Assembly: GCF_947503465.1 (NCBI RefSeq)
Contig: NZ_CANNDN010000001.1
Span: forward strand, 2,129,501 to 2,193,500
From: an uncultured Tateyamaria sp.
Lineage (GTDB): Bacteria > Pseudomonadota > Alphaproteobacteria > Rhodobacterales > Rhodobacteraceae
Length of the DNA: 64,000 bases
Reading direction: 5' to 3'
In this document: positions 1 to 64,000 of the stretch, piece after piece
Layout of the letters: the number at the start of each line of letters is the position of its first letter
Numbering within the stretch: the first letter of the stretch is position 1
Position numbers and translations under genes: made by a program
The notes under the pieces: model-generated
Told to the model about the DNA's origin: nothing
The model's input: only the letters and a program-made list of their open reading frames with translations
The model's database searches: none

Positions 1-177
1 CCAGAACGGGCCGATGGACGCGACCATCGTGTCCTTTTCCGCGTCTGTGGCGAAAGGGAACAGAACCCCCACGCCCAGGTCAAATCCATCAAGAACGACA
101 TAGACCAGGATCGACACGCCCATCAGCGCCGCGAAGGTGAAGGGCAGCCATTGTGCCGGATCGCCAAACAAGTCCAT
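1..177 (-). CDS. cydB: Cytochrome bd-type ubiquinol oxidase subunit II, N-terminal part (runs off the window)
   Basis: Only the first 59 codons are inside the window; the gene continues past position 1. The visible protein starts MDLFGDPAQWLPFTF and contains VYVVLDGFDLGVG, the CydB signature in the first membrane helix. CydB pairs with CydA in the inner membrane to oxidise quinol and reduce oxygen to water without pumping protons. The start codon is 5 bases after the cydA stop, so the two genes are one cydAB transcript. No claim can be made about the missing C-terminus. Confidence 0.93.
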   Translation of the reverse strand, partial: MDLFGDPAQWLPFTFAALMGVSILVYVVLDGFDLGVGVLFPFATDAEKDTMVASIGPFW

Positions 178-182
178 TCACT

Positions 183-1571
183 TCACTCCGCCGGCACTTC
201 GCGTGCGATGGCCTGGCCCGAAAGCGGTGTGCGGGGCCGCGGCACATCACCATCTACCGCCTTGCGTGCGAGGAAAAAGAGCACACCGATATAGGCGGCC
301 AGCAGCAGGACGTAAATCGACAGATACGCGCCCAAGGTTGTGCCCACAAATGGCGCGGGCACATCGGCCACCGCCTGTTTCGTGGTCAGCACACCCTGCA
401 CAAGCCACGGCTGGCGCCCGATCTCGGTCGTGTACCATCCAGCCAGCGTTGCAACCCAGCCCGAGAAGGCCATTGGCACCATGGCGTAGTACATGACGGT
501 CGGGATGCCTTCGGGCCCACGCGTCTTGCGCAGCATCAGGATCGCGCCCGCCCAGCTCAGGAACAGCATAGCAAAGCCCGTGCCGACCATGATGCGGAAG
601 GACCAGAAAACGGGGGCAACGGGCGGGTGCAGCACCTCGCCATCTTCGGTCACGAAGTCATTCAGCCCCGGCACCACACCGTCAGCTTTGTGCTTGAGGA
701 TGATCGATGCCATGTTCGGAATGCCCACTTCCATCCGGTTCTCGCGCGCCGCTTCATCCGGGATCGCAAACAACAGCAACGGCACGTTGGATTGCGTTTC
801 CCAGTTGCCTTCCATCGCCGCGACTTTCTGCGGCTGGTATTCCAGCGTGTTCAGGCCGTGCAAATCCCCCATCAGGATCTGCACGGGGATCAGCATCGCC
901 CCCATGAACACACCAGTTTTCAGCGTAACGCGCACCCCTTGGCTGCGGTCCCCCAGCAGCCAGCGGAACGCGCTGAGGCCCGCAATCAGGAAGGCCACCG
1001 TCAGGCCCGACGCCAACATCATGTGGGCAAAGCGGTAGGGCATGGACGGGTTGAATATGATTTCGAACCAGCTTGTGGCAAACGCCACGCCTTCACGCAT
1101 CTCGAACCCTTGGGGCGTGTGCATCCAGCTGTTCAGAACGATGATCCAGAAGGCCGACATGGTCGTGCCAAAGGCCACAAGAAACGTGGCAAGCGTGTGC
1201 AACCAACCGGGAACACGGGAAAACCCGAACAACATGATGCCAAGGAACACCGCCTCAAGGAAGAAGGCTGTCATGATCTCGTAAGCCAGCAAGGGGCCCG
1301 CGATATTGCCGACCGTCTCCATGAACCCGGGCCAGTTTGTGCCGAATTGGAAGGACATCGTGATGCCCGACACAACGCCCATGGCGAAGGACAGGGCAAA
1401 CACCTTCACCCAGAAGCGGTATGCATCCATCCAGCGCACATTGCCTGTCGCGTTGAAACGCAGCTTGAAGAACAGCAGCACCCAGCCCAAGGCGATCGTG
1501 ATCGTCGGAAACAGGATGTGAAACGATATGTTGGCCCCGAACTGGATACGGGACAGCATGAGGGTGTCCAT
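183..1571 (-). CDS. cydA: Cytochrome bd-type ubiquinol oxidase subunit I
   Basis: A 462-residue, multi-helix inner-membrane protein. It is the heme-bearing, quinol-oxidising subunit of the bd terminal oxidase, useful at low oxygen. It begins MDTLMLSRIQFG; the axial histidine of the N-terminal heme site is His18 (SFHILFP). The quinol-loop region ends in the family motif GWYTTEIGRQPW. It is clearly shorter than the 520-residue E. coli protein, so the Q-loop is short, as in the CIO (cyanide-insensitive) branch; that sub-assignment is an inference. I chose the ATG at 1571 because GGAGA lies just upstream and the homologous N-terminus begins here. An in-frame upstream ATG at 1667 would add 32 unrelated residues. 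Confidence 0.95.
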   Translation of the reverse strand: MDTLMLSRIQFGANISFHILFPTITIALGWVLLFFKLRFNATGNVRWMDAYRFWVKVFALSFAMGVVSGITMSFQFGTNWPGFMETVGNIAGPLLAYEIMTAFFLEAVFLGIMLFGFSRVPGWLHTLATFLVAFGTTMSAFWIIVLNSWMHTPQGFEMREGVAFATSWFEIIFNPSMPYRFAHMMLASGLTVAFLIAGLSAFRWLLGDRSQGVRVTLKTGVFMGAMLIPVQILMGDLHGLNTLEYQPQKVAAMEGNWETQSNVPLLLFAIPDEAARENRMEVGIPNMASIILKHKADGVVPGLNDFVTEDGEVLHPPVAPVFWSFRIMVGTGFAMLFLSWAGAILMLRKTRGPEGIPTVMYYAMVPMAFSGWVATLAGWYTTEIGRQPWLVQGVLTTKQAVADVPAPFVGTTLGAYLSIYVLLLAAYIGVLFFLARKAVDGDVPRPRTPLSGQAIAREVPAE

Positions 1572-1892
1572 AAAAGGTCTCCGCCCAAGAAATATGTTAC
1601 GTGGCGTGTCTTGCGATCGATATAGAACTTGGTCAGCCCGGATCAGCAGGGGTGCGACAGGGTGCACATGCGCGTTTTGTCACAGAAGGTTGCGCGGAAA
1701 TTCAGAGCCGACGACGCGCCAGGTGCAGTGCGATCAAATGAGTTGGCACATGCGGACGATGTTGGCTGTGAGGGACGATTGAACCGCTCACCGCAGCAGT
1801 GTCGATGGCCGCCATAAACCAGAAGTCGACGCGGCCTGTTCCAACACTGTGCTCGATCGCCTCAAAGACAATCCGATCACGGGCCGTTCCAA
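1572..1892. other. Intergenic stretch of 321 bp without a convincing gene
   Basis: The minus-strand cydA promoter must lie at the left end. The remainder, about 1690-1890, follows the uraH stop and has no open frame with a ribosome binding site or recognisable protein. I looked for an FNR-type TTGAT-N4-ATCAA box ahead of cydA and did not find a clear one. The right half resembles decayed intergenic sequence; see findings. Confidence 0.5.
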
Positions 1893-2252
1893 TCAACTCC
1901 CCCGATATGTCGAATACCCATAGGGCGAGAGCAGCAAAGGCACGTGGTAATGCGCCTCTTCGTCGGTGATGCCGAAACGGATCGGAACCTGGTCGAGGAA
2001 CTTGACCTCGTCCGTCGTCAGCTTGTGCCGGTCCAGATATTCCCCACAGAAAAAGATCAACTCGTACTGCCCCTGCTTCATCTTGCCTTCCGGCAAAATC
2101 GGCGCGTCGGTGCGGCCATCGACGTTCGTTTCGGCCTCGGCGATCTTTGAGTGGCTGTTGCCTGAGACGCGGTAGAGCGCAATTCTGATCCCGGCCGCCG
2201 GCACCCCGCGCGCGGTGTCGAGAACGTGGGTCGTGAGGTATCCGGCTGCCAT
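1893..2252 (-). CDS. uraH: 5-hydroxyisourate hydrolase (transthyretin-like)
   Basis: A 119-residue protein that opens the ring of 5-hydroxyisourate to give OHCU, the second step of urate breakdown. It starts MAAGYLTTHVLDTARG and ends with the diagnostic tetrapeptide region YSTYRGS. Other family positions are visible in the RI-LYR stretch near residue 30 and in FFCGEYL. Length matches the family (110-120). The longer open frame extends upstream into the puuE region, but the homologous start is the ATG at 2252. It is divergent from the puuE-uraD gene, 62 bp away, so one control region probably serves both sides. Confidence 0.93.
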   Translation of the reverse strand: MAAGYLTTHVLDTARGVPAAGIRIALYRVSGNSHSKIAEAETNVDGRTDAPILPEGKMKQGQYELIFFCGEYLDRHKLTTDEVKFLDQVPIRFGITDEEAHYHVPLLLSPYGYSTYRGS

Positions 2253-2314
2253 TGCATCCCACCTTGTTTGGTCGCAGATTGGCGGCATCTCACCTTGATT
2301 GTCTGGGGAAGTCC

Positions 2315-3736
2315 ATGGCCGAGTTGCCACCACGGTATCCGCGCGATTTTTACGGGCACGGCCCGGACCGGCCCGATGCGGCGTGGCCGGGCGGCGCGCG
2401 CGTGGCCGTGTCCTTTGTTCTGAACTACGAGGAAGGGGGCGAGAATTGCCTCTTGCATGGCGATGCGGCGTCAGAGGCGTTCCTGTCCGAGATCGTGGGC
2501 GCAGCACCGTGGCCCGGGCAGCGGCACTGGAACATGGAAAGCATCTATGACTACGGCGCGCGCGCCGGGTTCTGGCGGCTGCACCGGCTCTTCACCGATG
2601 CCGGCATTCCCGTGACGGTCTATGGCGTGGCGACGGCCCTCGCCCGGTCGCCCGCGCAGGTCGAGGCGATGCAGAGCGCCAAGTGGGAGATCGCGTCGCA
2701 CGGGCTGAAATGGATCGACTACAAGGATCACTCAGAGGCGGATGAAGCGGCAGATATGGATGCGGCCATTGCCTTGCACACAGAAGTGACCGGAGAGGCA
2801 CCGCGCGGCTGGTATACGGGGCGCTGTTCTGTGAACACCGTGCGTTTGGCGGCGGCGCGCGGTTTTGACTGGATCAGTGACACCTACGACGATGACCTGC
2901 CCTATTGGGCGCGCCTTGGTGACCGCGATCAGCTGATCTTGCCCTATACGCTGGATTGCAACGACATGCGCTTTGCCACGCCGCAGGGGTTCAACGCGGG
3001 CGATCAGTTCTTTGCCTATCTGCGCGACACCTTCGATGCGCTGTATGCCGAAGGCGCGGCGGGGCGGCCCGCGATGATGTCCGTGGGCCTGCACTGTCGG
3101 CTGATCGGGCGGCCCGGCCGGGTGCAGGCGCTGCGCCGGTTCATCGACTACGTACAGGGGTTCGAGGGCGTGTGGTGCGCGCGTCGGCAGGACATTGCGG
3201 CGCATTGGGCTGAAACGCATCCGCCGGTTCCGGCGCGCGGGTGGCACATGTTGGATCGCGCGGCTTTTGTCGAAACCTTTGGCGGTATCTTTGAACACTC
3301 GCCGTGGATTGCAGAAGGCGCGCACGCACTGGAACTGGGCCCGGCCCACGACACGGCCCAGGGTTTGCACAACGCCCTGTGTCGGGTGTTCCGCGCGGCG
3401 TCTGACGAACAGCGGTTGGATGTTTTGCGCGCCCACCCGGACCTCGCGGGCAAGCTCGCCGCAGCCAGGCGATTGACGGCTGAAAGCACGGAAGAACAGG
3501 CAAGCGCCGGTCTCGATGCCTTGACAGACGAAGAGCGCCACCAGTTCGATGTGATGAACAGCACCTACGTGGCCAAGCACGGCTTTCCCTTCATCATCGC
3601 CGTCAAGGATCACGACAAGGCGGGCATTCTCCGCGCATTCGAGCGGCGCATCGGCAATGACAGCCAGACCGAGATGGCAGAGGCCTGTCGTCAGGTCGAG
3701 CGTATTGCAAGGCTGCGGCTGGAGGCACTGCAATGA
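2315..3736 (+). CDS. puuE: Fused allantoinase (PuuE type) and OHCU decarboxylase (UraD)
   Basis: This 473-residue protein joins two enzymes. Residues 1 to about 310 are a polysaccharide-deacetylase-fold allantoinase of the PuuE type (MAELPPRYPRDFYGHG, VSFVLNYEEGGE, SHGLKWIDY). Residues about 318 to the end are OHCU decarboxylase, with HPDLAGK carrying the catalytic histidine, then STEEQASAGL and GFPFIIAVK. UraD turns OHCU into S-allantoin and PuuE hydrolyses allantoin to allantoate, so the fusion runs two consecutive steps. The ATG at 2315 follows GGGGAAG; an upstream ATG at 2252 would overlap the uraH start. The TGA overlaps the allE ATG, indicating translational coupling. Confidence 0.94.
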   Translation: MAELPPRYPRDFYGHGPDRPDAAWPGGARVAVSFVLNYEEGGENCLLHGDAASEAFLSEIVGAAPWPGQRHWNMESIYDYGARAGFWRLHRLFTDAGIPVTVYGVATALARSPAQVEAMQSAKWEIASHGLKWIDYKDHSEADEAADMDAAIALHTEVTGEAPRGWYTGRCSVNTVRLAAARGFDWISDTYDDDLPYWARLGDRDQLILPYTLDCNDMRFATPQGFNAGDQFFAYLRDTFDALYAEGAAGRPAMMSVGLHCRLIGRPGRVQALRRFIDYVQGFEGVWCARRQDIAAHWAETHPPVPARGWHMLDRAAFVETFGGIFEHSPWIAEGAHALELGPAHDTAQGLHNALCRVFRAASDEQRLDVLRAHPDLAGKLAAARRLTAESTEEQASAGLDALTDEERHQFDVMNSTYVAKHGFPFIIAVKDHDKAGILRAFERRIGNDSQTEMAEACRQVERIARLRLEALQ

Positions 3737-4542
3737 CCTATGCCTTCCCCCCCGGCGGGCTGCCAAGCCAGAATGAACACCCCGAAAGCACAGCGGTGTT
3801 CACCGAAAGCTATGCCGTCATCCCCGCATCCGTGCAGCGCGACATCGTGACATCCTTCCTGCCCGGATGGGACGGCACACGCGCATGGATCCTGGCCCGC
3901 CCAATGAGCGGCTTTGCCGAAACCTTCGCCCAATACGCGGTCGAACTTGCGCCCGAAGGGGGCAGCAACGACCCGGAACCGGATATTGATGCGCAGGCGA
4001 TCCTGTTTGTTGCACACGGCACGGCCCACCTGACGCTTGGGGCCGATCTGCATGAATTACAGGCTGGCAGCTTTGCCTACATTCCACCCGGCGCCCGCTG
4101 GACCCTTTGGAACCGGTCCGATCAATCCTGTGGCGTGCACTGGATCCGCAAGAAATACGTGCCCGGTCTGGGGCTAAGCCTGCCGGACGCGGTGGTGACC
4201 CACGATGCAGATGTCGCGCCAGCAGCGATGCCGGACTGCGGCAACCTGTGGGCGACACAACGGTTTCTGGACCCGCTGGACCTGCGCTATGATTGCCATG
4301 TGAACATCGTGAATTTCCAACCGGGCGGGCGCATCCCCTTTGCCGAAACGCATGTGATGGAACATGGGCTTTACGTGCTGGAGGGGACCGCCGAATACCT
4401 GCTGAACAAGGATTGGGTGACGGTGGGGCCGGGTGATTTCATGTGGCTGAGGGCCTTCTGCCCACAGGCCTGCATCGCAACGGGCGACGGGCCTTTCCGC
4501 TACCTGCTCTACAAGGATGTGAACCGGCATGTCGCGCTTTGA
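3733..4542 (+). CDS. allE: (S)-ureidoglycine aminohydrolase, bicupin
   Basis: A 269-residue protein with two cupin domains, the layout of ureidoglycine aminohydrolase (AllE/YlbA), which releases ammonia from ureidoglycine to give ureidoglycolate. The N-terminal cupin contains AGSFAYIPPGARWTLWN. The C-terminal, metal-binding cupin contains PFAETHVMEHGLYVLEG (Glu, His, His ligands) and GPGDFMWLRAFCPQ. The start overlaps the puuE stop by four bases (ATGA), and the end overlaps the allA start by 14 bases, so the three genes are one operon. Allantoate amidohydrolase, the step between, is not in this window. Confidence 0.92.
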   Translation: MTYAFPPGGLPSQNEHPESTAVFTESYAVIPASVQRDIVTSFLPGWDGTRAWILARPMSGFAETFAQYAVELAPEGGSNDPEPDIDAQAILFVAHGTAHLTLGADLHELQAGSFAYIPPGARWTLWNRSDQSCGVHWIRKKYVPGLGLSLPDAVVTHDADVAPAAMPDCGNLWATQRFLDPLDLRYDCHVNIVNFQPGGRIPFAETHVMEHGLYVLEGTAEYLLNKDWVTVGPGDFMWLRAFCPQACIATGDGPFRYLLYKDVNRHVAL

Positions 4543-5020
4543 CATCACCGCGCAACCTTTGACGGCCCACGCTTTTGCGCCCTTTGGCGATGTGCTCGAT
4601 TGCGCGGGCGATCCCGACAAGATCATCAATGCCGGCCTGTGCGGGCGATACCATGACCGGGCCCGGCTGGATTTCAGCGATGGACGGGCCGGGATAAGCC
4701 TGTTCAAGGCACAGCCACGCAGCCTGCCCTACACGCTGGATCTGCTGGAACGACACCCGGACGGATCACAGTGCTTTGTCCCCATGTCGGAACATCCGTT
4801 CCTGATCACGGTGGCCCCGGATCAGAACGGCAAACCGGGGCACCCGCAGGCATTCCTCACCGCCCCGGGCCAAGCGGTCAATATCCACCGCAATACGTGG
4901 CATGGCGTGCTGACGCCGCTGCACGCGCCGGGTCTGTTCGCCGTGATCGACCGCATCGGCGATGGCGCAAACCTCGAAGAGGCCCACCTCGATACATCTT
5001 TTGCCGTTTCTCTTGGCTAG
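4529..5020 (+). CDS. allA: Ureidoglycolate lyase
   Basis: A 163-residue cupin-fold enzyme of the AllA family, which splits S-ureidoglycolate into glyoxylate and urea. Visible family segments are AFAPFGDVL near the start, ERHPDGSQCFVPM in the middle, and NIHRNTWHGVLTPL, which contributes active-site histidines. Length is typical (about 160-170). It overlaps the end of allE by 14 bases and closes the operon. Its stop codon sits inside the start of a recurrent 3'-end hairpin element (5012-5065), which probably ends the transcript. Confidence 0.93.
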   Translation: MSRFDITAQPLTAHAFAPFGDVLDCAGDPDKIINAGLCGRYHDRARLDFSDGRAGISLFKAQPRSLPYTLDLLERHPDGSQCFVPMSEHPFLITVAPDQNGKPGHPQAFLTAPGQAVNIHRNTWHGVLTPLHAPGLFAVIDRIGDGANLEEAHLDTSFAVSLG

Positions 5021-5065
5021 AAATATCCCGGGGGAGTCCGAAGGACGGGGGCAGAGCCCCCTAAA
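5012..5065 (+). terminator. 3'-end hairpin element, copy 1 (after allA)
   Basis: After the lead CTTGGCTAGAAATATCCC, GTCC-GAA-GGAC (5036-5046) and GGGGG-CAGAG-CCCCC (5047-5061) form two adjacent perfect stems followed by TAAAA. Three related copies are in the window. The allA stop codon is part of the lead. Likely a transcription end for allA. Confidence 0.6.
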
Positions 5066-5095
5066 ACATGTCGTGCGCGTATGCGCTCCGCAGGA

Positions 5096-5857
5096 TTAAC
5101 CGGGATTGCGTTCGGCCCAGCCCGCGAACGCCTTCTCCAGCGCCACGACGACATAATACAAAACAATCCCCATCAACGCCAAGGCGATCAGCACCGCGAA
5201 CATCAGCGGGTAATCCGCGCTGATCTTGCCGCTGTCAAAAAGATGCCCCAGACCGCGCCCATGCGGCTCGACAATCTCCATCAGGTTGGTGCCGATGAAG
5301 GCCAAGGTCACGGCCACTTTCAGGGCGCCAAAGAATTCGGGCAACGTCTTGGGCAGCGCGATCTTCCAGAAAATCGTGAACTTCGACGCACCAAGCGAGG
5401 CGAGGATGTCGCGGTACTCCGGCTCAAGCGTCGACAGGCCAATACTGACGGACACGGCAATCGGGAAGAAACTGATCAGAAAGGCGATCAGGATCGTGTT
5501 CATGTCGTGCTGTCCCACGAACATCAATGCGATGATCGGCACCACGGTGGCCTTGGGAATGGCGTTGAACCCCACCAGCAGCGGATACAGCGCGTCGCGC
5601 ATTGTCTTCGACAGGCCCATGACCATGCCAAGGAAGACGCCGAACACGACGGACAGCAAAAGCCCCACGACCGTGCGCCACAACGTGTCCCATCCATATT
5701 CAAAAAACAGGCCGCGGAACTTCCAGAAGGCGGGCCAGATATCGCTGGGGGACGCCATCTTGTAATTCGGCCAGCCATTGACCCAGACAAGCCATTCCCA
5801 GAACACGCCAAAGATAACGAGGGCGGCGAGCGGTACGCCGACTTGGCGAAGCGTCAT
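5096..5857 (-). CDS. ABC transporter inner-membrane permease, nitrate/taurine/sulfonate-type family
   Basis: A 253-residue, six-helix permease of the binding-protein-dependent type. The cytoplasmic EAA loop is visible as DILASLGASKFTIFWKIALPKTL. The family handles nitrate, taurine, alkanesulfonates, pyrimidine precursors and similar small molecules; the substrate here cannot be read from sequence. Its start overlaps the stop of the ATPase gene upstream on the same strand by four bases, and the binding protein gene precedes both, forming a complete importer. The 3' end is convergent with allA, so linkage to ureide uptake is only by proximity. Confidence 0.88.
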   Translation of the reverse strand: MTLRQVGVPLAALVIFGVFWEWLVWVNGWPNYKMASPSDIWPAFWKFRGLFFEYGWDTLWRTVVGLLLSVVFGVFLGMVMGLSKTMRDALYPLLVGFNAIPKATVVPIIALMFVGQHDMNTILIAFLISFFPIAVSVSIGLSTLEPEYRDILASLGASKFTIFWKIALPKTLPEFFGALKVAVTLAFIGTNLMEIVEPHGRGLGHLFDSGKISADYPLMFAVLIALALMGIVLYYVVVALEKAFAGWAERNPG

Positions 5858-6636
5858 GCGGCGTCCCTTCCCTGGGCGATGCGGATCTGCTGGCGCAGCA
5901 CGTTCAGCGCCTCCGCGCTTTCGGGGGTGTAGAGCATTTCGATGTCGCGGGGCCCTTCAAGGTGCACATCCATCACGTATTGCGTGCGCGCCGGCCGGCC
6001 CGACAGCACGATGACCTGGTCGGCCAGGAAGATCGACTCGCGCAGGTCGTGGGTGATCAGCACGCCGGTAAAGGGTTCCTCGGCCTTGACCTTGTGCATG
6101 GTCTGCCAGAGGTCTTCCCGCGTGAAGGCATCAAGCGCGCCGAAGGGTTCGTCGAGGATCAGCACCTCGGGCTTGTGCACAATGGAGCGGCAGAGCGAGG
6201 CGCGTTGGCGCATGCCGCCGGACAGTTCCGAAGGGCGTTTGTCCTCGAAGCCGCTGAGGCCCACGAGGTCGAGCAGGTGCCGTGCGCGCTCTTCCTGTTC
6301 ACGCTTGCTCATGCCCGTCGACACGATTTCGAGCGGCAGCATGACGTTTTGCAGGATCGTCCGCCATTCAAGCAGCACCGGGTTCTGAAACGCCATGCCG
6401 ACGGTGGACTTGGGGCCCTTGACCAGATCGCCATGCAGCCAGACTTCGCCCGCGTCCGGTTTCATCAGGCCCGCCACAAGGCGTGTGAGCGTGGACTTGC
6501 CGCACCCCGAAGGGCCGACAACAGCGGCGAACCCGCCTTCGGGCACGGACAGCTCCAGCCCGTCCAGAACAGGCAGCGGGCCCGAGGGGGTCTTGTAGGC
6601 GTGGCGCACGCCCTTGATGTCGATGAGATTGCTCAT
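5854..6636 (-). CDS. ABC transporter ATPase, nitrate/taurine/sulfonate-type family
   Basis: A 260-residue ATP-binding subunit. Walker A is GPSGCGKST, the Q-loop is AFQNPVLLEW, the ABC signature is LSGGMRQR, Walker B is EVLILDEPFGALD and the switch histidine is in VLITHDLRES. This pattern is typical of the SsuB/TauB-like ATPases. It powers the permease encoded immediately downstream, with a four-base overlap, and uses the binding protein encoded upstream. The C-terminal 40 residues form a short extra helix region typical of the group. Confidence 0.92.
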   Translation of the reverse strand: MSNLIDIKGVRHAYKTPSGPLPVLDGLELSVPEGGFAAVVGPSGCGKSTLTRLVAGLMKPDAGEVWLHGDLVKGPKSTVGMAFQNPVLLEWRTILQNVMLPLEIVSTGMSKREQEERARHLLDLVGLSGFEDKRPSELSGGMRQRASLCRSIVHKPEVLILDEPFGALDAFTREDLWQTMHKVKAEEPFTGVLITHDLRESIFLADQVIVLSGRPARTQYVMDVHLEGPRDIEMLYTPESAEALNVLRQQIRIAQGRDAA

Positions 6637-6665
6637 GTTCGTCCTTGGGGCGTGCGCGTTTTTGA

Positions 6666-7673
6666 TTACTTCAACTTCCGCGCGTCTGCGGCGGGCAGGT
6701 ACGCGTCGGTGAAGTACAGGCTCGCGTCCGGCGCGTTCTGGAACTCGTAGGTTTCCGCCAGTTGCCCGAGGGCGGTTTCCATGCGCGCGGCATCCACGCC
6801 GCCCATGCCGTTGGCGGCGACATTTTCGGTCAGCACGTTGGCATCGATGGCCAGTTGCAGGCGGCGCTGTTCCAGCGCGGCGTCAGCCGCCGGGTTCCGC
6901 TCGATCAGGCTGGCGATGGCGGCCTCGGGGTTCGCAATGGCGTCTTTCCACCCTGCCGCGATGGCGGTCAGGAAACCCGTGACGATCTCCGGGTTTGCTT
7001 CGGCGAAATCGGTGTTGACGATGATCGCGTTGCCATAGAGCTCAAGCCCGTGATCGGCCATCAGGATGGTCGAGATGTCGTCCTCCGGCACGCCCAGACG
7101 CACGAGGTTCAGAAAGGACGAGAACGAAAAGCCGGTGACAGCGGCCACGTTGCCTTCGGCCAGCATCGGCTCGCGCGTTGGGAAGCCCACGGGTTCCACC
7201 GTGATCTTGTCCACGTCAAGGTTGTTTGCGGTCGCGAAGGCCGGGAATTGCGCCCATGCGCCATCCGGGGGCGGGGCGCCCAGAACGCGGCCCTCAAGGT
7301 CCTTGGGCTCGGACACGCCAAGCGACTTGCGGCCCACAATGGCAAAGGGTGGCTTGTCATAGACCATCATCACCGCCGTCACGGGTGCACCGGGGTTCTG
7401 GTCAAGGAATTTCACAAGGCTGTTGATGTCGGCAAATCCCATGGGGAACGCGCCCGAGGCCACCTTCGGGATCGCGTCGAGCGAGCCCTGGCCCGCAGAG
7501 ATTTCCACGTTGAGGTCGGCGGCACCAAAATGGCCGTTGTCGATGGCGGTGAAATAGGGGGCCGCGGGTCCTTCGAATTTCCAGTCGAGTGCAAAGGGCA
7601 CATCGGTTTCCGCCATGGCTGCCGAGGCAAGCGTGGCAGTGGCCGCAAAGGCGGCGAGGGTGCGTTTGAGCAT
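6666..7673 (-). CDS. ABC transporter periplasmic binding protein, NMT1/THI5-like
   Basis: A 335-residue exported protein with a signal peptide (MLKRTLAAFAATATLASAAMA, cleavage after AMA). The mature part begins ETDVPFALDWKFEGP and has the two-lobed layout of the NMT1/THI5-SsuA family, with FADINSLVKFLDQ in lobe 1 and GVDAARMETALGQLAE near the end. The family binds thiamine pyrimidines, sulfonates and related compounds, so the ligand remains open. GGGAG precedes the ATG. It is first in a three-gene importer operon and divergent from the aminotransferase gene 184 bp away, which could process the imported amine; that link is inferred. Confidence 0.85.
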   Translation of the reverse strand: MLKRTLAAFAATATLASAAMAETDVPFALDWKFEGPAAPYFTAIDNGHFGAADLNVEISAGQGSLDAIPKVASGAFPMGFADINSLVKFLDQNPGAPVTAVMMVYDKPPFAIVGRKSLGVSEPKDLEGRVLGAPPPDGAWAQFPAFATANNLDVDKITVEPVGFPTREPMLAEGNVAAVTGFSFSSFLNLVRLGVPEDDISTILMADHGLELYGNAIIVNTDFAEANPEIVTGFLTAIAAGWKDAIANPEAAIASLIERNPAADAALEQRRLQLAIDANVLTENVAANGMGGVDAARMETALGQLAETYEFQNAPDASLYFTDAYLPAADARKLK

Positions 7674-7857
7674 TGGTGTCTCCCGGTTTTTATCTGCGCG
7701 ACGTTAGTGTGCCGTTCGCGTGGACGGAACGGGTCGCGTCGTTTTCTCTGGGCGGGGACTGTGCGGTGTGCTGAAAAATTATGCAATCGCTTTCAATGTG
7801 GATTGTGTGAGGGCCGTGTTCGTGGCCTTGTTGCAAGACAGCCGAGGGAGTCCCGAG

Positions 7858-9207
7858 ATGAAAGACGACAATTTCCTGCGCGCCAACAACGCCCGCCACA
7901 TGTGGCATCCGATGGGCCACCCCGGCGAGGCGATGGCCCATGCCCCGACCATCATCACCGGGGCCGAAGGGTCCGTGATCGAGGACATCGACGGGCACAA
8001 GACCGTGGATGCCGTCGGTGGCCTGTGGTGCGTGAACCTTGGCTATTCGAACAACGCGGTAAAGGACGCGATCGCCAAGCAGCTTTATGATCTGCCCTAC
8101 TACTCGGCCTTTTTCGGCACGTCCAACCCGACGGCGATCGAGGCGTCCTATGCCGTGCGCGCGTTCTTTGAGGCCGATGGCATGGCGCGGGTGTTCTTTA
8201 CGTCCGGCGGCTCGGATTCGGTCGAAACATGTCTGCGACTGGCCCGGCAATATCACCGCATCAAGGGCGCGCCGGGGCGCACCAAGTTCCTGTCGCTGAA
8301 AAAGGGCTATCACGGGACCCATTTTGGCGGCGCATCCGTGAACGGCAACAACCGCTTCCGCATCGCCTATGAGCCGCTGATGCCCGGCTGTTTTCACCTG
8401 CCGTCGCCCTACCCCTATCGCAATCCGTTCCATGAAACAGACCCGGCGGTGCTGGCCCAGAACATCGCCGCCGCCATGGAAGATGAGATCCAGTTTCAGG
8501 GACCCGGCAGCATTGCCGCCTTCATCATGGAACCCATTCAGGGGGCAGGCGGGGTGATTGTCCCGCACGAGACCTTCATGCCGCTGATGCGCGAGATCTG
8601 TGACCGGCATGGGATCCTGATGATCGCGGATGAGGTGATCACGGGGTTTGGCCGGACCGGCGACTGGTCGGGGTCTCGGCACTGGGGCGTGCAACCCGAC
8701 ATGATGAGCTGTGCCAAGGGCATCACCTCGGGCTATTTTCCTGTGGGTGCGGCGCTGATGAGCGAGGCGGTGGCCGACGTGTTCGAGAAGGCGGACGCCG
8801 ATGGCGCGATTTTCCATGGCTACACCTATTCCGCCCATCCCGTGGGCGCGGCGGCGGTGACGGCCTGTCTGGACGAAACCTTGCGGCTGGACACCAGGGC
8901 CAATGCGGGGCCGCGCGGCGCGCAGCTTTATGACGGGTGCGTGGCGCTGATGGAGAAACACAGCGTTGTGGGCGATGTGCGGGGTGGGCATGGGTTGATG
9001 ACCGGGGTGGAACTGGTCGCGGACCGGGCGACCAAGACGCCGCTGGATGCCGAGACGCTCAAGCGCATTCACAAGGCGACGTACGAAGCGGGCGCGATGG
9101 TGCGGATCGGGGGCAACAACATCATGATGTCGCCGCCGCTGGTCGTGACCGAGGACGAGATCGCGCAGGTTGTGCGCGCCTTGGATGCCGGGTTGGCAGC
9201 AATTTGA
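7858..9207 (+). CDS. Class III (omega) aminotransferase, PLP-dependent
   Basis: A 449-residue fold-type I aminotransferase. SGGSDSVETCLRLARQYH is the phosphate-binding segment, IADEVITGFGRTG contains the PLP-binding Asp, and SCAKGITSGYFPVGA carries the Schiff-base lysine. The GHAGLMTG-like region (GGHGLMTGVELVAD) and C-terminal MVRIGGNNIMMSPPL match omega-amino acid:pyruvate aminotransferases (beta-alanine, taurine or aromatic amines). Which amine is used cannot be decided. I selected the ATG at 7858, after GAGGGAG; a longer in-frame ORF from 7720 has no homologous N-terminus. It is divergent from an ABC importer. Confidence 0.9.
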   Translation: MKDDNFLRANNARHMWHPMGHPGEAMAHAPTIITGAEGSVIEDIDGHKTVDAVGGLWCVNLGYSNNAVKDAIAKQLYDLPYYSAFFGTSNPTAIEASYAVRAFFEADGMARVFFTSGGSDSVETCLRLARQYHRIKGAPGRTKFLSLKKGYHGTHFGGASVNGNNRFRIAYEPLMPGCFHLPSPYPYRNPFHETDPAVLAQNIAAAMEDEIQFQGPGSIAAFIMEPIQGAGGVIVPHETFMPLMREICDRHGILMIADEVITGFGRTGDWSGSRHWGVQPDMMSCAKGITSGYFPVGAALMSEAVADVFEKADADGAIFHGYTYSAHPVGAAAVTACLDETLRLDTRANAGPRGAQLYDGCVALMEKHSVVGDVRGGHGLMTGVELVADRATKTPLDAETLKRIHKATYEAGAMVRIGGNNIMMSPPLVVTEDEIAQVVRALDAGLAAI

Positions 9208-9477
9208 GCGACGGATGGTTCAAGCTGGGGCAGTTCGCCGCGCGGTGAATGGCTGGTTTCGAGGCCAACTTGAGCATTCGTCAGTGTGCAGCGAATGACC
9301 GAAATCCAATTGAGTATTCCCAACGATCCGGGTAGAGTTTACAGGTGGCCTTGCTCGGGCCTCCTCCCTCCACTGGGGCAGCATTTGACATGCGGAGCGA
9401 CACCATTTCGAACCTATCCTGTTCGAGCACGCGCATAAGGAGGGATTGCGGAGACCGCTCGCAAACGGAGGTTCAAG
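9208..9477. other. Intergenic stretch of 270 bp upstream of the DnaB-like gene
   Basis: No gene is visible. About 9235-9310 contains a small inverted repeat (CATTCG at 9274-9279 and CGAATG about 11 bases later). The segment just before 9478 carries AAGGAGG and GGAGG purine runs, which can serve the downstream ATG. The left part looks like decayed sequence. Confidence 0.4.
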
Positions 9478-10191
9478 ATGAGACTATCTTCGCCAATTTA
9501 CACACTTAAGCGTCAAGCAAAACTGCTGGCACGCGACAATGAAATCAAGCTCCACGAGGCACTCAACCAGCTTGCAACCAAAGAGGGCTTCAGGGATTGG
9601 AGCCACTTGGCGTCCAGCTATTCCAAAGCAACTCCAGCCAAAGAAATCATGAGCCAGCTCAAATCAGGCGATATGGTGCTGATCGGTGCGCGCCCTGGTC
9701 ATGGCAAAACCCTTCTTGGGCTGGAGTTGGTTGCATTGGCCAAAAAAAGCAATCGGACAGGTTATGTTTTCTCTTTGGACTACAATGATACGGATGTGTG
9801 GGATCGGTTTGAAAAACTAGGTTTCGACCCAAAGCAACAAGACGGTCCAATCGTCGTTGATACCTCGGATGATATCTGCGCTGATCATATCATTGAACGC
9901 CTCGGCGATACGTCGGGTGATGCATTCGTTGTCGTCGATTACTTGCAGCTTTTGGATCAACGGCGCAGCATTCCACCGCTCGAAGAACAGGTGCGTGCGC
10001 TTAAGGAATCTGCCGTCGAATTTGGAGCGATTGTTGTAATGATCTCACAGATCGATCGCTCTTTTGAGCTGTCAACTAGTGACATGCCGAGCATTGAGGA
10101 CATTCGATTGCCAAATCCAGTCGACTTGGCGCTTTTTGATAGAACGTGCTTCTTACATGACGGCCAAATACAGATAGAGTTGGCAGCATAA
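9478..10191 (+). CDS. Small DnaB-like RecA-fold ATPase with an N-terminal helical module
   Basis: A 237-residue protein resembling only the ATPase core of replicative helicase DnaB. Walker A is GARPGHGKT, Walker B is VVVDYLQLL, the sensor motif is VVMISQIDR, and IEDIRLPNPVDLALFDRTCFL matches the end of the DnaB core. The primase-binding N-terminal domain of DnaB is absent. Instead, about 50 residues (IYTLKRQAKLLARDNEI and EGFRDWSHL) form a small helical module. DnaB is about 450-500 residues, so this cannot be a replicative helicase. Codon use is AT-richer than its neighbours, suggesting transfer. Role unknown; GGAGG lies upstream of the ATG. Confidence 0.7.
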   Translation: MRLSSPIYTLKRQAKLLARDNEIKLHEALNQLATKEGFRDWSHLASSYSKATPAKEIMSQLKSGDMVLIGARPGHGKTLLGLELVALAKKSNRTGYVFSLDYNDTDVWDRFEKLGFDPKQQDGPIVVDTSDDICADHIIERLGDTSGDAFVVVDYLQLLDQRRSIPPLEEQVRALKESAVEFGAIVVMISQIDRSFELSTSDMPSIEDIRLPNPVDLALFDRTCFLHDGQIQIELAA

Positions 10192-10206
10192 CCTCACTCA
10201 AATTTG

Positions 10207-10237
10207 CTTTGCGGACGTTCGTGGAAGGTCCGCAAAG
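10207..10237 (+). terminator. Hairpin after the DnaB-like gene
   Basis: Perfect 10-bp inverted repeat, CTTTGCGGAC and GTCCGCAAAG, with an 11-base loop, 15 bases after the stop codon. No T-run follows, so the role as terminator is likely but not certain. Confidence 0.55.
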
Positions 10238-10278
10238 TCCCGCACAGCCGGCCAACAACACTTCCTTAACGAATAGGG

Positions 10279-10419
10279 CCGTACGCGCCGTTAACCCGCT
10301 GAATTCCCCTAATCGTATGCCGCGCTGTGCACAGGGTGTGCACAGGGGGTGTACGGGTTGTGACCAGGCCCAAAGCCAACAAACAAAAGGGTTAACGCGC
10401 GGTCAGGCGACGTCGCGTC
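10279..10419 (+). repeat. Intergenic element with 11-bp-phased GTGYAC repeats, copy A
   Basis: A 141-bp element between convergent genes. CGTTAAC is at 10289, GAATTC at 10301, TATGCCG at 10316. GTGCAC, GTGCAC, GTGTAC and GTGACC begin at 10327, 10338, 10349 and 10360, exactly 11 bp apart. GTTAACGCG is at 10391 and ACGTCGCGTC at 10410. A second copy with nearly the same spacing lies at 43873-44012. It does not look coding. Function unknown. Confidence 0.75.
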
Positions 10420-10430
10420 CTCTTGGTTGG

Positions 10431-11342
10431 TTAACCGTTGCGCGTACGGTGCGGTCCCGCCAGTGCCGCAACACCCAGGATGACGCCCGAAACGGTCGCG
10501 ATCATCCCCGCCGCGCTGACAGAGGCCGACGCCCCGATCCACAATGGTCCATAGCCCGCCAGCACATATCCCGACACCGCCGCCAGCGCCGCGAACACAA
10601 CCGACCACGCCACCTGATGGCCCAGCCGGTTCGTCATCATCCGCGCCGCAGCCGGGGGGCAGATGAACATCGCAATCACAATGATGGACCCCACCGCGTC
10701 AAAGGCCGCAACCGCTGCGATCGCGGACATGATCACCAATGCAAGACCCAAGGGCCCGGTGCGAATACCCACGCCACGGGCAAACCCCTCGTCAAAGGTG
10801 GACAGGGCCAGTGGGCGCCAGAAAAGCCCTAAAAACAATACGATGACCACCAGCGCAAGCGCCATCCTCGGCAGTTCGACCGGCAGTCCCGACAGCGAGA
10901 CGGGGTCCAGCAACGACGCCCAGCCTGTCGCGTCCAACCAGATCAGGCTCTCCAGATTTCCGTAAAGCGCATGTTCCACATCCAGATGAACCGACGAGGT
11001 GTCCGACTGCTCCAAGAGCAGCACACCGCCTGCAAACATCGCGGTGAAGATCACCCCCATCGCGGCCCCGGCCTCGATCCTGCCCAGGCGTCGCACGGCC
11101 TCAATCGCGACCACTGCAAGCACCGCAGCCCCCGCGGCCCCCAGCAGCATCGGGCCCGTCGCCACCAGCCCCGTCAGCAGGAAGGCGACAACGATCCCCG
11201 GCAACACCACATGGCTGATTGCATCCCCAATCAACGCTTGCCCCCGCAGCAGCAAGAAATTCCCCGGCAGCGCGCATGCGACGGCAACCAGCACGCCAAT
11301 GACGATGGGCGGCAATGACAGGGAGACGAATTCGGCGGTCAT
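10431..11342 (-). CDS. sitD: Manganese/metal ABC transporter permease, second permease
   Basis: A 303-residue inner-membrane permease of the ABC-3 (metal) family with about eight helices. Signature segments are ALPGNFLLLRGQALIGDAIS near the N-terminus and FDAVGSIIVIAMFICPPAAA in the C-terminal half. It pairs with the permease encoded by the preceding gene to form the channel of the importer. The ATG at 11342 overlaps the sitC stop by one base (TGATG). The operon order (binding protein, ATPase, two permeases) is the SitABCD arrangement. Manganese is favoured over zinc from the binding protein; see sitA. Confidence 0.86.
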   Translation of the reverse strand: MTAEFVSLSLPPIVIGVLVAVACALPGNFLLLRGQALIGDAISHVVLPGIVVAFLLTGLVATGPMLLGAAGAAVLAVVAIEAVRRLGRIEAGAAMGVIFTAMFAGGVLLLEQSDTSSVHLDVEHALYGNLESLIWLDATGWASLLDPVSLSGLPVELPRMALALVVIVLFLGLFWRPLALSTFDEGFARGVGIRTGPLGLALVIMSAIAAVAAFDAVGSIIVIAMFICPPAAARMMTNRLGHQVAWSVVFAALAAVSGYVLAGYGPLWIGASASVSAAGMIATVSGVILGVAALAGPHRTRNG

Positions 11343-12544
11343 CACGCAACCACCTGCGGAGCTGCAATTTTCCCATCAATTTCCGACAGTTGATCGGGCG
11401 TCAGAACGTCCTCGATCGGCGTCAGGCCGTCATAGCGCATGGCGGCCAAAGCATAGGCCTGATCCCCCCGCACAATCGCCCAGCGCGTCTCGTCCAACAG
11501 CGCCTTCGACGCGGCCGCCTGCCCCTCTGCCGTGGGTACGCCATCGGGCAGGATCAGTCCCGAACGCGCCAGCAAGCGCCGCGTTAGGGCCTCGTAGATC
11601 GGCTGACCGTTGGCAAGCGCCAACAGGCCCTGCCGAACGTGCACGCGGCGCTGGTACCGAAGATGCACCAGCACCGATGCCAGCACCCCTCGGCGCGGGG
11701 AAAAGAGCAGCGAAACCAGAAAGATGGCAAAGCCCACCAGCACAACAATCGGTCCTGTCGGAAGGGCAGGTGCCACAGCGGATACCGCCGCACCGACATA
11801 TCCGGAAACACCGCCGACACCGCCCGCGATAACCACCACATGGTCGGCCCGTTCCGTCCAGAACCGCGCCGTCACCGCAGGCACGATCAGCAACGCGACG
11901 ATCAGGATGAGCCCCACGACCTTTAGGCCCACCACGGTGACCACCAGAACGATCCCCATCATCGCCAGATCGATCCGCGGCAGCGACCACCCCGTCGCCT
12001 CGGCATAGCCTGGATCAAACGCTGCCAGGCCCAGGGGGCGCCGCAGGATCAGCACCAGCACCAGCACCAACGCCGCAGAGACGGCCAGCAGAATTGCGTC
12101 GCTACGCAGCATCCCGGCGGTCGAGCCCAGCAAGAAACCTTCCAACCCCGCCTGGCGGCCCGCATTCATCGCCTGAATCACTGTCAGCACAACAATCCCA
12201 AAGCCAAAGAATACAGACAGAACTGCACCAATCGCTGCGTCTTCGCCCAGGCGCGTTCGTTGGCTCAGCCACTGGACACAAAGCAGGCCAAGGGCCGCCG
12301 ACCCGCCCGCGCCCAACAGCAACCCGACAAGCGACCGACCCTCACCGCCCAGTGCGACCATGACGACAAAGGCAAGGCCGATACCTGGCAAGGTGGCATG
12401 GGAAATCGCGTCACTCACCAACGCCCGCTTGCGCAAGAACAGGAAGGTCCCGGCCACGCCGGCAGCAATGCCCAGCAGGGCCGCGCCAAGGGTCACAAGG
12501 GTTGCGTTATACCCCAGCTGCAACAGCAGCGCATCGGCCAGCAC
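11342..12544 (-). CDS. sitC: Manganese/metal ABC transporter permease with cytoplasmic C-terminal extension
   Basis: A 400-residue protein: an ABC-3 permease (first 290 residues; LRKRALVSDAISHATLPG is the typical DxxSH region) followed by about 100 extra cytoplasmic residues. The extension (EALTRRLLARSGLILPDG, then DETRWAIVRGDQAYALAAM) resembles the winged-helix part of DtxR/MntR-like regulators; this is known from some TroC-type permeases. The start is a GTG at 12544, three bases after the sitB stop. It overlaps sitD by one base. Confidence 0.85.
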   Translation of the reverse strand: MLADALLLQLGYNATLVTLGAALLGIAAGVAGTFLFLRKRALVSDAISHATLPGIGLAFVVMVALGGEGRSLVGLLLGAGGSAALGLLCVQWLSQRTRLGEDAAIGAVLSVFFGFGIVVLTVIQAMNAGRQAGLEGFLLGSTAGMLRSDAILLAVSAALVLVLVLILRRPLGLAAFDPGYAEATGWSLPRIDLAMMGIVLVVTVVGLKVVGLILIVALLIVPAVTARFWTERADHVVVIAGGVGGVSGYVGAAVSAVAPALPTGPIVVLVGFAIFLVSLLFSPRRGVLASVLVHLRYQRRVHVRQGLLALANGQPIYEALTRRLLARSGLILPDGVPTAEGQAAASKALLDETRWAIVRGDQAYALAAMRYDGLTPIEDVLTPDQLSEIDGKIAAPQVVA

Positions 12545-12547
12545 GGC

Positions 12548-13345
12548 CTAGCCCGCCACGCTTTCCGGATCGACACGCGCGGTTGCCAGACGACCACCAT
12601 AGGCGGCTTGCAGGTTCTCCTCGGTGAACACGTCCGCAACCGGTCCAGCGGCAACAACCTGCGTGTTCAACAGAACCACGTCATCAAAATACTCAGGCAC
12701 GGTAGAAAGATCATGGTGCACAGCCAAAACCGTCTTTCCCTCGCTTCGAAGGCCCTGAAGCACGGCTATGATCGCCTTTTCGGTGGCCGCATCCACACCG
12801 GCAAAGGGTTCGTCCAAAACGTAGATATCCGCCTGTTGTGCCAGCGCACGGGCAAGAAACACACGCTGCTGCTGCCCACCCGAGAGTTGCCCGATTTGAC
12901 GCTGCGCGAAATCCGCCATCCCGACACGGGTCAGACAGTCCTGTGCCAACGCCTTGTGCCGGCCCCGCACGCGGCCCAACAGGCCAAGCTTGCGGTACAT
13001 CCCCATCATGACCACGTCGATGACACGCACCGGAAAATCCCAGTCTACACTGGCACGCTGCGGCACATATGCAATCTGGTCCCGCATCCGCGCCATGGTC
13101 TGACCAAACACCGTGACTGATCCGGCCAGCGGCGTGATGACGCCAAGCGCGGCCTTGAGCAGCGTGGACTTGCCTGCCCCGTTTGGTCCGACAATCGCGG
13201 TCATGGTGCCCTGGCGCAGGGTCAAATCAACAGAGAAGATGGCGGGCGTTTGCCCATAGGACACTGTCATGCCGCGCACGGCCATTGGGCTGGCCGCCCG
13301 TGTGGCTTGATCCGTGTCCCGAGATGAAACGAGTGATATGGTCAT
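12548..13345 (-). CDS. sitB: Manganese/metal ABC transporter ATPase
   Basis: A 265-residue ATP-binding subunit with Walker A GPNGAGKST, signature LSGGQQQR, Walker B IYVLDEPFAGVD and switch region VLAVHHDLSTV. DWDFPVRVIDVVMMGMYRKLG is the family-typical segment after the Q-loop of metal-importer ATPases (ZnuC/SitB/TroB). The ATG at 13345 overlaps the sitA stop by four bases; the longer open frame upstream lies inside sitA. It energises SitC and SitD. Confidence 0.92.
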   Translation of the reverse strand: MTISLVSSRDTDQATRAASPMAVRGMTVSYGQTPAIFSVDLTLRQGTMTAIVGPNGAGKSTLLKAALGVITPLAGSVTVFGQTMARMRDQIAYVPQRASVDWDFPVRVIDVVMMGMYRKLGLLGRVRGRHKALAQDCLTRVGMADFAQRQIGQLSGGQQQRVFLARALAQQADIYVLDEPFAGVDAATEKAIIAVLQGLRSEGKTVLAVHHDLSTVPEYFDDVVLLNTQVVAAGPVADVFTEENLQAAYGGRLATARVDPESVAG

Positions 13346-14316
13346 GCTGCCGCTTTCAATCTGCCCAGACGCCCACCCACGGGTGTATCTGCACCCAAGG
13401 CGCGGGCAATGGTCGTGACGTTGTGATCGATCATGCCCAACCACGTGCCCTCATAGGTCCCGTCGGGCCCCATCGCGTCGCTGAACAGCGATCCGCCGAT
13501 GCGCACCTGGTGACCTTGCGCAGCCGCACCTTCGATCAACGCACGGATGTTGCGATCAGAGACCGAGGTTTCCACAAACACTGCAGGCAACTGACGTTCG
13601 ACCAGAAAATCGACAAGCGTGCCGATACGGTTCAGGCCTGCTTCGCTTTCGGTCGAAATTCCCTGGATGCCCATCACGTCGAACCCATAGGCTGTGCCGA
13701 AATAGCCGAAAGCATCATGCGCCGTCAGCAAGATACGCCGTTCCGCCGGGACCCCGGCCAGCACATCCTGGGCGTAGGCGGACAGCGCTTTGGCCTCCGC
13801 GACAAAAGTTGATCCATTGGTCGCAAATACGTCATGCGCCTCGGGCCGCAAGTTGGTCAACGCGTCCACGACCGCGGGCACGCAGTCAATCCAGAGGTCC
13901 GGGGCCATCCACACATGCGGGTCAAAACGGCCATCATAATCCTCGTGCGCAACCAGCCTGGCCGGATCAAGCGTGTCCGCCACGGCAAGCACGGGACGTT
14001 TGCGGGCCAGATCAAGAAGGAAATCCTCCATCTGTGCTTCGAGGTACAGACCGTGCCACATCACGGCATCGGCACGGGTCATGGCGACAATATCGCTGCG
14101 GGTCTGGCGGTATGCATGCGGATCAACCCCTGCGCCCATCAGGCCTGCAACGGCGACCTGGTCACCGCCGACGGACCGCACCAGATCGGTAATCATACCT
14201 GTCGTTGCGACAATGTTCAGGCGTGCGCGGGCCGCAAAGGACGGCGATGCCGCCAGCGCACCCAGCCCAGCAAGCAACGCCCGGCGGGAAAGTCGGATTG
14301 ATGTGTTAGGTGTCAT
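13342..14316 (-). CDS. sitA: Manganese/metal ABC transporter periplasmic binding protein
   Basis: A 324-residue cluster A-I binding protein. Its export signal contains an SRRALLAG motif, suggesting the Tat route. The four metal ligands appear as His in GVDPHAY, His in VMWHGLYLE, Glu in ISTESEAG and Asp in LFSDAMGP. Zinc-specific ZnuA proteins have a third histidine and a His-rich loop; both are missing, so manganese (or iron) is more likely. The ATG at 14316 was chosen because it precedes the signal peptide; 14343 is also open. Two operator-like repeats lie just upstream. Confidence 0.85.
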   Translation of the reverse strand: MTPNTSIRLSRRALLAGLGALAASPSFAARARLNIVATTGMITDLVRSVGGDQVAVAGLMGAGVDPHAYRQTRSDIVAMTRADAVMWHGLYLEAQMEDFLLDLARKRPVLAVADTLDPARLVAHEDYDGRFDPHVWMAPDLWIDCVPAVVDALTNLRPEAHDVFATNGSTFVAEAKALSAYAQDVLAGVPAERRILLTAHDAFGYFGTAYGFDVMGIQGISTESEAGLNRIGTLVDFLVERQLPAVFVETSVSDRNIRALIEGAAAQGHQVRIGGSLFSDAMGPDGTYEGTWLGMIDHNVTTIARALGADTPVGGRLGRLKAAA

Positions 14317-14326
14317 GCAATTGAAT

Positions 14327-14372
14327 ATGAGAACCATTCGCAAGAAGTCAATGGAATGAGAATGACTCGCAA
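14327..14372 (-). promoter_or_regulatory. Two metal-regulator-like sites upstream of sitA
   Basis: Two nearly identical 17-mers, read on the + strand as ATGAGAACCATTCGCAA (14327-14343) and ATGAGAATGACTCGCAA (14356-14372), start 29 bp apart and end 10 bp before the sitA ATG. In Rhodobacterales, sitABCD is known to be repressed by the Fur-family manganese regulator Mur. The position and AT-rich, Fur-like look fit that, but the binding protein is an inference. Confidence 0.6.
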
Positions 14373-14551
14373 TAACATTTGCGTGGATTCGGTATCAAAC
14401 AGGCAAACAGTGATGAAAATCTGGTCGTTTCGGCACCTGCAAACGGCCCCGGGCCGCATCACGCGCGCAGGACGACCCGGCGGCAATGGTTGCCAAAGCC
14501 GGAGCATCATGCCAGTTCGGGACTCTGTCGCAATCCGGTAGGATCACGAAC

Positions 14552-15550
14552 ATGCAAACCACGACCACAGCCGCCACATCGACGCAAACCCAACTGCCGC
14601 AGGTAACAGAGCCGCGCAATCCGGGCACCAAACTGGACCTCGATTGGGTCGCGCGCGTCCAGGCCAACACGTCCGCAATCGAGCGGCGGTGCGCCACTTT
14701 ACCCGGTCGCCGATCCATCAAGAAGGATCATCAGGCAGCTTGGTTGCTGAAAGCCATCAGTTGTATCGACCTGACAACCCTGTCGGGCGACGACACGGAA
14801 CGCCGCGTGCACCGGTTGTGTGCAAAGGCACGGCAACCCGTGCGGGCCGAGATGCTGGACGCGTTAGGCATGCCCGGCCTGACAACCGGAGCAGTCTGCG
14901 TCTACCACGAGATGATCCCGGCCGCAGTCAAAGCCCTGGAAGGGTCCGGCATACCTGTCGCAGCGGTCTCGACCGGGTTTCCAGCCGGCCTGTCCCCGTT
15001 CCACCTGCGCATCCAGGAAATCCGCGAAAGCGTGGCCGCCGGGGCCGAAGAAATTGATATCGTCATTTCGCGCCGCCACGTGCTCGAGGGCAACTGGCAA
15101 GCGCTGTATGACGAAATGGCAGAGATGCGCGAAGCCTGTGGCGATGCCCACGTCAAAGCGATCCTTGCAACCGGTGAACTGGGCAGCCTGCGCAACGTCG
15201 CACGCGCATCTCTGATCTGCATGATGGCGGGTGCGGATTTCATCAAGACGTCAACCGGCAAGGAAAGCGTGAACGCGACCCTGCCCGTAACGCTTGTGAT
15301 GATCCGGGCCATCCGCGACTACTTCGACCACACCGGCTACCGTGTCGGCTACAAGCCCGCAGGCGGTATATCCAAGGCGAAGGATGCCCTTGTCTACCTG
15401 TCACTGATCAAGGAAGAACTGGGCAACCGGTGGCTGCAACCGGACCTGTTCCGCTTTGGTGCCTCATCGCTTTTGGGCGACATCGAGCGGCAGTTGGAAC
15501 ACCACCTGACCGGCGCCTATTCGGCGGGACACCGCCATGCGATCGGGTGA
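14552..15550 (+). CDS. deoC: Deoxyribose-phosphate aldolase
   Basis: A 332-residue class I aldolase that cleaves 2-deoxyribose 5-phosphate into acetaldehyde and glyceraldehyde 3-phosphate. The Schiff-base lysine is in GADFIKTSTGKESVNA, and the second active-site lysine is in GYKPAGGISK. It belongs to the longer DERA type (about 310-330 residues) rather than the 250-residue E. coli type. The ATG at 14552 is chosen because the homologous part starts soon after; an in-frame ATG at 14486 is possible. Downstream is the ALDH16-type gene, which could remove acetaldehyde. Confidence 0.93.
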   Translation: MQTTTTAATSTQTQLPQVTEPRNPGTKLDLDWVARVQANTSAIERRCATLPGRRSIKKDHQAAWLLKAISCIDLTTLSGDDTERRVHRLCAKARQPVRAEMLDALGMPGLTTGAVCVYHEMIPAAVKALEGSGIPVAAVSTGFPAGLSPFHLRIQEIRESVAAGAEEIDIVISRRHVLEGNWQALYDEMAEMREACGDAHVKAILATGELGSLRNVARASLICMMAGADFIKTSTGKESVNATLPVTLVMIRAIRDYFDHTGYRVGYKPAGGISKAKDALVYLSLIKEELGNRWLQPDLFRFGASSLLGDIERQLEHHLTGAYSAGHRHAIG

Positions 15551-15568
15551 GGTTACCCATGGGTAACC
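15551..15568. promoter_or_regulatory. 18-bp perfect palindrome between deoC and the aldehyde dehydrogenase gene
   Basis: GGTTACCCATGGGTAACC is its own reverse complement and begins at the base after the deoC stop. It has no loop, so a protein-binding site is likelier than a terminator. An AT-rich stretch with GGTTAACA follows before the next gene. Binding factor unknown. Confidence 0.55.
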
Positions 15569-15614
15569 ACCTGATCGAAAACATTAAAATACGGTTAACA
15601 AAAGGGCAAAGCCA

Positions 15615-17957
15615 ATGACCGTCAAGGAGATTTTCGAAACCATGGACTACGGCCCCGCCCCCGAAGCGGCGGGCGATGCGCTGGCATGGATCGTCGACCA
15701 GGGCGCGCGCTTCGGCCATTTCATCAACGGCCAATTCACCGATCATGCAGACGGCTTCGACAGCAGGAACCCCGCCACGGGCGAAGTGCTTGCCACCCTG
15801 TCCCAGGCCACGCAGGCAGACGTCGATGCCGCGGTCAAAGCGGCCCGCGCCGCCCAGCCCAAATGGGCCAAGTCCGGCGGCCACGCCCGCGCCCGCGTGC
15901 TCTATGCCATTGCCCGGCTCCTGCAGAAACACAACCGCCTCTTTGCCGTGCTCGAAACCCTCGATAACGGCAAACCCATCCGCGAAAGCCGCGACATCGA
16001 CATCCCCCTTGCCCAAAGGCACTTCTACTACCACGCGGGCATGGCCCAGTTGATGGAGGCCGAACTGCCCGACCGCGAAGCGCTTGGCGTATGCGGTCAG
16101 ATCATCCCGTGGAATTTTCCGCTGTTGATGCTGGCCTGGAAAATCGCGCCAGCGATTGCGATGGGCAACACGGTGGTGCTGAAACCGGCGGAATACACAT
16201 CTTTGACGGCGCTGCTTTTTGCCGACATTTGCCGTCAGGCGGGCGTGCCCAAGGGTGTGGTCAACATCGTCACCGGGGACGGGGCCGTGGGCGAGATGAT
16301 TGTCAATGCGGACGTCGACAAGATCGCCTTCACAGGCTCCACCGCGGTGGGTCGCCGCATCCGAGAAGCGACAGCAGGCACGGGCAAGGCGCTCACACTC
16401 GAACTGGGCGGCAAGTCCCCCTACATCGTCTTTGACGACGCGGACCTCGATTCAGCCGTCGAAGGACTGGTCGACGCCATCTGGTTCAATCAGGGACAGG
16501 TCTGTTGCGCCGGATCACGCCTGCTCGTCCACGAACCGGTGGCCGACGCATTCTACGCCAAACTGCGCGCCCGCATGGACAAGCTGCGCATCGGGGACCC
16601 ACTGGACAAATCCATTGATGTGGGCGCGGTCGTGGACCCGGTCCAGCTGGACACAATCACGAAAATGGTCAGCGACAACACAGCTGGCGAAGTCTACCAG
16701 ACCCAAACCGCCCTGCCCGCGCAGAGCTGCTACTATCCCCCCACCCTGATCACAGGATTGCACACGGCCGACCCGCTGATGCAGGAAGAGATCTTTGGTC
16801 CCGTCCTCGTCTCGACCACTTTCCGCACCCCATCCGAAGCAGTCGAACTGGCCAACAATACGCGGTACGGCCTGGCCGCAACGCTGTGGACGGAAAACGT
16901 GAACCTTGCCCTTGATGTCGCGCCCAAGCTGGCTGCCGGTGTCGTTTGGGTGAATGCCACGAACCTGTTCGATGCGGCCGCCGGGTTCGGCGGTGTACGC
17001 GAAAGCGGGTTCGGACGCGAGGGCGGATGGGAAGGGCTGCGCGCCTACACTAAGTCCAAAGGCGCCACGAAACCCGCCAAGTCCATTGCCGCCCACACGG
17101 GCGACGACACGCCGACCGATCCGCTGGATCGCACGGCCAAACTCTATATCGGCGGCAAACAGGCCCGCCCGGACGGCGGCTATTCACGGAACGTCTACGG
17201 CAAGAACGGCGCGCTTCTGGGCCAGGCCAGCCTTGCCAACCGCAAGGACGTGCGCAATGCCGTCGAAGCCGCCGCATCGGCCAAAGGCTGGGCCAAGACA
17301 ACGGGTCATCTGCGCGCGCAAATCCTGTATTACATCGCTGAAAACCTTGCCGCGCGCGCGGACGAGGTCGCCGCGCGCCTGAACGCACTACAAGGTGGCC
17401 GGTCCGGTGAAAAAGAGGTCGAAGCGACGATCCGGCGCCTGTTCACCTATGCCGCGTGGGCCGACAAGCTGGACGGCGCCGCCAAAGGTGTGCCCCTGCG
17501 CGGCGTCGCGCTTGCCATGAACGAACCCACCGGGATCATCGCGGCGCTTTGCCCGGACGAGGTGCCGCTTCTCGGTCTTGTGTCTTGCATGGCCCCGGCC
17601 ATTGCCATGGGCAACCGCGTGGTGCTGGCGGCCTCGCAGCCCTTTCCATTGGCCGCAACGGATTTCTACCAGATTCTGGAAACGTCGGACGTGCCTGCAG
17701 GTGTCGTGAACATCCTGACGGGCGACCACACTGACCTGGCCCCTCACATGGCCAAACACCTCAATGTGGACGCAGTCTGGTCCTTCTCCGGCTCCGACCT
17801 GTCAGCCACCATCGAATATGCCGCGGCAGGCAACCTGAAACGCACCTGGGTCAACCATGGCATCGCGCGCGACTGGATGGGCACCGAAGGCGAAGGCAAG
17901 GCATTCCTGCACGCCGCAACCGAAGTCAAAACCATCTGGGTGCCCTACGGCGAATAG
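15615..17957 (+). CDS. ALDH16-type double aldehyde dehydrogenase
   Basis: A 780-residue protein made of two aldehyde dehydrogenase domains, the layout of ALDH16. Domain 1 (to about 490) has the catalytic apparatus: PWNFPLLMLAWKIAPA, LELGGKSPY, and the nucleophilic cysteine in QGQVCCAGSR. Domain 2 (about 510 to 780) keeps the fold (ILTGDHTDLAPHMAKHL) but lacks the ELGG glutamate and cysteine motif, so it is a pseudo-domain. It would oxidise an aldehyde to an acid with NAD. Following deoC after 64 bp, acetaldehyde is a natural candidate. Bacterial ALDH16 is known from the related genus Loktanella. Confidence 0.9.
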   Translation: MTVKEIFETMDYGPAPEAAGDALAWIVDQGARFGHFINGQFTDHADGFDSRNPATGEVLATLSQATQADVDAAVKAARAAQPKWAKSGGHARARVLYAIARLLQKHNRLFAVLETLDNGKPIRESRDIDIPLAQRHFYYHAGMAQLMEAELPDREALGVCGQIIPWNFPLLMLAWKIAPAIAMGNTVVLKPAEYTSLTALLFADICRQAGVPKGVVNIVTGDGAVGEMIVNADVDKIAFTGSTAVGRRIREATAGTGKALTLELGGKSPYIVFDDADLDSAVEGLVDAIWFNQGQVCCAGSRLLVHEPVADAFYAKLRARMDKLRIGDPLDKSIDVGAVVDPVQLDTITKMVSDNTAGEVYQTQTALPAQSCYYPPTLITGLHTADPLMQEEIFGPVLVSTTFRTPSEAVELANNTRYGLAATLWTENVNLALDVAPKLAAGVVWVNATNLFDAAAGFGGVRESGFGREGGWEGLRAYTKSKGATKPAKSIAAHTGDDTPTDPLDRTAKLYIGGKQARPDGGYSRNVYGKNGALLGQASLANRKDVRNAVEAAASAKGWAKTTGHLRAQILYYIAENLAARADEVAARLNALQGGRSGEKEVEATIRRLFTYAAWADKLDGAAKGVPLRGVALAMNEPTGIIAALCPDEVPLLGLVSCMAPAIAMGNRVVLAASQPFPLAATDFYQILETSDVPAGVVNILTGDHTDLAPHMAKHLNVDAVWSFSGSDLSATIEYAAAGNLKRTWVNHGIARDWMGTEGEGKAFLHAATEVKTIWVPYGE

Positions 17958-17962
17958 CCCTT

Positions 17963-18015
17963 CTTCTGGCTGCAAATACTTTTGGGGGAGCGCGAGGGGG
18001 CAGACAGCCCCCTCG
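17963..18015 (+). terminator. 3'-end hairpin element, copy 2 (after ALDH16)
   Basis: The lead CTTCTGGCTGCAAATACT is followed by GGGGGAG and a perfect 9-bp stem CGAGGGGGC / GCCCCCTCG with loop AGACA (17993-18015). It lies a few bases after the stop, between convergent genes. Related to copies at 5012, 42581 and 54511. Confidence 0.65.
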
Positions 18016-18047
18016 TCAACAAGGATAAGTCGCGTGTGCGCCAGCAC

Positions 18048-19367
18048 TCAATTTGCGACAGTCGTATCCAGGCCGTCCGGCTGACCGACGACCACAAAAT
18101 GCAAACCATCAGGGTCCAGCAATTCACCCGCCACGCGCTTGACATCCTCAAGGGTCACCGCTTCGACCTTTTCGTTGCGGGTGGCGATGTAGTCGATGGG
18201 CAGGCCCAGCATCTGCATGCCAACCATGATCCGCGCGATGGGCGCATTGCCATCGAACCGCAGGGGGTAAGCGCCCGTCACAAAGAGCTTCGCGGCATCC
18301 AGTTCTTCCTGGGTGACACCTTCGGCTGCAGCACGTTCCCACTCATCCCGGATCACAGACACAGCTTCTGCCACACGATCATTGGCCGAAGCCACTTGCC
18401 CCTGATATGTCGCGGCAAGATCCTGTGGCACGAGGAATGAATAGACCCCATAGGTCAACCCGCGCTTCACCCTTACCTCGGTGGTCAGACGGCTCTCGAA
18501 ACCGCCTGCGCCAATGACCTGGTTCAGCAGGCGGGCCGCAAAAAAGTCGGGGTCGTCCTGCTCGATCCCCGCCTGACCGAAGATCGCCACCGATTGCGGC
18601 GTGTCAAACGGGACAACCGTAGTGCCGCCTTCGATCAGGATGTCCGCCGGGCCCGGTTGCGGCGCACCAGCATCGGGCAAACCCCCCAACAAGGTGTCCA
18701 GCAGGGGCCCGAGTTCTTCCGGTGTGATGTCACCCGCCACACCGACATACAGCCGGTCCTTGGCAAACACGGCGGCATGGGCGTTGACGATGTCCTCGCG
18801 GGTCAGCGCCGTGACGCTTTCAATCGTTCCGCGATGATTTGAACCGTAGGGGTGGTCGCCATAAGCCATCTTGTCGAACGCGGCGCGCGCAATCTCGTCC
18901 GGGTCGGTCGCATCCGACCGCAAACCGATCAGCACCTGCCCCCGCACGCGGTCCAACGCATCCTGCGCGAAGGTTGGTTCAATGATGGACTTGCGCAGCA
19001 ACTCCACTGCCGCGTCGCGGTTCTCGGTCAGAAAACGGGCCGACACGGACAGCGCATCGTCGCCAACGTCATAGCCGAAGGACGCGGCCAACGCCTCCTG
19101 CGCGCGGGCAAAGGCGCGCGCATCCAGATCGGCGGCCCCTTCCTCGAGCAAGCCGGACATCAGATTGATGGCCCCGCGTTTTTTCGGATCATCCAAGGAC
19201 GCACCGCCGCGGAACCGCAGCTCGAGCGCCAGGAACGGGATCGACGGTTCCTGCACCAGCCAGGCCGTGATGCCGCCCGGGCTCGTGACTTCGGTGATGT
19301 TAACCTCGGCCCGCGCAGGCAGGCTGGCAAACAGGACAACGGTCAGGACAGCAAGGAAACGGATCAT
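18048..19367 (-). CDS. M16-family peptidase-like protein lacking the zinc motif
   Basis: A 439-residue exported protein (signal peptide to about residue 20, ending ARA). It has the two-repeat insulinase/processing-peptidase fold but no HxxEH zinc motif in the first repeat. It retains the conserved Arg/Tyr substrate-binding segment RVKRGLTYGVYS in the second repeat. Known bacterial M16 pairs form a heterodimer of one active and one inactive chain; this would be the inactive partner of the protein encoded directly upstream. Its ATG overlaps the upstream stop by one base. Confidence 0.88.
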   Translation of the reverse strand: MIRFLAVLTVVLFASLPARAEVNITEVTSPGGITAWLVQEPSIPFLALELRFRGGASLDDPKKRGAINLMSGLLEEGAADLDARAFARAQEALAASFGYDVGDDALSVSARFLTENRDAAVELLRKSIIEPTFAQDALDRVRGQVLIGLRSDATDPDEIARAAFDKMAYGDHPYGSNHRGTIESVTALTREDIVNAHAAVFAKDRLYVGVAGDITPEELGPLLDTLLGGLPDAGAPQPGPADILIEGGTTVVPFDTPQSVAIFGQAGIEQDDPDFFAARLLNQVIGAGGFESRLTTEVRVKRGLTYGVYSFLVPQDLAATYQGQVASANDRVAEAVSVIRDEWERAAAEGVTQEELDAAKLFVTGAYPLRFDGNAPIARIMVGMQMLGLPIDYIATRNEKVEAVTLEDVKRVAGELLDPDGLHFVVVGQPDGLDTTVAN

Positions 19368-20716
19368 CAGTTCACCTCCTCGGCCAGCGGACGGGTCAGC
19401 CAGCCGGTCACCGATGCGTTGCGATTCAGAACCATGCGGGCTGCCTCCATAATATCTTCTTCGGTCACGGCCTGCAGGATGTCCGGCCAGGCCTGCACGT
19501 CTTCGACGGTCAGGCCAACGGACAGCGCCGCGCCATAGCGACGGGCAATGCCGTCCACATTGTCACGTTGATAGATCTGGCTGGCGCGCAACTGATACTT
19601 GATCCGTTCCAACTGTTCGGGATCAACGCCGTCTTCAAGGAACTGGGCCAGGGTCACATCCACGGCCTCTTCGGCCTCTTCCAGACTGACGCCAGGCACC
19701 GGCACGATCACCACGTCAAAGGTGGCGTCATCCAAGGACGTCCCGCGATAGAACGCACCCGTGAACACCGCCTTTTGCTGCTCGAATTGCAGCTTTTCTG
19801 TCAGGTAACTGGTCTGACCACCCCCCAGCACTTCGGCCAGCAGCGTCAGAGCCGCCGCATCTGCCTGATCGCCCGGATCGCGTTCCGGTGCGATGTAGGA
19901 TCGGCTGACATATTCCTGCGCCACCCGCGCATCCCGGAAAATCAGGCGCCGCTCTGCATTCTGGGGCGGTTCCTCGACGCGCACCCGCGCTTCCAGATCA
20001 GGCTTGGCCGGTATGACACCATAGTAGGTTTCCGCCAGCGTCCGCACCTCGTCGGGTGTCACATCGCCGGACACGACCAGGATGGCGTTGTTGGGGTGAT
20101 AATAGGCGTCGTAGAAGCTCCGCAGGTCCTCCATGCTCAACTCTTCCATCTCGTGCCGCCACCCGATGATCGGAATGCCGTAGCGGTGGTTGAGAAACTG
20201 GGCCGCGTTCATCTGTTCGGACAACAACGCGCGCGGATTGCTGTCAGTGCGCTGGTTGCGTTCTTCCAGGATGACACCCCGTTCGGTGCGCACATTGTCT
20301 TCGGTGAACCGGATATTGCGCATCCGGTCCGCTTCCATGCGCATCATGAGTTCCAGGCGATCCGCCGCGACACGCTGGAAATAGGCGGTGTAATCAAAGC
20401 TGGTGAAGGCATTGTCGCGCCCACCGTTTGCAGACACCACCGAGGAAAACTCGCCCTCGGCCAATGTATCGGTCGCTTTGAACATCAGGTGTTCCAGGAA
20501 ATGCGCGACACCGCTGGCACCCGCAGGTTCGTCTGCGGATCCCGCCTTGTACCAGACCATATGCTGCAGCACGGGCGCGCGGTGGTCTTCGACGACAACC
20601 ACCTGCATGCCGTTATCGAGCGTGAAGGTGGTAACCGCCTCTTCGTCCGCTGCGTGCAGGGCAAGGGGTGAAACGCTTAGGGCAAGACCGGCAAGTGCGG
20701 CGCGCAATCGAAACAT
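19367..20716 (-). CDS. M16-family zinc metallopeptidase, active subunit
   Basis: A 449-residue exported protease. The signal peptide is MFRLRAALAGLALSVSPLALHA. The inverted zinc motif is in ASGVAHFLEHLMFKAT (HxxEH), with the downstream glutamate in RTERGVILEERNQR. It would digest peptides in the periplasm with the inactive partner encoded immediately after it. The ATG at 20716 is chosen because it opens the signal peptide; 20749 is also in frame. The pair follows the lspA and DUF3035-like genes in an order seen widely in this family. Confidence 0.9.
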   Translation of the reverse strand: MFRLRAALAGLALSVSPLALHAADEEAVTTFTLDNGMQVVVVEDHRAPVLQHMVWYKAGSADEPAGASGVAHFLEHLMFKATDTLAEGEFSSVVSANGGRDNAFTSFDYTAYFQRVAADRLELMMRMEADRMRNIRFTEDNVRTERGVILEERNQRTDSNPRALLSEQMNAAQFLNHRYGIPIIGWRHEMEELSMEDLRSFYDAYYHPNNAILVVSGDVTPDEVRTLAETYYGVIPAKPDLEARVRVEEPPQNAERRLIFRDARVAQEYVSRSYIAPERDPGDQADAAALTLLAEVLGGGQTSYLTEKLQFEQQKAVFTGAFYRGTSLDDATFDVVIVPVPGVSLEEAEEAVDVTLAQFLEDGVDPEQLERIKYQLRASQIYQRDNVDGIARRYGAALSVGLTVEDVQAWPDILQAVTEEDIMEAARMVLNRNASVTGWLTRPLAEEVN

Positions 20717-20810
20717 CGGCAGTAACCTCGGACAGTCCATGTTGTGCAAGACATACGGCCCCGGGGGCCCGGATCAAGCAGTGTTGGCGGGTTTGTGAGC
20801 GATGTGACGC

Positions 20811-21332
20811 TTAGCGACGACCGCGACGCACCACGCGTGGCGGTGCCAAAGGCGTCGGAACGCCCGCACGCTGGAACTGGCGCGCCGTCTGGACGGGGTC
20901 CAGTGACTGACGGCGATAGGCCTGATTGTAGATGTCTTCGCGCACGATACGGATTTGCGTCAAACGCGACTGACGGCGACGGAACTCTGCGTCGGCGGCG
21001 GCCAGCGTGGCCCGAATGTTGGCGTCGCGCCCGAAACGGCTGGCGTGGTTCACCAGGGCCCCGTCCGACCCGGGGATCGGGGCGTTGGGGGACGAGCGTT
21101 GTCCACCAAGCGCGCCGACGCTGTCCTCGAGCGGTCGTTGGTCCGTCCGATTGAACCCACCCGGCGTGGGTTGCGGCAGTGCCGAGAAGCTTTCCGGTTG
21201 TTCCAGGGGGCGCGCGGGCACGACGATAAACTCGTCCGGCCCATCGCCGCGCGACGTGATCTGGCGCAGGCCCTGGTTCTCGCACGCGGCAAGCAGGGTT
21301 ACGGCAATCATGGCACATGCGATCAGTCGCAT
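20811..21332 (-). CDS. Putative lipoprotein, DUF3035-like
   Basis: A 173-residue protein that starts MRLIACAMIAVTLLAAC, a lipoprotein signal with the lipobox Leu-Ala-Ala-Cys. After the cysteine it is proline/arginine-rich and low in predicted folded structure (IVVPARPLEQPESF, then AADAEFRRRQSRL and ends RRGRR). The family assignment is from memory of its position next to lspA in Rhodobacteraceae, not from a search. No enzyme motif is visible. Because lspA, which processes lipoproteins, lies immediately upstream, co-expression is likely. The chosen ATG at 21332 removes 48 unrelated residues from the open frame. Confidence 0.72.
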   Translation of the reverse strand: MRLIACAMIAVTLLAACENQGLRQITSRGDGPDEFIVVPARPLEQPESFSALPQPTPGGFNRTDQRPLEDSVGALGGQRSSPNAPIPGSDGALVNHASRFGRDANIRATLAAADAEFRRRQSRLTQIRIVREDIYNQAYRRQSLDPVQTARQFQRAGVPTPLAPPRVVRRGRR

Positions 21333-21381
21333 CGGAACTCTCCCTTGTTCGGGCTGCATTATCGCAGCTTGGCCGCCCTTG

Positions 21382-21858
21382 TCACGCGCCCTTTTTCCGG
21401 CTCGCACCCTCTTGACCAAAGAACACAAGACCAATGGCCCCGGCAAAGATAAAGATGTCCGCCACGTTGAAGACAAATGGATTGGCGATGCCGCAGCAGG
21501 ACATGTTCAGGAAATCAAGGACAAAGCCATAGAGCACCCGATCCAGCACATTGGCGAGCGCCCCGCCGATCAGCAAGCCTGCGCTGGCGCAGGCAAGGCG
21601 GCCCTGCGGGTGCTTCCACACCCACCACAGCACACCCGCGCAGATGACCAGCGCAACGGCAATCAACGCCCAAACGCTGGCACCGTCGCCAAACAGGCCA
21701 AAATTGATGCCCCGATTTTCACCATACCGAAAGTTCAAAAGCGGTGGGAACACATTGATCGGATTGAATTGCGACACGCCCATCACGTGAATCACCACAT
21801 ATTTCGACGCTTGGTCGAGCACGAAGGCGATGGCCGCAGAGATCCAGAGAAGTTTCAT
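21382..21858 (-). CDS. lspA: Lipoprotein signal peptidase II
   Basis: A 158-residue, four-helix inner-membrane aspartic protease that removes the signal peptide of lipoproteins after lipid attachment. The two catalytic aspartates are in NVLDRVLYGFVLDF and FNVADIFIF, and NRGINFGLF is the typical second-box motif. Length is normal. It is six bases after the purH stop, and the lipoprotein gene follows 49 bases later, all on the minus strand. Confidence 0.95.
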   Translation of the reverse strand: MKLLWISAAIAFVLDQASKYVVIHVMGVSQFNPINVFPPLLNFRYGENRGINFGLFGDGASVWALIAVALVICAGVLWWVWKHPQGRLACASAGLLIGGALANVLDRVLYGFVLDFLNMSCCGIANPFVFNVADIFIFAGAIGLVFFGQEGASRKKGA

Positions 21859-21864
21859 CGCGCC

Positions 21865-23448
21865 CTAATGCCGGAAATGCCGCATGCCCGTAAAGACCAT
21901 GGCGAGCCCTGCCGCGTCCGCTGCTGCGATCACCTCGTCATCGCGCATCGACCCGCCGGGTTGGATCAGCGCTGTGGCGCCGGCCTCGGCTGCTGTGATC
22001 AGACCATCTGCGAAGGGGAAGAACGCGTCGGACGCCACAACTGACCCTTGGGTCAACGGCGCAAGCAGGCCCATTGCCTCTGCCATGTCCTGTGCTTTGC
22101 GCGCCGCGATGCGGGTGCTGTCCACGCGGCTCATCTGGCCCGCCCCGACGCCGACTGTCGCGCCGTCTTTGACGTATATGATGGCATTGGATTTGACGTG
22201 CTTGGCCACCGTCCAGGCAAAAAGCATGTCGTTCAATTCCTGTTCGGACGGCTGGCGTTTGGTGACGACCCGCAGATCGTCGCGGCTGATCCGGCCCACA
22301 TCCTTGTCCTGCACCAGGAACCCGCCCGATACCTGCTTGATGGCCAGCGCCGCAGCGGCGGCATCGGCCAGCCCGTCCGTCGTCAGCAGACGCAGGTTCT
22401 TTTTGGCGGAAAACACGTTGCGTGCTTCGTCCGTTGCGCCCGGCGCAATCACAACTTCGGTGAAGATGCCGGTGATCTCCCGCGCTGTGTCCGCGTCCAG
22501 CTCCTGGTTCAGCGCGATGATGCCCCCGAACGCTGAGGTGCGGTCGCAATCGAACGCGCGGACATATGCGTCTTTCAGTGTAGCACCGGTTGCCACGCCG
22601 CAAGGGTTGGCATGTTTGATGATGGCGCAGGCGGGGCCCTGGCCCGCGAACTCGCTCACCAGTTCAAACGCCGCATCGGTGTCGTTGATGTTGTTGTAGG
22701 ACAACGCCTTGCCCTGATGCTGGGTCGCGGTCGCGACACCCGGACGGGCCGCGCCATCGGTATAGAACGCCGCCGTCTGATGCGGGTTCTCGCCATAGCG
22801 CAGCGTCTGCGCCAATTGCCCGCCAAAGGTGCGGCGGCGCGGCGTTTGCCCCACCTGGTCGGCCATCCATGTGCTGACGGCAGTGTCATAGGCCGCGGTA
22901 CGGGCATAGGCGGTTTGCGCCAGACGTTGCCGCAGTTGATAGGTCGTCTGCCCGTCCTGCGCGGCCATCTCGGCCAGCACCACGTCGTAATCATCGACAT
23001 CCACCACGATGTTGACAAAGCCATGGTTCTTGGCCGCCGACCGGATCATGGCCGGGCCGCCGATATCGATGTTCTCGATCACCTCGGCATAATCAGCGCC
23101 TTTGGCGACGGTTTCTTCGAACGGGTACAGATTGACCACAACCAGGTCGATGGCACCGATGCCATGTTCGTCCATGGCTGCGACATGTTCATCGTTGTCG
23201 CGCAGCGCCAGCAGCCCGCCATGCACCACGGGGTGCAATGTCTTGACCCGGCCATCCATCATCTCGGGAAAGCTGGTCACCTCGCTTACGTCCTTGACCG
23301 CAAGCCCGGCCTCGCGCAGCGCACGCGCCGTGCCGCCCGTGCTCAGCAATTCAACCCCGTGACCCGCAAGTGCCGTGGCAAAATCGACCAATCCGGTTTT
23401 GTCAGACACAGAAATCAAAGCGCGGCGAACTGGGTAGAGGTCGGTCAT
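21865..23448 (-). CDS. purH: Bifunctional AICAR formyltransferase / IMP cyclohydrolase
   Basis: A 527-residue enzyme catalysing the last two steps of purine synthesis. The N-terminal MGS-like cyclohydrolase domain (residues 1 to about 200) has [22 protein letters not shown] and VNLYPFEET. The C-terminal formyltransferase domain contains KHANPCGVA, with the catalytic Lys-His, and [10 protein letters not shown]. The C-terminus [10 protein letters not shown] is typical. Length is as expected (520-530). It starts 15 bp after the heparinase-like gene and is followed by lspA. Confidence 0.96.
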
Positions 23449-23463
23449 GTGGGCAGCATTCCT

Positions 23464-25209
23464 TTAGTCGTATACCTCGGCGGGATCATCCCGGTTCAGG
23501 TCGCGGATGCCCATGGCAGTTTCCTGCGCCTTCGACAAGGACCAGCGCACGCGGGTGGCATAGGTCATGGCACGGCCCGACAGGACAATCTGCTGCGTCG
23601 CGCGCGGCTTCAACCGTCCCTTTTCCAGGTACACGCTGGGTTGCAAAGTCAGGTTCTGCGTGCCGTCATGGCGAAACACCCAAAGCTCTCCGCTCTTGAG
23701 GGCGATGGACACCGCAGAGCCGCCCATGTCCAGTTCGGCATTCACCTCCGGATGCAGATGAAACCGGATGTCGAAGGGAATGCCCGACAGCATCTTGGCA
23801 TCCATCACCTTGTCGAATAACCGTTTTTCACCATCTTCCATTGCCAGCAGCATGTCTTCGCCCGCCATGCCACGCCCATCGAATGTCAATTCCAACTGCC
23901 GCGCATGGGTCAGCCCGTGGGTCCGAACATAGCCGTTGTGCCCGCCCTGAAATCGCAGCCCGTCCGGCGCGTGGTTGATCTCGATCGGTACATGGGTCGG
24001 GGCATCAATCAGCGTTTCGCGGGCGGTGGCCCGGTCCGCATCACCCAGCCGCGCGCTGGAATACCCATCAAGCGACAGGGCCGAATGCGACGGTGTGGCG
24101 CGCCCCGCCCGGCGCCAATCCGCTCCGAAACTTGCCCCCGATCCGCAATTCACGATCAAGGGGCGACGCCCCGACGTGACTTCGAACGCGAGGGTAGAGG
24201 CGTGGGCATTGTGCCCGGCCTCGGGTTTCGGCGGCGTTGAGGCATCAATGATCACACTTGTCCGCCCGGAACTCAGGCGCGCATATCCCATCGACAGCCC
24301 GTCCGCCTGCCGGGTCTTGACCTCGCATGCGGCCAGCGCGTGATCCAGCCACCCTTCCTGACCACGGCCACCGCCGTGAAACCGGGCAAGGCCCCCATCG
24401 GAGTGGCGCAGGGTGCGCAACGTGGGTGCAATGCGCGCAATTGCGTCGCTGTGCGCGTCCGGCACCGCTTTGTCCGCATCTTCCAATGCCGCCGCAGCCC
24501 ATGTCAGCAAGGTAAAGACGTCCAGCAATTCTTCGGGATTGCGGGTGGGCAGACCGCCCTGGTCATTGATCTGCTCGTCGCATTCGCGCGCCAATGCCGC
24601 CACCGCCGGCGGCGACAGGTCCTCCATCCCTTCCAGCGCAGAGCCGGCATAGATCAGGCCAGTCAACGCCTCGAACCGCGGCAGCCCGGGGGCTGCCGCA
24701 TGCCAACGCTTGGACAGGAACCGGGTCTGCTGTGCGAGGCTTTGGAAAAAGGCATCCGGCGCAGGTGCATCCAGACCGCGCAGCAGAAACAGGGCATGGT
24801 TGATCCATCGGATCAACCGCCGCCCGGTCAGGTCCGGCGTCCATCCCGGCCCACTGCCCCGGCCATAGCGGTCAATCCATCCCCAAAGCCAGGTTTGCCC
24901 CAGTTCCCGGGTCGACAGATCGCCCACAGCGGCCAGATCGTCCAGCCAGGCAAAGCCGTGAATTTCATTCAGATATGAAGCATCCGGCGCCGTGACATCC
25001 CAGATCGGCATGTCCCTTGCTTCGATCAGGGCACCGGCAAACAGATAGTTGCCTGCCACCAATTGCCGACCCTTCGCGAAACTGCCGATGGTTCGAGGTT
25101 CCGGCGATGACACAAAGGCCGTCGCGGCCTTGGCGCTGGTTGCACGACGCGCGTGCCAACGGTTCAGGAACCGTGCTTTTCGTGCGGTGAACCCGGTCAG
25201 GGTGGACAT
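23464..25209 (-). CDS. Heparinase II/III-family protein
   Basis: A 581-residue protein with the alginate-lyase-like helical toroid in the first half and the heparinase II/III beta-sandwich domain in the second (LIVNCGSGASFG, TPSHSALSLDGYSSARLG). Family members cleave acidic polysaccharides by beta-elimination. This alphaproteobacterial subgroup, found between rsmB and purH, has no proven substrate as far as I know. No obvious signal peptide is present (MSTLTGFTARKARFLNRW), so export is unclear. The ATG at 25209 is preferred over 25251 because of a purine-rich AGGCAGAG before it. Confidence 0.82.
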   Translation of the reverse strand: MSTLTGFTARKARFLNRWHARRATSAKAATAFVSSPEPRTIGSFAKGRQLVAGNYLFAGALIEARDMPIWDVTAPDASYLNEIHGFAWLDDLAAVGDLSTRELGQTWLWGWIDRYGRGSGPGWTPDLTGRRLIRWINHALFLLRGLDAPAPDAFFQSLAQQTRFLSKRWHAAAPGLPRFEALTGLIYAGSALEGMEDLSPPAVAALARECDEQINDQGGLPTRNPEELLDVFTLLTWAAAALEDADKAVPDAHSDAIARIAPTLRTLRHSDGGLARFHGGGRGQEGWLDHALAACEVKTRQADGLSMGYARLSSGRTSVIIDASTPPKPEAGHNAHASTLAFEVTSGRRPLIVNCGSGASFGADWRRAGRATPSHSALSLDGYSSARLGDADRATARETLIDAPTHVPIEINHAPDGLRFQGGHNGYVRTHGLTHARQLELTFDGRGMAGEDMLLAMEDGEKRLFDKVMDAKMLSGIPFDIRFHLHPEVNAELDMGGSAVSIALKSGELWVFRHDGTQNLTLQPSVYLEKGRLKPRATQQIVLSGRAMTYATRVRWSLSKAQETAMGIRDLNRDDPAEVYD

Positions 25210-25282
25210 GCTCTCTGCCTCGACGCGTCTACGGCGCTTTGCGTTGCACAATAGCGGCTGCGCACGCGCGAGTCACGCAGTC

Positions 25283-26554
25283 TCAGCCGCTTTTGCGCAG
25301 GCACGCCACATAGAAGCCGTCCATCCCGCCACGGTCTGGCCAGTGATCCGGGCGCAGGCGCAATCCGCCTTCTTCCGTGACCCAAACCGGATCGACGCCA
25401 GGGCGGTTCAGGGCCGCGCGATCAACCGACAGATTCGGATGTCGTGCAAGTGCGTCTTCGACCTGCACTTCGCCCTCGTCCGGCAACAGCGAACAGGTGC
25501 AGAACACCATGCGCCCACCCGGTTTCAGCAGGGTGACCGCGTGATCCAGCATACGCGCCTGCATGTCGATCAATGCGCCAAATTCGGACCCGTCCTTGGC
25601 AAAGGGCAAATCCGGGTGGCGACGGATCGTGCCCGTGGCGGAACAGGGTGCATCAAGAAGGATCGCATCGAACTGACCCGTCACGTCAAAGGCATCCTCG
25701 ACCCGCGTGTCGGCGTTCAATCTGGTGCGGACCAGGTTCTGCTTGACCCGTTCCATCCGTCCTTCGGAAATGTCGACGGCTGTCACAGTTGCCCCCGCAG
25801 CGGCCAGTTGCAGGGTCTTGCCGCCGGGTGCGGCACAGAGGTCCAGAACCGTTTCGCCCGGCTGGGCGTCCAGGACACGGGCAGGAATGGCGGCGGCGGC
25901 ATCCTGCACCCACCATCTCCCTTCGGTAAAGCCCGGAAGCCCAGACACCTGAACCGAAGCGGCCACACGCACCGACCCCGTCGGCAGCACATGGCCGTCA
26001 ACGGCAGCGGCGACTTCTTCGGGCGCGGCTTTCACGCTCAGATCCAGCGCAGCGCCCTCAAAGTGCGCTTTTTCCATTTCAAGGACCGCTTCGCCGCCCC
26101 ATGCATCGACAAGCGGGCCACGCAACCATTTGGGCAAGCGCGGAATGCGCAGCGTGGGCCACTGCTCCGCACCTTTGTCCGCCACCTTGCGCAGCACGGC
26201 ATTCGTCAGCCCCTTGAGATGCCCATAGCGTTTATGGCGCGACACAATGTTGACCATCGAGTTCACGACGCCATGCGCCGCCTCACCTGCGCACAGCTCG
26301 ATCGTTCCGACGCGCAGCGCATTGCGAACGGTGAGCGGCGGGTACTTCTGCAGGTGCTTTTGCAGGATACGGTCCGCCCGCTCCATGCCGCGCAGGGTCT
26401 CGGTGGCCAGACGCTGTGCCCGGGCACGATCGGCAGGTTCCAGTCGATCCAATGCGCCCGCCCCGATCAGCTCGGGCATCAACTTGCCCTCGCCAAGGAT
26501 CTGATCCAGCAGGTAGATCGCGCTGCGCCGCGCGGGCAGTCCCGTATCGCTCAT
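25283..26554 (-). CDS. rsmB: 16S rRNA cytosine-5 methyltransferase, RsmB/NOP type
   Basis: A 423-residue protein. Residues 1 to about 140 are a NusB-like RNA-binding domain (MSDTGLPARRSAIYLLDQIL). The C-terminal catalytic part has the SAM-binding segment VLDLCAAPGGKTLQLA and the two cysteines of m5C enzymes in LLDAPCSATGTIRRHPD and VFCTCSLLPDEGE. RsmB methylates C967 of 16S rRNA; alphaproteobacterial members are usually annotated the same way. It heads the minus-strand series that continues into the heparinase-like gene and purH. Confidence 0.92.
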   Translation of the reverse strand: MSDTGLPARRSAIYLLDQILGEGKLMPELIGAGALDRLEPADRARAQRLATETLRGMERADRILQKHLQKYPPLTVRNALRVGTIELCAGEAAHGVVNSMVNIVSRHKRYGHLKGLTNAVLRKVADKGAEQWPTLRIPRLPKWLRGPLVDAWGGEAVLEMEKAHFEGAALDLSVKAAPEEVAAAVDGHVLPTGSVRVAASVQVSGLPGFTEGRWWVQDAAAAIPARVLDAQPGETVLDLCAAPGGKTLQLAAAGATVTAVDISEGRMERVKQNLVRTRLNADTRVEDAFDVTGQFDAILLDAPCSATGTIRRHPDLPFAKDGSEFGALIDMQARMLDHAVTLLKPGGRMVFCTCSLLPDEGEVQVEDALARHPNLSVDRAALNRPGVDPVWVTEEGGLRLRPDHWPDRGGMDGFYVACLRKSG

Positions 26555-26640
26555 GTCCGTCCCCGGTTATTGCTGTCGCACCCGCTTGCCGGGGCGAAGG
26601 TCGGGCGTATATCAAGGGCATGACCCAAGAGGAACCCACC

Positions 26641-26820
26641 ATGTCAGACGACCAGCCCACCGATCTGCCGCCCGCTGCAGTGCGCGCCCTGGCCGAGGCC
26701 GAGGACCGGCGCAAGGCTGCCAAGAAGCTGGACTTGCCGACCGAACTGGGCGGACGTGACGGACCGGAACCGGTCCGCTACGGGGATTGGGAGAAAAAGG
26801 GGATTGCGATCGATTTCTGA
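26641..26820 (+). CDS. SDHAF4-like protein (DUF1674)
   Basis: A 59-residue protein ending RYGDWEKKGIAIDF, the diagnostic C-terminus of the SDHAF4/DUF1674 family. In mitochondria SDHAF4 protects the flavinated SdhA subunit during succinate dehydrogenase assembly; the bacterial role is inferred by homology. The N-terminus is charged and probably disordered. AAGAGGAA lies at proper distance before the ATG at 26641; an in-frame ATG at 26620 is less suitable. It is divergent from rsmB and nearly touches the convergent gene that follows. Confidence 0.85.
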   Translation: MSDDQPTDLPPAAVRALAEAEDRRKAAKKLDLPTELGGRDGPEPVRYGDWEKKGIAIDF

Positions 26821-26823
26821 TCG

Positions 26824-27177
26824 TTACCGCAAGCGGAACATCGCGCTGTCCCCGGCACCACGGTCGGATGTAAACTTGATCCGACCATCGTCACTGGCCT
26901 GAACTTCCTGACAGTTATAGCCCAGCGGGTCACCGCCCCAGAACAGATCGCGGCAGAAGTACCCGTTTTGCCAGGACCACGTGCCTTCGACGTCCCAGCG
27001 CGCGCCACGGCCCTCGATCTGACCATCTGGCCTCACATTCAGCTTCACAAACGGGCGGGTCAGCGTCTTGCCGTTCACCAGTTGCACGAATTTCTGCTGA
27101 TTGTCGACCTTCACGAGGTCGGCCAGGGCGGGCCCGGCTGCAACAGCGGCCACAGCCGCAAGCTTTATCACACGCAT
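26824..27177 (-). CDS. Small exported protein of unknown function
   Basis: A 117-residue protein with a signal peptide (MRVIKLAAVAAVAAGPALA). The mature part (residues 20-117) is rich in beta-type and aromatic residues and has two cysteines (YFCRDLFWGG and GYNCQEVQ) that could form a disulfide. No catalytic motif is recognisable. It ends three bases before the convergent DUF1674 gene's last codon. I chose the ATG at 27177, which opens the signal peptide. Homologues are sometimes labelled dihydrodipicolinate reductase because dapB is adjacent, but nothing in the sequence supports that. Confidence 0.75.
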   Translation of the reverse strand: MRVIKLAAVAAVAAGPALADLVKVDNQQKFVQLVNGKTLTRPFVKLNVRPDGQIEGRGARWDVEGTWSWQNGYFCRDLFWGGDPLGYNCQEVQASDDGRIKFTSDRGAGDSAMFRLR

Positions 27178-27278
27178 ATCACAATTACCTTCACGCGATG
27201 GCATCCTTCGCCAACATGTACGCTTGATCACGGAAATTGGTTCACTCTGACGGTGAAAACATGGTGCGCGGGCGGCGT

Positions 27279-28094
27279 TTATCCACGCATTCCCAATACA
27301 TCCAGCATGTCATACTGCCCGGGGGCCTTGTCCTGGGCCCAGAGGGCGGCCCGCAACGCGCCCTTTGCAAAAAGCGCCCTGTCGGTCGCCATGTGCTTGA
27401 GGACAATGCGTTCGCCCGCCCCGGCAAACAGGACCTCGTGCTCGCCCACGATATCGCCGCCCCGAATGACCGAAAAACCGATATCGCCGCGCTTGCGGGC
27501 ACCGGTTATGCCGTCCCGGGCTGCATCGCGCACCTTGTCCAGATCAACGCCGCGCCCTTCGGCTGCGGCCTCACCCAGCATCAGGGCGGTGCCTGACGGT
27601 GCATCCACCTTGTGGTGATGGTGCCCCTCGATCACCTCGATATCAAAATCCTCGTCCAGCGCGGCAGCGACCTGTCTGACCAGCTGGGTCAAAAGGTTCA
27701 CCCCCAGGCTCATGTTGCCTGCCCGCACGATGGCGCAATGGCGCGCGGCCGGTTCCAATTGGGCGATCTGTTCATCGCTCATGCCGGTTGTGCCTATGAT
27801 ATGCGCCGCGCGCGCCTGTGCCGCGATCTTCGACAAGGCGAGTGTTGCCTCGGGTGCGGTGAAATCGATCACGGCCTGCGCCTGCGCCATCGGTTCCAGC
27901 GCATCGTCAAAGACACGGGCGCCGACGGCCTTGCCCCCCATGGCTTCGCCCACGTCCTGCCCGATCCAATCGTGCCCGGGTCGCTCAAGCGCACCGACCA
28001 GACGCATCCTGTCGCTGTCCAGAACCGACCGGATCAGCATCTGACCCATCCGGCCCGATGCACCTGCAATCACGATCCCCGGCAAATCTGACAT
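27279..28094 (-). CDS. dapB: 4-hydroxy-tetrahydrodipicolinate reductase
   Basis: A 271-residue NAD(P)H-dependent reductase in the lysine/diaminopimelate pathway, required for peptidoglycan. The N-terminal nucleotide-binding loop is [11 protein letters not shown]. The catalytic His and Lys are in [18 protein letters not shown], and the IGTTG motif is present. The ATG at 28094 is preceded by GAGGG, making it better than 28103. It is divergent from rbfA and stands apart from other lysine genes. Confidence 0.95.
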
Positions 28095-28181
28095 GTCCCT
28101 CATCCCTTTTGGCGGTTTCCCGCTTCCCTAGCCTGCCCGCCGCCGCTTGGCAAAGGTCAGCGCCTGACTTAGATGGGACAA

Positions 28182-28577
28182 ATGGCAAAGAACAAGTTTC
28201 ACGATGGCCCCGGCCCCTCGCAACGGCAGTTGCGCGTTGGCGAACTGATCCGCCGCACCCTGTCCGAGGTGCTGGCGCGCGGCGACGTGCATGACCCCGA
28301 TCTGAACCGCATGTCCATCACCGTGGGCGAGGTGCGCACATCTCCCGACCTCAGGATCGCGACGGCCTATGTTTTGCCGCTGGGCGGGCAGGGGCAAGAG
28401 GATGTCCTCAAGCTGTTGGCCCGCAACAAGGGCGAATTGCGACGTGCGGTGTCCAAGAAGCTGGCGCTCAAGTTCGCGCCCGACCTGCGGTTTCAGCTGG
28501 ACGAGACGTTTGACCGGATGGACGACACACGGCGCATGCTGAACCAGGACGCCGTGCGGCGGGACACCAAGGCATGA
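28182..28577 (+). CDS. rbfA: Ribosome-binding factor A
   Basis: A 131-residue KH-fold protein that assists maturation of the 30S subunit. Visible family segments are [37 protein letters not shown] and [19 protein letters not shown]. The ATG at 28182 (MAKNKFHDG) follows GGGAC; 28173 is also possible. The stop overlaps the next ATG, so the glycosidase gene is translationally coupled. In most alphaproteobacteria truB follows directly; here two genes are inserted in between. Confidence 0.95.
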
Positions 28578-29314
28578 TGCGAGCAGCAGCGGCGCTGGTG
28601 CTGCTGGTCTGGACCTTGCCGGTCTGGGCCGTCACCTGCGACACCATCCGGTACGAGGGCAACCGCTATACCGCCTGCACCGTCGATCCCGCAAGAGACG
28701 AGCTGCGCCTCTTCCTTTATGACACCGACGGCGCGCCTTATGGGCAATTCAGCGCCGTGGATCAGGCGCTGACGGCCGAAGGCAAGGCCCTGACCTTTGC
28801 CATGAACGCCGGCATGTATCACGAAGACCGCGCGCCCGTCGGGCATTATGTGGAAAACGGGAAAGAGATCATGCGCGTGATCGCAAATCCCGGTCCCGGC
28901 AATTTCGGGCTGTTGCCCAATGGCATCCTGTGCCTGCGCCCGGGCCGGGCCGACGTGTTCGAAACGCTCGATTTTGTGGACCGGTCACCCGACTGCAAAT
29001 TTGCGACGCAATCCGGGCCGATGTTGGTCATCGACGGGCAACTGCATCCCCGGTTTCTGCCCGACAGCACGTCCCGCTTTGTCCGCAACGGTGTCGGGAC
29101 CAGCGCCGATGGGCGCAAGGCCGTATTTGTCATTTCGAACAACGCTGTCACCTTCCACGAATTCGGCAGCCTGTTCAAAGACGGGTTGGGCCTGCCCAAC
29201 GCGCTGTTCTTCGATGGCAACATCTCGCGCCTTTATGCGCCGCAGGTGAACAGGGATGACTTTGGCTTTGCCCTTGGGCCCATTATCGGAACGGTTGCGC
29301 CCGCCGCGCGTTAG
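28574..29314 (+). CDS. Exported phosphodiester glycosidase-like protein (DUF2233/NAGPA fold)
   Basis: A 246-residue protein with a signal peptide ([18 protein letters not shown]). The body has the NAGPA-like layout: [47 protein letters not shown], and [15 protein letters not shown] near the end. Members split N-acetylglucosamine phosphodiesters or related exopolysaccharide linkages. The local substrate is unknown. It overlaps rbfA by four bases (28574-28577). Confidence 0.85.
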
Positions 29315-29355
29315 CCCGCTGTGCAGGGCGATCCTGCGACCACGTGGGACGCTCG

Positions 29356-30747
29356 ATGCCAACATCTGCAAATCTGAATGATCACCCCATAGGCTGGGCA
29401 CTCTTTCGCGTGTCTGCCCCGATGAGTATCGGCATTTTCGGAGTGCTTATGGTCGGGCTCGCCGACGCTTTCTTTCTGGCACGATACGGGGATTTTGCGC
29501 TGACGGCCGTCGGCTTCATCTATCCGGTCACCATGACCCTGACCTCACTGTCCATCGGGTTGAGTGCCGGAACCAGCACCGTTGTCAGCCAGGCCCTCGG
29601 GCGGGGAGAAGACGAGGAAAAACAGCGCACCACCATGCACGCGATGCTGATGGGGCTTGGGCTTGCATCGGTCGCCACGCTTGCCTTTTACCTGGCGGCT
29701 CCTTGGCTCTTTGGCCTCATGGGCGCGTCGGGACAGGTGCTTGATGCTGTCATGGCCTATATCCCTTGGTGGTGCCTCAGTTTTCCGCTTCTGGTCATGG
29801 CACAGCTTCTGAATTCGGTCTTTCGTGCGGCAGGGCGTTCCGAAATTGCGGCGATCACCATGTTCGGCCAGGCAACCCTGAACATCGCCCTGACCCCGCT
29901 TCTGATCTTTGGTTGGGGACCGGTGCCTGAACTTGGTGTCGCGGGTGCCGGGCTCGCGACCTTCCTCGCGCGCGCCCTTGGGTTTTTCGGTATCCTTATC
30001 TACGCCTGGTGGACATCCGAACTGTGTTTCGATGTGAACCCGCTCAAGGGCCTGCTGGCGTCGATCCGCAAGATTGGGCGGGTCGCGGCCCCCGCTTCGC
30101 TTTCCAATGCGATCAATCCGGGCGGCATGGCCGCTGTGACCGCAGCCGTTGCGATTGTCGGCGATGCAGCCGTCGCGGGGTTTGGCGCCGCAACACGCGT
30201 TCAATCGCTGTTGTTTGTGCCCATGCTGGCCCTGTCGGCGGGCATTGGCCCTGTGGTGGGGCAGGCCTGGGGCGCCGAAGACCGGCAGCGCGCGCAGAAG
30301 GCCGTACGCCTGACAATCCTGACCTGTCTCGCCTATGGCGCGGGTCTGAGCGCGGTCCTGCTGCTGTTTGCCCAGCCGATTGCCGCACTGGTGGCCGACA
30401 ACAAGGAGGCGGCCACCTACGGCGCGCAATACCTCCGCTTCGTCGGGTTGTCCTTCTTTGGATATGGCATTCTGATTACCGCGAACGCCGCGATGAACGC
30501 ACGGGATCGCGCGCTGTGGTCAATGGGACTGAGTGCTGCGCGGATTACGCTGATCTATATCCCCTTTGCCTGGGCGGGTGTCCTGATCTTCGGCTTCAGT
30601 GGTGTTCTTTGGGCCGCAATACTTGCAAACACGCTGGGCGCGTGGGGCGCAGTGATTGCATGCCGCGCCGTCGGACTGCTGGACACGGATATGCCCGGGA
30701 TCGGCGGTCCCGCCCGGGCGGCGCGATCCTTGGTGTCGCCTGATTGA
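29356..30747 (+). CDS. MATE-family efflux transporter
   Basis: A 463-residue, twelve-helix sodium- or proton-coupled multidrug exporter of the inner membrane. The N-terminal part has [18 protein letters not shown], and the two homologous halves are visible around [39 protein letters not shown] is the second-half equivalent of the [14 protein letters not shown] segment. Substrates cannot be predicted. The ATG at 29356 has GGGAC in front; 29344 is also in frame. It sits between the rbfA-linked glycosidase and truB. Confidence 0.9.
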
Positions 30748-30802
30748 CAACAGCCGCAACGCTGGGATAGGCGGCAGCCCTTATTCGACAAACGGGGGCG
30801 AC

Positions 30803-31708
30803 ATGGGCCGTTCACGCAAAGGGCGCGACATTTCCGGGTGGTTGGTGGTGGACAAGCCCGCAGGCCTGACCTCAACCGCCGTGGTGAACAAGGTGCGTTG
30901 GGCGCTGCAGGCCAAAAAGGCCGGGCACGCAGGCACCCTCGATCCCGAGGCAACCGGCGTGTTGGCCGTCGCCCTGGGCGAGGCAACCAAGACAGTCCCC
31001 TACATCACCGATGCGCTCAAGGCCTACCGCTTCACGGTGCGATGGGGCCAGGCCACCAATACCGACGATGCCGAGGGCGAGGTGGTCGCGACATCGGATA
31101 TCCGGCCCACGGATGACCAGATCAAGGATGCACTGGGACAGTTCATCGGCGACATCATGCAGGTCCCGCCCAAATTTTCAGCCGTCAAGGTCGACGGGCA
31201 ACGCGCCTACAAACTGGCCCGCGATGGCGAAGACATTGAACTCGCCGCCCGCCCGCTTTGGGTCGAGGAACTGGTGCTGACCGACCGGCCCGACACAGAC
31301 CACGCAGAGCTTGAGATGGTGTGCGGCAAAGGCGGCTATGTGCGGTCCATTGCCCGCGATCTGGGCCAGGCACTGGGCTGCTACGGCCATGTGCGGTACC
31401 TGCGACGGATCTGGTCCGGCCCCTTCGACGCCGAAGACGGCCTGACCTTTGAGCAGATCGAAGAAATGGCGCAGACGCCCGACCTGGATGACCACCTGCG
31501 CCCGACCGCCGAAGGACTGGCCGACCTGCCCGAACTGCGCGCGACGCCGGAAGGGGCCGCGCGCCTGCGCAACGGCAACCCGGGCATGGTCCTTGCGTCG
31601 GACATTGAATACGGGACCGAGTGTTGGGCATCCCTGGACGGCGTGCCAATCGCCGTTGGCCGGTACAAGGCAGGCGAATTGCACCCGGCGCGTGTGTTCA
31701 ACCTGTAA
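30803..31708 (+). CDS. truB: tRNA pseudouridine-55 synthase
   Basis: A 301-residue enzyme that makes pseudouridine in the T-loop of tRNAs. The catalytic aspartate is in [14 protein letters not shown], and other family motifs are [32 protein letters not shown] and [12 protein letters not shown]. The start at 30803 ([17 protein letters not shown]) follows GGGGGCGAC. The gene belongs to the rbfA-truB-rpsO-pnp backbone; the two usual neighbours are separated from it by inserted genes. Confidence 0.96.
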
Positions 31709-31884
31709 CATTCCGCCCCCATTCACGGACCCGCATCACGATCCGGGCCGGTTCCGCCCTCTCATTTGTTACAGTTCGCAAGCTTTCGATAAGCGATGCG
31801 TGAGGCGCCTTTCCAAAAGGAACTGAACGGTCCACATCTATCCCATCAACAGCAGACACGACGTCCATTTATGGGAAACATGAC

Positions 31885-32388
31885 ATGACAAACGTAACAC
31901 TCCGCACCGTTGGCACCGTCCTGACCGCAGGGGCATTCGCCACCATCGCATTCGACGCTTTCGGGCAGGCGCTCAGCCCGCTCCTTGGCTACGCAAAACT
32001 GGCACCCGTCGGCCTGGCCGGCGCATCGCTAAAGGCCATCTTCGGCGCAAACCCCTCCGGCGCGGCACACCTGTTGCACGCTTTGACGGGCCTGATCTTC
32101 TACGCCGTGGGTTACTTTGCAATCGCGCGCCCCATTCAGCTGGCCGTGATGCCGCGCCTGCACTGGTCGATGACGGCCATCGCTTACGGCATCGCGCTGT
32201 GGGTCTTTGCCCTCTATGTCATGGCGCACCTCGTCACCGGCAACAAACCGTTCCTGGGCTGGACCGGAATCACCTGGGTCGCGCTGTGGGGCCACATCGT
32301 CTACGCCGTGGTTGCCGCCGCCATCATGGAAGCCAAGGGCGCCGTGCTGGACCTGCGCCGCGAACCGATGGCCATCCCCGCCGAATAA
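31885..32388 (+). CDS. Membrane protein of unknown function
   Basis: A 167-residue protein with four predicted membrane segments, at roughly residues 7-27, 65-85, 95-115 and 128-150. No functional motif is visible. The first helix (TVGTVLTAGAFATIAFDAFGQ) could alternatively be a signal anchor. It has its own 176-bp upstream spacer, which probably holds a promoter, and is followed by a strong hairpin (32411-32444). It sits in the gap between truB and rpsO that also holds the DUF1643 and RTX genes. Confidence 0.75.
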   Translation: MTNVTLRTVGTVLTAGAFATIAFDAFGQALSPLLGYAKLAPVGLAGASLKAIFGANPSGAAHLLHALTGLIFYAVGYFAIARPIQLAVMPRLHWSMTAIAYGIALWVFALYVMAHLVTGNKPFLGWTGITWVALWGHIVYAVVAAAIMEAKGAVLDLRREPMAIPAE

Positions 32389-32410
32389 AGGCGCTTGCAT
32401 AAACACATTG

Positions 32411-32444
32411 ATGGGGCGGTCTGCGGCTGGCAGAACCGCCCCAT
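32411..32444 (+). terminator. Hairpin spanning the DUF1643 start codon
   Basis: ATGGGGCGGTCTGC pairs with GCAGAACCGCCCCAT (one bulged base), loop GGCTG. It lies 22 bases after the membrane protein stop and its right arm contains the ATG of the next gene (32443). It could end the upstream transcript or hide the downstream start. No T-run follows. Confidence 0.55.
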
Positions 32445-32973
32445 GATCGTTCGAACACACACCAAGGGCGACGCGCCCTCGACCGCTGTATATTCAGAGT
32501 GCGAAAGCTATCGGTACAGCCTGACGCGCATCTGGGACGAGACGGGGCGGCGTGTGAACTTTGTGATGCTGAACCCTTCGACGGCAACCGAAGTGCAAAA
32601 CGACCCGACGGTAGAGCGCTGTGAAAGGCGGGCCCGGGCGCTGGGATATGGCAGCTTTGCAGTGACCAATATCTTTGCCTGGCGCGATACCGACCCAAAG
32701 GCGATGCGGGCCGCGGCCGATCCCATCGGCCCCGCAAATGACGACGCCATTGCAGAGCGGGCGCAATGGGCGCAGGACGTGATCGCGGCGTGGGGGACGC
32801 ATGGGGCGCACCTGGACCGCGGCGCCGACGTGGCAACGCTTCTTCACAACGCGAACAGACCGCTGTTCCACCTTGGCTTGTCCAAGGCCGGCCACCCGAA
32901 ACATCCACTGTATCTGCCATACACCCAGCAGCCGGAGCCGTGGACATCGTCGCCCATCTTTAACAGGCATTAA
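32443..32973 (+). CDS. DUF1643-domain protein
   Basis: A 176-residue protein recognised by VNFVMLNPSTATEVQNDPTVERCERRARALGYGSF (long motif; key residues are LNPSTA, DPT and the RC pair) and VTNIFAWRDTDP. DUF1643 has no established biochemical function; members turn up in genome-defence neighbourhoods and in phages. The exact start is uncertain: the ATG at 32443 is inside a hairpin arm, and an in-frame ATG at 32395 would add 16 residues with no family match. Codon use is like the neighbours. Confidence 0.8.
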   Translation: MIVRTHTKGDAPSTAVYSECESYRYSLTRIWDETGRRVNFVMLNPSTATEVQNDPTVERCERRARALGYGSFAVTNIFAWRDTDPKAMRAAADPIGPANDDAIAERAQWAQDVIAAWGTHGAHLDRGADVATLLHNANRPLFHLGLSKAGHPKHPLYLPYTQQPEPWTSSPIFNRH

Positions 32974-33050
32974 CCACCTTTCCGGATATCCTTTGTCTCG
33001 ATCCCGGACTTCGGCTACTGGAAATCTGGGCTTTTCCGTTTCCTGGTTGG

Positions 33051-34016
33051 ATGTCGTTCATGTTGTGGCTTGCTGGATTGATGGGACTTATGGCGGTCGG
33101 CGCGGTTGGCGTCATCGACATGACGTCACCCGATGAAACGCAGGACGACGACACCGCAAACCGCGCGTCATCGACCACGCCCACGGGGGACGGCACCGCG
33201 CCCGGCAGCGACATCGGCGGGGAACAGGTCGGCGACACTGGCGGTGACACGCTGACCCTTGGCTCTGACGGCGACGACGTGCTGGACGGAACCGACGGGG
33301 ATGACACCCTGTATGGTGAAGACGGCGATGACACCATCGCGGGCGGCACCGGCGATGATACCCTGCATGGAGAAGATGGCGCAGACCTCATTGCTGGCGG
33401 CGGCGATGATGACGACATCTATGGCCACAATGACGACGACACCCTGGATGGCGATGCGGGCGACGATACACTGCATGGCGGGATGGGTGCCGACCAGCTG
33501 TCCGGGGGCGACGGTGACGACGCGGTGCATGGCGGCCTCGACGATGACACACTCAATGGCGGCGACGGTGCCGATACGCTGTTTGGCGGCTGGGGCAATG
33601 ACGTTCTGAACGGTGTTCAGGATGATCCCGAGACCGCCGTTCTGGACGACACCGACGACGGCGACTTCCTGAACGGCGGCGGTGGCGACGATGTAATTGT
33701 TGCGGGCCAGGACGACACCGTGACCGCGGGCGATGGCGCCGACACGATCGTGACCGGCAGCTGGGTTGCCGATGGCCCAGCCGTGACAATCATGGATTTC
33801 AGCGCCCAGGACGACAACATCCTCCTGGTTTACGAGGATGAGGACGCAGAACCCGCAATCACACTGCGGATCGATCCAGAAAACCCGACAATCACACATG
33901 TCATGATGAACGGCGTCACGGTGGCCAACGTCTTGGATGACGCCGGTATAACGATCGAGGATATCGCGCTGATGCCGCTCAGCCTGGCGCAAAGCACCGG
34001 CATGGTGTCGGCCTGA
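33051..34016 (+). CDS. RTX-repeat calcium-binding protein with N-terminal membrane anchor
   Basis: A 321-residue protein. Residues 3-23 ([21 protein letters not shown]) form one hydrophobic helix, then comes an acidic linker (DETQDDDT and [12 protein letters not shown]). Residues about 70 to 215 hold about ten nonapeptide RTX repeats of the form GGxGxDxLx (for example [12 protein letters not shown]), which fold into a calcium-binding beta roll. The C-terminal 100 residues are a non-repetitive domain ([12 protein letters not shown], then [12 protein letters not shown]). Classic RTX proteins are secreted via a type I system; no such exporter is nearby. Function unknown. Confidence 0.82.
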
Positions 34017-34164
34017 GCCTGCCACGCAGGGCACGAACATCGTTGCCATGCCCGCGAATCTCTCCTATATGCGCGCATCTCCGGAGATATCCGGATACCT
34101 TGGCCCCGTGCTGGACGACATCCCGGCCGGCGGCGTCTCACTCGAACCTGAAAAGGAGATCCCG

Positions 34165-34434
34165 ATGTCGATCACAGCCGAAGACAAAGCACGCGTGATG
34201 AAAGAATACGGCACCAAGGACGGCGACACCGGTTCGCCCGAAGTCCAGGTTGCCATCCTGTCGTCCCGCATCGCCACGCTGACCGAGCATTTCAAGACGC
34301 ACAAGAAAGACAACCATGGCCGCCGCGGCCTGCTGAAAATGGTTGCCCAGCGCCGCAAGCTGCTCGATTACCTCAAGGGCAAGGACGAGGCGCGGTACAC
34401 CGACCTCATCAAACGCCTGGGGCTGCGCCGCTAA
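34165..34434 (+). CDS. rpsO: 30S ribosomal protein S15
   Basis: An 89-residue ribosomal protein that binds 16S rRNA. It has the canonical [16 protein letters not shown] start, [22 protein letters not shown] (key residues LSSRI, LT, H and KDNH follow) and the C-terminus LIKRLGLRR. An ideal AAGGAGAT precedes the ATG at 34165. A stem-loop terminator follows the stop. rpsO usually regulates and is co-transcribed with pnp; here three genes lie between them, so coupling may be weakened. Confidence 0.98.
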
Positions 34435-34458
34435 CCAGCGCTAGGCGCTACGACATTC

Positions 34459-34483
34459 AATCGCACCCCCCGGGGTGCGATTT
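34459..34483 (+). terminator. Rho-independent terminator after rpsO
   Basis: AATCGCACCCC and GGGGTGCGATT form a near-perfect stem around a CC loop, followed by TTTGCGTTT. It begins 24 bases after the rpsO stop. It cleanly separates rpsO from the minus-strand lipoprotein gene. Confidence 0.8.
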
Positions 34484-34595
34484 GCGTTTCAGGCCGCGGA
34501 AAAGACGAAGCGTACAGGCCGAGCAAGGTGGGTGATCGACCACAATCGGGCAAGTATCAAAAATGTTTTTCGGATACCCAGCGCGTCTGCAATGA

Positions 34596-35015
34596 CTAGA
34601 CGCACTCGACGGTCACATCGTAGCTTGGGAAATAAGTTCGACCACCGCCAGAAACTTGAACTCTGAAATCACCATTGTGCTCCACACGCGTTACGCGGAA
34701 AGTCTGAAATCCGTCCTGTGTACACCAATCCTCGAACAAACGTTCGGTAAATCCGGCAATCTCAGGCTTCGGTAGTTTTGACACAGGAATTTGCCGAACA
34801 GTTTCATCTGTATACCCTAGAAGAATATTGTCACGACGCGGGACGCGATCACCAAAAAGCACGCGTTCATACGTGGATTTACCCGCCGCATTCGTTCCAA
34901 CAAAGTGCCTATTTTTAAATTCCGCGTTCTGACGCGCAAGGTCTTCTGGTGAATTGCACGCGGTCACTGCAGCCACAAAACCAAAAAGCACCCAAAACTT
35001 CATTCCAGCCGCCAT
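34596..35015 (-). CDS. AT-rich lipoprotein of unknown function
   Basis: A 139-residue protein starting MAAGMKFWVLFGFVAAVTAC, a lipoprotein signal whose lipobox is VTAC. The mature part (NSPEDLARQNAEFKNRHF, then FEDWCTQDGFQTFRVTRVEHN) has no known domain. The codon use is AT-richer than the flanking genes, which suggests transfer into this gap. The ATG at 35015 is preferred because GAGAGG lies in front; the long open frame upstream to 35270 overlaps the divergent ASCH gene. It is convergent with rpsO, separated by its terminator. Confidence 0.72.
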   Translation of the reverse strand: MAAGMKFWVLFGFVAAVTACNSPEDLARQNAEFKNRHFVGTNAAGKSTYERVLFGDRVPRRDNILLGYTDETVRQIPVSKLPKPEIAGFTERLFEDWCTQDGFQTFRVTRVEHNGDFRVQVSGGGRTYFPSYDVTVECV

Positions 35016-35139
35016 GTTCAATCCTCTCCAGACCAATAAAGCAACCCATAGCTTCAATCGAGGGTTGTGCAAGCCATTGACAGCGCCCGATACTGAGAGT
35101 TTTGAATGCAAGCCAAGGGAAGCAAACGATATCCAGTTC

Positions 35140-35661
35140 ATGCACAACCTGCCCCGCCTTGCCCTCTCTGTCCGCCAACCCTCTGCCTGGGCCATTATCG
35201 CAGGCCACAAACCGATCGAGAACCGCAGCATGGGCTCGATCCGCGCGGGCCGCATGGGGCCGGGGCGCATTGCGCTCCATGCCGCTGCGGGTCTGAAAGA
35301 GGAAGAGTTTCGCTACCTCTACTGGCGGCTTGAGAAACACGGCGTGCAATGCCCGCACCCGCTGGACCTGCCGCGCGGCGCCATCATCGGCTCGGTCGAA
35401 GTCACGGGCATCATCACCCAGTCAGACAGCGAATGGTTCGGTGGCGCCGCAGGCCTGACCCTCAAGAATCCCGAACCCTGCGATCCAATCCCCGCCCCCG
35501 GCGCGCTGGGTTACTTCGAATGGGCCCCCGGCGGCACCCTTGCCCCACCCACACGCTGGATGCGGAAATGGGGCACCGCCACCCCCGACGGTCGGACCGA
35601 TGACCTCTTTCCGGATGCGCCCATCGCATTTGCCAATCCACCAAAGAAACCATGGTCCTGA
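35140..35661 (+). CDS. ASCH-domain RNA-binding-like protein
   Basis: A 173-residue protein beginning MHNLPRLALSVRQPSAWAI, typical of ASCH domains (PUA-like beta-barrel fold). Further signature residues are in PIENRSM, RIALHAAAGLKEEEF and AIIGSVEVTGI. ASCH proteins are thought to bind RNA or nucleosides as translation or transcription regulators. The precise target here is unknown. The start codon lacks a clear ribosome binding site and is uncertain; 34954 gives a longer frame that runs into the divergent lipoprotein gene. Confidence 0.8.
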   Translation: MHNLPRLALSVRQPSAWAIIAGHKPIENRSMGSIRAGRMGPGRIALHAAAGLKEEEFRYLYWRLEKHGVQCPHPLDLPRGAIIGSVEVTGIITQSDSEWFGGAAGLTLKNPEPCDPIPAPGALGYFEWAPGGTLAPPTRWMRKWGTATPDGRTDDLFPDAPIAFANPPKKPWS

Positions 35662-35762
35662 TCGCAGGGTCGGCGGGCGGGCGCCTTTGCGCAAGCAAAC
35701 AGACCGTTGCCGTCCCGCCATCGTGATTTGCACCACTGCCCCCCACCGGACAGAGTGCACGC

Positions 35763-36572
35763 ATGCTCCGCGCCCTCCTGCTTCTTTGCTTTGCCCTCAT
35801 CTGCACAGGCCCCGCCCTGGCGTGCGGCCCCGAAACGCAATGCCGCATCGGCGACCGGCACTATTACATCGCGTTCCCGCCGGGTTATGACAGCACCACG
35901 CCGATCCCGGCCGCGCTCTTCGCGCACGGGCTACAAGGCTCCGCTCTCGGCATCATCCGCAACCCACGCCTTCTGGCGGTCGCGGCAGAGCAGAACGTCG
36001 CTCTGATCGCCGTCAAATCCAAAACAGACGACTGGTCAATCCCGGGAAGCCCCGAAGAGCGCGCTGACCGCGGGACAGAGGAACTGGCCTATATCGACGC
36101 GGTGCTGGCCGATGCCACCAGGCGTTTCAACATTGATCCCAAACGCATCGTGATGTCGGGCGCATCCGTCGGCGGTATGTTCACATGGTACCTTGCCTGC
36201 ACGCGCTCGGATGTCTTTGCCGCCTTTGTGCCAATGTCTGGCACGTTCTGGGATCCGCTTCCACGCAGATGCGACAAACCGGTCGCGAACATCATGCACT
36301 TCCACGGTGACAATGACCGCACCGTGCCCCTGCAGGGCCGCGTCGCCCGTGGCAAGCAGCAAGGCAGTGTGACGGACGCCTTCGCGCTCTACTCCAGGCA
36401 CGGGCGTTTCCAGGAACCGCGCCAAACCCGGATCGGCGACATGACCTGCAACATCGCACAAAACCGGTCCGGCAAGCTGCTCAGCTTCTGTCTCTACCCC
36501 GGCAGGCACGCGTTCCGCTCGGGCAATCTCGGCATCGCCTTGCGCATGCTCAAGGACGCAGGCCACCTCTGA
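35763..36572 (+). CDS. Exported polyhydroxybutyrate-depolymerase-like esterase
   Basis: A 269-residue secreted alpha/beta hydrolase with signal peptide (MLRALLLLCFALICTGPALA). It has the LpqC/PHB-depolymerase-like arrangement: FAHGLQGSALG, nucleophile elbow GASVG in IVMSGASVGGMF, acidic segment FHGDNDRTVP, and the late histidine in LYPGRHAFR. The substrate may be an ester of short hydroxyacids or plant phenolics. A paralogue (44803-45600) shares CGPxxxC at the mature N-terminus. It sits between the ASCH gene and pnp. Confidence 0.85.
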   Translation: MLRALLLLCFALICTGPALACGPETQCRIGDRHYYIAFPPGYDSTTPIPAALFAHGLQGSALGIIRNPRLLAVAAEQNVALIAVKSKTDDWSIPGSPEERADRGTEELAYIDAVLADATRRFNIDPKRIVMSGASVGGMFTWYLACTRSDVFAAFVPMSGTFWDPLPRRCDKPVANIMHFHGDNDRTVPLQGRVARGKQQGSVTDAFALYSRHGRFQEPRQTRIGDMTCNIAQNRSGKLLSFCLYPGRHAFRSGNLGIALRMLKDAGHL

Positions 36573-36684
36573 TCAACCCGCGTCAATGGCGCTGCTTTCC
36601 AACACGCTCCATCTCGTGTATGGCGCTGGAATCTGAAAGCCTGGCGCCCGGACCTCAGCGCCTGACAAAAGAAGATACCGAGGT

Positions 36685-36702
36685 CAGGGGGAATACGCCC
36701 CC
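36685..36702 (+). other. Hairpins in the pnp leader
   Basis: AGGGGG-AATACG-CCCCCT forms a perfect six-base stem, and TGGCC-AACC-GGCCA about 10 bases later forms another. They precede the pnp ATG (36741). pnp mRNAs are commonly autoregulated through leader hairpins cut by RNase III; whether this leader does so is inferred. Confidence 0.4.
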
Positions 36703-36740
36703 TACGCAAATGGCCAACCGGCCAACTTAGGAAACACTTG

Positions 36741-38876
<2,136 letters not shown>

Positions 38877-38896
38877 TCCGCCGCTGCCAAATGAAC

Positions 38897-38932
38897 ATCC
38901 CGCCCTGCCGCCAAAACCGGCGGGGCGGGATT
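38897..38932 (+). terminator. Terminator-like stem-loop after pnp
   Basis: ATCCCGCCCTGCCGCC pairs with CCGGCGGGGCGGGAT around an AAAA loop, with few mismatches. It lies 21 bases after the pnp stop and is followed by TTGT. A strong transcription stop is likely. Confidence 0.7.
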
Positions 38933-39039
38933 GTCACACACGAGTCTTCGCCGATGTGATGCCGGCCCCCTTGCATCACGCGTGCATCCAGTTTTTTTAC
39001 CCGCTCGAACGCGTTGTCGCCTACGGATACCCATCGCAC

Positions 39040-40296
39040 ATGACCAAGATTGCCTACGACCTCTCCGAAGTTTTTTCGCAATCCACCGGTAAGGACCAGT
39101 TTTACGGCATCGCGCGTGTGGTTGCCGAAATCGCCTATGGCCTGTTTCGGTCCGAACATGATGTGACCTTTGTTCTGTATTCCCCCGGGCACGCGAAATT
39201 TTTCGAGATCGTGCCGACCTGGGACGAAAAATCCTATGCCGGCATCAACCTGAATGTACCGACATCCGCCAAGCCGATGAAATTCCGGAACATCTACAAA
39301 CGGGGCAACCTGCTGCGCGATCTGCTGTCCCCGGCCATCGGTGCCGTCATCCGTTTCAAGAACCGCGAACGGTGGCGCAAATCCGGGATCGAGCTGAAGG
39401 AAGTCAAACTGGACGGTTACAGTTTCTTTTCCGCCGGTCGCCCCAAACTGATCATCGACATGGTCCACACCATCCGCACCCGGGGCTGGAATACCAAAAG
39501 CTATGTGCTGCTGCACGACTTCTTTCCGTTTCACGACGTCGACGAACGGCACCAGTCCCGCTTTGCGGCCAGCTTTCACCATGACAACAGCTTCCTGATC
39601 CCGCGCACCGACGTGATCGTGCCCAACTCCTACTTCACCGCAAATGACCTTGAACATTTCGCGGGCAACGGGACGTTGCCAAAGCCAAAGGACGTCAAGG
39701 TCCTGCAACTGGCCCAGCACAGCATCCACAGCGGCGAACACGAGGAAATCTTCCTGCCGGACCGCCCGTATTTCATGTGTGTGGGCACGCTTTTGGGCCG
39801 CAAGAACCTCGACATCGTGTTGGACGCCATGATGCATCTGCACGAGACCGGCCGAGAGGTTCCATTGCTGATCCTGGCAGGTCAAAAGCGGTCCAGCGTT
39901 GTGCGGCACCTCGACAAACCCGAATTGGAAAAGATCCGCAAACAGATCCGGTTTGTCGTGCACCCGAACCAGACGGACCTGAACCGCCTGTATCAGAACG
40001 CCATCGCCACCATCATTCCCAGCAAGATGGAAGGCTGGGGCCTGCCCGCGGGCGAGGCCCTGCACCTTGGGTGCCCGGTCATCAGCTCGACGGCGGATGC
40101 GCTGGTTGAATGTTGCGGTGATCTGGGCGTGTTCTTTGATCCTGATGACAAGGAACAGCTGGCCGACCTGATGGAAAAGTTTGCAACCGATCAGGAGTAC
40201 CGGGATTCGGTGCGCGACAAGATCGTTGCGGGCAAAGACAGCTTGCGCAGCTGGGACACCGTCGCGGCTGAACTTATAGAGATCATGGAGGCGTAA
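39040..40296 (+). CDS. Glycosyltransferase, family 4-like
   Basis: A 418-residue GT-B fold glycosyltransferase. The C-terminal donor-binding half has FMCVGTLLGRKNLDIVLDAM, then PSKMEGWGLPAGEALHLGCPVI, with the conserved Glu-rich EGWGLPAGEAL motif of group 1/4 enzymes. The N-terminal half (KIAYDLSEVFSQSTGKDQFY; VLLHDFFPFHDVDERH) resembles enzymes of the same group that act on polysaccharide or glycan precursors. Sugar donor and acceptor are unknown. The ATG at 39040 was chosen because the conserved block starts there. It follows the pnp terminator. Confidence 0.85.
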   Translation: MTKIAYDLSEVFSQSTGKDQFYGIARVVAEIAYGLFRSEHDVTFVLYSPGHAKFFEIVPTWDEKSYAGINLNVPTSAKPMKFRNIYKRGNLLRDLLSPAIGAVIRFKNRERWRKSGIELKEVKLDGYSFFSAGRPKLIIDMVHTIRTRGWNTKSYVLLHDFFPFHDVDERHQSRFAASFHHDNSFLIPRTDVIVPNSYFTANDLEHFAGNGTLPKPKDVKVLQLAQHSIHSGEHEEIFLPDRPYFMCVGTLLGRKNLDIVLDAMMHLHETGREVPLLILAGQKRSSVVRHLDKPELEKIRKQIRFVVHPNQTDLNRLYQNAIATIIPSKMEGWGLPAGEALHLGCPVISSTADALVECCGDLGVFFDPDDKEQLADLMEKFATDQEYRDSVRDKIVAGKDSLRSWDTVAAELIEIMEA

Positions 40297-40314
40297 CGCC
40301 GCGATCCATTGCGC

Positions 40315-40338
40315 GGCCCGCACGGCAAGGCGCGGGCC
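40315..40338. terminator. Stem-loop between convergent genes
   Basis: GGCCCGC (40315-40321) and GCGGGCC (40332-40338) are perfect complements with a 10-base loop, midway between the stops of the glycosyltransferase and peroxiredoxin genes. It has no T-run, so bidirectional termination is only plausible. Confidence 0.45.
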
Positions 40339-40353
40339 ATCGCAGGGCTCAGA

Positions 40354-41004
40354 TCACTCCGGCGCCTTTGTCTTGCGCAGATACGGCAACACGGTCTCGA
40401 ACTCACCGAACTTCGCCTTGGCGTCCTCATTCGACACGGTTGGCGGAATGATCACATCCTCGCCCGGCATCCAGTTCGCTGGCGTCGCCACGCCCTTCGC
40501 GGACATCTGCAACCCGTCCAGCGCCCGCACCACCTCGGCAAAGTTCCGGCCCACCGTCATCGGATAGGTCATCGACAGTTTCAACTGCTTGTCGGGCCCG
40601 ATGATGAACACCGACCGCACGGTTGCACTGTCCGCAGGCGTCCGGCCATCGGGCAGATACGCTTCGGCAGGCAGCATGTCGAACGCCTTGGACACCGCCA
40701 GCCCATCATCGGCAATGATCGGAAACCCGGCCTTGGCTCCGGCGACTTTCTCGATATCACCCTTCCATTTCTTGTGGTCCTCAACCCCGTCCACGGACAC
40801 GCCAATCACCTTGGTGCCGCGCTTTTCCCACTCGTCCGCCAACTGGGCCACAGCGCCGAATTCGGTCGTGCACACCGGCGTAAAGTCCTTTGGGTGCGAA
40901 AACAGGATGGCCCAGCTGTCGCCAATCCATTCATGCAAGGAAAGCGTGCCGTGGTCCGTTTCAACCGTCAAATCCGGGATCGTGTCGTTGATGCGCAAAC
41001 CCAT
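40354..41004 (-). CDS. 1-Cys peroxiredoxin (Prx6 type)
   Basis: A 216-residue cytosolic peroxidase. The peroxidatic cysteine is in FSHPKDFTPVCTTEFG, the Prx6-type motif PVCTTE; there is no second resolving cysteine in the usual place. The C-terminal dimerisation part is GVATPANWMPGEDVIIPP. It reduces hydrogen peroxide and alkyl hydroperoxides using a thiol reductant. Length is typical (210-225). It is divergent from the aldehyde dehydrogenase gene, 124 bp apart. Confidence 0.95.
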   Translation of the reverse strand: MGLRINDTIPDLTVETDHGTLSLHEWIGDSWAILFSHPKDFTPVCTTEFGAVAQLADEWEKRGTKVIGVSVDGVEDHKKWKGDIEKVAGAKAGFPIIADDGLAVSKAFDMLPAEAYLPDGRTPADSATVRSVFIIGPDKQLKLSMTYPMTVGRNFAEVVRALDGLQMSAKGVATPANWMPGEDVIIPPTVSNEDAKAKFGEFETVLPYLRKTKAPE

Positions 41005-41128
41005 AATGTCCTCCGTCGGGATAGTAATGACAGGGGCAACCTATGTGATCCGGTCCATCTTTACATCCCCTGACTTGCAGGCGCCCCGCGCGGGTGCCAC
41101 AGTCCGCCCAAATCTCAGGGAGATACCG

Positions 41129-42568
41129 ATGCTCGAAAAACGCAACTTCTACATCAACGGCGAATGGGTCGCCCCGCAGGACGGCACCGACCACCATGTC
41201 ATCGACCCCTCGACAGAAGAGCCGGCAGCCGTCATCTCGCTCGGCGGCACAGCGGATGCCGAAGCCGCCATTGCAGCCGCCAGGGCGGCCTTCCCCGCCT
41301 GGATGGCCACCCCGGTCGAGGACCGTATCGCCCTCGTTGAAAAGCTGATCGACATCTACAATGCGCGGGCCGAGGACCTTGCCCAGGCCATGTCTGCCGA
41401 AATGGGCGCGCCGCTCGACATGGCACGCAGCCAGCAAGTGGGCGCAGGCACCTGGCACCTCAAGAACTTCGTCCGCGCCGCCCGCGCATTCGACTTCAAC
41501 CGCCCGCTCAGCGACCGCGCTCCGAACGACCGGATCATCTACGAAGCCGTTGGCGTCGCGGCCCTGATCACCCCGTGGAACTGGCCCATGAACCAGGTCA
41601 CGCTCAAGGTGGGCGCGGCCGCCATCGCAGGCTGCACCATGATCCTGAAACCCTCCGAGGAATCACCCCTCAACGCCATGATCTTTGCCGAGATGATGCA
41701 CGAGGCGGGGTTCCCCCCCGGCGTCTTCAACCTGATCAACGGCGATGGCCCCGGCGTGGGTACGGTCCTGTCGGGCCACCCGGACGTGGACATGGTCAGC
41801 TTCACGGGCTCGTCCCGCGCCGGGCGGCTCATCTCGAAAAACGCCGCTGACACGCTGAAACGCGTGCATCTCGAACTGGGGGGCAAGGGGGCCAACGTGA
41901 TCTTCGATGATGCGGATGAAAAGGCGGTCAAACGCGGCGTCCTGCACATGATGAACAACACCGGCCAATCCTGCAACGCGCCGTCGCGCATGCTCGTGCA
42001 GCGCGGCAAATACGACGCCGCCGTGGAAGAGGCCGCCGCCGTCGCCGCCAAGGTCACGGTTGGCCCCGCGTCGGGCGAAGGCCGCCATATCGGCCCCGTC
42101 GTGAACGCGGTCCAGTGGACCAAGATCCAGGACCTGATCCAGAAGGGCATCGATGAAGGGGCCAGGCTGGTCGCGGGCGGCACAGGCCGCCCCGACGGTT
42201 TCAACAAGGGCTACTACGTGCGCCCCACGGTCTTTGCCGATGTCACCAACGACATGACAATCGCCCGCGAGGAAATCTTTGGCCCCGTCCTGTCGATCAT
42301 TCCCTTCGACACCGAAGAGGACGCCGTGCAAATCGCCAATGACACCCCCTACGGCCTCACGAACTACGTCCAGACGCAGGACGGCGCGCGTCTCAACCGC
42401 ATGGCGCAGGCGCTCCGCTCCGGCATGGTCGAAATGAACGGGACGTCCCGCGCCGCGGGATCGCCCTTCGGCGGCATGAAACAATCCGGCAACGGACGCG
42501 AGGGTGGCATCTGGGGTATCGAAGACTTCCTCGAAGTCAAAGCCGTCTCGGGGTGGGCGGCCGAATAG
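41129..42568 (+). CDS. NAD(P)-dependent aldehyde dehydrogenase
   Basis: A 479-residue aldehyde dehydrogenase. It has TPWNWPMNQ, LELGGKGANVIFDDAD with the general-base glutamate, and the nucleophilic cysteine in NNTGQSCNAPSRM. SGMVEMNGTSRAAGSPFGGM is the C-terminal family segment. It belongs to a group of aldehyde dehydrogenases with broad substrate range. The precise aldehyde is unknown. The start at 41129 has CAGGGAGAT in front. The stop is followed by recurrent 3'-end element copy 3. Confidence 0.92.
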   Translation: MLEKRNFYINGEWVAPQDGTDHHVIDPSTEEPAAVISLGGTADAEAAIAAARAAFPAWMATPVEDRIALVEKLIDIYNARAEDLAQAMSAEMGAPLDMARSQQVGAGTWHLKNFVRAARAFDFNRPLSDRAPNDRIIYEAVGVAALITPWNWPMNQVTLKVGAAAIAGCTMILKPSEESPLNAMIFAEMMHEAGFPPGVFNLINGDGPGVGTVLSGHPDVDMVSFTGSSRAGRLISKNAADTLKRVHLELGGKGANVIFDDADEKAVKRGVLHMMNNTGQSCNAPSRMLVQRGKYDAAVEEAAAVAAKVTVGPASGEGRHIGPVVNAVQWTKIQDLIQKGIDEGARLVAGGTGRPDGFNKGYYVRPTVFADVTNDMTIAREEIFGPVLSIIPFDTEEDAVQIANDTPYGLTNYVQTQDGARLNRMAQALRSGMVEMNGTSRAAGSPFGGMKQSGNGREGGIWGIEDFLEVKAVSGWAAE

Positions 42569-42580
42569 ACCAGGATCCAA

Positions 42581-42640
42581 CTTCACTTGGCCAGGTAAAC
42601 TCCGGGGGGAGGCGCAGCCGGGGGGCTGGCCCCCCCTCGA
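42581..42640 (+). terminator. 3'-end hairpin element, copy 3 (after aldehyde dehydrogenase)
   Basis: The lead CTTCACTTGGCCAGGTAAAC is followed by TCCGGGGGGAG, the small hairpin GGC-GCA-GCC and GGGGGG-CTGG-CCCCCC (42620-42635). It starts 12 bases after the stop and lies between convergent genes. Confidence 0.65.
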
Positions 42641-42655
42641 CCCGCGCCAACCGCC

Positions 42656-43015
42656 TCACCCGCCCGCCCAGACCGGGCGGTCCACCTCATGCTCGTGAAA
42701 CGCGTTGCGCACCGCCGGATCGTCATCCAGGCACTGCGCATTGATCGGAAAGGACGCGTCGGGCGACAAAGGCTCCCCCAATGACGTTCCACAGCAGCGG
42801 CAGAACGACCGGCGATACGTGAACGGCGCGTCCGGCACGACCGTCTCGATCCGGTCCTGTCCCGCCTCCAGCGTGAACTGATCCCGCTCCACGAACACGG
42901 TGGTGGATGTGCCCAACTTGCGGCAGCGCGAACAATGGCATGTTCCCATCACCTTTGGTGGCCCCTTGATCACGAACCGTACGGCGCCGCACATGCAACT
43001 CCCCTTGATGTCCAT
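42656..43015 (-). CDS. GFA/CENP-V-fold zinc protein
   Basis: A 119-residue protein of the glutathione-dependent formaldehyde-activating (GFA) fold. Zinc ligands appear as the CxC pair in GSCMCGAVRF, the CHCSRC motif in GTCHCSRCRKLG, and two cysteines in FCRCCGTSLGEPL. GFA-like proteins are often annotated as carbon-sulfur lyases, yet most have no proven activity. It is divergent from a WYL-domain regulator with a perfect inverted repeat between the two. A second family member is at 52400. Confidence 0.85.
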   Translation of the reverse strand: MDIKGSCMCGAVRFVIKGPPKVMGTCHCSRCRKLGTSTTVFVERDQFTLEAGQDRIETVVPDAPFTYRRSFCRCCGTSLGEPLSPDASFPINAQCLDDDPAVRNAFHEHEVDRPVWAGG

Positions 43016-43061
43016 CCGATGTCTCCCGGCCTTGCGTGATTGCACGACAGGGCTAACACGC

Positions 43062-43089
43062 CCATGCTGACAGCATGGTGTCAGCATGG
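43062..43089. promoter_or_regulatory. Perfect inverted repeat between GFA-fold gene and WYL regulator
   Basis: CCATGCTGACA (43062-43072) and TGTCAGCATGG (43079-43089) are exact reverse complements with a six-base spacer. The site is 46 bp from the GFA-fold start and 33 bp from the regulator start. It is a likely operator for the adjacent YafY-type regulator, possibly controlling both divergent genes. Confidence 0.65.
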
Positions 43090-43122
43090 AGACACCGGGC
43101 TTGCACCAAGGGGAAACACAGT

Positions 43123-43818
43123 ATGCGACGCGGCGATCGCCTGTTTGAAATCATCGAAATCCTGCGGCGCGCGTCGGGGCCCATCTCTGCGGACTCCATC
43201 GGCGCAAAGCTTGAAGTGACCAAGCGCACGGTTTACCGCGACATCGCCGCGCTGATGGCCCAACGCGTGCCCATCCGCGGAGAGGCGGGCGTGGGTTACG
43301 TCCTGGACCCGGGATTTCACATGCCACCCCTGATGCTGACAGCGGACGAGATCGAGGCCGCCGTCCTGGGCGCCCAATGGGTCGGGACACGGGGCGAGGC
43401 GGACCTCGCACAGGCCGCCGCCAGCCTGATCGCCAAGATCGCCGCTGTCGTCCCGGACGATGCTCGGGGCATCTTTGTCGAACCCGCCACCAGTGTCGCA
43501 CCGGTCGGCTCACCGCCAGAGGTCCTGAGCGCCGCTGACATCCGCGTTGCCATCCGCCAGCGGCACAAGATCGCGCTCACCTATCAAGGCAGCACAGGCA
43601 GCCAGACAAGGCGCACCATCTGGCCCATCCTGATCGGTTACCGCGACGCGGGTCGCATCATCGCTGCATGGTGCGAATTGCGGCACGGCTTCCGCTACTT
43701 CCGCACCGACCGCATCGCCCGGGCCCAGGTATTGCCCGACATGATCCCGCGTCGCATGGACCTGCTGCGCAGCGAATGGCGTGCCGCAATGGATGCGGAA
43801 CGCAAACGCCATGCGTAA
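43123..43818 (+). CDS. YafY-type transcription regulator (HTH plus WYL domain)
   Basis: A 231-residue regulator. Residues 1-60 are a winged helix-turn-helix (RLFEIIEILRRASGPIS, then LEVTKRTVYRDIAALMAQ). Residues about 135-225 are a WYL-like ligand-sensing domain, with IALTYQGSTGSQ and IIAAWCELRHGFRYFRTDRI. The ATG at 43123 follows a weak AAGGGG purine run. It is divergent from the GFA-fold gene with a perfect inverted repeat in between. Ligand unknown. Confidence 0.88.
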   Translation: MRRGDRLFEIIEILRRASGPISADSIGAKLEVTKRTVYRDIAALMAQRVPIRGEAGVGYVLDPGFHMPPLMLTADEIEAAVLGAQWVGTRGEADLAQAAASLIAKIAAVVPDDARGIFVEPATSVAPVGSPPEVLSAADIRVAIRQRHKIALTYQGSTGSQTRRTIWPILIGYRDAGRIIAAWCELRHGFRYFRTDRIARAQVLPDMIPRRMDLLRSEWRAAMDAERKRHA

Positions 43819-43872
43819 GGCGGATCAAACATCCGCCCAACCCCGCGTCAACGCATCGTTAACCTTTCAGCA

Positions 43873-44012
43873 CCGTGCGCTGCGTTAACCCTGCGAATTC
43901 ATGAAGAATATGCCGGATCGGTGTACAGGGTGTGCACAGCAAGTGCACAGGTTGTGTATCGGCCATCGCCCTTGTTTTCATGGTGTTAACGCGAGTCGGG
44001 AAACGTCGCGTC
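43873..44012 (+). repeat. Intergenic element with 11-bp-phased GTGYAC repeats, copy B
   Basis: CGTTAAC is at 43883, GAATTC at 43895, TATGCCG at 43909. GTGTAC, GTGCAC, GTGCAC and GTGTAT begin at 43921, 43932, 43943 and 43954, exactly 11 bp apart. GTTAACGCG starts at 43985 and ACGTCGCGTC at 44003. Spacing is nearly identical to copy A. It lies between convergent genes. Confidence 0.75.
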
Positions 44013-44048
44013 AATAGACGCGGCGCACACCCCACCGAACGTTGCACC

Positions 44049-44696
44049 TCAAAATGGCGCGGCACTCCGAAACCGCATCATTTTGCCACTGTCCGGATGC
44101 TTGATCCGCAGCTCTTCTGAATGCAGCATCAAACGCTCAAAGTTCCGCGCAGGCCCCTCTGCATAAAACGGATCGCCCAATATCGCGTGCCCCAGTTCCG
44201 CCATATGCACACGCAACTGATGGCTGCGCCCGGTCTGCGGCATCAGCCGCACCCGGCTCTCTGTTTCGGTGTCGCGCAACACCCGCCAATCGGTCACCGC
44301 GGGCTTGCCGTTCTCATGATCCACATGCTGTTTCGGGCGGTTCGGCCAGTCCACGATCAGGGGTAGGTCAACCCGCCCCGTCTTGGGCGTCATCCGCCCC
44401 CAAACCCTTGCCACATATGTCTTTTTCGCAGCCCGCAGCTCGAATTGCTTGCCCAGGAACCGCTGCGCATGCGGCGTCAATCCAAACACCATCACCCCGC
44501 TGGTATCCCGGTCCAACCGATGCACCAACAACGCCTGCGGCCACACCGCCTGCACCCGCGCAATCAGGCAATCCGACAGGTGCGCCCCCTTGCCCGGCAC
44601 ACTCAGCAGGCCCGAGGGTTTCGACACCACCAACATCTCTGCGTCATCATGCAGGATGTCCAGGGGATCATTTGGCGGGGCGTAAATGTCATCCAT
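44049..44696 (-). CDS. RluA-family pseudouridine synthase
   Basis: A 215-residue enzyme making pseudouridine in 23S rRNA and/or tRNA. The catalytic aspartate is in LLVHRLDRDTSGVMVFG; other motifs are KPSGLLSVPGKG and MPQTGRSHQLRVHMAELGHAI. It lacks the S4 domain of RluC/RluD, so it is like the short RluA (about 215 residues). The ATG at 44696 was chosen because MDDIYAPPNDP fits family starts; the longer frame to 44801 overlaps the divergent esterase promoter. Confidence 0.9.
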   Translation of the reverse strand: MDDIYAPPNDPLDILHDDAEMLVVSKPSGLLSVPGKGAHLSDCLIARVQAVWPQALLVHRLDRDTSGVMVFGLTPHAQRFLGKQFELRAAKKTYVARVWGRMTPKTGRVDLPLIVDWPNRPKQHVDHENGKPAVTDWRVLRDTETESRVRLMPQTGRSHQLRVHMAELGHAILGDPFYAEGPARNFERLMLHSEELRIKHPDSGKMMRFRSAAPF

Positions 44697-44802
44697 GTTC
44701 GCCGCCTGACAAATGTGCCGGCCAATGACAACCCCCATCACGATTGAGAGAGGGGTCAATACAACAATTGCCTGAATCGGCCGCCCGTGTTCTGTCAGCA
44801 AT

Positions 44803-45600
44803 ATGAAATACTTAGCCGCACTTCTCTTGGCCCTCCCGACGGCTGTCCTTGCGCAATGCGGACCCGATGCGCCCTGTGAAATCGACGGCGGCAGCTACCA
44901 CATGATCGACACCGATGACGGCAGGGAAGGCAAACCGGCGCTCGTCTTTTTCCACGGTCACAACGCTACGGGTCAGATGATTTTCCGGGGCGGCATCAAG
45001 TCTGATTTCGCCGACGCGGGCTATGTCGTCATAGCCCCCAACGGCACACCCATCGAGGGCCGCCAAACGCGCCGATGGGCCGGGCGTGACGGCAGCGGTC
45101 GGGATGATGTGGGCTTTGTTCTGGACGTGATCGAGGACGCAAAGTCCAAGGCGTCCATCGACCCCGATCGCATCTATGTCGCAGGTTTTTCCGCAGGTGG
45201 GTCAATGGCTTGGCTCATGGCCTGCAAAGAGGCGGAGCACTTCGCGGGCTACGCTTCGATCTCTGGCGCACTGCGCGAACCAAACGATACGACCGACTGC
45301 CCCGGGGCACCGGTCAACTTCCTGCAAATCCACGGGTTTGCCGACAACCAGGTCCCGTTCGAAGGCCGCGCGATCCGCGACTGGCACCAAGGCAGCCTCT
45401 GGGACAGCCTTGCCCTTGCCCGTGCCGCAAACCAGTGCCGCACGCATCCCGACACCATCAACATCGGCGACCGCTTTCGCTGCCGCGACTGGAACGCAAG
45501 CTGTTCAGAAGGCGCGATAAAATTCTGCGAACACGACGGCGGCCATGGGATGCCACGTGGCTGGACCACGCTTGCCCGTGACTGGTTTGAAGGATCCTAA
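44803..45600 (+). CDS. Exported polyhydroxybutyrate-depolymerase-like esterase, second copy
   Basis: A 265-residue secreted alpha/beta hydrolase with signal peptide (MKYLAALLLALPTAVLAQ) and CGPDAPCEIDGG at the mature N-terminus, the same pattern as the esterase at 35763. It has FFHGHNATGQ, GFSAGGSMAW (nucleophile elbow GFSAG), IHGFADNQVP and the late histidine in HDGGHGMP. The overlap with the convergent rarD gene is four bases. Substrate unknown. Confidence 0.87.
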   Translation: MKYLAALLLALPTAVLAQCGPDAPCEIDGGSYHMIDTDDGREGKPALVFFHGHNATGQMIFRGGIKSDFADAGYVVIAPNGTPIEGRQTRRWAGRDGSGRDDVGFVLDVIEDAKSKASIDPDRIYVAGFSAGGSMAWLMACKEAEHFAGYASISGALREPNDTTDCPGAPVNFLQIHGFADNQVPFEGRAIRDWHQGSLWDSLALARAANQCRTHPDTINIGDRFRCRDWNASCSEGAIKFCEHDGGHGMPRGWTTLARDWFEGS

Positions 45601-46487
45601 GCCGCTCGCATCTGCCGAACCATCGACACCGAGTAGATCACCAGCGCGGCCCAGATCATCGGAAACGCGATCATCCGTGCCTGGCCGAAGGGTTCCTTGA
45701 ACACCAGGACCGCGCAAAGAAAGATCATTGTCGGCGCGATGTATTGCAGGATCGCGATTGTCGTCAATCGCAGCCCCTTCGCGCCATTGGCGTACAAGAT
45801 CAAGGGGATAGCGGTGACCGCCCCACAGCCAAGAAGCAACCAGTTCGTACCCGGGTCGCCCACCAAGAACAGCCCCCGCCCGGTCCAGCCAAGCCATGCG
45901 ACATAGCCAAGCGCCGGCATCAGCAGGATGAGAACCTCAAGCAGAAACCCCTGGTTCGGGCCTATGGGCAGCTGCTTTTTCGCCAGGGCGTAAAATCCCC
46001 ACGACACTGTCAACCCCAGTGCGGCCCACGGGACCACACGCGCCGAGAGTGTCAGCACCGCCACCGCACAGGTCGCCAGCCCGATTGCGACCAGTTGCGC
46101 GCCAGTCAACCGTTCGCGCAACAGGACCGCGCCCAAAGCCACCGAAAACAAAGGGTTGATGTAATAGCCAAGGGCGGCATCCAGCGTGTGCCCGCTGGTG
46201 ATGGCCCATACGTAGATACCCCAGTTCACGGTAATCAGCGCCGCCGTCACACAGCCCATCGCCAGCATGCGCGGACTGCGCAGCGCCGCCATCAGGTCGC
46301 CGGTTCGTCGCAGCAGGATCAGCAGGATCGCGGCAATAGGCACCGACCAGATGATCCGATGCGCCACCACCTCGGCAGGACCGATATGGCTGAGCATTTT
46401 CATGTAGAGCGGCAGAAAACCCCAGAGAAAATATGCGGACAGGGCAAAGCCCAGCCCCTGGGGGGTGTCGCCGGATACGGGTTTCAT
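45597..46487 (-). CDS. rarD: RarD-like EamA permease
   Basis: A 296-residue, ten-helix permease of the drug/metabolite transporter superfamily, RarD branch. It begins with QGLGFALSAYFLWGFLPLYMK and contains the two EamA halves. E. coli RarD is linked to chloramphenicol resistance, but the substrate is unknown. A 7-bp inverted repeat (46488-46512) surrounds its putative ribosome binding site (AAAGGA), directly ahead of the ATG. It lies downstream of the large betaine-type operon on the same strand. Confidence 0.88.
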   Translation of the reverse strand: MKPVSGDTPQGLGFALSAYFLWGFLPLYMKMLSHIGPAEVVAHRIIWSVPIAAILLILLRRTGDLMAALRSPRMLAMGCVTAALITVNWGIYVWAITSGHTLDAALGYYINPLFSVALGAVLLRERLTGAQLVAIGLATCAVAVLTLSARVVPWAALGLTVSWGFYALAKKQLPIGPNQGFLLEVLILLMPALGYVAWLGWTGRGLFLVGDPGTNWLLLGCGAVTAIPLILYANGAKGLRLTTIAILQYIAPTMIFLCAVLVFKEPFGQARMIAFPMIWAALVIYSVSMVRQMRAA

Positions 46488-46512
46488 GGGGTGGTCCTTT
46501 CTGACCCACCCC
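46488..46512 (-). other. Stem-loop around the rarD ribosome binding site
   Basis: GGGGTGG (46488-46494) and CCACCCC (46506-46512) are complementary. On the minus strand the 11-base loop contains AAAGGA, the likely ribosome binding site of rarD. It could also serve as terminator of the upstream operon. Low certainty. Confidence 0.4.
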
Positions 46513-46533
46513 TAGCACCGGTTCAAAGACGCG

Positions 46534-48981
46534 TCACGCCTTCACGCGCTCGGATTTCGGGTCATACATCGGCTTCAATGACGCCTCTGCCCGCACCCGT
46601 GTGCCCGCCACGTCGATCTCGTAGGTCGAGGCCAGCACATCCGCCGCGCTTTCACCCTTGCACGGAACATAGCCCAGCCCCATCGCTGCGCCCAGATGGT
46701 GACCATACGCACCCGAACTCAAATATCCCACGATGTCTCCGTCCCGGACAATTGGTTCGTTGTGATAAAGCAGCGGCTCGGGATCCGTCAGCTTAAATTG
46801 CAACATCCGGTTCGACAGCCCTTCGTCCTGTTTGCGACGTATGGCATCGCGCCCGATAAACGATGCCTTGTCCTTTTTCACGGCAAAACCCAGCCCCGCC
46901 TCCATGACGTGGTCTTCGCAGGTGATGTCATGGCCAAAGTGGCGGAAGCCTTTTTCGATCCGGCAGGTGTCCATCATGTGCATCCCACACAGCTTGAGAC
47001 CCATGTCCTGACCGGCCTCGTATAGTGTTTCGAACACATGACCCGCCATGTCGGATGATACATAGACCTCCCATCCCAACTCGCCCACATACGTGACCCG
47101 GTGAATACGGGCGAGGCCCATGCCAATCTCGATCTGCTGTGCTGTGCCAAACGGGTTCGTCTCATTCGACAGGTCGGCAGGTGACACTGCGTTCAGCAAT
47201 TCACGCGACCGTGGCCCCATGACGGCCAGCACGCCTTCGCCCGGCGTGACATCCGTGATCACCACGTTGTAGTCACCCACGTGGCGTTCCAGCCACGTCT
47301 GGTCGGCAAGACGGGTCGCGGCTGGCGTAACCACCAGATAGGCGGTTTCGGTCAGCCGGGTAACCGTCACATCCGCCTCGATCCCGCCGCGATTGTTCAG
47401 GAACTGGGTATAGACGATCTTGCCATTCGGGACCGAATAGTTGCCACCACCCACGTAGTTCATGAACGCCTCGGCATCGCGCCCTTCGACCCGGATTTTG
47501 CCAAAGGACGACATGTCGTACATGCCGACGTTCTGGCGGATCGCCATATGTTCTTCGCGCACGTTGTCAAAGAAGTTCTGGCGGCTCCAGCTGTATTCAT
47601 ATTCCGGCGTTTGCCCGGCACGCGCGATCCAGTTGGCGCGTTCCCACCCGGCAAGTTCGCCCATGACCGCACCACGCTCTGTCAGATGACTGTGGAACGG
47701 CGATCGGCGGATGCCGCGGGCCGTCGCCTTTTGGCGAAAAGGAAAGTGATCGGCATAGAGCAGGCCCAGCGTTTCCGTTGACCGTTCGGCCAGATAGGTC
47801 CTGTTGCCCTGGAACGGCTGCATGCGGCTGATGTCGACATCGCCCAGATCGAAGGGCTTGTCGCCGTCTTCCATCCACTGCGCCAGCGCCATACCGGCAC
47901 CACCCGCGGATTGGATGCCGATTGAGTTGAAGCCACACGCTACCCAGACATTGTCCATCTCGGGCGCAAGGCCGAGGTGATAGGCGTCATCCGGTGTAAA
48001 GGATTCCGGCCCGTTAAAGAACGTGTGGATGCCTGCCTCTGCCAGCATCGGCATGCGGTTCACCGCCGCTTCGAGAATGGGTTCAAAGTGGTCGAAATCT
48101 TCGGGCAACTGGTCGAACTCAAAGTCCTTGGGAATACCGCCCAGAGCCCAGGGCTTGGCGTTTGGTTCGAACGCCCCCAACAGGATCTTGCCCGCATCTT
48201 CCTTGTAATACGCGCATTCATCAGGGATTCGCAGGACGGGCAGTTGTTTCAGGTCCTTGATGGCTTCGGTCACGATATAGAAATGTTCGCAGGCTTGCAG
48301 CGGGACATTCACCCCCGCCATCCGACCCACCGCGTGCCCCCACATGCCCGCGCAGTTCACGATCATGTCGCAGGCAATGTGGCCATCGGATCCATCCTCG
48401 CCCTTCCAGTCAACACCGGTGACCTTGCGGCCGTCGCGGACGATGTTTGTGACGGCGACGCGTTCCTGCACCTTTGCCCCCCGCTGCCGCGCGCCCTTGG
48501 CCAATGCCAGGGCGATATTGGCCGGATCACCCTGCCCGTCCAGTGGCAGATACACGCCGCCCGTGACATCATCGATGTTCAGGTGTTCGTAGCGGTCCTT
48601 GACCTCGGTCGGCGAAATCTCCTCGACCTCAACGCCGAACGCGCGCGCCATGCCCGCCTGGCGGCGCAGCTCTTCCAACCGTTCATCGGTCAACGCGGCG
48701 GTGATCGACCCCACGCGCTTGAACCCGGTCGCCACGCCCGTTTCGGCCTCCAGATCGCCATACAGTTCCTGACTGTACCGGGCGAGTTTGGTCATGTTCG
48801 CAGTGGCACGCAGCTGGGCAATCAAACCTGCAGCGTGCCACGTCGTGCCGCTGGTCAGCTGCTTGCGTTCCAGCAAGACAACGTCTTTCCACCCCAGCTT
48901 GGTCAGGTGGTAGGCGACCGAACAGCCGATGACGCCGCCACCAATAATGACGACGCGGGCAGCGGAAGGAAGATCAGGCAT
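46534..48981 (-). CDS. FAD-dependent dimethylglycine/sarcosine dehydrogenase-like protein with GcvT domain, copy 1
   Basis: An 815-residue, two-domain enzyme. Residues 1 to about 400 are a DAO-type FAD domain (VVIIGGGVIGCSVAYHL); TWHAAGLI includes the histidine that attaches FAD covalently in mammalian homologues. Residues about 420-800 are a GcvT-like folate domain (VTYVGELGWEVYV, ISFHILF-like segments absent). Such enzymes demethylate N-methylglycines, passing the methyl group to tetrahydrofolate. The exact substrate is not known. It is nine bases after the homocysteine methyltransferase gene and is last in the operon. Confidence 0.88.
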   Translation of the reverse strand: MPDLPSAARVVIIGGGVIGCSVAYHLTKLGWKDVVLLERKQLTSGTTWHAAGLIAQLRATANMTKLARYSQELYGDLEAETGVATGFKRVGSITAALTDERLEELRRQAGMARAFGVEVEEISPTEVKDRYEHLNIDDVTGGVYLPLDGQGDPANIALALAKGARQRGAKVQERVAVTNIVRDGRKVTGVDWKGEDGSDGHIACDMIVNCAGMWGHAVGRMAGVNVPLQACEHFYIVTEAIKDLKQLPVLRIPDECAYYKEDAGKILLGAFEPNAKPWALGGIPKDFEFDQLPEDFDHFEPILEAAVNRMPMLAEAGIHTFFNGPESFTPDDAYHLGLAPEMDNVWVACGFNSIGIQSAGGAGMALAQWMEDGDKPFDLGDVDISRMQPFQGNRTYLAERSTETLGLLYADHFPFRQKATARGIRRSPFHSHLTERGAVMGELAGWERANWIARAGQTPEYEYSWSRQNFFDNVREEHMAIRQNVGMYDMSSFGKIRVEGRDAEAFMNYVGGGNYSVPNGKIVYTQFLNNRGGIEADVTVTRLTETAYLVVTPAATRLADQTWLERHVGDYNVVITDVTPGEGVLAVMGPRSRELLNAVSPADLSNETNPFGTAQQIEIGMGLARIHRVTYVGELGWEVYVSSDMAGHVFETLYEAGQDMGLKLCGMHMMDTCRIEKGFRHFGHDITCEDHVMEAGLGFAVKKDKASFIGRDAIRRKQDEGLSNRMLQFKLTDPEPLLYHNEPIVRDGDIVGYLSSGAYGHHLGAAMGLGYVPCKGESAADVLASTYEIDVAGTRVRAEASLKPMYDPKSERVKA

Positions 48982-48990
48982 AGCGTATCC

Positions 48991-49887
48991 TCAAACGATG
49001 GTATGACCCGCAGCACGCAGGCGGCGGGCGATTTCGGCGATATGGGTAGGGCTGACTTCGCAACACCCACCGACGATGGTGGCGCCCGCATCAATCCAGG
49101 TCATCACATGGTCGGCATACAATTCGGGCGTAAAGTCCCGGCGCAGCGTCAGGCTGTCGACCGTTGGTTTTTTGTCCAGAAACCCGTCCGAGATTTTTTC
49201 GAACCCGTTGGCGTAGGCGCCGAAGGGCAGCCTGGTGTGCTGCAAGCCTTGCAGCGCGGCAGGAATTGCCTCGGGCGTCGAGCAATTGATGAGGATCGCA
49301 GCGGCACGGCCGGCTTCTGCCACCGGGACCACGTCGGACACCGGTTCGCCAGATCGCAGGCGCGATCCGTCCTGATCATCCACCGTCAGGGCCAGCCAAA
49401 CCGGCAGGCCGGTGGGCACGCTTGCCGCCAGGATATCGCGCGCATGAGCGACAGAGGCCACAGTCTCGCAAATTAGCAGATCACAGGCCGGAGCAAGCAG
49501 GTCTGCCACCTCGGACAACAGCGGCACGGCAACGTCCGATGCAGGGTGCAAATCGGGCCTGTAGCTGGCGCCAAGTGGCCCGATGGATCCGGCGACCCGG
49601 CCCGACCCGTGTTCACGCCGCGCGGTACGCGCTTCGTACAACGCACTTTGGTGCAATGCGGAAAACGCGCCTTCCACGGGCGTATCTTCCAACCTGTCAT
49701 GATGGATCGCGTAGCTGTTGGTTGTCGCGATCGTCGCACCCGCCGCGAAAAAGTCGCGGTGGACGTCGGTGACCAGACCGGGATGGTCCAGCATGATCTG
49801 GGTGGACCAGAGCGGTGTGGGCTTATCTCCGGCGCGGTGCACCAGTTCCTGCCCCATGCCGCCGTCCAAAAGGGTGATCTCTGTCAT
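48991..49887 (-). CDS. Homocysteine S-methyltransferase-family protein
   Basis: A 298-residue zinc-dependent methyltransferase. It begins MTEITLLDGGMGQELVHR. Zinc cysteines are expected in LINCSTPEAI and in GGCCEVSPTHI near the end. Family members move methyl groups from betaine, S-methylmethionine or dimethylsulfoniopropionate onto homocysteine to form methionine. The surroundings (two dimethylglycine-dehydrogenase-like enzymes) favour betaine. The ATG at 49887 is chosen over 49920 because GGAAGAT precedes it. Two tandem hairpins lie between this gene and the upstream dehydrogenase. Confidence 0.85.
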   Translation of the reverse strand: MTEITLLDGGMGQELVHRAGDKPTPLWSTQIMLDHPGLVTDVHRDFFAAGATIATTNSYAIHHDRLEDTPVEGAFSALHQSALYEARTARREHGSGRVAGSIGPLGASYRPDLHPASDVAVPLLSEVADLLAPACDLLICETVASVAHARDILAASVPTGLPVWLALTVDDQDGSRLRSGEPVSDVVPVAEAGRAAAILINCSTPEAIPAALQGLQHTRLPFGAYANGFEKISDGFLDKKPTVDSLTLRRDFTPELYADHVMTWIDAGATIVGGCCEVSPTHIAEIARRLRAAGHTIV

Positions 49888-49908
49888 CAGTATCTTCCGC
49901 AGTGATCC

Positions 49909-49953
49909 GGAAACCGACACGGTTTCCAGTCCGTTTTCTGTGCCGGAAAACGG
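49909..49953 (-). other. Two tandem hairpins in the intercistronic gap
   Basis: GGAAACCG-ACA-CGGTTTCC (49909-49927) and CCGTTTTC-TGTGCCG-GAAAACGG (49931-49953) are two perfect stems in the 66-bp gap between the dehydrogenase copy 2 stop and the homocysteine methyltransferase start. They may protect or split the mRNA, or act as attenuators. No T-run. Confidence 0.55.
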
Positions 49954-52398
49954 CTACGCACGCAGCCGTTCGTTCTCCGGATCCCACAGGGGTTGGTCGG
50001 GTTGCACGGTTGCAGCGTAGCGCTTGCCATACATCTCGATCTCAAGCGTTGTACCGGGTTCGGACAGGTCCGTACGCACAACGCCCAAGGCCACCGATTT
50101 GTTGATCCGATACCCCCATGCGCCCGACGTGGTTTCGCCCACCACCGTATCACCGTTCCAGATCGTGGACATGTAAGGTGCGTCCTGATCCCCGGCCTCG
50201 ACCGTCATGGTGACAAAGCGCTTCTTCGACCCTTGCTGCTTTTCGTTTTGCAGCGCGGCCTTGCCGGGGAAGTCCTGCGGTTTATCCAGCCGCACAAAGC
50301 GATCAAGACCACCCTCGAACATGGTGTAGTCGGTCGACAAGTCGCCCTTCCATGTGCGGTAGCCCTTTTCCACACGCATCGAATTCAGCGCATACATGCC
50401 AAACGGGGTGGCGCCGGCCGCGCGGATGGCGTCGTACACCTTGGCGGCCTGATCCGTCGGTGCATGAACCTCCCAGCCCAGTTCGCCCACGAATGACACC
50501 CGCGCCATGGATACAGGCACACCTGCAACCGTTGCGGATTGATGCGTCAGCCAGCCCAATGACAGGTCCGCGTCGGAGATGCCCGCAAACAGGTCACGTG
50601 ATTTCGGCCCGGTCACCAGCATCGTGGTGACATCTTTTGACAGGTCCGTCACTTCCACACCCTCGGGTGCGCGATTGGCCAGAAGTTCAAAGTCATGCCA
50701 TTGCGCAACTGCCGCGGTCATGATGGTGAAATCATCGTCATCGTGGCGGATCACCGACACTTCGGTCAGGATGCGGCCCCGGCTGTCTGCAAAATAGGAC
50801 AGGTTCATCCGGCCCGCCTTGGGCAGCGCGCCGGTGATCTGCGTCCGCAGGAACTCGGCTGCGCCTGCACCCTTCAGGCCAAAACGCGAGAAACCGCACA
50901 TGTCGATCACGCCCACGCCATCGCGCACGGCCTCGACCTCTTCCTTGATACGCTGTTCCCATGGGCCTTCACGGTCCCATGTCTGTGTCGCTTCTTCAGA
51001 CGTGTCGTCGCCGTCCTTGGCGAACCAGTTTGCGCGTTCCCAGCCGTTGTAGGCGCCCATTTGCGCGCCATCTGCCAGTAGCCGTGCATGGTTTGGCGAC
51101 AACCGTTTGTCGCGGCCAGCGGGCCATTCGTGATGTGGGAAGTGCATCGCATATTCGTGGCCATAGGTTTCCAGCGCCTTGGCCAGACAATAGTCATGAT
51201 CTGCGCAATCAGTGTAACGGCGCGGATCGACGGCCCACATGTCCCACTCGGTTTCACCGTGCATGATCCATTCCGACAGCACTTTTCCCGCACCACCCCC
51301 CTGGGCGATGCCAAAGGTGAACGAATGCGCCTCGAACGCGTTCTTGACACCGGGCATCGGCCCGATCATCGGCAACCCGTCAGGGGCGTATGGGATGGGC
51401 CCATTGATGTTGCGACCCACGCCAGCCGTCCCAAGTGCGGGGACACGTTCCATCGCGTCCTCGATGTAGAACTCGAGCCTCTCCAGATCGTCCGGATACA
51501 GTTGGAAGCTGAAATCCTCGGGCATTGGATCGTCGGGCGTGACCCAGTGCGCCTTGCAATTGCGTTCGTAGGGCCCGAGATTCAGGCCGTACTTGTCCTG
51601 ACGCAGGTAATAGCTGATGTCCACGTCGCGGATCATCGGCATCTTGTGGCCCTTTTCCTTGGTCCACGCTTCCAACTCGGCAATTGGCTCGGTCAGGAAG
51701 TATTGGTGCGACATGACCACCATCGGCACGGTGCGCCCACCGAACGGCTTGAACATTTCACCCACGCGCTGTGCGTAATAGCCAGCGCAGTTGGCGACAT
51801 ATTCGGCGCGGATGTCGCCCTTCGCGGTCTTCACGATCCATTCGTCGCCATCCCGGTCGATGCCGATCACGGGGCAGAAGCGTTCGATCCGACCACCGGC
51901 GTCACGCGCACCTTTCGCCATGGCCTGGGTCAATTGCGCCGGATCGATGTCACCATCCAGCGGGTCCCACAATCCGCCTGCAAGATCATGGGTCTCCATG
52001 AACGGGTTGAGCTCCTTCAACTCGTCCGGTGTGCACATCTGCATATCAAGGCCCTGATACCGACCCATGCCAGCCACACGCTCGAACTCCTGCATCCGCT
52101 CTTTGGAGTGGGCCAGGCGCAGCGCCCCGGTGACATGGTAGTTCATGGGGTAGTCAACGTCGTCGGCCAGCGTCCGATACATCTCCAACCCGTAGCGTTG
52201 CATGTTCATCACCGCCCACGAGGACGAAAAATTAGGGCAGTTGCCTGCAGCATGCCAGGTCGACCCCGCCGTCAACTCGTTCTTTTCCAGCAGTACGCAA
52301 TCTGCCCATCCGGCCTTTGCCAGATGATACAGGGCCGACGTGCCGACCGCGCCACCTCCGATGATGACCACGCGGGCCGTTGTTGGAAAATCACTCAT
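49954..52398 (-). CDS. FAD-dependent dimethylglycine/sarcosine dehydrogenase-like protein with GcvT domain, copy 2
   Basis: An 814-residue enzyme with the same layout as copy 1: an N-terminal FAD domain (VVIIGGGAVGTSALYHL) with STWHAAGNCP bearing the flavin-linking histidine position, and a C-terminal GcvT-like domain (VSFVGELGWEVHAP). The N-terminal halves diverge well beyond allelic differences, so the two copies probably use different N-methyl or betaine-derived substrates. It starts one base after the GFA-fold gene's stop and is followed by tandem hairpins and the homocysteine methyltransferase gene. Confidence 0.88.
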   Translation of the reverse strand: MSDFPTTARVVIIGGGAVGTSALYHLAKAGWADCVLLEKNELTAGSTWHAAGNCPNFSSSWAVMNMQRYGLEMYRTLADDVDYPMNYHVTGALRLAHSKERMQEFERVAGMGRYQGLDMQMCTPDELKELNPFMETHDLAGGLWDPLDGDIDPAQLTQAMAKGARDAGGRIERFCPVIGIDRDGDEWIVKTAKGDIRAEYVANCAGYYAQRVGEMFKPFGGRTVPMVVMSHQYFLTEPIAELEAWTKEKGHKMPMIRDVDISYYLRQDKYGLNLGPYERNCKAHWVTPDDPMPEDFSFQLYPDDLERLEFYIEDAMERVPALGTAGVGRNINGPIPYAPDGLPMIGPMPGVKNAFEAHSFTFGIAQGGGAGKVLSEWIMHGETEWDMWAVDPRRYTDCADHDYCLAKALETYGHEYAMHFPHHEWPAGRDKRLSPNHARLLADGAQMGAYNGWERANWFAKDGDDTSEEATQTWDREGPWEQRIKEEVEAVRDGVGVIDMCGFSRFGLKGAGAAEFLRTQITGALPKAGRMNLSYFADSRGRILTEVSVIRHDDDDFTIMTAAVAQWHDFELLANRAPEGVEVTDLSKDVTTMLVTGPKSRDLFAGISDADLSLGWLTHQSATVAGVPVSMARVSFVGELGWEVHAPTDQAAKVYDAIRAAGATPFGMYALNSMRVEKGYRTWKGDLSTDYTMFEGGLDRFVRLDKPQDFPGKAALQNEKQQGSKKRFVTMTVEAGDQDAPYMSTIWNGDTVVGETTSGAWGYRINKSVALGVVRTDLSEPGTTLEIEMYGKRYAATVQPDQPLWDPENERLRA

Positions 52399-52399
52399 C

Positions 52400-52771
52400 T
52401 CAGTTCTCCCTTTGCGGAACGTTGTCCGCGATGTCGTAGTAGTCGCCCTTGTCAGCGATAAAGATATGGCGGTCTAGCGTCAGGCCGGTTGCGCCGTCGA
52501 TGGTGCCGAGCGAATAGCTGATCTTCTCTTCGCCCTTCATTTTCCAGAACAGGAAGCACCCGCAAGTGGGGCAGAAACCGCGCTGGGCAATGTCGCTGGA
52601 GGCATACCATTTGACATCGCCCGAAATGGTCAAGTCGGTGTCGTATGCCAGACCGCACGCCCAGTGATGCCCCGATTGCTTGCGGCATTGCCCGCAATGG
52701 CATGCGCTGGACCGAATCGTTTCCCTGACTTCGAACGTCACTGATTTGCAGTTACAGGACCCTGTCAGCAT
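52400..52771 (-). CDS. GFA/CENP-V-fold zinc protein, operon member
   Basis: A 123-residue protein, the second GFA-fold member in the window. Zinc-ligand positions are in GSCNCKSVTF (CxC), ACHCGQCRKQSG and GFCPTCGCFLFWK. It has no proven function, but its placement directly ahead of two demethylating dehydrogenases suggests formaldehyde or methyl-derived chemistry; that is an inference. The ATG at 52771 has GAGGGCGT in front and overlaps nothing; a longer frame upstream lies in the lysE-like gene. Confidence 0.85.
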   Translation of the reverse strand: MLTGSCNCKSVTFEVRETIRSSACHCGQCRKQSGHHWACGLAYDTDLTISGDVKWYASSDIAQRGFCPTCGCFLFWKMKGEEKISYSLGTIDGATGLTLDRHIFIADKGDYYDIADNVPQREN

Positions 52772-52772
52772 G

Positions 52773-53393
52773 CTACGCCCTCGCCGGTGTGCTGGATGCA
52801 CCCAAAAGGACGCCATAGATGACAAAACAGACGGCCATGACACGGCGGACCCACACGTTGAACACAGCGCCCAATGCCGCGCGCCCAATGCCGGCCCCCA
52901 GCGCGGTAAAGCCCGAATAGCTGAGCGCAGTGATGGTCAGTGCGGTCGGCACAAGCACCCACATCTGGTCCCAGACCGGCACATCCGGCTGCACAAATTG
53001 CGAGAACGCGGCAAGGTATCCCGCCACGCTTTTGGGATTGATCGTGGCGATGGCCAACGCCCGAACATAGACCGATTTTCCGGAGTGTGCCGAAACCTGT
53101 GGCGGCGTCCGCGCCATCAGCCAACCGCGCACCCCCAAATAGATCAGAAAACCGGCCCCCACCAGTTTCGCCGCAAAGAATGCAGCCGGCGAAGTCGCGA
53201 CAAGCGCGGTGATGCCGGCCGCCGACAAGATCAGGAAAAGCGTCGCTTGGGTCAGAATGGCAAGGATGCCAGGCACAGACCGGCGGAAACCCAGCGTCAT
53301 TCCGTTGGTGATACAATTTATTGCATTTGGTCCCGGGGTGGTCACGAACACCACCCAGAACAGCGCGAATATGATCCACCCTTCAAACGACAT
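52773..53393 (-). CDS. LysE-family exporter
   Basis: A 206-residue, six-helix exporter of the LysE/RhtB family (amino-acid and amine efflux). The N-terminus has FVTTPGPNAINCITNGMTLGF, the family signature around PGPN, and ATINPKSVAGYLAAF sits in the middle. The ligand may be an amine or amino acid made by the operon. The start overlaps the XRE regulator stop by one base (TGATG). Confidence 0.88.
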   Translation of the reverse strand: MSFEGWIIFALFWVVFVTTPGPNAINCITNGMTLGFRRSVPGILAILTQATLFLILSAAGITALVATSPAAFFAAKLVGAGFLIYLGVRGWLMARTPPQVSAHSGKSVYVRALAIATINPKSVAGYLAAFSQFVQPDVPVWDQMWVLVPTALTITALSYSGFTALGAGIGRAALGAVFNVWVRRVMAVCFVIYGVLLGASSTPARA

Positions 53394-53965
53394 CAGTAAA
53401 TCGGCGGTGCAATAACCCAGATCGCGACCGCAGGCGCGTCATAGGGGTTTTTCCACCGAAACGGCTCGCCCCGGATCCGGAAGCTGTCGCCGGGAGCGAT
53501 GGCAAAGGTCTGGCCGGCAATCTCAAGGTCCAACCGACCCGAGACCAGATAGCCGACCTCTTGCGTCGGGCGCGTGACGGCCTGCGTGATCTCGCTGTGG
53601 GGTTCGAAGGTGGAGTGCACCATCTCGAAGTCGTCGGTCAGATCCGGGGACAGAAGCTCTTCGACCAGCCCGGCGGTCCGCGAACCGATTGGCCGCCGTG
53701 CCCCGCTGCGCACCACATATCCCTCTTCGTTTGCGGGGGCCGCGCCGCGCCGAAACAATGTGGATACTGCAATGTCCAACTTGGCCGCGATGTGACGAAG
53801 ATCGGTGATCGACGGTTCCGACAGATCCCGTTCGACCTGGCTGACCCACCCGACGGACCGACCCAAGGCATCTGCCACATCCTGCAATGTCAATCCGCGC
53901 GCCTTGCGCAACGCACGCAGGTCAGCACCAAGGCTGTGAGCAGTTGTCGGATCGGATTGAAGCAT
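53393..53965 (-). CDS. XRE-family regulator with C-terminal cupin
   Basis: A 190-residue regulator. Residues about 13-65 are an HTH_XRE DNA-binding domain (LGADLRALRKARGLTLQDVA; LGRSVGWVSQVERDLSEP). Residues about 110-188 are a cupin (EVGYLVSGRLDLEIAG, GDSFRIRGEPFRWKNP), typical of regulators that sense small ligands such as PuuR. It opens the operon that carries the exporter, GFA protein, two dehydrogenases and homocysteine methyltransferase. A perfect 10-bp inverted repeat sits five bases upstream of its ATG (53965), fitting autoregulation. Confidence 0.9.
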   Translation of the reverse strand: MLQSDPTTAHSLGADLRALRKARGLTLQDVADALGRSVGWVSQVERDLSEPSITDLRHIAAKLDIAVSTLFRRGAAPANEEGYVVRSGARRPIGSRTAGLVEELLSPDLTDDFEMVHSTFEPHSEITQAVTRPTQEVGYLVSGRLDLEIAGQTFAIAPGDSFRIRGEPFRWKNPYDAPAVAIWVIAPPIY

Positions 53966-53969
53966 GGAC

Positions 53970-53996
53970 CGTGAAATTCCTCTGTCGAATTTCACG
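53970..53996. promoter_or_regulatory. Perfect inverted repeat upstream of the XRE-cupin regulator
   Basis: CGTGAAATTC (53970-53979) and GAATTTCACG (53987-53996) are exact reverse complements with a seven-base spacer. The site is immediately ahead of the regulator start; a related half-site, TTTTCACGAGCG, begins near 54030. It is a strong candidate for the regulator's own operator. Confidence 0.7.
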
Positions 53997-54031
53997 TAAG
54001 GGAAAGCAAAATGAAAAATCAAGCTAGATTT

Positions 54032-54484
54032 TCACGAGCGCGCAAAAACATCCCGGAGAATCGCGCTGAGCGCGGCGGCGTCGCCTTGGGAAAAGGCGTC
54101 GGGTTGATCACTGTCGATATCGAACACTGCAATCAGGGTGTCATCTGCATCCGTGACCGGCAGAACCAATTCTGAACGGATTGAACTGGCGCAGGCGATA
54201 TGACCGGGAAAGGCATCGACATCTGCCACCAGTTGCACCTTGCCCGTGCGTGCAGCAGCACCGCAAACCCCGCGCGAGAACGGGATTTGAAGACACCCGT
54301 GACCGCCCTGATACGGGCCGATCTTAAGCATCTGGGGGCCTGTCACGCGATAGAACCCCGTCCAATCAAAGCGGTCGTCGCTGTGGTGCACCTCGCAGGC
54401 GACGGTTGCCATCAACGCAACAGTATCATCTTCGCCATCCGTCAGGCTTTGGATCGTTTTCGAAAGGGTTTCGTAGTCGGGCAC
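54032..54484 (-). CDS. Free methionine-(R)-sulfoxide reductase-like GAF protein
   Basis: A 150-residue single-GAF protein. The three cysteines of fRMsr are visible: CLQIPFSRGVCGAAA gives two, and HIACASSIRSELVLPV gives the third, with the SRSELVLPV family segment next to it. It reduces free R-methionine sulfoxide with thioredoxin. Length is as expected. It is downstream of the thiolase on the same strand, with a 3'-end element between them, so it probably has its own transcript. Confidence 0.88.
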   Translation of the reverse strand: MPDYETLSKTIQSLTDGEDDTVALMATVACEVHHSDDRFDWTGFYRVTGPQMLKIGPYQGGHGCLQIPFSRGVCGAAARTGKVQLVADVDAFPGHIACASSIRSELVLPVTDADDTLIAVFDIDSDQPDAFSQGDAAALSAILRDVFARS

Positions 54485-54510
54485 GGTTTGTCCTTTTGGT
54501 GCATGTCAGG

Positions 54511-54557
54511 ACTGGGGCGCCGCCCCAGACCCCGTCGTATTTTAGGTCGGAAGAAAC
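54511..54557 (-). terminator. 3'-end hairpin element, copy 4 (after thiolase)
   Basis: On the minus strand the lead CTTCCGACCTAAAATACGAC is followed by GGGG and a perfect 7-bp stem CTGGGGC / GCCCCAG (54512-54528). The thiolase stop codon is next to the lead. Related to copies at 5012, 17963 and 42581. The only copy on the minus strand. Confidence 0.6.
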
Positions 54558-55730
54558 CTAGGCCCGCTCAATCGCGATGGCTGTACCCTCTCCTCCACCG
54601 ATACAGATCGCGGCGATGCCACGTTTGAGGTTCCGTTTTTCGAGCGCGTTCAGCAATGTCACCATGATGCGGGCGCCGGATGCGCCGATCGGGTGACCCA
54701 AGGCACAGGCACCGCCGTTGACATTGACCATATCATGGCTGACCCCCATTTCGCGCATGAAAGCGAGCGGGACAACGGCGAATGCCTCGTTCACCTCCCA
54801 AAGGTCCACGTCATCCGTGCTCCAGCCGATCCGGTCGAGCAGTTTTTGTGCGGCGGGCACAGGTGCAGTTGTGAAAAGGCCCGGTGCTTGCGCGTGGCTG
54901 GCATGGCCCAGGATGCGGGCGCGAGCGGTCAGACCTTGTTGCTCTGCCGCGTCTTGAGAGGCAAGAACCAGTGCTGCGGCCCCGTCCGAGATCGAAGACG
55001 AATTTGCCGCCGTCACGGTGCCACCGTCGCGGAAAGCTGGTTTCAAGTGCGGGATTTTATCAGGCCGCGCTGTGCCCGGCTGCTCATCTGATTGAACTAC
55101 GACGGCCCCTTTTCGGGAGTTGACTTCAACCGACGCGACTTCTCCGTCGAACGCTCCGGTCTCAATGGCCGACTGGGCACGTCTAAGCGAGGTAAGCGCG
55201 AATTCGTCCTGTACGTCGCGGGTGAATTGGTAGGTTTCTGCGCAGTCTTCGGCAAATGTGCCCATCAGGCGGCCCCTGTCATAGGCGTCTTCAAGACCAT
55301 CAAGAAACATGTGGTCCACAACCTGCCCATGGCCCAGACGGGCGCCGCCGCGCATCTTGGGCAGCAGATAGGGCGCATTTGTCATACTCTCCATACCGCC
55401 GGCGATCATGATGTCGGCATGACCCAGTGCAATTTGGTCATAGGCCATCATCGCAGCCTTCATTCCGGACCCGCACATCTTGTTGAGGGTTGTTGCCGGA
55501 ACCTCTTCGCCCAAACCGGCGGCAAATCCGGCCTGGCGCGCGGGCGCCTGGCCCTGCCCGGCGGGCAACACGCAGCCCATAAGAACCTCGTCGACCGTTA
55601 CGACGCCTGCACCCTCCAACGCAGCCTTGATCGCAACACCACCCAGATCAGACGCCGACATATCCGACAATGCGCCCTGGAACCCCCCCATTGGGGTGCG
55701 TGACGCCCCTGCGATGACAACTGGTTTCAT
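54558..55730 (-). CDS. Acetyl-CoA C-acyltransferase (thiolase)
   Basis: A 390-residue thiolase. The nucleophilic cysteine is in TTLNKMCGSGMKAAM, the second catalytic cysteine in NVNGGACALGHPIGASGAR, and the C-terminal CIGGGEG is present. It may condense acetyl-CoA to acetoacetyl-CoA (phaA/atoB function) or take part in beta-oxidation. It is not next to phaB or phaC. Divergent from a STAS-domain gene. It ends in recurrent 3'-end element copy 4. Confidence 0.92.
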   Translation of the reverse strand: MKPVVIAGASRTPMGGFQGALSDMSASDLGGVAIKAALEGAGVVTVDEVLMGCVLPAGQGQAPARQAGFAAGLGEEVPATTLNKMCGSGMKAAMMAYDQIALGHADIMIAGGMESMTNAPYLLPKMRGGARLGHGQVVDHMFLDGLEDAYDRGRLMGTFAEDCAETYQFTRDVQDEFALTSLRRAQSAIETGAFDGEVASVEVNSRKGAVVVQSDEQPGTARPDKIPHLKPAFRDGGTVTAANSSSISDGAAALVLASQDAAEQQGLTARARILGHASHAQAPGLFTTAPVPAAQKLLDRIGWSTDDVDLWEVNEAFAVVPLAFMREMGVSHDMVNVNGGACALGHPIGASGARIMVTLLNALEKRNLKRGIAAICIGGGEGTAIAIERA

Positions 55731-55821
55731 GGCTCATGTCTCCGTTCGAATGGTGGCAACCGAATAGTAAGGATTGCCGCCTAGACAGACAATGTAACCA
55801 GAGAATTGCAAGAGGGCGCAT

Positions 55822-56160
55822 ATGGATCTTCGCAGCCGATCAGAAGACAGCCTGCAAGTGGTGTCTGTTCATGACAGTCGCATTGATGCCGCTGTCGCCA
55901 TCGAGTTCAAGGAAGCCATGCGCAGCGCGACCGACGGCGGCAACGACACCGTCGTCCTGGACCTGAGTGAGGTGCAGTTCATCGATTCAAGCGGGCTGGG
56001 TGCCATCGTCGCCGCCATGAAGCAGATGGGCCAATCGCGGAAGCTCGCGTTGGCGGGGCTGACGCCGACTGTCGAAAAAGTGTTTCGACTGACCCGCATG
56101 GACAGCGTGTTTCCCGTTTTCCCCACGCTTGATGGGGCCATTACCGAGTTGAAGACCTGA
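55822..56160 (+). CDS. STAS-domain anti-sigma factor antagonist
   Basis: A 112-residue SpoIIAA/RsbV-like protein. The phosphorylation serine is in FIDSSGLGAIVAAM, and the strand/helix pattern is typical. Its unphosphorylated form would bind the anti-sigma kinase encoded next and release a sigma factor. GAGGGCGC lies just before the ATG. Two bases before the next gene's possible TTG start, so co-translation is likely. No PP2C phosphatase is nearby. Confidence 0.93.
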   Translation: MDLRSRSEDSLQVVSVHDSRIDAAVAIEFKEAMRSATDGGNDTVVLDLSEVQFIDSSGLGAIVAAMKQMGQSRKLALAGLTPTVEKVFRLTRMDSVFPVFPTLDGAITELKT

Positions 56161-56174
56161 ATTTGCCGATCCAG

Positions 56175-56639
56175 ATGAAAGTTCTGTCAATGACCCGCAC
56201 AACCTCCTTGCCTGATATCCAAATCTCGGTCGTGAGTGGACACATGGCTGTAAGAGACGCACTTGGTCAGCTTCTTGAGGGACTGAAACCTTTGGCGCTT
56301 GATATCGAAGAGGCAGGGACAGTCGAACTGGTGATGGCCGAGGCGCTCAATAACATTGTGGAACATGCCTATCCCGAAGGTGCGGCAGAGGGCCCGATCA
56401 AAATCACCTGCACACATCAAAACGACGGGCTGCATCTGACAGTGGTCGATTCAGGGCGCGCCATGCCCGATGGGCAAACTCCCGTAGGGGCGGCCGCGGA
56501 TCTGGACGTGGATTTCTGCGATATGCCTGAAGGAGGGTTCGGGTGGTTCCTGATCAAGGATCTGGCCAAGGACGTCACATATCAGCGGCAGGACATGAAA
56601 AACCTGTTGCGCTTGCGCTTGGCCGTGGCCGTCGCCTGA
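56175..56639 (+). CDS. Anti-sigma factor kinase (RsbW/SpoIIAB-like)
   Basis: A 154-residue HATPase_c protein. The N-box is ELVMAEALNNIVEHAYPEG, the G1-type segment is LTVVDSGRAMP, and GGFGWFLIKDLAKDV is the G2 box. It would phosphorylate the STAS protein and hold a sigma factor. The start is uncertain: the frame opens with a TTG at 56163 and has ATG codons at 56175 and 56190; none has a good ribosome binding site. The sigma factor controlled is not in the window. Confidence 0.88.
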   Translation: MKVLSMTRTTSLPDIQISVVSGHMAVRDALGQLLEGLKPLALDIEEAGTVELVMAEALNNIVEHAYPEGAAEGPIKITCTHQNDGLHLTVVDSGRAMPDGQTPVGAAADLDVDFCDMPEGGFGWFLIKDLAKDVTYQRQDMKNLLRLRLAVAVA

Positions 56640-56870
56640 CGCACCGCCCGCAGGGAATTGCGGATATCGTAAAAGCGTCCACGATCCACCACAATCCTGC
56701 CCGATTTGCCCATCATACCCGGTCTTGTAGCTGCATATAGCTTCCCTCGGTGTCGCGTGTAATTGCCCCCACCCAGTGCGCGGCACCGAGGATCTTCATC
56801 CCCAATATCAAGTGGACAAGCCCCCGGAGCCGTTTAGGTTGCGCCGTGCAACGACACGACGGGGACAAAT

Positions 56871-58445
56871 ATGCGCGACTTCCATCTGCCGGGACGCTCG
56901 CCGGTGCTGGCCACATCCGGCATGTGCGCCACATCGCACCCTTTGGCCGCTCAGGCCGCCATCGACATCCTGAAGTCCGGGGGAAATGCCATGGACGCCG
57001 CAATTGCAGGCGCCCTCCTTCTGGGCATCTGCGAACCGCAGATGACGGGCATTGGTGGCGATTGTTTTGTCCTTTGGTCCGATGCTGATGGCAAGATCCA
57101 GGCGCTCAATGGGTCGGGGCGTGCACCGGCAGCTTTGAATGCGTCGGACCTGCGTGACGCAGGCGAAACCACTGTTCCGACCTACAGTGCCCATGCCGTG
57201 ACAATCCCGGGCGCGATTGATGCGTTTTGCACCCTTTCGGATCGCGTCGGTCGCCTTGGTCTGGACCGGCTTCTTGCCCCGGCGATCGAATATGCCGAAC
57301 GCGGCGTGCCGGTTGCCCCGCGCGTGGCATTTGACTGGGCCAAGGATCAGGCCGTTTTGCAGGGTGCGGCCCGGGCCGCCTATCTGATCAACGGCGCGGC
57401 GCCACAGACCGGTCAGATCTTTGCCGCACCGGGCCAGGCAGACGTGTTGCGACGCATCGCGAAAGACGGACGCGACGCTTTCTATACGGGCGAGGTGGCT
57501 GACGACATGTTGGCGACCTTGACAGCTTTGGGCGGGACGCACACGGCCGAGGACTTCGCCACAACGGCCTGCACCGACACCAAGCCGATCCGCAGCACAT
57601 ACAAGGACCTTGAGTTGGTCGAGCATCCCCCGAATGGGCAAGGTGCGACAGCCAATCTCATGCTCAATATCCTGGGCCATTTCGACATCGCGGGGATGGA
57701 CCCCTGGGGCACAGATCGCGCGCATATCGAAGCCGAAGCTGCAAAACTGGCTTATGACGCGCGCAATCGGTTCTTGGCAGACGCAGATTACACCACGCGG
57801 CTGGATCACATGATGGCCCCGGAAACGGCAGCGCGACTTGCCGCACTGATCAACCCGAAAAAAACCGTGACGAACGCCACGGTTCTCAGCGAGCAGGTGC
57901 ACAAGGACACGATCTACATCACTGTTGTGGATCGCGATGGCATGGCAGTGTCGTTGATCTACTCCATTTTCCACGGGTTCGGGTCGGGCATTGCAACGGA
58001 CAAGTTCGGCATCCTGTTCCAGAACCGTGGCGCGGGTTTCACACTCGAAGCCGGGCATCCAAACGAACTTGAGGGCGGCAAGCGGCCGATGCATACGATC
58101 ATTCCTGGTATGCTGACAAAGGGTGGGAAACCGATCATGCCATTCGGCGTGATGGGCGGCGCATATCAACCCAACGGCCACGCTCGCTTCGTCTCGAACC
58201 TTGCGGACTTCGGGCTTGATCCGCAAACCGCCATCGATGCGCCGCGCGCATTCTCGGATGCTGGCGACATGAAGGTTGAGCGTGGGTATTCGGATCAGGT
58301 GCGAGATGAATTAAGCGCCTTGGGCCACAACGTCAGCATACCGGACACGGCGATTGGCGGCGCTCAGGCCATTTTAATGCGCGACGATGGTGTCCTGGAA
58401 GGCGCAAGTGACCCGCGCAAGGATGGCTGCGCACTTGGCTACTAA
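56871..58445 (+). CDS. Gamma-glutamyltransferase-family protein
   Basis: A 524-residue Ntn-type hydrolase that splits itself into two subunits at a threonine. GMCATSHPLAAQAA and MTGIGGDCF are N-terminal features, and HKDTIYITVVDRDGMAVSLI holds the likely nucleophile threonine. The C-terminal GGAYQPNGHARF is also family-typical. Members hydrolyse gamma-glutamyl bonds; this subfamily lacks a clear signal peptide and may work in the cytoplasm on a different amide. GGGGACAAAT precedes the ATG. Confidence 0.85.
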   Translation: MRDFHLPGRSPVLATSGMCATSHPLAAQAAIDILKSGGNAMDAAIAGALLLGICEPQMTGIGGDCFVLWSDADGKIQALNGSGRAPAALNASDLRDAGETTVPTYSAHAVTIPGAIDAFCTLSDRVGRLGLDRLLAPAIEYAERGVPVAPRVAFDWAKDQAVLQGAARAAYLINGAAPQTGQIFAAPGQADVLRRIAKDGRDAFYTGEVADDMLATLTALGGTHTAEDFATTACTDTKPIRSTYKDLELVEHPPNGQGATANLMLNILGHFDIAGMDPWGTDRAHIEAEAAKLAYDARNRFLADADYTTRLDHMMAPETAARLAALINPKKTVTNATVLSEQVHKDTIYITVVDRDGMAVSLIYSIFHGFGSGIATDKFGILFQNRGAGFTLEAGHPNELEGGKRPMHTIIPGMLTKGGKPIMPFGVMGGAYQPNGHARFVSNLADFGLDPQTAIDAPRAFSDAGDMKVERGYSDQVRDELSALGHNVSIPDTAIGGAQAILMRDDGVLEGASDPRKDGCALGY

Positions 58446-58458
58446 GTGTCACTCGCAA

Positions 58459-58477
58459 GGCGGAGGTGTCCTCTGCC
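58459..58477. terminator. Small stem-loop between convergent genes
   Basis: GGCGGAGG and CCTCTGCC pair over eight positions with one G-T wobble and a TGT loop. It lies between the GGT-like gene and hspQ. Modest strength. Confidence 0.4.
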
Positions 58478-58484
58478 CTGCGCG

Positions 58485-58811
58485 TCAATTCAATTGGAAA
58501 TGCAGCGGATAAGCGCCATCCTCGAACGGGCCGAACAGGTCAGGAATATCGGGGTGGTCCACGGGCTGGCCGGAATAGTCGGCCACAAGGTTCTGCTCGG
58601 ACACATAAGCCACATAATAACTTTGGTCGTTCTCGGCGAGAAGGTGATAAAATGGTTGCGCCTTCTTGGGCCGGCTGTCTTCGGGGATGGCCTCGTACCA
58701 TTCATCGGTGTTCGAAAACTCGGGATCCACATCAAAGATCACGCCGCGAAACGGGTGTTTCTTGTGACGGACAACCTGGCCCAGATGATATTTTGCGCGT
58801 GTTCTTAGCAT
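58485..58811 (-). CDS. hspQ: Heat shock protein HspQ (DNA-binding, hemimethylated-DNA-type)
   Basis: A 108-residue protein of the HspQ/YccV family. It starts MLRTRAKYHLGQVVRHKKHPFRG. The middle has GVIFDVDPEFSNTDEWYEAIPE and then QPFYHLLAENDQSYYVAYVSEQNL (key segments FYHLL and VSEQNL). E. coli HspQ binds hemimethylated DNA and is also a Lon specificity factor. The ATG at 58811 has AGGGGGC in front. The longer open frame upstream is unrelated. Confidence 0.92.
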   Translation of the reverse strand: MLRTRAKYHLGQVVRHKKHPFRGVIFDVDPEFSNTDEWYEAIPEDSRPKKAQPFYHLLAENDQSYYVAYVSEQNLVADYSGQPVDHPDIPDLFGPFEDGAYPLHFQLN

Positions 58812-58896
58812 GACATTGCGCCCCCTACCGGTCGTGACTACACGGTGCAAGGGACACTTGTCCAATAATTGAGCGCAATTTCGCTGGAAACAGTCT

Positions 58897-59778
58897 GTGA
58901 ACCTGGCCGTAACAGTCTTGCACATCGTGGCCCCCGTCTTCCTGCTGGCGGGCATCGGGTTTGCATGGGTCAAGGCGGGTTTGGAATACCGCATTCAGTT
59001 CGTCACGCAATTGGCGATGACACTGTCGCTGCCATGCCTGATCTTCGTGTCGCTCATGCAGACTGACATCGACCCGGCGGCCCTGGGCGTCCTGTCGGTG
59101 GCATCGGTCGTTGCGTATGGTGCGATCACGATCGCCTTCCTTGCACTGGTCCGCTTTGCACGCCTGAACACCCGCACTTACGCAGCGCCCCTGATCTTTG
59201 GCAACACCGGCAACCTTGGCCTGCCCCTCGCCCTTTTCGCGTTCGGGGAAACCGGTCTCAGCTACGCCATCATCGTTTTCGCGATCATGGCGCTGTGGTC
59301 CTACACGTTTGGCATCTGGCTGGTCGCCGGGGCCGGGTCACTGGGCAAAGTGCTGCGCGAACCACTGGTTTGGGGCACGGTTCTGGGCGCAGTGTTCTTG
59401 TGGCAAGGCTGGCAAACGCCCACGTTTCTGACCAATGCGCTGGACCTTGTGGGGCAAATGGCAATCCCGATGATGCTGATCACGTTGGGCGTTGCCGTTG
59501 CACGCCTGTCCGTCAAGGGACTAATGCATGCGGCGGCCCTTTCCGCCGTCAAGCTGGTGCTGTGCACTGGCACCGCGTGGATCGTCGGGCGGTATTTTCA
59601 ACTGGACCCGATCGCATTCGGCGTTCTTGTCCTGCAGGTTGCCACACCTGTGGCAGTCACCTCTTATCTGTTGGCGGAGAAATACGGTGCACATTCAGAC
59701 AAGGTGGCAGGCCTTGTTGTCGCATCTACCCTGATGTCCGTCGCAGCCCTGCCCGTGATCCTTGCCTTTGTCCTATGA
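58897..59778 (+). CDS. AEC-family transporter (auxin efflux carrier-like)
   Basis: A 293-residue, ten-helix permease of the AEC family. PLIFGNTGNLGLPLALFAFGE holds the conserved Asn-x-Gly-x-x-Gly-x-Pro segment of the first repeat, and QVATPVAVTSYLLAEKYG holds that of the second. Bacterial members export malate or similar organic anions in some species; the substrate here is open. The start is a GTG at 58897 with a weak GGAAAC upstream. It is divergent from hspQ. Confidence 0.86.
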   Translation: MNLAVTVLHIVAPVFLLAGIGFAWVKAGLEYRIQFVTQLAMTLSLPCLIFVSLMQTDIDPAALGVLSVASVVAYGAITIAFLALVRFARLNTRTYAAPLIFGNTGNLGLPLALFAFGETGLSYAIIVFAIMALWSYTFGIWLVAGAGSLGKVLREPLVWGTVLGAVFLWQGWQTPTFLTNALDLVGQMAIPMMLITLGVAVARLSVKGLMHAAALSAVKLVLCTGTAWIVGRYFQLDPIAFGVLVLQVATPVAVTSYLLAEKYGAHSDKVAGLVVASTLMSVAALPVILAFVL

Positions 59779-59847
59779 CAAATCGTGATTTCCACCGCTG
59801 CCAAAATTCGCTAAACTAACAAAAAACATAAAAAGCGAGTGAGGCAG

Positions 59848-60423
59848 ATGAGCAGACTCTTTCGCGCGATGGCTTTGGTTCTTTTGGCTGCCAGCTGTGG
59901 TGGCGGGTCAGGTACGGCCCCCAACCGGTTGGACAACGCCTGTTCCATTGTATCCGAGCGCCCCGAATACCTTCGCGCCTTCCGGGCAGTCGAGCGCAAA
60001 TATGGCGTGCCTGTGCACGTGCAGATGGCGACGATTTATCAGGAAAGCAAATTCATCTCGGATGCGCGGCCCCCATACCGCTACGCGGCGGGCGTAATCC
60101 CGACTGGCCGTATTTCAAGCGCCTATGGCTACAGCCAGGCGCTGGACGGGACGTGGGATGAATACAAGACATCCACCGGCAAGCGCATCGCACGACGTGA
60201 TCGCATCCGTGACGCCACCGACTTCATGGGTTGGTACATGGCCGAAACGCAATCACGGCTTGGCATTCCCGTCACCGACACGCGCAACCAGTACCTCGCG
60301 TATCACGAAGGGCGCACGGGCTATGTGCGCGGGTCCTATCGCAACAAGGCGTGGTTGATGCGTGTCGCGGGCGAGGTTGATCAGCGCGCTAACATGTACG
60401 CAGTGCAGCTGCGCTCCTGCTAG
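59848..60423 (+). CDS. Lytic transglycosylase-like lipoprotein
   Basis: A 191-residue lipoprotein whose signal ends LLAASCGGGSG (lipobox ASC). The SLT-like domain has ATIYQESKFISDARPPY (Glu of the YQESKF motif), SSAYGYSQALDGTWDEYK and YLAYHEGRTGYVRGSY. It would cut peptidoglycan or assist its turnover in the outer-membrane-facing periplasm. The ATG at 59848 has GAGGC in front; a GTG nine bases earlier is less likely. It stops three bases before lolA's stop on the other strand. Confidence 0.88.
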   Translation: MSRLFRAMALVLLAASCGGGSGTAPNRLDNACSIVSERPEYLRAFRAVERKYGVPVHVQMATIYQESKFISDARPPYRYAAGVIPTGRISSAYGYSQALDGTWDEYKTSTGKRIARRDRIRDATDFMGWYMAETQSRLGIPVTDTRNQYLAYHEGRTGYVRGSYRNKAWLMRVAGEVDQRANMYAVQLRSC

Positions 60424-60426
60424 GGG

Positions 60427-61020
60427 TCAGTCGGTCGTTCGACGCGGCGCATCAAACAGGCGGTTCGAAATCGTGCCGCCTGTTTTCAACTCTGCCAGTA
60501 CAACAGTCGTCTGACCGCCACCGCTGTCGTTGATCACCCATTGACGCAGTTGCACGGGATCACCCGTGAATTTCATCTGTATGTTGCCGTATTCGGGGTT
60601 CTCAGGATCTTGCGCTGTCACCACAGTGGCCGTGCCGTCAAAATCGTGACCTACGACCATGTTGGCTTGCGACAGGTTCACATTCCGCGCGAGGATCAGC
60701 GACAATGGCGTGCGGCGCAGCGGATAGGTTTCAGGCGGCTGGTTCGACTTTGAATCGACGATGTAGACAGCGTTTGCACTGGCAACAACCAACCCTTCGT
60801 TGGGTGGATTGTACTCAAACCGCATTTTGCCCGGCCGCTTGATATAGATCTTGCCGGTATCGACCGTCCCATCATCATTGATCTGCGTGAACGTGCCTTC
60901 AGCCGTGCGCAAGTCGTTCAAGTAGCTTGAAATCGTGTTCAATGGCAGCTTGTCTGCCCACGCCGCTTGCGCGGTCACAACAGCCAGCGCGAACGCTGCG
61001 ACTCGGGTCCAAAGGGTCAT
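60427..61020 (-). CDS. lolA: Outer-membrane lipoprotein carrier LolA
   Basis: A 197-residue periplasmic chaperone (signal peptide to about residue 23, ending AWA) that carries lipoproteins from the LolCDE complex to the outer membrane. The mature part starts DKLPLNTISSYLNDL, followed by GTFTQINDDGTVDTGKIY and RPGKMRFEYNPP, which are LolA signatures. AAGGTGAG precedes the ATG at 61020. It follows ftsK on the same strand after 99 bp, a conserved pairing in this family. Confidence 0.93.
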   Translation of the reverse strand: MTLWTRVAAFALAVVTAQAAWADKLPLNTISSYLNDLRTAEGTFTQINDDGTVDTGKIYIKRPGKMRFEYNPPNEGLVVASANAVYIVDSKSNQPPETYPLRRTPLSLILARNVNLSQANMVVGHDFDGTATVVTAQDPENPEYGNIQMKFTGDPVQLRQWVINDSGGGQTTVVLAELKTGGTISNRLFDAPRRTTD

Positions 61021-61119
61021 ACCGCTCACCTTCCTTATTTTGGTCTTCGCCCTGATATAGGCCGAGACCGGGTGATATGCGATATCAATGGGGACCGAAG
61101 CTGTGCAGTTCCCCGCCGA

Positions 61120-63975
61120 TCACTGCTCGGGCACCAAAATCTCGCGCTTACCCACATGGTTGGCGCTGCTGACGACACCTTCGTCTTCCATCTGCTCAAC
61201 CAGACGCGCCGCCTTGTTATAGCCGATGGCCAGCTTCCGCTGGATGTAAGAGGTCGAACATTTGCGATCCTTGATCACAATAGCGACCGCCTGATCATAA
61301 AGCGCATCCTCACCATCCGTGTTCCCGCCCAGACCCAGGACAGCATCAATATTACTTTCCTTGTCCTCGGGCGGGCCATCCACCACACCAGACACATAGT
61401 CCGGCGCACCAAAAGCCTTGAGGTGGTTCACAATCTCTTCGACTTCCTCGTCGCTCACAAAGGGTCCGTGGCACCGCGTAATCTTGGCCCCACCTGCCAT
61501 GTACAGCATGTCACCCATGCCCAGCAGTTGTTCGGCCCCCATCTCGCCCAGGATGGTGCGCGAGTCGATTTTCGACGTTACCTGGAAGGAAATCCGCGTC
61601 GGGAAGTTCGCCTTGATCGTCCCGGTAATCACATCCACGGACGGACGCTGCGTCGCCATGATCAGGTGGATGCCGCTGGCCCGCGCCATCTGCGCCAGCC
61701 GCTGAATGCACGCCTCGATCTCCTTGCCCGCAACCATCATCAGGTCGGCCATCTCGTCCACGATGACCACGATGTAGGGCATCGCCTCGGGCGCAAACTC
61801 CTCCGTCTCAAAGATCGGCTCGCCCGTCTCGTCATCAAACCCGGTCTGCACGGTACGCGAGAACATCTCGTCCTTGGCCAGCGCCTCTTTCACCCGACCG
61901 TTGTAGCCGTCGATGTTGCGCACGCCCATCTTGGACATCTTGCGATAGCGTTCTTCCATCTCGCCTACGACCCATTTCAAGGCGACAACCGCCTTTTTCG
62001 GGTCGGTCACAACAGGCGATAAGAGGTGCGGGATGCCGTCATAGACGCTCAGTTCCAGCATCTTGGGGTCGATCATGATCAACCGGCATTCCTCGGGCGT
62101 CAGCTTGTACAGCAGCGACAGGATCATCGTGTTGATGGCCACCGACTTACCGGACCCCGTGGTGCCCGCAATCAAAAGGTGAGGCATCTTGGCCAGGTTC
62201 GCCACAACCGGATCACCGCCAATGTCCTTGCCCAAGGCAAGCGGCAGCTTTTGGTTGCCGTCACCAAAATCACGGCTGGCGAGGATCTCGCGCAGCACAA
62301 CCTTCTCGCGGTTCTCATTCGGCAACTCGATACCGATCACAGACCGACCGGGCACGGTCGACACACGGGCCGACAGGGCGGCCATGGACCGGGCAATATC
62401 GTCAGCCAAACCAATCACGCGGCTGGCCTTCAAACCGGGCGCAGGTTCCAATTCGTACATGGTGACAACGGGGCCGGGACGGACCGAAACGATCTCGCCC
62501 TTCACACCATAGTCATCCAGCACGTTTTCCAGCATCCGCGCGTTCTCTTCCAACGCTTCGTCACTCAGATGATGGCGCTGCACGACGGTCGGGCTTTCCA
62601 ACAGGTTCAGGGGCGGCAGTTCAAAGCCCGGGTGCGTGTCTTCAAAACTCAGCTTCGGTTGCGCTTCCAATTGGGCACGGGTGCTGGGCTGCACCGGTTT
62701 ACGCGCGGGCTGGTGCACCACGGTGCGAGGTTCAGCCAAGGGAATTGTAGGCGTTTCTACCGGCTCCGGAATAGGCGCATCCAACTGCTCTGGCTCAGGC
62801 GCATACGCCTGTTGTGGTTCGGGTGCGTGGGCCGCAGTCAAAGGCGGCTCTGACCGACCCAAAGATGCCGCCGCTGTCAGCGGTGGCTCGGGCGGCAGGA
62901 TCGGTTGCGGCGCTGTATTCAGGACAAGCGGATCGGGACCACGACCACGCCCCTTGGTCAATGGTGCCACGCTTTCGGCCTGCACGGCCGGGTTGGATCG
63001 GACCCGGGATTTGATCACATTGGCGATCTTTGTCTTGATCCGTTCGTCACCTGGGCCGTCACCCACATCCACATCAGTCCAGGCTTCGACCAGTTCTTGT
63101 TCCGGCATTTCATCCGGCATCGTTGGTTCAGCCCGTTTGATGAGGCTGGGCACCCGCGACAGAAGGCTGGGCTTGGCGGCCTCTTCGTAAGGCTGCACGT
63201 CGTATTCAGCCACAGGCGGCGCTGCAGCGGCATAAGCTTCGGCCTCCGCCGCTTCTGCCTCGCGTGCGGCGCGCCGCTCGGCCTGACGTTCCTGCATGGT
63301 CCGCGCAGCTTGCAAAGCCCCGGTTGCGCCGCGGCCCAGAACAGTCATCAAAAGGGCATAGGCCATGACCAGTCCAACCAGCAGGAACCGTGCCAAGCGC
63401 GCAATTTCCGCCCGGGTAAAGCCCAGAACAAATGCGCCGAACACCACAATCCCGATGCCCATCAACAGCGACATCAGTTTCACGGCAAAGCTCGATCCGA
63501 TGGGCAACACGGTCAGGATTAAGGCCATGACCGTGTCACCAAAGAGCCCGCCCAGACCGAATCCGTGAGTGGCAAGCCACAATTCACCCGGCTGCAAGGT
63601 CGCGGCATAGATCGACCCGAACGCAATCGCGATAGGCGCAAAGATCAGACGCCCCAACGCCCGCTCCGTCCCAAGGTGCAGCGCAAAGCGTACGCCCCAG
63701 ACCATCAATACAATGGCGATGCCAAAGACACCCCACCCGCCAATCATGAACAGTGGCGCTGCAACAGACGCCCCTGTCCGGCCCAGCCAGTTTTGCACGG
63801 GCGCGTCGGTGGATGCCATCCAGTTGGGATCATCAGGCGTATAGCTCAACATCATCGCCGCCGCGATCAGGCCCGCAATCAGCAGACCGATGCCCACCAA
63901 TTCACGACCGCGTTTTTCCAACGCCGCCTGCATCCCGTGATCAAAAAGCGGATCTCGCCGTGTCTGATATGCCAT
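61120..63975 (-). CDS. ftsK: DNA translocase FtsK
   Basis: A 951-residue membrane-anchored DNA pump that clears chromosome ends into daughter cells and activates XerCD. The N-terminal part has four membrane helices (about residues 25-45, 75-100, 130-150 and 160-180), followed by a proline-rich, glutamine-rich linker (residues about 235-470). The motor has Walker [20 protein letters not shown] and Walker [15 protein letters not shown]. The gamma domain near the C-terminus ends [19 protein letters not shown]. The gene is complete; AAAGACGAGGC precedes the ATG. Confidence 0.97.
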
Positions 63976-64000
63976 GCCTCGCCTCGTCTTTTCTTATGTG

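Follow-up and report, generated by a model that had tools for sequence, protein, structure and literature searches.

Proteins of the ribbon-helix-helix (RHH) fold are often repressors, and SegB, from the Sulfolobales, shares this fold. In enterobacteria, the dedicated protein MatP goes with matS, a single palindrome confined to the terminus region; KOPS are single octamers, polar with respect to replication, that are recognised by the gamma domain of FtsK. In Myxococcus xanthus, the RHH protein CdbA organises the chromosome, recognises a direct repeat spaced by a helical turn at > 500 ChIP sites (about a third of the peaks being intergenic), and binds c-di-GMP (PMC7156744). SegB is a segregation protein that binds DNA at sites dispersed along the chromosome (PMC12284271).

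The arrays described here, from an uncultured Tateyamaria and other Rhodobacteraceae, find their nearest working analogue, so far as analogy can carry, in CdbA. Both cases involve an RHH protein (by inference in ours), a repeat spaced by one helical turn and many chromosomal sites; however, the CdbA repeat has two parts, whereas here some 30 or more discrete arrays of three to five units occur per genome, and these are polar and change their hexamer between genera. As with SegB, the sites of a (here putative) DNA-binding protein are scattered over the chromosome, but SegB works with the ATPase SegA at mainly intragenic sites near segAB, whereas our arrays are mostly intergenic and genome-wide. 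A dedicated DNA-binding protein and dispersed specific sites would also recall MatP/matS, although our arrays are multi-unit and not enriched at the terminus. Likewise, they resemble KOPS/FtsK in being many and polar with respect to replication, but differ in being multi-unit and tied by covariation to an RHH protein. Our literature searches, which covered few subscription papers, found neither this protein nor this array described for Rhodobacteraceae. ZapT, the Caulobacter terminus protein, was considered and rejected, as it belongs to the MerR family and has no consensus motif (PMC7188993).

The window, i.e. the whole 64 000-nucleotide stretch analysed (C1:2129501-2193500), comes from a genome of 4.1 Mb in 10 contigs (G000). 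In it, the original prediction recognised a 140-bp element present twice, as copies A and B, between convergently transcribed genes. The predicted block offsets are matched in both copies, block order in copy B (43873-44012) is that of copy A, both do lie between convergent genes (Table 1), and the alignment of the two stands, with 78% mean column identity over 209 columns. The repeat is therefore real, but the element proper is an array of hexamers at 11-bp steps and not the 140-bp unit. Three GTGYAC words at this step occur within the window only in copies A and B. When up to three mismatches were allowed, the array pattern had nine matches in the window against 0.23 expected, a number reached in none of 100 shuffles. 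With R1, a sequence profile made from 30 arrays, the core of copy A (C1:2139820-2139878) scores 47.8 bits and that of copy B (C1:2173410-2173476) 55.4 bits. The right outer arm of copy A contains the CACCGTACGC of the left arm in inverted form and overlaps the minus-strand gene at its 3' end, and ACGTCGCGTC is essentially confined to these two copies. As a separate observation, the plus-strand gene adjoining copy A encodes a 237-aa protein with a match to DnaB_C, the DnaB-like helicase C-terminal domain (E 9e-17), which is odd for a small stand-alone protein, and a weak match to Glyoxalase_8 too.

Table 1. Coordinates of features of copies A and B and of the RHH gene (window positions unless a contig is given; single numbers are block positions)
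Feature	Position	Strand	Detail
Copy A, flanking gene	9478-10191	+	
Copy A, flanking gene	10431-11345	-	
Copy A, left arm GGCCGTACGCGCCGTTAACC	10277..10296	+	common to about half of the 32 genomic copies
Copy A, blocks	10289; 10301; 10316		CGTTAAC; GAATTC; TATGCCG
Copy A, hexamers	10327 and 10338; 10349; 10360		GTGCAC (two); GTGTAC; GTG
Copy A, core array	10327..10365	+	GTGCAC-N5-GTGCAC-N5-GTGTAC-N5-GTGACC, 11-bp step
Copy A, right blocks	10391; 10410		GTTAACGCG; ACGTCGCGTC
Copy A, GTTAACGCG module	10391..10399	+	right of array
Copy A, right outer arm CCGTTGCGCGTACGGTGC	10435..10452	-	exact match to class I motif
Copy B, flanking gene	43075-43818	+	
Copy B, flanking gene	44049-44801	-	
Copy B, left arm CACCGTGCGCTGCGTTAACC	43871..43890	+	
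Copy B, core array	43921..43959	+	GTGTAC-N5-GTGCAC-N5-GTGCAC-N5-GTGTAT
Copy B, GTTAACGCG module	43985..43993	+	right of array
RHH gene	C3:10002-10364	-	121 aa, outside the window

Beyond the window, the genome holds not two arrays but 32. The R1 search returned exactly this number at ≥ 43.8 bits, while the next new place scored 11 bits; the arrays are distributed 19, 5, 5 and 3 on the four largest contigs, so that all large contigs carry them, and none was found by this search on the six small ones. The array pattern at up to two mismatches gave 77/72 matches in this genome and the reversed pattern 3/1, and control patterns of this kind, together with the shuffles, exclude chance or base composition as the origin of the family. 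Common to its members is a core of four or five GTGYAC units, repeated at exact 11-bp steps and separated by variable spacers. GTTAAC/CCGTACGC arms accompany the core in about half of the 32, A and B included: CACCGTACGCNCCGTTAACC stands to its left and a GTTAAC module to its right, and several copies have CCGTTGCGCGTACGGTGC farther right; the remainder are armless. Among class I copies genome-wide, the arms CACCGTACGCNCCGTTAACC and CCGTTGCGCGTACGGTGC include inverted CACCGTACGC. Three arrays (L008, C1:1118065; L012, C1:1204507; L050, C2:172179) share a second module, roughly TTAACCTNNTTGAATANANNGTAAA, on their right side.

Arms that extend over about 200 bp in roughly half of the copies in this genome, with partly inverted ends, are what one might see if the arrays were a dispersed non-autonomous mobile element (MITE- or REP-like) carrying operators of an RHH protein. 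We think this improbable: the other copies have no arms, the R1 search of this genome found no half-decayed copies, and, as detailed below, polarity is consistent and positions are kept between genera whose hexamers differ.

Most arrays in the genome are intergenic. Their gene contexts, which were derived with a simple ORF caller so that distances are approximate, comprise nine '--', seven '++', seven convergent and five divergent cases, with two arrays inside called ORFs. Convergent placement, a mark of the element in the original prediction, thus applies to only seven of 32 arrays, near random expectation; that it was stressed reflects how the two window copies happen to lie. The median distance of an array to a gene 3' end is about 21–90 bp, and gene starts are farther away.

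The idea that the element binds a protein has gained support, and a probable binding protein could be identified from sequence alone. When neighbouring genes were compared in eight genomes, a small protein was found adjoining an array in four of them, at different loci; these four proteins share about 33–54% mutual identity, and the array lies upstream of the gene. The protein matches Pfam PF14384, BrnA_antitoxin (E 9e-12 to 4e-16, above the gathering score), and has a conserved N-terminal region beyond the BrnA-type domain. In the Tateyamaria genome, the RHH gene is an orphan with one of the 32 arrays in its promoter. A profile of the protein has matches in 61 of 149 family genomes (one per genus), and a class-wide search gave matches spanning most of its length only in Rhodobacteraceae, those elsewhere covering chiefly the RHH core. 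NCBIfam offered no usable name, the profile met no PDB chain at E ≤ 1, and the AlphaFold monomer was mediocre (pLDDT 73), its PDB fold search being without a match. No RHH protein was detected in two genomes with GTGYAC arrays, both fragmented drafts: G139, with 470 contigs and arrays genome-wide (e.g. L024, L034, L038), and G147, which is 73% complete. A prfC-like gene is preceded by an array in both the Tateyamaria genome (L004) and G073 (L200); the RHH gene is at this locus only in G073, that of the Tateyamaria genome sitting elsewhere with another array.

Taken at face value, the Pfam match would make the arrays operators of a BrnA antitoxin in a type II toxin-antitoxin system. We find this scarcely tenable, as BrnT (PF04365) is absent from nine of 10 genomes, that of Tateyamaria included, and the tenth (G011) has it on contigs other than that of the RHH gene. 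The likeness to BrnTA is one of the BrnA-type RHH domain; the missing BrnT, the extra conserved N-terminal region and the genome-wide arrays set our system apart.

The array architecture recurs in other Rhodobacteraceae; with this, and with 32 copies in the Tateyamaria genome instead of two, the condition named as refuting the original prediction did not arise. The GTGYAC pattern matched 13 of the 149 genomes, about 10 of them with many matches and clean controls, and the rest had zero; array sites in the pattern-positive genomes were fetched only in part. RHH-protein genomes outnumber those with GTGYAC arrays because promoters there carry different hexamers: in most matched genomes, the RHH promoter has an 11-bp-step array of another word at about -95 to -150. 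These words are genus-specific, and include ATGCAC, ATGCGC, GTATGG, GTATGA, GTCGGG, GTCGGC, GTCTTC and others. A collection of some 85 000 species genomes supplied 80 named RHH loci, the closest in Tateyamaria, Roseobacter and Tropicibacter, with further ones in Roseovarius, Marimonas, Lentibacter, Roseicyclus, Yoonia and Loktanella. Of the 80, 45 had their best promoter repeat lag at 11 bp and four at 12 bp.

Searches of whole genomes with the hexamer of the RHH gene's own promoter showed that, in the genomes tested, the word is dispersed genome-wide where that promoter has it and not in others. Thus, ATGCRC arrays were found in G140 (63/66), G032 (39/53) and G084 (18/21) with controls of 0, GTATGR arrays in G067 (89/86) and G071 (18/20) with controls of 7–11 for these two genomes and few or none elsewhere, and many exact copies of GTCGGG arrays in G035. 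In G399 and G170, whose RHH promoters both have GTCGGC arrays, genome-wide counts of this word were 59/98 (control 0/2) and 5/3 (control 0/0), respectively, against zero in the Tateyamaria genome. The broad pattern GTMKGR did not separate clearly from its control in G003 or G116.

This variety of words bears on whether the arrays act as RNA, e.g. as a terminator or processing signal in which each GUGYAC pairs with the next. Neighbouring GTGCAC words could indeed form 6-bp stems with 5-nt loops, and arrays frequently come right after a stop codon. Yet GTATGG and GTCGGG of other genera are not self-complementary, array orientation is unrelated to transcription, and the window has no Rfam match, so that we consider an RNA structure very improbable.

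The hexamer also varies with the protein. Over 86 RHH proteins, we compared the promoter word with the presumed DNA-reading beta-strand, KxRVTxR. Where strand residue 7 is R, the first base of the hexamer is G in all 41 classifiable cases, and where it is A, S or G, the first base is A in 10 of 10 (41/0 versus 0/10, p 8e-11). At strand residue 3, K goes with GTMKGG words and R with GTRCAC or ATGCRC words (6/0 versus 1/52, p 2e-7), while Q is found with GTAG words in three cases; in G399 and G170, the protein has K at this position. There are exceptions: CGGCTG arrays go with four R3/R7 proteins in which residue 2 is acidic, and no promoter array could be recognised for 11 of the 86. As shared ancestry was not corrected for, the p-values overstate the support. 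Nonetheless, this covariation is what would be expected if the RHH strand read the hexamer directly. That the RHH protein reads the arrays is strongly supported, and we hold it with high confidence, although it remains an inference without a binding experiment.

Some orthologous positions carry arrays of different hexamers in different genera. At a liv-type ABC transporter locus, arrays are present in the Tateyamaria genome (GTRCAC), G011 (GTRCAC) and G035 (GTCGGG), at a dnaJ locus they are present in the Tateyamaria genome and G067 (GTATGG), and there are three further shared-position pairs. A rough estimate from array numbers and about 3500 intergenic regions puts the sharing expected by chance at well below one per genome pair.

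Array polarity, scored for one defined strand against the locally G-rich strand under a gene-direction convention, was likewise marked. The defined strand was the G-rich one for 82 of 90 arrays over four genomes (28/32 in the Tateyamaria genome, 17/18 in G035, 18/20 in G032 and 19/20 in G067), although in G011 the figure of 12/17 was not significant. Transcription does not account for this polarity, since orientation is independent of gene direction (16/32), and GC skew keeps its sign whichever way the genes run. The strand bias relative to replication that was to be looked for is therefore clear against local GC skew, but weaker against KOPS-like GGGNAGGG, with which arrays agree in 25 of 31 cases in the Tateyamaria genome and in only about 20 of 33 in G035, perhaps as a result of rearrangements. 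On C1 of the Tateyamaria genome, GGGNAGGG is itself strongly polar and switches strand near 0.48–0.54 Mb, the probable terminus. Arrays are not enriched at the probable terminus of G035 (about 8/33 lie in the Mb centred on ter, the chance level for a 3.79-Mb contig), and there is no ori or ter enrichment by which to pin array function.

These data also bear on a rival view, in which the RHH protein acts as an ordinary transcription factor with the arrays as operators of its regulon. That its gene has an array in the promoter in most genomes is in keeping with such a role. Elsewhere, however, array context is near random, with gene 3' ends nearer than starts, and array orientation tracks the G-rich strand and not gene direction; we regard a regulon as unlikely, though less so than a mobile element.

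Instead, we favour, as probable though by no means settled, arrays that are cooperative sites of a dedicated RHH nucleoid-associated protein and serve as polar chromosome landmarks. Each array would bind one small orphan RHH protein, a member of the BrnA_antitoxin fold family, whose dimers would follow one another along the same side of the helix, each on its own hexamer, as the 11-bp step suggests, with the beta-strand reading each hexamer; physical binding and its cooperativity are both inferred. Through its promoter array, the protein most probably represses its own gene, autoregulation being inferred because the array lies in that promoter. The other arrays, some 30 or more per genome, mostly intergenic and in fixed orientation to the long-term leading strand, would be polar landmarks for organisation, segregation or fork/translocase traffic rather than promoter operators. 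This chromosome role is an inference too, and it fits arrays that lie away from promoters and are polar with respect to replication.

With marginally more reserve, we also think it probable that this is an undescribed chromosome-marking system, in which an orphan RHH protein is joined to about 30 or more helically phased polar arrays per genome. Across Rhodobacteraceae, the word would then have changed in whole genomes on several occasions, with the polarity and some of the positions retained, and the outcome would be a natural, largely readable RHH–DNA code. If so, chromosome marking in a large group of abundant marine bacteria relies on an undescribed protein–DNA system, and the Pfam BrnA_antitoxin label disguises a chromosome-marking protein as a stray antitoxin. 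Beta-strand recognition could be decoded from dozens of naturally occurring RHH protein–site pairs, and the system would open to experiment how these chromosomes come by their replication-linked polarity. It would then be an evolutionary question how some 30 or more dispersed sites and their reader switch word together.

Two minor observations concern the arrays more widely. Some RHH genes have promoter repeats of 12 bp instead of 11 bp (L316 in G104, L314 in G144, L370 and L382). A phage operator was considered but not adopted: a viral scan with the array pattern gave 114 matching stretches, most with a single match, and one viral contig (L109, IMGVR_UViG_3300033485_000006) matches the GTGYAC array exactly at three places 33 bp apart.

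Follow-up and report, generated by a model that had tools for sequence, protein, structure and literature searches.

The window, by which we mean the whole 64,000-nucleotide stretch of Tateyamaria sp. DNA that was analyzed, holds two copies of an array in which GTGYAC hexamers recur every 11 bp, and these copies belong to a set of at least 32 dispersed intergenic arrays in the same genome. Our best explanation, to which we would give a little less than an even chance, is that the arrays are cooperative nucleoprotein assembly sites placed between transcription units, probably with a structural role. We refer to the GTGYAC core as X, and to an alternative core found in the same genus as Y. The two cores in the window, read from the sequence, and the genes on either side of copy B (gene caller; families assigned by eye) are:

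10327..10365, plus strand: core of copy A, with GTGCAC at 10327, GTGCAC at 10338, GTGTAC at 10349 and a degenerate GTGACC at 10360
43921..43959, plus strand: core of copy B, 11-bp direct repeats with GTGTAC at 43921, GTGCAC at 43932, GTGCAC at 43943 and GTGTAT at 43954
43123..43818, plus strand: WYL-domain-like regulator gene, whose 3' end faces copy B
44049..44738, minus strand: RluA-like pseudouridine synthase gene, convergent with the WYL-domain-like regulator gene

The hexamers of copy B and their positions are as the first-pass annotation gave them. Copy A had been assigned four corresponding positions, 10327 to 10360; its three GTGYAC hexamers are in place, but the fourth retains GTG alone. 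A GTGYAC triplet with an 11-bp step is present exactly twice in the window and in 0 of 100 dinucleotide shuffles, and the only spacings between GTGYAC pairs in the range of 6–44 bp are 11 and 22 bp, all within copies A and B. Genome counts come from pattern searches, with the reversed pattern as control. In the genome itself (4.1 Mb, 10 contigs), a search allowing up to two mismatches gave 77 forward and 72 reverse matches, as compared to 3 and 1 for the reversed pattern, and the matches listed include at least 32 separate GTGYAC arrays, on contigs C1–C4, so that copies A and B are not an isolated pair. The arrays are far more frequent than chance would give and their spacing is retained in related species and genera, which supports the earlier proposal that the sites are in helical phase, as cooperative binding of a protein would require.

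The variable position of the hexamer is C or T, as had been noticed, but the further claim that the palindrome is what is kept did not hold. GTGTAC is not palindromic, and GTGTAC and GTACAC are mixed in 0 of the 32 arrays; two variant units are found in six of the 32, on the same strand in every case, and as no more than these six have them, the strand-mixing test is moderate evidence. That the two forms are never mixed within an array suggests directional direct repeats rather than kept palindromes, and the GTGYAC arrays behave as such.

Gene calling with a simple codon-based caller placed every one of the 32 arrays in intergenic DNA, with 18 in tandem, 8 in convergent and 6 in divergent contexts; in the tandem contexts, 8 arrays point in the same direction as the neighboring genes and 10 in the opposite direction. 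The neighboring genes, judged by eye, are functionally unrelated (ndk, prfC, mtnP, phaB, nrtA, dnaJ, radC, lepA, infA, gltD, petA, an ActR/RegA-type regulator and others). Pooled GTGYAC arrays are found in convergent regions in 19 of 64 cases, as compared to 10 of 115 in the background (p=5e-4), where the contexts come from our home-made ORF caller and the background samples are small; X alone has a moderate convergent bias and is not clearly depleted at divergent promoters. In region 9478–10431 of the window, copy A has on one side an AAA/DnaB-like ATPase gene of atypical composition with a low coding score, and on the other an ABC metal-transporter-like permease gene (both families assigned by eye).

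Response regulators of the OmpR/PhoB type recognize tandem sites of the pho-box type, direct repeats at a spacing of about 11 bp. The directional 11-bp direct repeats resemble such tandem boxes, down to a presumed cooperative binding on one face of the helix, and the arrays could be operators of a conventional global regulator of this type. We consider this improbable given the placement described above: the flanking genes have no common function, few arrays lie in divergent promoter regions, the orientation to the neighbors is mixed, and no coherent set of promoters lies downstream. Unlike OmpR/PhoB boxes, the arrays are not at regulon promoters, many carry a GTTAAC/CGYRCG frame, and their core is replaced in a lineage-specific manner (both described below). 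GalR operators, which share GTGCAC, were set aside as single E. coli operators rather than arrays. A promoter scan found nothing.

In a relative (G003) whose chromosome is represented by a 3.86-Mb contig, the arrays among the matches listed, at least 31 of them, are evenly spread from the origin (parS) to the terminus (KS p=0.87), slightly more evenly than random, and confinement to either end was rejected. Noc and SlmA nucleoid-occlusion sites and the matS sites of MatP are likewise present in tens of dispersed copies that are not bound to a single regulon. The arrays differ from them in showing no terminus depletion or restriction in G003, and in consisting of 4–6 phased sites rather than one operator. 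The spread also speaks against the iterons of a replication origin suggested by the first-pass annotation. Iterons and DnaA-oligomerization arrays share with GTGYAC arrays short direct repeats in helical phase, but iterons are expected at a single locus with an adjacent initiator gene, whereas there are at least 32 dispersed loci here, beside ordinary and unrelated genes, with no initiator gene recognized alongside.

Both copies in the window belong to larger elements that extend beyond the core. The flanking features in the window, all on the plus strand, are:

10280..10295: left flank F of copy A, CGTACG-N4-GTTAAC (pattern CGYRCGNNNCGTTAAC), with the first GTGYAC unit 47 bp from its start
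10391..10396: right GTTAAC of copy A; the left one, at 10290, is 101 bp away
10430..10451: outer right flank of copy A, GTTAACCGTTGCGCGTACGGTG, an inverted CGYRCG partner that recurs about 50 bp past the right GTTAAC
43858..43863: outer GTTAAC of copy B
43874..43889: left flank F of copy B, CGTGCG-N4-GTTAAC
43985..43990: right GTTAAC of copy B; the left one, at 43884, is 101 bp away
44033..44045: outer right flank of copy B, CACCGAACGTTGC, F-like, aligned with CACCGCACGATGC in a relative that has core Y there (L045 vs L369)

At its predicted 3' end, with a stop near 10431, the minus-strand ABC permease ORF runs into the GTTAACCGTTGCGCGTACGGTG flank of copy A. Six of the eight GTTAAC sites in the window frame the two arrays. 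About half of the arrays in the genome have GTTAAC at fixed distances, with CGYRCG before the left one, and the right GTTAAC is often followed, at about 50 bp, by an inverted GCGTACGGTG. Flank F (CGYRCG-N3-CGTTAAC) has 14 sites in the genome, 13 of them at arrays, and 12 to 22 sites in each of three relatives, with an array at nearly all of them; the array-free species G009 and G017 of the same genus have one site each, in unrelated leader-like sequence. We note that such a conserved leader-like sequence (L450:1500, L451:1500, L444:1500, L445:1500) starts near CGYRCG-GTTAACCA and contains GGGAGGGCCGTTTC-GCAGGGCCGC-GAAC; it is also found in array-free species, and its CGYRCG-GTTAAC start is common to it and the flanks by chance or descent.

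The distances fall into classes that differ by whole helical turns: about 26, 36–39 and 47–48 bp from flank F to the first unit, and 81, 90–92 or 101–102 bp between the paired GTTAAC sites (17 cases, which include orthologous loci and are not all independent, although ten loci of this genome alone give the same classes). Steps of whole helical turns are indicative of a protein–DNA complex and not of RNA. The flanks contain single GTTAAC sites, whose pair spacing of 81–101 bp is not that of CtrA sites (TTAA-N7-TTAA). It is very unlikely that the arrays act as RNA, either as hairpins between GUGYAC units or as small RNAs, even though the C-to-U variants retain G-U pairing on one strand. The plus-strand fold z-scores are weak (−1.45 for copy B and −1.85 for copy A), an RNA would give no reason for the helical classes of spacing, the arrays are mixed in orientation relative to the neighboring genes and opposite to the gltD transcript wherever seen, and Rfam at gathering score gave 0 matches in the window and 15 loci.

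The remaining arrays of the genome lack GTTAAC/CGYRCG flanks, and many of them are in operons. Such short-form arrays sit within operons downstream of gltD, between rpoA and rplQ, upstream of lpd and between nrtA and nrtB, where local effects on expression are possible.

Among 20 species of the genus, 15 contain arrays, with 0 to 37 forward matches per species and controls of 0. A family sample of 394 genomes includes 28 with arrays, mostly in numbers, across 27 genera, and when about 85,000 species genomes were scanned, the matches listed were almost only from Rhodobacterales (Tateyamaria, Leisingera, Nioella, Roseovarius, Jannaschia, Yoonia, Paracoccus, Gemmobacter, Litoreibacter, Sulfitobacter and others). 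Positions are conserved as well: about 20 of the 32 arrays have an array at the orthologous intergenic region in G001 or G003, the site downstream of gltD is common to five genera, the rpoA-rplQ site is common to Sulfitobacter and Paracoccus, and further cross-genus sites lie upstream of lpd and between nrtA and nrtB. Hexamer and spacer vary as lineage dialects (GTGTAC-GGGGG, GTGCAC-GCCCT, GTGTAC-GGGTT), and the hexamer itself changes by lineage at a constant 11-bp period, another genus having GTGCAT in place of GTGYAC. Genome G075 has no GTGYAC array; it has 34 RTGCAY-triplet matches per strand at the 11-bp period (controls 0), one of these arrays being downstream of gltD, and G061 has 21 RTGCAY matches (controls 0). 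In 27 pairs of orthologous arrays, identity is 88% in the units (a value inflated because both members of a pair were chosen as arrays), 62% in the flanks and 47% in the 5-bp spacers. The low spacer identity at fixed length is the informative part, as it suggests that the length of the spacer is kept and its sequence is not.

These dialects also bear on whether the arrays are clusters of weak head-to-tail DnaA boxes that titrate DnaA. The DnaA box has TGTGNAY in common with both the form TGTGYACAR and the GTGCAT dialect, and at E. coli oriC head-to-tail oligomers are supported by DnaA boxes in direct repeat (PMC10316083). Units of this genome are often preceded by T, giving TGTG, but many lineages have GGTG in its place, so that the CACA of a TTATNCACA-like core is lost; dialects of this kind are hard to square with a conserved DnaA, and there is no concentration near the origin in G003, so we regard titration of DnaA as highly improbable.

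A plasmid origin was considered and rejected: a blastn search of two array consensuses against PLSDB gave one weak Leisingera and one Bacillus match, the short queries being insensitive. Matches in IMG/VR were set aside as a different kind, as they are mostly A+T-rich iteron-like arrays (e.g. GTGTACTAAAG) with other spacers and surroundings. Four phage contigs (L229, L223, L204, L183) contain GTGTAC-N5 arrays of up to 11 units, with spacers such as TCATA and TAAAG, and these look like replication iterons or operators of different origin.

Some species of the genus carry core Y, which consists of A/T-framed units such as AAACTGCGTGTTTT that are 21 bp apart in pairs. In loci L360–L399 of G001 and G008, Y appears as AAACTGCRNRTTTT units with A/T tracts about every 10.5 bp, and two Y pairs are 74 bp apart in 31 of the 40 loci examined. 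With a loose Y pattern, G001 gave 57 matches (control 3), G008 gave 63 (control 1) and the genome of the window gave 1 (control 1); a strict Y pattern, which would miss Y dialects, gave 0 matches in 100 other genera. Core Y is framed by the same kind of GTTAAC/CGYRCG flanks as the GTGYAC core, and the two replace each other at orthologous places. At the site of copy B, between the WYL and RluA genes, G001 has Y instead of the GTGYAC core, and further swaps between X and Y are found for L042 vs L379 and L398, L046 vs L370 and L396, and L405 vs L376 and L387. Downstream of gltD in the 20 species of the genus, 5 have an 11-bp array, 2 a remnant and 4 neither, and the others have Y or Y variants. 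At the same gltD site, two loci (L298 and L312, in G024 and G068) from genera without GTGYAC arrays hold other repeated or inverted motifs, GTTTTGTACA and CGTTTCGTACGG, which are possibly further cores. Among the genomes of the genus, G000 and G003 have X alone, G001 and G008 have both cores, and G009 and G017 have neither. Several species of the same genus have neither X nor Y above control level, which implies that the function of the arrays is dispensable or replaceable.

The bias in placement is stronger for Y. By the same ORF caller, and again with a small background sample, Y is found in convergent regions in 20 of 38 cases, as compared to 4 of 61 for the background of other intergenic regions (p=3e-7). 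It is seldom at divergent promoters (2 of 38, with 27 of 61 in the background). This convergent enrichment together with the depletion at divergent promoters is what would be expected of protein roadblocks that halt transcription between neighboring units in both directions, and helically packed sites would block strongly. Roadblocks are nonetheless unlikely in our view, as the gene ends that face arrays are not short of terminator-like hairpins (20 of 74 for X and 10 of 56 for Y, with 16 of 102 in the background) and arrays are also found inside operons such as rpoA-rplQ. Intrinsic terminators (a G+C hairpin followed directly by a T run) gave one weak match per window copy, with 0.6 expected, and no significant excess in the sampled loci.

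Dispersed extragenic protein-binding elements as such are a known kind, and BIME-1, BIME-2 and REPs resemble the arrays in being dispersed, extragenic, biased to the 3' ends of genes, composite and presumably protein-binding. The arrays could on this basis be copies of a small non-autonomous mobile element whose ends are the inverted CGYRCG flanks and which was later bound by host proteins, as BIMEs bind gyrase and IHF (PMC2817692). We find this unlikely too. REPs have more than 100 near-identical copies (PMC2817692), whereas the arrays have a few tens of copies that are divergent in sequence and that keep their positions between species and, for some sites, between genera too. In place of palindromic units in alternating orientation, the X units run in one direction as 11-bp direct repeats; the elements have quantized internal spacing and a replaceable core, and neither a REP head is present nor do the inverted outer flanks carry a GTAG/GTGG head. 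RAYT (PF01797, Y1 transposase) was found above the cut-off in none of six genomes of the genus (G000, G001, G003, G008, G009, G017), with one sub-threshold match in G003.

We return to cooperative assembly sites, for which the sequence evidence suggests the following arrangement. Copy number, intergenic placement, period, dialects, flanks, helical spacing classes, conserved positions and the X/Y replacement are seen directly in the sequence, and they strongly imply binding by a protein; wrapping or looping and a structural role are deduced, the latter from the placement and from the lack of a regulon. A putative protein would assemble cooperatively on the core, with one subunit or dimer per 11-bp step and nearly on one helix face. 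In the long form the array would be framed by GTTAAC and CGYRCG in fixed helical phase and, because the flank sites are held in that phase, the whole 150–170 bp would probably constitute a single wrapped or looped nucleoprotein particle. Such a particle may mark or insulate the boundary between transcription units. A chromosome-organizing or insulating role, rather than control of particular genes, seems most likely because the elements are mainly between transcription units and not at divergent promoters, and because their neighbors have no common function. Y can take over the site of a GTGYAC core while flanks of the same kind are retained. This suggests that where the protein docks and how the element is phased count for more than the precise letters, and that the protein binding the core, or what it recognizes, may have changed between lineages.

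A wider reading, which we put forward tentatively, is that Rhodobacterales have a modular docking system in which helically phased GTTAAC/CGYRCG flanks mark conserved intergenic sites, each with an interchangeable array for a lineage-specific DNA-binding protein. Array and protein would turn over (GTGYAC, GTGCAT, Y and further variants) in parallel at dozens of sites while the places are kept, and the system would be chromosome-organizing in a way unlike BIMEs, Noc/SlmA or MatP. We found no description of arrays of this kind in the open-access literature and, as far as we found, the phased direct-repeat core, the quantized flanks and the replacement of the core at fixed places are new. If confirmed, many marine Rhodobacterales would carry an undescribed set of dozens of docking sites between transcription units. 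These would provide a natural experiment in which a DNA-binding protein and its many sites co-evolve simultaneously, as well as a tractable system (strains such as Tateyamaria, Leisingera, Nioella) for studying how neighboring transcription units are insulated or organized.
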